Shown here: one piece after another, positions 1-14,707 of the stretch
How the letters are laid out: each line of letters starts with the position of its first letter
Position numbering within the stretch: the stretch's first letter is position 1
Assembly (NCBI GenBank): GCA_015486915.1
Contig: WFQS01000091.1
Location: forward strand, 1 to 14,707
From: Desulfobacteraceae bacterium
Lineage (GTDB): Bacteria > Desulfobacterota > Desulfobacteria > Desulfobacterales > Desulfobacteraceae
Reading direction: 5' to 3'
DNA length: 14,707 bases
Notes under the pieces: generated by a model
Databases searched by the model: none
Told to the model about the DNA's origin: nothing
The model's input: the letters and a program-made list of their open reading frames with translations, nothing else
Made by a program: the position numbers and the translations under genes

Positions 1-1035
1 GCGGGAGCCCATGGAGAACTCACCGGAATATTATTAATTCACGCTTTTTTTGCAAAAAGCGGAAAACAGCGTTCAAAAATCATAATACCGGATACTGCCC
101 ATGGAACCAATCCTGCAAGCGGGGCCCTCTGCGGATATACCCCGGTTAATATTCAGTCAGGTGAAAAAGGAGTATTAACTCCTGAAATTGTGGCTGAAGT
201 AATGGATGAGGATACTGCCGGAATAATGATCACAAACCCCAACACCCTCGGACTTTTTGAAGAAAACATAAAGGAAGTTGCCGATATTGTCCATGCAAAG
301 GGCGGTCTTGTCTATGGTGATGGCGCCAATATGAATGCCATCATGGGAATTGTGAAGCCAGGGGATATTGGAATAGATGTTCTGCATCTGAATCTCCATA
401 AAACTTTTTCCACACCCCATGGAGGCGGGGGGCCGGGAGCAGGTCCTGTATGTGTTGTAAAAAAACTGGAGCCCTTTCTACCTGTTCCCAGGGTTGAAAA
501 AAATGGAGATGCCTATACCCTGGCAGAGGACAGGCCAAATGCCTTTGGAAGGATGCTTACATTTTACGGACATTTTGATGTCCTGGTCAAAGCCTACTCA
601 TATCTTCTATCAATGGGGCCGGACGGATTAAAGCTTGCTTCCCAGCTTGCCGTGCTCAATGCAAACTATATAAAGGAAAGCCTGAAAGATAAATTTGAAC
701 TTCCCTATGACAGGGACTGCATGCATGAATGCGTATTTTCAGATAAAAAACAGGAAAAATATCATGTATCAACTCTGGATATATCCAAAAGGCTCATGGA
801 TTACGGGTATCATCCTCCAACGATTTATTTTCCACTTGTTGTTCATGGCTCAATAATGATCGAACCCACGGAAACGGAATCAAAGGAAGATATTGACCAG
901 TTCATAGCAGCACTCAGGGAAATTGCAGAAGAAGCTGAAAAAAATCCGGAAATTCTCCATTCAGCTCCGCATATTGCAAAGGTTTCAAGGCTGGATGAGG
1001 TTCTTGCTGCAAGGAAACCGTGCCTACGCGGATAA
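1..1035 (+). CDS. gcvPB: Glycine dehydrogenase (decarboxylating) subunit 2, 5'-truncated
   Basis: This is the C-terminal subunit of the two-subunit P-protein of the glycine cleavage system. It is PLP-dependent, decarboxylates glycine and passes the aminomethyl group to the lipoyl arm of GcvH in the cytoplasm. The frame is open from base 1 to the TAA at 1033-1035 and gives 344 residues; the family is about 480, so roughly the first quarter lies outside the window. The sequence opens with AGAHGELTG and then PDTAHGTNPAS, both typical of GcvPB. The PLP-binding lysine lies in NLHKTFSTPHGGGGPG (Lys codon 400-402). The C-terminal part has the family pattern RLDE..AARKP. No start codon is visible; a GTG at 190 is internal. 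lipB follows after 12 bases on the same strand, so co-transcription with lipoate genes is likely and makes functional sense. Confidence 0.96.
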   Translation, partial: AGAHGELTGILLIHAFFAKSGKQRSKIIIPDTAHGTNPASGALCGYTPVNIQSGEKGVLTPEIVAEVMDEDTAGIMITNPNTLGLFEENIKEVADIVHAKGGLVYGDGANMNAIMGIVKPGDIGIDVLHLNLHKTFSTPHGGGGPGAGPVCVVKKLEPFLPVPRVEKNGDAYTLAEDRPNAFGRMLTFYGHFDVLVKAYSYLLSMGPDGLKLASQLAVLNANYIKESLKDKFELPYDRDCMHECVFSDKKQEKYHVSTLDISKRLMDYGYHPPTIYFPLVVHGSIMIEPTETESKEDIDQFIAALREIAEEAEKNPEILHSAPHIAKVSRLDEVLAARKPCLRG

Positions 1036-1047
1036 GAAACTGATATC

Positions 1048-1950
1048 ATGAAAAACAATGAAAAAATAAAGCACTTTTGTGCTGCTGATTCTGATATGAC
1101 CGGCAGGTCTGCTGACACCACCTGCAGATCTGCCGGTAAATTTACCTGCAATTCAGGTTATGAGAAAGAGCGCGCTCCTGTTGCGGAAAGGATTAAGGAT
1201 TTTTTTTCAGGAGTTTATTATGAATCTGTGTCTGTTTCCGATCTTATTAAAGATAAGACAGAATTGGTTTCGTTTCTTCATAATGCAGCGCAGGACAGGA
1301 GAGGTGGAATTAAGGCTCCTCTTGTTTTTGATCTGGGTCTTATTGAGTACAAAAAAGCTTTTGATTTTCAGAAAAAAATCGTGTCCGTAAAAATCAAGCA
1401 GAGAAATATTCCCGATATCATTCTCATCCTTGAGCATCCTGCTGTTTTTACCCTTGGAAAAAGAGGGGGAAGGGAAAATCTTGTTGTAACGGAAAAATTT
1501 CTTAAAGCAAAAAATATTCCCGTTGTGCAGACTGAACGCGGCGGGAATATAACCTTTCACGGTCCGGGCCAGCTTGTTTTATATCCTGTTATTGATCTTG
1601 AAAGGGCAAAAAAAGGGATTGCGGATTTTGTTAATGATCTTGAAGAGATAATGATACGAACTTCTGCAAATTTCGGGGTAAAAGCAGAGCGCAATAAAAA
1701 AAATCACGGGGTATGGGTTAAAAATGCAAAGATTGGAAGCATAGGTCTTTCCATAAAGAGGGGGATTTGCTTTCACGGGCTTGCTTTTAATGTAAATATG
1801 GATCTGGAACCGTTTTCGTGGATCAACCCCTGCGGTATGAGCGATATTTCCATGACATCCATAAAAAAAGAGCGTTTAAATAAAAATCAAAATTTGAGGC
1901 AGGTCAAAAAAGAGCTTTTAAATAATTTTTTCAATTGCTGCTCTTTATGA
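1048..1950 (+). CDS. lipB: Octanoyl-[GcvH/ACP]:protein N-octanoyltransferase LipB, with odd N-terminal extension
   Basis: LipB moves octanoyl groups from acyl carrier protein to the lipoyl-domain lysine of proteins such as GcvH, the first step of lipoate assembly. The family signature RGGNITFHGPGQLV is at residues 164-177. The catalytic pair is Lys228 (in AKIGSIG) and Cys262 (in NPCG), followed upstream by HGLAFNVN. The recognisable domain starts near residue 91 (PLVFDLGLIEYKKA). LipB proteins are usually about 210-250 residues, whereas this frame gives 300. The first 90 residues resemble no part of the family, are Ser/Thr/Cys-rich and overlap three inverted repeats (1070-1158). No good Shine-Dalgarno precedes the ATG at 1048, and no convincing in-frame ATG lies near the domain border (candidates: ATG 1096, TTG 1264). 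The function is secure; the start is not. Confidence 0.93.
   Translation: MKNNEKIKHFCAADSDMTGRSADTTCRSAGKFTCNSGYEKERAPVAERIKDFFSGVYYESVSVSDLIKDKTELVSFLHNAAQDRRGGIKAPLVFDLGLIEYKKAFDFQKKIVSVKIKQRNIPDIILILEHPAVFTLGKRGGRENLVVTEKFLKAKNIPVVQTERGGNITFHGPGQLVLYPVIDLERAKKGIADFVNDLEEIMIRTSANFGVKAERNKKNHGVWVKNAKIGSIGLSIKRGICFHGLAFNVNMDLEPFSWINPCGMSDISMTSIKKERLNKNQNLRQVKKELLNNFFNCCSL
1099..1137 (+). repeat. Inverted repeat inside the 5' end of the lipB frame
   Basis: Two 14-base arms (1099-1112 and 1124-1137) are complementary with a single G-U pair, separated by 11 bases. It is flanked by two weaker hairpins: arms 1070-1074/1079-1083 with a TTTT loop, and 1144-1148/1154-1158. Such dense dyad symmetry is more typical of an untranslated leader, repeat insertion or attenuator than of coding sequence. 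It supports a later lipB start, but the frame stays open through it. Confidence 0.6.
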
Positions 1951-2084
1951 AAAAAAGCAGCCCATCAGGATCCAAAGGTGATCAGTCCTTTTGCTCTGCT
2001 GCGGGGGACTTCATTATGCCCTTTTCATATCTTTACCGTCGAATTTGAACCCAGGGCGGGCGATGTCCGCAACCCATTTGCCTA

Positions 2085-2120
2085 TCCTCAATTTCCTGTT
2101 TTTTGTACAGGAATTGAGGA
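2085..2120 (+). repeat. Hairpin in the lipB-lipA gap
   Basis: Left arm 2085-2099 and right arm 2107-2120 pair with one bulged base around a T-rich loop. It lies 63 bases before lipA in a 232-base gap. No poly-T tract follows, so it is not a standard intrinsic terminator; it could stabilise or modulate the lipA leader. The rest of the gap holds no gene I can support. Confidence 0.55.
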
Positions 2121-2182
2121 GTAAGGCACTAAATTCCGGTCCACCCGTGGCGGTTTAAAAACAATTATAAGAATAAATTAAA

Positions 2183-3052
2183 ATGAATATAACAAAAAAA
2201 AATTGCAGAAAACCCTCGTGGCTAAAAAGAAATCTTCCTACGGGAAATGAATACGAGAAGGTCAGAAAACTTCTCTTGAAAAGCCATCTTCACACAGTAT
2301 GTCAGGAGGCAAAATGCCCCAATATGTGGGAATGTTTCTCAAAAAAGACCGCTACGTTCATGATCCTCGGGTCTGAATGCACACGCAACTGCAGGTTCTG
2401 CAATATTGGAACCTGTTCCGTTCCTCCACCTCCTGACCCAAAAGAACCGGAAAGGGTTGCACAGGCAGCTCTTGATCTTGGACTTACATATGTTGTTGTT
2501 ACTTCCGTGACAAGGGATGACCTTGAAGACGGCGGTGCAGAGCATTTTGCCGAGACAATCGGAGAAATTAAAAAAAAGCTTCCGGCTAAAACACGTGTGG
2601 AAGTCCTTATCCCGGATTTTCAGGGAAGCAGTACAGCTTTAAAAACCGTGCTTGATGCAGGACCGGATGTTTTAAATCACAACATTGAAACAATACCTTC
2701 TTTGTACAGCAAAGCACGGCCCCAGGCAGATTATCAAAGATCGCTTGATCTCCTTAAAAAAGTGTCTGACTCTGTAGCATCAATCCCTGCCAAGTCAGGT
2801 CTCATGGTTGGACTTGGTGAAAATTTTGATGAACTTGAGAAAACCATGAAGGATCTTTTTTACCATGGATGCTCAATATTGAGTATCGGGCAGTACCTCC
2901 AGCCTTCAAAACAGCATTTGCCCGTGGAAAAATATTACACCCCGGATGAATTTGTCACTTTAAAGGAAATTGCCGGGGAAATCGGCTTTAAGAAAGTTGC
3001 ATCAGGGCCATTTGTGAGGAGTTCATACCGGGCAGGAGAACTTCTGGGTTAG
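2183..3052 (+). CDS. lipA: Lipoyl synthase LipA (radical SAM)
   Basis: LipA inserts two sulfurs into the octanoyl chain bound to lipoyl domains, making lipoate in place. It carries two [4Fe-4S] clusters. The auxiliary, sulfur-donating cluster ligands are Cys40, Cys45 and Cys51 (C-X4-C-X5-C, in CQEAKCPNMWEC). The radical SAM cluster ligands are Cys66, Cys70 and Cys73 (CTRNCRFC). The C-terminal R-S-S-Y motif (279-282), whose serine also touches the auxiliary cluster, is present. At 289 residues it has normal length and appears intact. Family motifs VVTSVTRDDLEDGGA and VLNHNIET are clear. The leader is A-rich and has no strong Shine-Dalgarno. It is the last gene of the gcvPB-lipB-lipA group; the shared pathway is lipoylation of GcvH and other lipoyl proteins. 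Confidence 0.97.
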   Translation: MNITKKNCRKPSWLKRNLPTGNEYEKVRKLLLKSHLHTVCQEAKCPNMWECFSKKTATFMILGSECTRNCRFCNIGTCSVPPPPDPKEPERVAQAALDLGLTYVVVTSVTRDDLEDGGAEHFAETIGEIKKKLPAKTRVEVLIPDFQGSSTALKTVLDAGPDVLNHNIETIPSLYSKARPQADYQRSLDLLKKVSDSVASIPAKSGLMVGLGENFDELEKTMKDLFYHGCSILSIGQYLQPSKQHLPVEKYYTPDEFVTLKEIAGEIGFKKVASGPFVRSSYRAGELLG

Positions 3053-3061
3053 TTAAAATTG

Positions 3062-3104
3062 CTATAAGCAGGGCAATTCCTGCCCGGCCTCATGGCGGTT
3101 ATAG
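3062..3104 (+). other. Branched RNA-structure candidate just after lipA
   Basis: An outer 6-base stem (3062-3067 with 3099-3104) encloses two hairpins: 3071-3075/3081-3085 (gggca/tgccc) and a short gcc/ggc hairpin near 3087-3096. This could be the folded 3' end of the lipA mRNA. I see no match to a riboswitch class that I know. Confidence 0.35.
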
Positions 3105-3136
3105 AAAAAATATTTTTCTGTAAGCAATTTTTCTCC

Positions 3137-3164
3137 TTGACATTAGTATTCTGAACATTATAAG
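3137..3164 (+). promoter_or_regulatory. Sigma70-like promoter candidate
   Basis: A perfect -35 box TTGACA (3137-3142) is followed after 16 bases by TATAAG (3159-3164). It is the best promoter-like match in the 437-base gap between lipA and rnfC. A start near 3171 would give either a long (about 320 nt) rnfC leader or, if the hairpin at 3250-3282 terminates, a short RNA. Confidence 0.5.
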
Positions 3165-3249
3165 AAGCATGACATTGATTCAATTAATATTCACAAATCA
3201 ATAAATCACAACAAACATTGAAAATTTATTTCAACAATTAAAGCTGCTG

Positions 3250-3282
3250 AAAAAATAGCCAAGCTAAGGCTATTTTATTTTT
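3250..3282 (+). terminator. Terminator-like hairpin with T-rich tail between lipA and rnfC
   Basis: Arms 3252-3260 and 3268-3276 pair perfectly (9 bp, AT-rich apart from the GCC/GGC tip) around a 7-base loop. A-rich sequence precedes it and a T-rich run (3276-3283) follows. It could end the lipA transcript or attenuate transcription from the promoter at 3137 into rnf. The stem is weak in GC, so strength is uncertain. Confidence 0.5.
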
Positions 3283-3337
3283 TCAGATCAGTTCAGGTCA
3301 TGCATTGACAATCAGGTGACAAGAGTTCAGGCAAATC

Positions 3338-3360
3338 ATGAAAGTTAAGTTTACTTTCAT
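3338..3360 (+). repeat. Inverted repeat upstream of rnfC, possible operator
   Basis: Two perfect 8-base arms (3338-3345 atgaaagt and 3353-3360 actttcat) flank 7 bases. The size fits a dimeric regulator's operator or a small hairpin. No cognate regulator gene is present in the window. Confidence 0.4.
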
Positions 3361-3411
3361 ATAACTGCCATGAGGCAGATCTGGAGACTCTCAGACAGCC
3401 TCTCAACAAAT

Positions 3412-3448
3412 TATGAAAAATCCACCATGGTACACGGAGTTTTTCATA
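3412..3448 (+). repeat. Hairpin about 40 bases before rnfC
   Basis: Arms 3412-3423 and 3436-3448 pair over 12 positions with one bulged base. The loop contains the palindrome CCATGG. It sits in the immediate rnfC leader, ahead of an AT-rich stretch and the ribosome binding site, so it could influence rnfC expression. No U-tract follows, so it is not a classic terminator. Confidence 0.45.
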
Positions 3449-3489
3449 TAAAACATGCACTTTTTATATAAAAAAAATATCAGGAACCT

Positions 3490-4815
3490 ATGAAACAGAC
3501 TCTTTTAACATTTTTAGATGGCGGGGTTCATCCCGAAGAAGGGAAGGAGCTGACTGCACATCTTCCAGTTGAAGTCATGCCAACTCCCGATGAAGTTGAA
3601 ATTCTGCTGAGCCAGCATTTTGGTGCTCCATGCCAGCCTGTGGTTAAGAGAAAGACCATAGTGACGGAAGGAGATCTCATCGGTGAGGTTACTAAAGGGC
3701 TCGGTGCTTCAATCCACTCAAGCGTAACGGGAAAAGTTAAAACCATTGGCAGCGCACCACATCCCATGAAAGTCTCAACCCAATCCGTTGCCATTGAAAC
3801 GGATCATGACGTACCCCAAAAAGAATATTCTCCTTGCGACTGGCAGGCCCTATCCCGTGAAGAGCTCCTTGCAAGGGTAAAAAACGCTGGGATTGTGGGC
3901 ATCGGAGGGGCAGGGTTCCCCACCCATGTCAAGCTTGCTCCGCCTCCACAAGCTAAAATTACGACTCTTATACTCAACGGCGCTGAATGCGAGCCATATC
4001 TCACCATTGACCACAGACTCATGCTTGAAAATGCAGATAAAATCATTGAGGGTGCAAAAATTATACTTGCCATTCTCGGTATTGAGGACTGCCATATTGG
4101 CATAGAGGCAAATAAGCCCGATGCAGTTGAAGCCATGTCAAAGGCTGCAAAGGATGGATGCTCTTCAGGTAACTGCAGTATAAGTGTTGATACTTTAAAG
4201 GTGAAATATCCCCAGGGCTCTGAAAAACAGCTCATTGAAAGCATAACAAAACGCAGAGTCCCGGCTTTTGGACTGCCCATGGATGTGGGGGCAGTTGTAC
4301 AGAATGTGGGAACTGCCAAAGCTGTTTTTGATGCGGTTGTGCTCAATAAGCCCCTATATGAAAAGCTTGTTACAATATCAGGTCTTGGCATTAACAGGCC
4401 TGCTAATTTATCCGTTAAAATAGGAACAAGGCTGAAAGATATTGTGGCTTTTCTTGGCGGAACAAAGGAAAATCTTGCAAAGGTTGTACTTGGTGGCCCC
4501 ATGATGGGGTTTGCCATCCCCAATCTTGATTTTCCTGTAACAAAGACAACTTCAGGTGTTCTTTTTCTGACAAATGATGAAATAGATACCACTCCGTACG
4601 GCCAGTGCATTCGCTGTGGCTGGTGCCTTGAAGCATGTCCCATGGGCCTGTCTCCCAATGAAGTGGGAATTTATGTTGAGGCGGGCCGTGCCGAAGAAAC
4701 AGGAAAATTTGGAATTTTTGAATGTTTTGAATGCGGCAGCTGTGCCTTTGTATGTCCTGCAAAAAGACCCCTTGTGCAGTTCATCCGCATCGCAAAAATG
4801 AAGGCAAAAAGATAG
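3490..4815 (+). CDS. rnfC: Rnf complex subunit RnfC (NADH-binding, iron-sulfur)
   Basis: RnfC is the peripheral subunit at the NADH end of the Rnf complex, which couples ferredoxin:NAD+ electron transfer to ion pumping. The N-terminus has the family hallmark GGVHPEEGKELT (residues 11-22). The glycine-rich NADH/FMN-binding segment GIVGIGGAGFPTHVK is at 134-148, followed by LNGAECEPYLTIDHRLM (162-178). Two [4Fe-4S] motifs close the protein: Cys373-X2-Cys376-X2-Cys379-X3-Cys383-Pro and Cys412-X2-Cys415-X2-Cys418-X3-Cys422-Pro. The 441-residue length is normal for the compact form without the long repeat tail of enterobacterial RsxC. An AGGA sequence sits a few bases ahead of the ATG. It is the first gene of rnfCDGEAB and appears intact. 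Confidence 0.97.
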   Translation: MKQTLLTFLDGGVHPEEGKELTAHLPVEVMPTPDEVEILLSQHFGAPCQPVVKRKTIVTEGDLIGEVTKGLGASIHSSVTGKVKTIGSAPHPMKVSTQSVAIETDHDVPQKEYSPCDWQALSREELLARVKNAGIVGIGGAGFPTHVKLAPPPQAKITTLILNGAECEPYLTIDHRLMLENADKIIEGAKIILAILGIEDCHIGIEANKPDAVEAMSKAAKDGCSSGNCSISVDTLKVKYPQGSEKQLIESITKRRVPAFGLPMDVGAVVQNVGTAKAVFDAVVLNKPLYEKLVTISGLGINRPANLSVKIGTRLKDIVAFLGGTKENLAKVVLGGPMMGFAIPNLDFPVTKTTSGVLFLTNDEIDTTPYGQCIRCGWCLEACPMGLSPNEVGIYVEAGRAEETGKFGIFECFECGSCAFVCPAKRPLVQFIRIAKMKAKR

Positions 4816-4959
4816 TTGAATCTGCGCACGCGCGGACATGCTTAATCTGAGTCTGTTGAAACTGAAATATCAGCATCAGCAACGCTCTGTGTGTGATTCA
4901 CTATAAAAGTTACATATTGAAAGTAAATATTCAAATAACGTAAATTCTGGTCAGTGCTT

Positions 4960-5027
4960 CATATTCGCCTATTTGGGATTGCAAAAGCATACTGATGCTA
5001 TTGTGAAGGCCAAAATGGGCGAATATG
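4960..5027 (+). repeat. Long two-tier stem-loop between rnfC and rnfD
   Basis: Outer arms 4960-4969 and 5018-5027 pair perfectly over 10 bases and continue inward through 4976/5010 with one mismatch and one bulge. Nested inside is a second hairpin (4986-4990 with 4995-4999, extended by 4982-4984/5001-5003). The whole folds as one 68-nt structure in the 275-base rnfC-rnfD gap. Plausible roles are an mRNA processing or stability element that separates rnfC from rnfDGEAB, or a small dispersed repeat. The remainder of the gap shows no gene. Confidence 0.6.
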
Positions 5028-5063
5028 GAATGCCGGCCGAATATTTACTATTGAAATTAAAGG

Positions 5064-5093
5064 TATAATGCTAAATTAAGGAGGAGAATCATT
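5064..5093 (+). promoter_or_regulatory. rnfD translation start: perfect Shine-Dalgarno followed by ATT
   Basis: AAGGAGG (5078-5084) is followed after 6 bases by ATT (5091-5093), which is in frame with rnfD. ATC (5088) precedes it in the same frame. No ATG, GTG or TTG lies in frame between the upstream stop (TAA 5058-5060) and the GTG at 5148. TATAAT (5064-5069) just upstream resembles a -10 box but has no clear -35 partner. Confidence 0.6.
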
Positions 5094-6143
5094 AAAAACA
5101 AGAACGAACAGGCGAGCTTTACAGCAGAGAATCAGGACCTTTGGGTTGTGTCTGTTTCTCCCCATGTCAAGAGTAAGGAAACAGTCGGCAGGATCATGTG
5201 GACAGTTTCTGCTACTCTTGTCCCTCTGCTTATCAGCTCCATATTTATTTTTGGTTTTCAGACGCTTGTTATTACCGCTGTAAGTGTTTTAAGTTGCGTG
5301 GCAGTTGAGGCGATTTCCCAGAAATGTCTGCACCGCCCTGTGACCATAAAAGACGGAAGCGCAGTTTTGACAGGACTTTTACTTGCCTATGTCATTCCTC
5401 CGGGTGTTTCCATATTGGTGCCGGTACTTGGTGCTGTTATGGCTATTTATGTTGCCAAACACCTGCTTGGAGGCATAGGTTCCAACATCTTTAACCCCGC
5501 CCTTATAGGACGGGCCTTTCTCATGGCCACTTTTCCGGTTGCCATGACTTCGGCATGGCTTTCACCTTCGGCAGGAGGTTTTTTCGGCCATGTCCAGACA
5601 GGTGTTGATGCTGTTTCAACGGCAACACCGCTTTTTGTACTGAAACATTTTGGTATTCAGGGAGTAATTGATAAATTCGGCTCCCTTCCAGCTGTATATA
5701 ATCATTTTTTAATGGGATTAAGACCAGGATGTATAGGCGAAACATCTGCCGTTTTGATTATACTTGGAGGACTTTTCCTTTTATACATGAAATACATATC
5801 CTGGCATATTCCTGTTTCCGTGGTGCTCTCCGTGGCATTTTTTACATGGGTATTCGGTGGGGACGCATATTTCACCGGTAATCCCATACTTGCAGTATTG
5901 TCAGGTGGTGTTCTGCTGGGTGCGGTTTTCATGGCAACGGATTATGTCACAGCCCCGAGTCAGCCCATTGCAAAACTTATATATGGAACCGGTATTGGTG
6001 CTATTACAGTTTTAATTCGCTTAAAAGGAGGATATCCCGAAGGTGTCTGCTATGCAATTCTCCTTATGAATGCCATTACCCCTACCCTTGAAACACACTT
6101 CAGACCGAGGCGTTTTGCTCCGCCCAAAGGAGCTGCCAAATGA
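5091..6143 (+). CDS. rnfD: Rnf complex membrane subunit RnfD (likely AUU start)
   Basis: RnfD is a polytopic inner-membrane subunit of the Rnf ion pump; with RnfG it carries FMN bound covalently through threonine. Conserved blocks are visible: TIKDGSAVLTGLLLAYVIPP, AKHLLGGIGSNIFNPALIGRAF, and the flavinylation region DAVSTATPL, whose Thr before Pro is about residue 179 counted from ATT. The start is unusual. From GTG 5148 the protein has 331 residues but loses the segment LWVVSVSPH, of which the first part normally belongs to RnfD N-termini, and that GTG has only a poor ribosome site. The ATT at 5091 sits 6 bases behind AAGGAGG and yields 350 residues. I therefore prefer 5091, though 5148 remains possible. 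The stop overlaps the rnfG start (ATGA), which implies translational coupling. Confidence 0.93.
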   Translation: MKNKNEQASFTAENQDLWVVSVSPHVKSKETVGRIMWTVSATLVPLLISSIFIFGFQTLVITAVSVLSCVAVEAISQKCLHRPVTIKDGSAVLTGLLLAYVIPPGVSILVPVLGAVMAIYVAKHLLGGIGSNIFNPALIGRAFLMATFPVAMTSAWLSPSAGGFFGHVQTGVDAVSTATPLFVLKHFGIQGVIDKFGSLPAVYNHFLMGLRPGCIGETSAVLIILGGLFLLYMKYISWHIPVSVVLSVAFFTWVFGGDAYFTGNPILAVLSGGVLLGAVFMATDYVTAPSQPIAKLIYGTGIGAITVLIRLKGGYPEGVCYAILLMNAITPTLETHFRPRRFAPPKGAAK

Positions 6144-7054
6144 AAGAAATAATACGCATAACACTTGGACTGACCATCTCCTGCCTTATTGCAGGAATAA
6201 TCATGGGCGGCGTTTTCACTGCAACTGAAAAGGCCAAAGAACATAATGAATATCTCAATGTCAGGGGAACAATGACAAGCATGCTGGGTTTTAATACCGC
6301 ACATCCTGTCCCTGCCGATTTAAGGCTCTACACCCTTTACCGTTATATACTTGACGAAAATGGTACAAAAAGTATTGGTTATGTACTGCCGGTAAAGAAA
6401 GATAAAAAAATTTCCTACGCTCTCGTAACAGTGGGTCTTGACGGGAAATTTAAAGGTCTGTCTGATTTAAATATTTCAGAAGATAAAATATCAAAAATTG
6501 AGGAGCGCAAAACAGCCCTTGATGCTGTAGTTAAGCCGCCTGAAACTTTTACCTATGCAGACTCCACCATTATAGCAAAAACAGGTCCTAAACTCCTGGC
6601 CTACCTGCTCCCCGGAGAATTCAACGGCTTTAAAAGCATTATTAAAGTAATGCTTGCCCTTAATTCAAAATTTACCATAACCGCTCTTGAGATCATGGAA
6701 GATGAAGAAGATCCCGGACTTGGGGCTGAAATCTCGCAGGAGTATTTTAAAAATCAGTTTGATGATAAATCCCTGCAAACCATTAAGAAAATTAAAGTTG
6801 TAAAACAACCCCTTCCAAATGATTACAGAAGATATCTTGAAAAATCAAAATGGAAAAAAGGGGAGTTTACAAAGGCAAAAATTGATAAAATCAGAAAAAA
6901 ATACAAGGATCATGATATCTGTGCTCTTACAGGTGCAACCATTACCAGCAGGGCAATGACAAGGGGGATCAAGGCAATGGTAAAGAAATTTGCCTATCGT
7001 ATCACAATACTTGATAATGCTTTGAAACAGAATAAAGTCCCCGTTGCATTTTAG
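6140..7054 (+). CDS. rnfG: Rnf complex FMN-binding subunit RnfG (long form)
   Basis: RnfG is anchored by one N-terminal membrane helix (about residues 5-27) and exposes an FMN-binding domain to the periplasm. It relays electrons within Rnf through covalently bound FMN. The flavinylation motif TGATITS is at 264-270, with Thr269 as the expected attachment residue. The upstream signature EDPGLGAEI is at 190-198. At 304 residues it is about 100 longer than the E. coli protein of roughly 206. The extra length lies mostly between about residues 55 and 155, with a lysine-rich insert near 225-258. It overlaps rnfD by 4 bases and precedes rnfE by 65 bases, a gap holding a small gataa/ttatc hairpin. 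ApbE, the flavin transferase needed for maturation, is not in the window. Confidence 0.94.
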   Translation: MKEIIRITLGLTISCLIAGIIMGGVFTATEKAKEHNEYLNVRGTMTSMLGFNTAHPVPADLRLYTLYRYILDENGTKSIGYVLPVKKDKKISYALVTVGLDGKFKGLSDLNISEDKISKIEERKTALDAVVKPPETFTYADSTIIAKTGPKLLAYLLPGEFNGFKSIIKVMLALNSKFTITALEIMEDEEDPGLGAEISQEYFKNQFDDKSLQTIKKIKVVKQPLPNDYRRYLEKSKWKKGEFTKAKIDKIRKKYKDHDICALTGATITSRAMTRGIKAMVKKFAYRITILDNALKQNKVPVAF

Positions 7055-7119
7055 ATAACAGATAACCCTGATTATCAAAGTATTTCACATAGACAAAATT
7101 TAGATAAGGAAGATATTCA

Positions 7120-7746
7120 ATGCCTGCTACCACAAAAACTAATTTTCAACTTGTTATAAATGGTATTCTAAAAGAGAATCCCATTTTCAGACTGGCTTTA
7201 TCCATGTGTCCGGCAGTTGGAATAAGTACAACAATGATGAACGGACTTATGCTTGGAATTGCAGTCCTTTTTGTCCAGGTCTTTTCAAGCTGCACCATAT
7301 CCATTGTAAAAGACTATATTCATCCAAGGATACGAATCCCGACCTATACCCTTGTCATTGCAACATGGGTAACGGTTATAGATTTAACTCTTGCGGCCCT
7401 TGCACCGGTTGCATACAAGCAGATGGGTATTTTTATAAAACTCATTGTGGCCTTTGCCATCATCACCATGCGCCTTGAAGTTTTTGCATGCAAAAACACG
7501 TTGTGGCCATCTTTCTGGGATGGTGTTGGCATGGGTGGCGGCTTTTTATTTGGTATGCTTACACTCGGATTTGTGCGTGAACTTCTCGGTGCAGGTCAAC
7601 TGTTTGGCTACGATGTATTAGGCTTCAGACCTCTGCTCTTTTTTGCACTGCCCGTTGCCGGTTTTTTCTGTGTCGGCTTTCTAATGGCTGCCTTTAACTA
7701 TATTGAAATTGTTTATAACAAAAGAAAAAAGGCTGTAAATCGATGA
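7120..7746 (+). CDS. rnfE: Rnf complex membrane subunit RnfE (variant lacking a conserved Cys)
   Basis: RnfE and RnfA are homologous membrane proteins inserted in opposite orientations; together they hold an intramembrane [2Fe-2S] cluster. The first half is typical: NGILKENPIFRLALSMCP with Cys30, then RIPTYTLVIA and GIFIKLIV. The conserved block that follows normally reads T-N-C-(I/L)-x-x-G-R-A-E-A-F-A. Here it is AFAIITMRLEVFACKN (residues 111-126), so the Asn-Cys pair is Phe112-Ala113. A new cysteine appears nearby at 124. The C-terminal half (DGVGMGGGFLFGMLTLGFVRELLGAGQLFG) is normal and the 208-residue length fits, so decay is unlikely. AAGGAAG lies about 8 bases before the ATG. The stop overlaps the rnfA start (ATGA). 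Confidence 0.93.
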   Translation: MPATTKTNFQLVINGILKENPIFRLALSMCPAVGISTTMMNGLMLGIAVLFVQVFSSCTISIVKDYIHPRIRIPTYTLVIATWVTVIDLTLAALAPVAYKQMGIFIKLIVAFAIITMRLEVFACKNTLWPSFWDGVGMGGGFLFGMLTLGFVRELLGAGQLFGYDVLGFRPLLFFALPVAGFFCVGFLMAAFNYIEIVYNKRKKAVNR

Positions 7747-8702
7747 AATTTATAAAATGCTATAAACTGATGGCTGTTGCCGTTGTGATCAGCCTTGTTC
7801 TGATATCAGGATGTAAAAATAAACATTCCTATGTCAGCAAGGCAAAATTTAAGGGTGATCACAATATTATAATTACCTTTGCAGGTGAAGTGGATGCTGC
7901 CTGGGCAAAGGATGTTAAAAATTATGGAATTTATGCTAAGCCTGATCCTGATATTCAGCTCACGATAAGTAAAATTATTCCCGGACCTGACAAAAAAACC
8001 GTGGATCTTTATTTTTCCGATGCGATCGATCAGAATCAGCCGCATATACTTACAATAAAGGATATCAAGGCAGACGGTAAGAATCTCGGTTCCACCGTTG
8101 TTGAGGTGAAAAAGCTGTACTTTGGCTTTTTATTCTCAATTCTCATTGGCGCCTTTTTGATTCACAACTTTGTATTTACAAAATATCTCGGTTTATGTGT
8201 GTTCTTTGGTACTTCCCAGAAACAGTCCACTGCCGTGGGTATGGGAATAACCTTTATGATAGTTATGGTGGCAAGTTCCATGATGTCGTGGGCATTTTAT
8301 CAATTCATACTGAAGCCCTTTCATCTTAATTTCCTCCAGATTGTCGTGTTCATCGGTCTTGTCTCTCTTTCGGTGCAGGCCGTTGATACGGTATTGAGGA
8401 AAGTCAATCCTGCACTTTTTAAGGCTTTCGGGGTTTACCTTGTCCTTGTAATAGCAAACTGCGTTATTCTTGCAGTCCCCCTGATCATTGCCAATAATGA
8501 GTACAATGCCGCGGAAAGTTTTATGCTTTCACTCGGTGCCGGAGCAGGTTTCCTTCTTGCACTTTTTCTCATGTCTTCGGTGCGTGAAAAACTGGAACTT
8601 GCAAATGTCCCTGTAACCTATCGGGGTCTTCCCATAGCCTTTGTTGTTGCAGGTCTTTTTGCCCTGGCATTCATGGGGTTTTCAGGTATGGTTATTTTTT
8701 AA
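7743..8702 (+). CDS. rnfA: RnfA with N-terminal lipoprotein and Ig-like domain
   Basis: The C-terminal 195 residues are a complete RnfA: FLIHNFVFTKYLGLC (Cys152), KVNPALFKAFGVYLVLVIANC (Cys240; written here only to its Cys) and RGLPIAFVVAGLFALAFMGFSG. Cys152 and Cys240 match the expected [2Fe-2S] ligands. RnfA is normally about 190-200 residues, but this frame has 319. The extension begins with a lipoprotein signal: a hydrophobic stretch 9-22 and lipobox I-S-G-Cys24. Residues about 30-120 follow with alternating hydrophobic strands (NIIITFAGEVD, NYGIYAKPD, KTVDLYFSDAI, HILTIKDIKA), a pattern like SbsA/Big_5 Ig-like domains. E. coli RnfA has its N-terminus in the periplasm, so an exported domain here is topologically consistent. 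A GTG at 8106 could start a normal-length RnfA but has no spaced Shine-Dalgarno. Confidence 0.9.
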   Translation: MKFIKCYKLMAVAVVISLVLISGCKNKHSYVSKAKFKGDHNIIITFAGEVDAAWAKDVKNYGIYAKPDPDIQLTISKIIPGPDKKTVDLYFSDAIDQNQPHILTIKDIKADGKNLGSTVVEVKKLYFGFLFSILIGAFLIHNFVFTKYLGLCVFFGTSQKQSTAVGMGITFMIVMVASSMMSWAFYQFILKPFHLNFLQIVVFIGLVSLSVQAVDTVLRKVNPALFKAFGVYLVLVIANCVILAVPLIIANNEYNAAESFMLSLGAGAGFLLALFLMSSVREKLELANVPVTYRGLPIAFVVAGLFALAFMGFSGMVIF

Positions 8703-8720
8703 AAGGAGATTAATATAAAT

Positions 8721-9632
8721 ATGGATCCAGCTCTTATTAAACTGGCTTTTGGTGGTCTTGCCGTTCTCGGTTGTATCGGACTTGTTTTTGGAATCGGTCT
8801 TGCCCTTGCAGCACAGAAATTTGCCGTTGAAGTAAATCCAAAGGTTGAAGCGGTTCAGGAAGTTCTTGCCGGTGCCCAATGAGGCGGCTGTGGCTTTGCA
8901 GGATGCGAAGCATACGCCGAAGCGGTTGTTAATGACCCCGATGTTCCGCCTAACCTTTGTTTTCCCGGTAAAGAAGAAGTCGCCAAAATGGTGGCTGATC
9001 TTACAGGCAAACAGATGTCAGCCGTAGAAAATGTTATTGCCTTTGCAAGATGTTCCAGGATAGAAGGAAAGGTAAAAAAGGGAAGTCAATATCAGGGTTT
9101 TTCAACTTGTACAGCTGCAAAACTTGCCTATGGAGGCCCCTTTGAATGCAAACATGCCTGTATGGGTTTTGGAGAATGTGCCGATGCATGTCCGTTTAAT
9201 GCCATCACCATGGTTGATAATTTCCCGCGCGTTGATAAGGATATGTGTGTAGGTTGCGGAACCTGCATCAGGACATGCCCCAATAATGTTATGGAACTGA
9301 TTCCTGTCAAGGCACGTGTTTTTGTACCGTGCAACACAAAGGACAAGGCTAAACAGGTTAAGGAGATATGCGAATCCGGCTGTATTTCATGTAAAATCTG
9401 TGTAAGATCCTGCCCTGCAAAGGCAGTTGCAATGGAAAACGATATTATAAAAATCGATCATAAAATATGTATGGAATACGGAGATGAGTGTGGTGAAATC
9501 TGTGTTGAGAAATGCCCGAGGAATATTTTCAGATCATACACACCCGATGATTTTAAAGAGGGCTTTCACCATGAACTTGAAACACTGCCCATGGAATGCG
9601 GATGCTGCGAAGATAAATGTACAACTTCTTAG
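8721..9632 (+). CDS. rnfB: RnfB, ferredoxin-interacting iron-sulfur subunit, selenocysteine-containing (in-frame UGA)
   Basis: RnfB takes electrons from reduced ferredoxin and feeds them into Rnf. It opens with one membrane helix (about residues 9-31) and KFAVEVNPKVEAVQEVLAGA. The conserved cluster motif A-N-C-G-A-C-G-x-x-G-C appears as A-Q-UGA-G-G-C-G-F-A-G-C. The UGA (8880-8882) is therefore residue 54 at the first ligand position, completed by Cys57, Cys62 and Cys80 (spacing X2, X4, X17). Further clusters are Cys143/147/153/157, Cys176/179/182/186, Cys221/224/227/231 and Cys250/257/261/265, plus a Cys-rich tail near 293-300. Read through, the protein has 303 residues, and both sides of the UGA share one frame and match RnfB continuously. 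An SECIS-like hairpin follows the UGA. AAGGAG (8703-8708) precedes the ATG by 12 bases. A nonsense mutation is the alternative. Confidence 0.93.
8880..8918 (+). promoter_or_regulatory. Selenocysteine UGA codon with bacterial SECIS-like hairpin
   Basis: Right after the UGA (8880-8882) the mRNA can fold into an extended hairpin. The upper stem has 7 bp, 8893-8899 (GCUUUGC) with 8905-8911 (GCGAAGC), including one U-G pair. The apical loop is AGGAU (8900-8904). Below come a 3-bp segment (8889-8891/8912-8914) and a 4-bp base (GGCG 8883-8886 with CGCC 8915-8918). The loop begins 17 nt after the UGA, within the usual bacterial window. The UUGCAGG at its left side and tip resembles the E. coli fdhF SECIS as I remember it. 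Confidence 0.8.
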
Positions 9633-9678
9633 TAAGATGCTTCTCTGACAAAAAACTATTGATTTCCAAAATAATTAC

Positions 9679-9713
9679 ACCCTGGGGTTATGCAATGGCA
9701 TTACCCCCGGGGT
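9679..9713 (+). terminator. Strong GC-rich hairpin after rnfB
   Basis: A stem of about 14 bp (9679-9693 with 9698-9713, two mismatches and one bulge) closes a 4-base loop 47 bases after the rnfB stop. An alternative hairpin gggg-taag-cccc (9709-9720) overlaps it. There is no clean U-tract, but an AT-rich stretch follows at 9723-9750. It most likely ends or protects the rnf transcript. Confidence 0.55.
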
Positions 9714-9878
9714 AAGCCCCCTGTAAAAAAATATGCATCATTTTTTGTAACCTCCAATATGTATCCCCACACTTCACCCCATTCGCAGAACTGGCTCTTT
9801 TACCGGATTTTCCGTCAGCTTTAATTGTATTTTCAAAAAACCGATGTTGTCCCATAGTCGAATAAGCTGTTTTTCATA

Positions 9879-10040
9879 AGGGAACCCAGAAGAAAATAAT
9901 ATACGTATATCGTGCAGTACTTTTGTTCGTTTTCAAGGCGTGATGACAGGTGCATAGTCGAACTATGTGCCTGTTATCACAACAGAGAAAACGGGCAAAA
10001 GGGCAAACAGGATGCGTAAATTATTTTTTGGAAGTTCCCT
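9879..10040. mobile_element. 162-bp fold-back (MITE-like) element
   Basis: The segment begins AGGGAAC (9879-9885) and ends GTTCCCT (10034-10040). The two halves are imperfect inverted copies along their whole length: aaaataat, acgtat/acgcat, cttttg, cgtttt and gtgatgacagg/gtgataacagg blocks line up in order. The centre is a 19-bp inverted repeat (9938-9956 with 9960-9978, two G-U-type differences) around CGA. No coding capacity is seen, and I find no target duplication at the ends. CATAGTCGAA occurs at its centre (9953-9962) and again just outside (9853-9862). An exact copy of its right-end 20 bp also occurs at the lpxD stop (14241-14260). This marks it as a dispersed repeat. Confidence 0.65.
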
Positions 10041-10043
10041 GAA

Positions 10044-10070
10044 CCCGGGGTTTTAAAGGAAAACCCCGGG
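10044..10070. terminator. Perfect 11-bp hairpin between convergent genes
   Basis: Arms 10044-10054 and 10060-10070 (cccggggtttt / aaaaccccggg) are perfectly complementary around a 5-base loop. It lies between the 3' ends of rnfB (plus) and the amino-acid binding protein gene (minus), the position of a bidirectional terminator. Neither strand has a long T-run directly after it. The rest of the 531-base gap (9633-10163) holds the hairpin at 9679, the fold-back element and no gene I can support. Confidence 0.55.
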
Positions 10071-10163
10071 AATTCAAATAAAATTATACCGTTATGCAAC
10101 AGGTTTATTTTTTATATTTGTTGCGGGGCGGCCTAACTAAATCCAGCTTTTGCCCCATGGCAG

Positions 10164-11189
10164 TTATTTAAAAGGTGGAGAATACATCAGTCCGCCTCTT
10201 GTCCACAGATCGTTCAATCCGCGTTTAATTCTTAAGGGAGTGTTTACGCCGACATTTCTCTCAAACACTTCGCCGTAATTTCCAATCTGTTTGATGATAT
10301 TATATGCCCATCTTTCACTGGAAAGTCCAAGATCCTTTCCATTTCCAGGGATAACTCCGAGGAATCTTTTAACTTTGGGGTTCTTGCTTTTCAGCATTTT
10401 ATCAACATTTTTAGATGTTATGCCAAGTTCTTCTGCATCTATCAAGGCAAGAACGGAATAATTTACAATATCTTTCCACTGGTTGTCGCCATGGCGTACA
10501 GCAGGAGCAAGTGGTTCTTTGGAGATAATTTCAGGCAGAATTATATAATCTGCAGCGTGTGGAGAAACAGCACGGGTACCTGCAAGCTGGGAAGCATCGG
10601 AGGTTAAGCAGTCACAACGTCCTGCAAAAAATGCCTTTGCAAGTTCTGCAGTATTCTCAATAACAACAGGATTCATCTTCATACCATTGGTACGGAAATA
10701 ATCGGCAACGTTCTGTTCCGTTGTTGTACCGGGGAGAACACAAACAGAAGCACCGTTAAGCTCTTTTGCACTTTTTATCCCGAGTTTCTTGCTGACAAGA
10801 AATCCCTGGCCGTCATAAAAATTGACCTGGCAGAAATCAAGTCCCATCGCAGTATCGCGGCTTAAGGTCTGGGTACAGTTTCTTGTAAGGACATCGATCT
10901 CGCCTGACTGAAGTGCAGTAAAACGGGTTTTTGCAGTCAATGGAGTAAATTTAACCTTGTTTTTATCTCCAAATACAGCAACGGCAACAGCCCTTGCAGT
11001 ATCAACATCAAGTCCTCTCCATACACCCTTTGAATCAGGCTTTCCAAAACCGAAAAGATCACCGTTTGCCCCGGCTTTTAAGTATCCTCTTGCCAGTACA
11101 TCATTAAGGGTCCCTGCCACAGCGATACCTGATACAACAAAAACAAATGCCAGCAGCGTTAAAACTGAAAGTCTTACAGCTTTTTTCAT
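10164..11189 (-). CDS. aapJ: General L-amino acid ABC transporter periplasmic binding protein (AapJ/BztA type)
   Basis: This is a secreted solute-binding protein of the polar amino acid family (SBP_bac_3) that delivers amino acids to an ABC importer. From MKKAVRL it has a Sec signal peptide with likely cleavage after AVA (residue 25), then GTLNDVLARGYLKAG. Family features are GVWRGLDVDTARAVAVAVFGD, LTRNCTQTLSRDTA, VCVLPGTTTEQN and the C-terminal NYGEVFERNVG. The 341-residue length fits AapJ/BztA, which are longer than ordinary binding proteins of about 250. I chose the ATG at 11189: the ATG 12 bases upstream (11201) itself contains the Shine-Dalgarno GGAGG that serves this start. A TATAAT lies upstream on this strand (11249 to 11244). 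No permease or ATPase gene adjoins it, so it is an orphan here. The substrate is inferred from family only. Confidence 0.92.
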   Translation of the reverse strand: MKKAVRLSVLTLLAFVFVVSGIAVAGTLNDVLARGYLKAGANGDLFGFGKPDSKGVWRGLDVDTARAVAVAVFGDKNKVKFTPLTAKTRFTALQSGEIDVLTRNCTQTLSRDTAMGLDFCQVNFYDGQGFLVSKKLGIKSAKELNGASVCVLPGTTTEQNVADYFRTNGMKMNPVVIENTAELAKAFFAGRCDCLTSDASQLAGTRAVSPHAADYIILPEIISKEPLAPAVRHGDNQWKDIVNYSVLALIDAEELGITSKNVDKMLKSKNPKVKRFLGVIPGNGKDLGLSSERWAYNIIKQIGNYGEVFERNVGVNTPLRIKRGLNDLWTRGGLMYSPPFK

Positions 11190-11299
11190 TTTATCCTCCA
11201 TAACTTAAATAATTAAAAAATGACTCCACCTTTGAACATATAAATTATATTCAAATATTGAGCCCGATACTCACAACTCTGTTTTATTGCAATTAATGA

Positions 11300-12535
11300 T
11301 TACCATGTCAAGGAATTTGAATGTTTTTTAACCATACCGAGGGCAATTTTGGCTGTTCTTGCTGCAGCCCCCCTGCTTCCAAGCATTTTTCTGACCATCA
11401 AAAGTTGTGCTCTCATCATTGAAAGAGATTCTGTGTTCAAAAGCGTAATAACTTTTTTCGCTATTTTCTCACAGGTTACATCATTTTGAAGCAGTTCAGG
11501 TACGATTTCCCTTCCTGCAATAATATTGGCAAGGCCTGCATATTTCACCCTGACAAAACTTTTGGCCAGCAGATAGCTTAGAAATGACATCTTATATATG
11601 ATCACCATTGGAATGCCGCATATTGCAGCCTCAAGAGTCACCGTACCGGATGCTGCAACAAGAAAATCGGATTTTTCAAATATTTTTACAGGATTGCCTT
11701 TTATCACTTCAAATAAATTATTTTGATTGTATCCTTTCAGAATGGAATTAAAATGGTCTTTATTTACTGAATCTGCCATGGAAACAAGGAATTTGACACT
11801 GTTTGACTGTTTTTGAATAATTTGGGCAGATTCCAGCATAATTTCAAAGAGATTATCTATTTCCGCTTCCCGCGAGCCCGGCAGAAGACCTATTGTAAAC
11901 GTTTTTTTGTATTCAGTCCCCTTTTTTTCACCGTCTTTTCCCACTATTTCTTTTTTGTAATCCTGCTTAATCATCTCTTCAGTATAATAATCAAGAAGAG
12001 GGTGGCCGACAAAGGTTGAGGGAATTCTTTCTTTTTTAAAAAGGGGCTCTTCAAATGGCAGGATCAGAGCTGCATGACTTACGTATTTTCTGATTTTTTT
12101 TATTCTTGCTCTGTTCCATGCCCAGACTTTTGGTGTGATATAATAAAGTACGGGTATGGAATTTTTCCAGGCAAATGCAGCGGCTTTTAAATTAAATCCG
12201 GGATAATCGATGACAATAACAAGGGAAGGACGGTCTTTAATTACCATAGTTCTAAAGGTATCAAAGGCCTTTTTAATAATTCTTATACGGGAGATTACTT
12301 CGGTAACGCCCATGACTGAAAGCTTATTGATATGAAAAAAAAGGTCCATGCCCCGGGCTTTCATCATATCACCGCCTATACCTGTGAACCTCACACATGG
12401 ATCTGCCTGTTTAATTTTTTCTAAAAGGGCGGCTCCATGGAGATCACCCGACGGCTCTCCTGCAATGATCATTATATGTTTTAAATTCTGCAGAGGATTT
12501 GTAGTACTGCATTGAGCCATAGCAATTTCAGACAT
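11300..12535 (-). CDS. lpxB: Lipid-A-disaccharide synthase LpxB
   Basis: LpxB is a GT-B glycosyltransferase at the inner membrane. It joins 2,3-diacylglucosamine 1-phosphate (lipid X) to UDP-2,3-diacylglucosamine to form the lipid A disaccharide. Visible motifs in order are AGEPSGDLHGA (about 25-35), FTGIGGDMM, LSVMGVTEVI, VIDYPGFN (with the conserved Asp), YYITPKVWAWN, ILPFEEPLF, FVGHPLLD and LLPGSREAEI (conserved Arg). At 411 residues it is slightly longer than the usual 380-390. The extra residues are at the N-terminus, where the family match begins near residue 19 (KHIMIIAGEPSGD). AAAGG abuts the ATG at 12535 with no spacing, and a second Met is at residue 6, so the exact start is uncertain. 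It is the last gene of the lpx group, 76 bases after lpxI. Confidence 0.95.
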   Translation of the reverse strand: MSEIAMAQCSTTNPLQNLKHIMIIAGEPSGDLHGAALLEKIKQADPCVRFTGIGGDMMKARGMDLFFHINKLSVMGVTEVISRIRIIKKAFDTFRTMVIKDRPSLVIVIDYPGFNLKAAAFAWKNSIPVLYYITPKVWAWNRARIKKIRKYVSHAALILPFEEPLFKKERIPSTFVGHPLLDYYTEEMIKQDYKKEIVGKDGEKKGTEYKKTFTIGLLPGSREAEIDNLFEIMLESAQIIQKQSNSVKFLVSMADSVNKDHFNSILKGYNQNNLFEVIKGNPVKIFEKSDFLVAASGTVTLEAAICGIPMVIIYKMSFLSYLLAKSFVRVKYAGLANIIAGREIVPELLQNDVTCEKIAKKVITLLNTESLSMMRAQLLMVRKMLGSRGAAARTAKIALGMVKKHSNSLTW

Positions 12536-12560
12536 CCTTTAAAAATCAACTGTAATATTA

Positions 12561-12606
12561 ATATGTTTTAAACATATCTGCGTTCATCTGTGTAAATCTG
12601 TGGCCG
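12561..12606. repeat. Palindrome plus three 10-bp direct repeats between lpxI and lpxB
   Basis: A perfect 8-bp palindrome (atatgttt-t-aaacatat, 12561-12577) runs into three tandem 10-base units that each begin TCTG (12577, 12587, 12597): TCTGCGTTCA, TCTGTGTAAA, TCTGTGGCCG. Together they fill most of the 76-base intergenic gap. From memory, similar TCTGYG-type 10-mer repeats are scattered through intergenic regions of many bacteria. Its function is unknown. Confidence 0.5.
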
Positions 12607-12611
12607 AATAT

Positions 12612-13427
12612 TTACAAAAAATCAGAATCATCCATTGCAAGTATTGAAATATTACAGGAATCGGCAAGGGCGATCATTTCATCCCTGTCAAAAGCAATGC
12701 TTTTACCGGCTTCCAGCACCAGCACAGAGGCTCCTGCTTTGTGCATTGTATTTATGGTCTCAATTCCCGAGGATGGTAGATCAAAGCGTAAATCCTGGTT
12801 TGGTTTTGAAAGTTTCACAACAACAGCACTGCCGTCTGCAAGTCCCGCGCCCCGCTTTATTGTTGCATCAGTTCCATCGGCAGCTTCCACTGCAAGGACA
12901 CTTCCATTGCTGATTACAACACACTGACCGATATCTAAGCTGCCGATCCCCCTTGCCATTTTCCAGCCGGTTATTATATCTTTTTTTTCAGCTTTATCAG
13001 GCTTTCTTTTCGTCCAGCAGCCCTTTTTTGAGATCAGCTCCGGGAAAAGAAAAGTGGAAGGTTTAATCGTGATTCCCTCCTTTTCAAGAAGATCTGCAAA
13101 CGCTGTCAAAACAGAATCATCATGTCCGTTTTTTCTTTTTGCAATAAATGACAGCGCTTTAAGATCAGGTCTTATATCCGCAAAAATCCTGGTCTTTTTA
13201 ATTGTTCCCATCATTACGGCTTGATTTATACCATTGGCCTTAAAAAATTTTATCAGACGTCCCACCTGACCAAGGTGAAGTCTTATGATGGCTTTTACAT
13301 GATCGGCAAGTTCCTCCGATGCCTCATTCACATAGGCAGCAGCATAAACTTCATAGCCTTTTTCACCTGCTTTTTTGGAAAAAAGTAAAGGAAACTGGCC
13401 ACCTCCTGCTATAAGTCCTATTTTCAT
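12612..13427 (-). CDS. lpxI: UDP-2,3-diacylglucosamine diphosphatase LpxI
   Basis: LpxI (DUF1009 family) hydrolyses UDP-2,3-diacylglucosamine to lipid X, replacing LpxH in many alpha- and deltaproteobacteria. The N-terminus MKIGLIAGGGQFPLLFSKKA is typical. Other family blocks are LGQVGRLIKFFKANGI, MMGTIKK, DDSVLTAFADLLEKEGI, the C-terminal half with DIGQCVVISNGSVLAVEAADGTDA, and KPNQDLRFDLPSSGIETI. At 271 residues from this start the length is normal. I chose ATG 13427 because family members begin at MKIG. An upstream GTG (13445) would add six residues and overlap lpxA. Its start lies 4 bases after the lpxA stop, so coupling is likely. Position between lpxA and lpxB agrees with the enzyme order in lipid A synthesis. 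Confidence 0.93.
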   Translation of the reverse strand: MKIGLIAGGGQFPLLFSKKAGEKGYEVYAAAYVNEASEELADHVKAIIRLHLGQVGRLIKFFKANGINQAVMMGTIKKTRIFADIRPDLKALSFIAKRKNGHDDSVLTAFADLLEKEGITIKPSTFLFPELISKKGCWTKRKPDKAEKKDIITGWKMARGIGSLDIGQCVVISNGSVLAVEAADGTDATIKRGAGLADGSAVVVKLSKPNQDLRFDLPSSGIETINTMHKAGASVLVLEAGKSIAFDRDEMIALADSCNISILAMDDSDFL

Positions 13428-13431
13428 AAAG

Positions 13432-14211
13432 CTATCTTGTAACACCCCTGTTGGATTTTTCTATAAAATTCATGAAGTTAACTACTTCCGGGATCTGTTC
13501 GACTTCAGCTTTGACACGGTCCGATGCCTGTTTCACGGTAAGGCCGATACGGAAAACAATTCTGTATGCCCTTTTAAGGGCAAGACGTGTTGATTTTGGG
13601 AATTTTTTTCTTTTCAGTCCAACATTGTTGAGCCCGTGAAGGCTTGCGCGGTCTCCTGCTGCAATAACATAAGGGGGAATATCCTTTACAATGGCTGATT
13701 TCCCACCGATATAGGCAAAGTCGCCTATTTTTACAAATTGATGTATGGCGACAAGCCCGCCAATGGTTACATTATCCCCCACTTCAATATGGCCGGCAAG
13801 TGTAGCGTTATTGGCCAGGATCACCTGCTTACCTGTTTTACAGTCATGGGCTATATGGGTATAGGCCATGAGATAATTATCCTCTCCAACCTCTGTAACT
13901 CCCCCCCCAAGTTCCGTTCCACGGTTCATGGTCACAAATTCTCTTATTACAGAACCTCTTCCTATTTTCAGGTAACTTTTTTCACCGTGAAATTTAAGGT
14001 CCTGGGGAGCAGCCCCTATGGAAGCATACTGAAATATTTTACAGTCAGGTCCTATGGTGACATACTGGTCTATGGTTGTATAAGGTCCTATTTCTGTACC
14101 TGAACCAATATAAACGTCACTTTTTACAATTGCATAGGGCCCAATGGTAACATTGGAATCTATCTCGGCTTTGGGGTCTATAATTGCCGTTGGGTGAATC
14201 TGGTGAATCAT
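13432..14211 (-). CDS. lpxA: UDP-N-acetylglucosamine acyltransferase LpxA
   Basis: LpxA is a cytoplasmic homotrimer that transfers a 3-hydroxyacyl chain from ACP to the 3-OH of UDP-GlcNAc, the first step of lipid A synthesis. The N-terminal two thirds are a left-handed beta helix of hexapeptide repeats (IHPTAIIDPKAEID, VTIGPYAIV, VYIGSGTEIGPY). The catalytic His is His122 in THIAHDC, equivalent to E. coli His125. Other family blocks are FREFVTMNRGT-like IREFVTMNRGTELGGGVTEVG and VAIHQFVKIGDFAYIGG. A helical C-terminal domain ends at residue 259, close to the usual 255-270. The start has AGGCGG about 9 bases upstream. It lies 29 bases after lpxD; fabZ, often placed between the two, is absent. 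Confidence 0.97.
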   Translation of the reverse strand: MIHQIHPTAIIDPKAEIDSNVTIGPYAIVKSDVYIGSGTEIGPYTTIDQYVTIGPDCKIFQYASIGAAPQDLKFHGEKSYLKIGRGSVIREFVTMNRGTELGGGVTEVGEDNYLMAYTHIAHDCKTGKQVILANNATLAGHIEVGDNVTIGGLVAIHQFVKIGDFAYIGGKSAIVKDIPPYVIAAGDRASLHGLNNVGLKRKKFPKSTRLALKRAYRIVFRIGLTVKQASDRVKAEVEQIPEVVNFMNFIEKSNRGVTR

Positions 14212-14240
14212 TTACAATTTCCGCCTTATAGAAATATAGT

Positions 14241-14260
14241 TTATTTTTTGGAAGTTCCCT
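14241..14260 (-). repeat. Copy of fold-back element terminus forming the lpxD stop
   Basis: These 20 bases are identical to 10021-10040, the right end of the fold-back element, in the same orientation. On the minus strand they encode the last residues and the TAA of lpxD. An exact 20-mer is unlikely by chance in 15 kb, although the A-rich part lowers the weight. Confidence 0.5.
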
Positions 14261-14707
14261 TACCATCAAAAGGTTTTCCATGGTCATTTTTGACAGACTG
14301 CTCACAGTCTTTTACTCTTCTTTCAAGAGATAATAGTTTTTTTCTTAAATCAGGAAGTCTCGGTATAATGTTTGCGACTTTAAGCCACAGTTTATGGGGC
14401 ATGCCCGGAATACCTGAAACAATTTTTCCCGAAGGAACATTTTCTGTCACCCCGGCTTTAGGCCCCACTATTGAATAATCACCTATTGTAAGGTGACCTG
14501 AGATTCCTGCCTGGCCGGCAATTATCACATTGTTTCCTATTTTTGAACTTCCTGCAATACCAACCTGGGCAACAATAAGGGTGTTTCTGCCAATGATTAC
14601 ATTATGAGCTATGTGCACGAGGTTATCGGTTTTTACGCCTTTCCCGATCCATGTTCTTCCAAATGTGCCCCTGTCAATGGTATTACAGGCACCCTGTCTC
14701 TTATACA
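14241..14707 (-). CDS. lpxD: UDP-3-O-acylglucosamine N-acyltransferase LpxD, 5'-truncated at contig end
   Basis: LpxD adds the N-linked 3-hydroxyacyl chain to UDP-3-O-acyl-glucosamine, the third step of lipid A synthesis. Only the C-terminal part is here. The hexapeptide-repeat core reads [34 protein letters not shown] (His of the IAHNV motif), [25 protein letters not shown] and [21 protein letters not shown] helical tail then follows. The ATG at 14618 is internal. The frame runs to the window edge, but the first few codons (14694-14707) are adapter-like and not genuine LpxD. The last residues GTSKK and the stop (14241-14260) are identical to the terminus of the fold-back element at 9879-10040. 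It heads the lpxD-lpxA-lpxI-lpxB group. Confidence 0.94.
14694..14707. other. Nextera/Tn5 mosaic-end adapter remnant
   Basis: The last 14 bases, CTGTCTCTTATACA, are identical to the start of the Nextera transposase adapter (mosaic end). They lie at the extreme window edge, and the LpxD reading loses its family match exactly there (YKRQ where an I-G-A-N-like segment is expected). This is very probably untrimmed library sequence. Confidence 0.85.

Follow-up and report, generated by a model that had tools for sequence, protein, structure and literature searches.

Does an rnfB gene that is interrupted by a UGA codon encode a selenoprotein, and if so, what would the selenocysteine do in the Rnf complex? 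The 14,707-nucleotide stretch of Desulfobacteraceae DNA analysed here, referred to below as the window, carries an rnfCDGEAB cluster on the forward strand (3490-9632) with rnfB as its last gene. The initial annotation, which was made from the sequence, described rnfB as one frame with a single internal stop and read that stop, at the first cysteine position of the FdI motif, as selenocysteine; the frame, the codon and the motif positions were all as it had placed them. Because selenocysteine and cysteine exchange exactly at this one codon, the sequence after it is under purifying selection and the genomes hold selenocysteine machinery, we conclude that UGA54 is almost certainly read as selenocysteine (Sec54). 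The features on which the analysis rests are as follows.

3490-4815, forward strand: rnfC (TIGR01945, 516 bits)
5148-6143, forward strand: rnfD, start uncertain, perhaps at 5091 (family and domain matches)
6140-7054, forward strand: rnfG, 304 aa, FMN_bind (RnfG models match below their own cut-offs)
7120-7746, forward strand: rnfE (family and domain matches)
7743-8702, forward strand: rnfA, extended at the N terminus by about 125 aa that bear a lipobox-like signal (family and domain matches)
8721-9632, forward strand: rnfB, a single frame, 303 aa with UGA54 read through (NCBIfam NF005503, 429.6 bits against a cut-off of 252)
8865-8963, forward strand: FdI domain, Pfam PF04060, residues 49-81, with Sec54, Cys57, Cys62 and Cys80 (domain match, motif and profile)
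8880-8882, forward strand: in-frame UGA, predicted Sec54 (of 23 clade relatives, 16 have UGA here and 7 have TGC or TGT)
8885-8919, forward strand: SECIS-like hairpin, upper stem 8893-8899/8905-8911, loop AGGAU 8900-8904 (folding and rule check)

The read-through product is a strong member of the family NF005503, "RnfABCDGE type electron transport complex subunit B", with ferredoxin domains that lie C-terminal to the PF04060 FeS domain. Residue 54 opens the motif C-X2-C-X4-C-X17-C (residues 54, 57, 62 and 80; offsets 0, 3, 8 and 26), which here begins as U54-G-G-C57, a UxxC pattern. Among the neighbouring gene products, RnfG, RnfE and RnfA score under the cut-offs of their TIGR models and over those of their Pfam domains. 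As the initial annotation had foreseen, the open reading frame list splits rnfB into a 53-aa stub and a second frame starting at 8988, and gene callers can thus shorten RnfB in such genomes. The best database match, P0002 (234 aa), begins at the equivalent of residue 69 of the window RnfB and was presumably shortened in the same manner, by a UGA in its gene. The C-terminal tail of RnfB is rich in cysteine (MECGCCEDKC, 9591-9629) and is nearly the same in P0002.

Codon 54 and the FdI cluster

Across 291 genomes of the class, 15 close RnfB proteins were found (at least 335 bits, the next match having 198 bits), with TGA exactly at residue 54 in 10 and TGC or TGT in 5. Of the 21 matches from 395 genomes of the phylum (E 1e-60), six have the TGA (G001, the nearest genome, and five more) and one is a clade member with TGC; the remaining 14 are outgroup sequences, each with a cysteine at codon 54 and none with TGA. 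Nine matches among 22 genomes of one family added one UGA and one TGT member to the clade. Besides the window, the clade comprises 23 sequences, 16 with UGA and 7 with a cysteine codon (TGC or TGT) at this position. L001, which belongs to the UGA group, shares 99% identity with the window. The presence of UGA at the exact codon in 16 of 23 other clade members indicates that the window UGA is not a product of chance. Furthermore, as expected of a bacterial selenoprotein gene, cysteine homologs align at the UGA (7 clade rows and 13 outgroup rows). Among the 120 database homologs listed of 816, 119 have the motif with a cysteine, or a letter converted to cysteine, at this position, and one is shortened past the position.

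With respect to the rest of the motif, the other three cysteines are kept in 37 of 37 rows, and their spacing is identical in all 24 clade rows. A tree of the 37 rows, built with residue 54 masked, requires at least six changes between selenocysteine and cysteine, four of them forced by well-supported branches, and none of 500 label shuffles gave a number as low. The UGA row L010, for example, sits inside a group of cysteine rows (L009, L014, L006 and L129). Reading frames were closed where TAA or TAG first occurred, and those in the tree also at a second, terminal UGA. Long branches occur at several deep points of the outgroup, and the changes are counted without regard to their direction. 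The more distant RnfB sequences of the class search (L016-L030) had their codons read and were left out of the tree, and one outgroup sequence (L124), whose pattern the script missed although a cysteine stands at the site, was left out of the hairpin, recoding, tree and motif-spacing counts.

The cysteine-type RnfB chains of known structure (C. tetanomorphum 7zc6, 9eri_B and 8ahx_B) align with the window protein over the N-terminal region and the FdI motif in all three cases, and its ferredoxin part aligns over the full length with 7zc6 and 9eri and in parts with 8ahx. They differ in having a cysteine at the Sec54 position, preceded by LPGAN or MPGSQ, whereas the window clade reads LAG[A/G]Q. 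In the C. tetanomorphum complex, FdI is a highly mobile domain that follows the membrane anchor and precedes the fixed ferredoxin domains (PMC9588780), and according to a 2025 review the flexible domain delivers electrons to the [2Fe-2S] cluster that RnfA and RnfE hold between them (PMC12174285). The case for a [4Fe-4S] site in FdI was built on an AlphaFold2 model, in which four cysteines are suitably placed, and on corrinoid iron-sulfur protein (PMC9588780). Our FdI profile, built from 21 FdI segments of the 37 rows, aligns with the solved RnfB chains and, weakly, with corrinoid iron-sulfur proteins, placing Cys54 on a motif cysteine of 9fzy_F (E 8.4e-4); zinc-finger proteins such as KAT6B also match weakly, at E-values like those of the corrinoid iron-sulfur proteins.

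Cluster ligation is the most likely role of Sec54 in FdI. The UGA would be read as selenocysteine through the SelB pathway to give full-length RnfB, and the [4Fe-4S] cluster of FdI would be held by one selenium (Sec54) and three cysteines (57, 62 and 80); we consider this whole arrangement probable. FdI is described as the mobile carrier of electrons that links the RnfA-RnfE cluster with the fixed ferredoxin domains in RnfB, so that a selenium ligand would tune or protect this shuttle cluster and, as the initial annotation suggested, might shift its potential. Selenocysteine could also be inserted at residue 54 without ligating the cluster, forming instead a redox-active or protective selenenyl-sulfide with Cys57, while the FdI cluster has an open site or is absent. 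UxxC is indeed a common redox motif among selenoprotein families (PMC13188914), and the structure from C. tetanomorphum shows neither FdI nor its cluster resolved (PMC9588780), but the invariance of the other three cysteines in the clade at unchanged spacing, the modelling of the cysteine form as a four-cysteine [4Fe-4S] site (PMC9588780) and the repeated exchange of selenocysteine and cysteine, which suits a shared ligand role, make this alternative unlikely. If Sec54 does ligate the cluster, evolution has swapped sulfur for selenium in a single electron carrier of an ion pump, close relatives supplying the cysteine controls, and a comparison of the two FdI forms could reveal the effect of selenium on cluster potential, speed or oxygen tolerance.

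Recoding or termination at the UGA

Were the UGA a true stop, whether regulatory or decayed, it would leave a 53-aa membrane stub and a separate ferredoxin from 8988, which are exactly the two pieces that standard open reading frame calling yields. The initial annotation had named random stops, with loss of the hairpin, in close relatives as a sign against recoding. The UGA recurs at the same codon in the 16 relatives, and TAA or TAG stands there in none of the 23. A few more distant RnfB sequences from the class search do have TAG or TAA within the aligned stretch; none of them belongs to the clade. Moreover, the FdI motif cysteines upstream of 8988 are kept in 24 of 24 clade rows.

A comparison of the window with L001 likewise speaks against termination. 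After the UGA we count 22 synonymous base changes per 155 sites and only 5 per 592 nonsynonymous sites, the latter falling in three codons; before the UGA there is one synonymous change per 41 sites and no nonsynonymous change per 118. The sequence after the UGA thus appears to be under purifying selection, and the coding sequence on either side of it seems to be preserved at the protein level. Of the three residues that differ, two (71 and 76) fall between the UGA and 8988, which counts against the selenocysteine reading.

Selenocysteine machinery is widespread in the genomes concerned. In the 15 genomes from the class search, selA is over cut-off in 15, selB in 14 and selD in 13, the latter with one TGA each, and tRNA-Sec is over threshold in 12. 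A further 20 of 21 genomes have selB over cut-off, some of the matches spanning the N-terminal part only. Sorted by the form of RnfB, selB is found in 15 of 16 UGA genomes and in 7 of 7 clade cysteine genomes, indicating that the cysteine forms are not explained by loss of selB. In G001, a metagenome-assembled Desulfobacteraceae and the one near genome examined for this machinery, selA (599 bits) is accompanied by a selD with a UGA inside (370 bits) and by two fdhA genes, each over cut-off and with a single TGA; neither selB nor tRNA-Sec reached threshold there. The suggested search for the four genes, run on this nearest genome, thus found selA and selD and did not find selB and selC. Absence of the last two, which had been named as grounds for rejecting the selenocysteine reading, is literally the case in G001 and favours a true stop, but we read it as missing sequence, since the assembly is 88% complete in 320 contigs and nevertheless holds selA and the UGA-containing selD and fdhA, and selB is present in nearly all UGA relatives.

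A changed genetic code does not account for the codon either, because UGA terminates 3 of the 13 window genes and, in several clade relatives, rnfB itself, which shows that it has not been reassigned. Taken together, termination at codon 54 is highly improbable. A scan of genome contigs returned the near-identical WGCX01000203.1 and three more distant loci; that contig, from G001, encodes an RnfB 99% identical in protein with the same TGA, and as TGA stands at the codon in 15 further genomes as well, the probability that a TGC or TGT was missequenced or misassembled is negligible.

The hairpin downstream of the UGA

The hairpin reported in the initial annotation is present as described, with GCUUUGC (8893-8899) and GCGAAGC (8905-8911) closing the loop AGGAU (8900-8904) and a lower stem that extends from 8885 to 8919. 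If selenocysteine is inserted, this hairpin would act as the SECIS element. It lies within the limits given for bacterial SECIS elements (an energy no higher than -7.5, a distance of 16-37 nt to the UGA, an upper stem of 4-16 bp and a loop of 3-9 nt with G in its first two positions; PMC13188914), a result that is not discriminating. Folding of 8880-8925, which had been proposed as a check, gives -19.2 kcal/mol, a value reached by 7 of 200 dinucleotide shuffles; longer stretches are less distinct (13 of 200 shuffles as good for 8874-8940 and 50 of 200 for 8880-8960). The structure is accordingly stable and of SECIS shape, but the check carries little evidential weight, since the peptide motif nearly demands the hairpin.

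This dependence on the peptide can be followed codon by codon. UUY of Phe59 pairs with GAR of Glu63, GC of Ala60 pairs with GY of Cys62, and the Gly61 codon GGN supplies the loop, so that the motif GFAGCEA nearly encodes the hairpin. Among 1000 synonymous versions of the sequence that encodes the window peptide, 875 pass the SECIS rule, compared with 511 of 3858 codons in window genes generally, and on this ground the hairpin was rejected as independent proof of selenocysteine. Applied by script to the aligned rows, the rule is passed by 13 of 17 selenocysteine rows (window included), 6 of 7 clade cysteine rows and 8 of 13 outgroup cysteine rows. The four failing selenocysteine rows (L002, L005, L010 and L113) have Pro for Ala60, which leads to a C-U mismatch in the stem; L004, likewise with Pro, passes. 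All five Pro60 selenocysteine rows and the four Pro60 clade cysteine rows use TGT for Cys62, which may be an effect of lineage or of the stem.

With respect to stability, only 119 of 5000 synonymous recodings are as stable as the window hairpin or more so. Mean z scores against each row's own recodings are -0.52 for 16 selenocysteine rows (L001 being excluded as a near copy of the window), -0.50 for the 7 clade cysteine rows and +0.46 for the 13 outgroup cysteine rows (selenocysteine against all 20 cysteine rows, P = 0.049; against zero, P = 0.047). Selenocysteine rows thus exceed the expected stability marginally, and clade cysteine rows do so equally. No covariation on both stem sides was seen across the aligned rows, and an Rfam scan of the window gave no match. 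Taken alone, the hairpin is weak evidence for selenocysteine, and a peptide that nearly dictates a SECIS-like fold calls for caution, as hairpins alone are unsafe for calling selenoproteins.

We lean towards the view that the clade RnfB is a native energy-converting protein whose selenocysteine ligates a mobile [4Fe-4S] shuttle cluster feeding the Rnf membrane core, and that GFAGCEA already encodes a SECIS-shaped hairpin, so that a single base change at the cysteine codon would let selenocysteine and cysteine interconvert repeatedly.

Earlier records and further features of the rnf cluster

The initial annotation had allowed that such proteins might have been catalogued before, and this is the case. 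NF005503, as "Fe-S cluster domain-containing protein" with a UxxC motif, is among the selenoprotein families predicted with high confidence in a 2026 review (PMC13188914, Table 1), and PRK07118 with the same motif is in the selenoprotein table of a 2022 review (PMC9312934). The window RnfB belongs to the same NCBIfam family and has the same UxxC pattern, and from this motif we infer that its selenocysteine corresponds to that of the catalogue representatives ABC78902.1 and WP_258165141.1. In their tables and the passages available, these reviews differ from the present account in using a generic name, without Rnf context, ligand role or selenocysteine/cysteine history. They credit the GOS paper (PMC2398784), in whose Tables 2 and 4 and other accessible passages a family of this type was not found.

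Within the accessible parts of PMC13188914, PMC9312934, PMC8318568, PMC2398784, PMC9588780, PMC12174285, PMC5109826, PMC2702500, PMC4287179, PMC8674449, PMC6311696, PMC9768040, PMC7911925, PMC12013277 and PMC5029168, RnfB is not named as a selenoprotein. The part seen of PMC5109826 lists five UGA genes, rnfB not among them, and that of PMC2702500 names 17 energy-metabolism selenoproteins, no Rnf subunit among them, and leaves others to a supplementary table, as PMC4287179 likewise does for further selenoproteins. Literature on selenoproteins or selenocysteine together with RnfB or the Rnf complex, in the portions accessible, yielded nothing that links the selenocysteine family to Rnf or to an FdI ligand. 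The novelty is therefore limited in that, on these sources, the kind is already known under a generic name; new here are the RnfB identity in a whole rnf cluster, the likely ligand position, the repeated selenocysteine/cysteine exchange and the observation that the peptide largely dictates the hairpin.

Two other Rnf-like selenoproteins are distinct. An "RnfC" is listed in PMC5029168 and resembles the present case as an Rnf-like subunit, but it belongs to the RnfC family and not to RnfB. The listed "RnfC" is presumably PrdC; the score of the window RnfC against the PrdC model falls short of the cut-off. The selenoprotein "NADH:ubiquinone oxidoreductase subunit E" (PF02508) is of the same Pfam family as the window RnfA and RnfE; it differs in being a membrane subunit, and the window rnfA and rnfE have no in-frame stop.

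Several features of the other subunits were also observed. Upstream of its GTG at 5148 the rnfD frame is open (5078-5148) to an ATT at 5091 that follows AAGGAGGAG, and this ATT is a possible rare start codon. RnfG has 304 aa, compared with 187-190 positions in the family models that it matches below cut-off. The RnfA extension, with the lipobox-like LISGC, precedes the RnfA domain and has no Pfam match; a related extension occurs in 22 of 24 clade rows (window counted), the contig stopping inside rnfA in the other two (L009 and L111), and the extension is a possible lipidated domain in the periplasm, peculiar to this type of rnf cluster.
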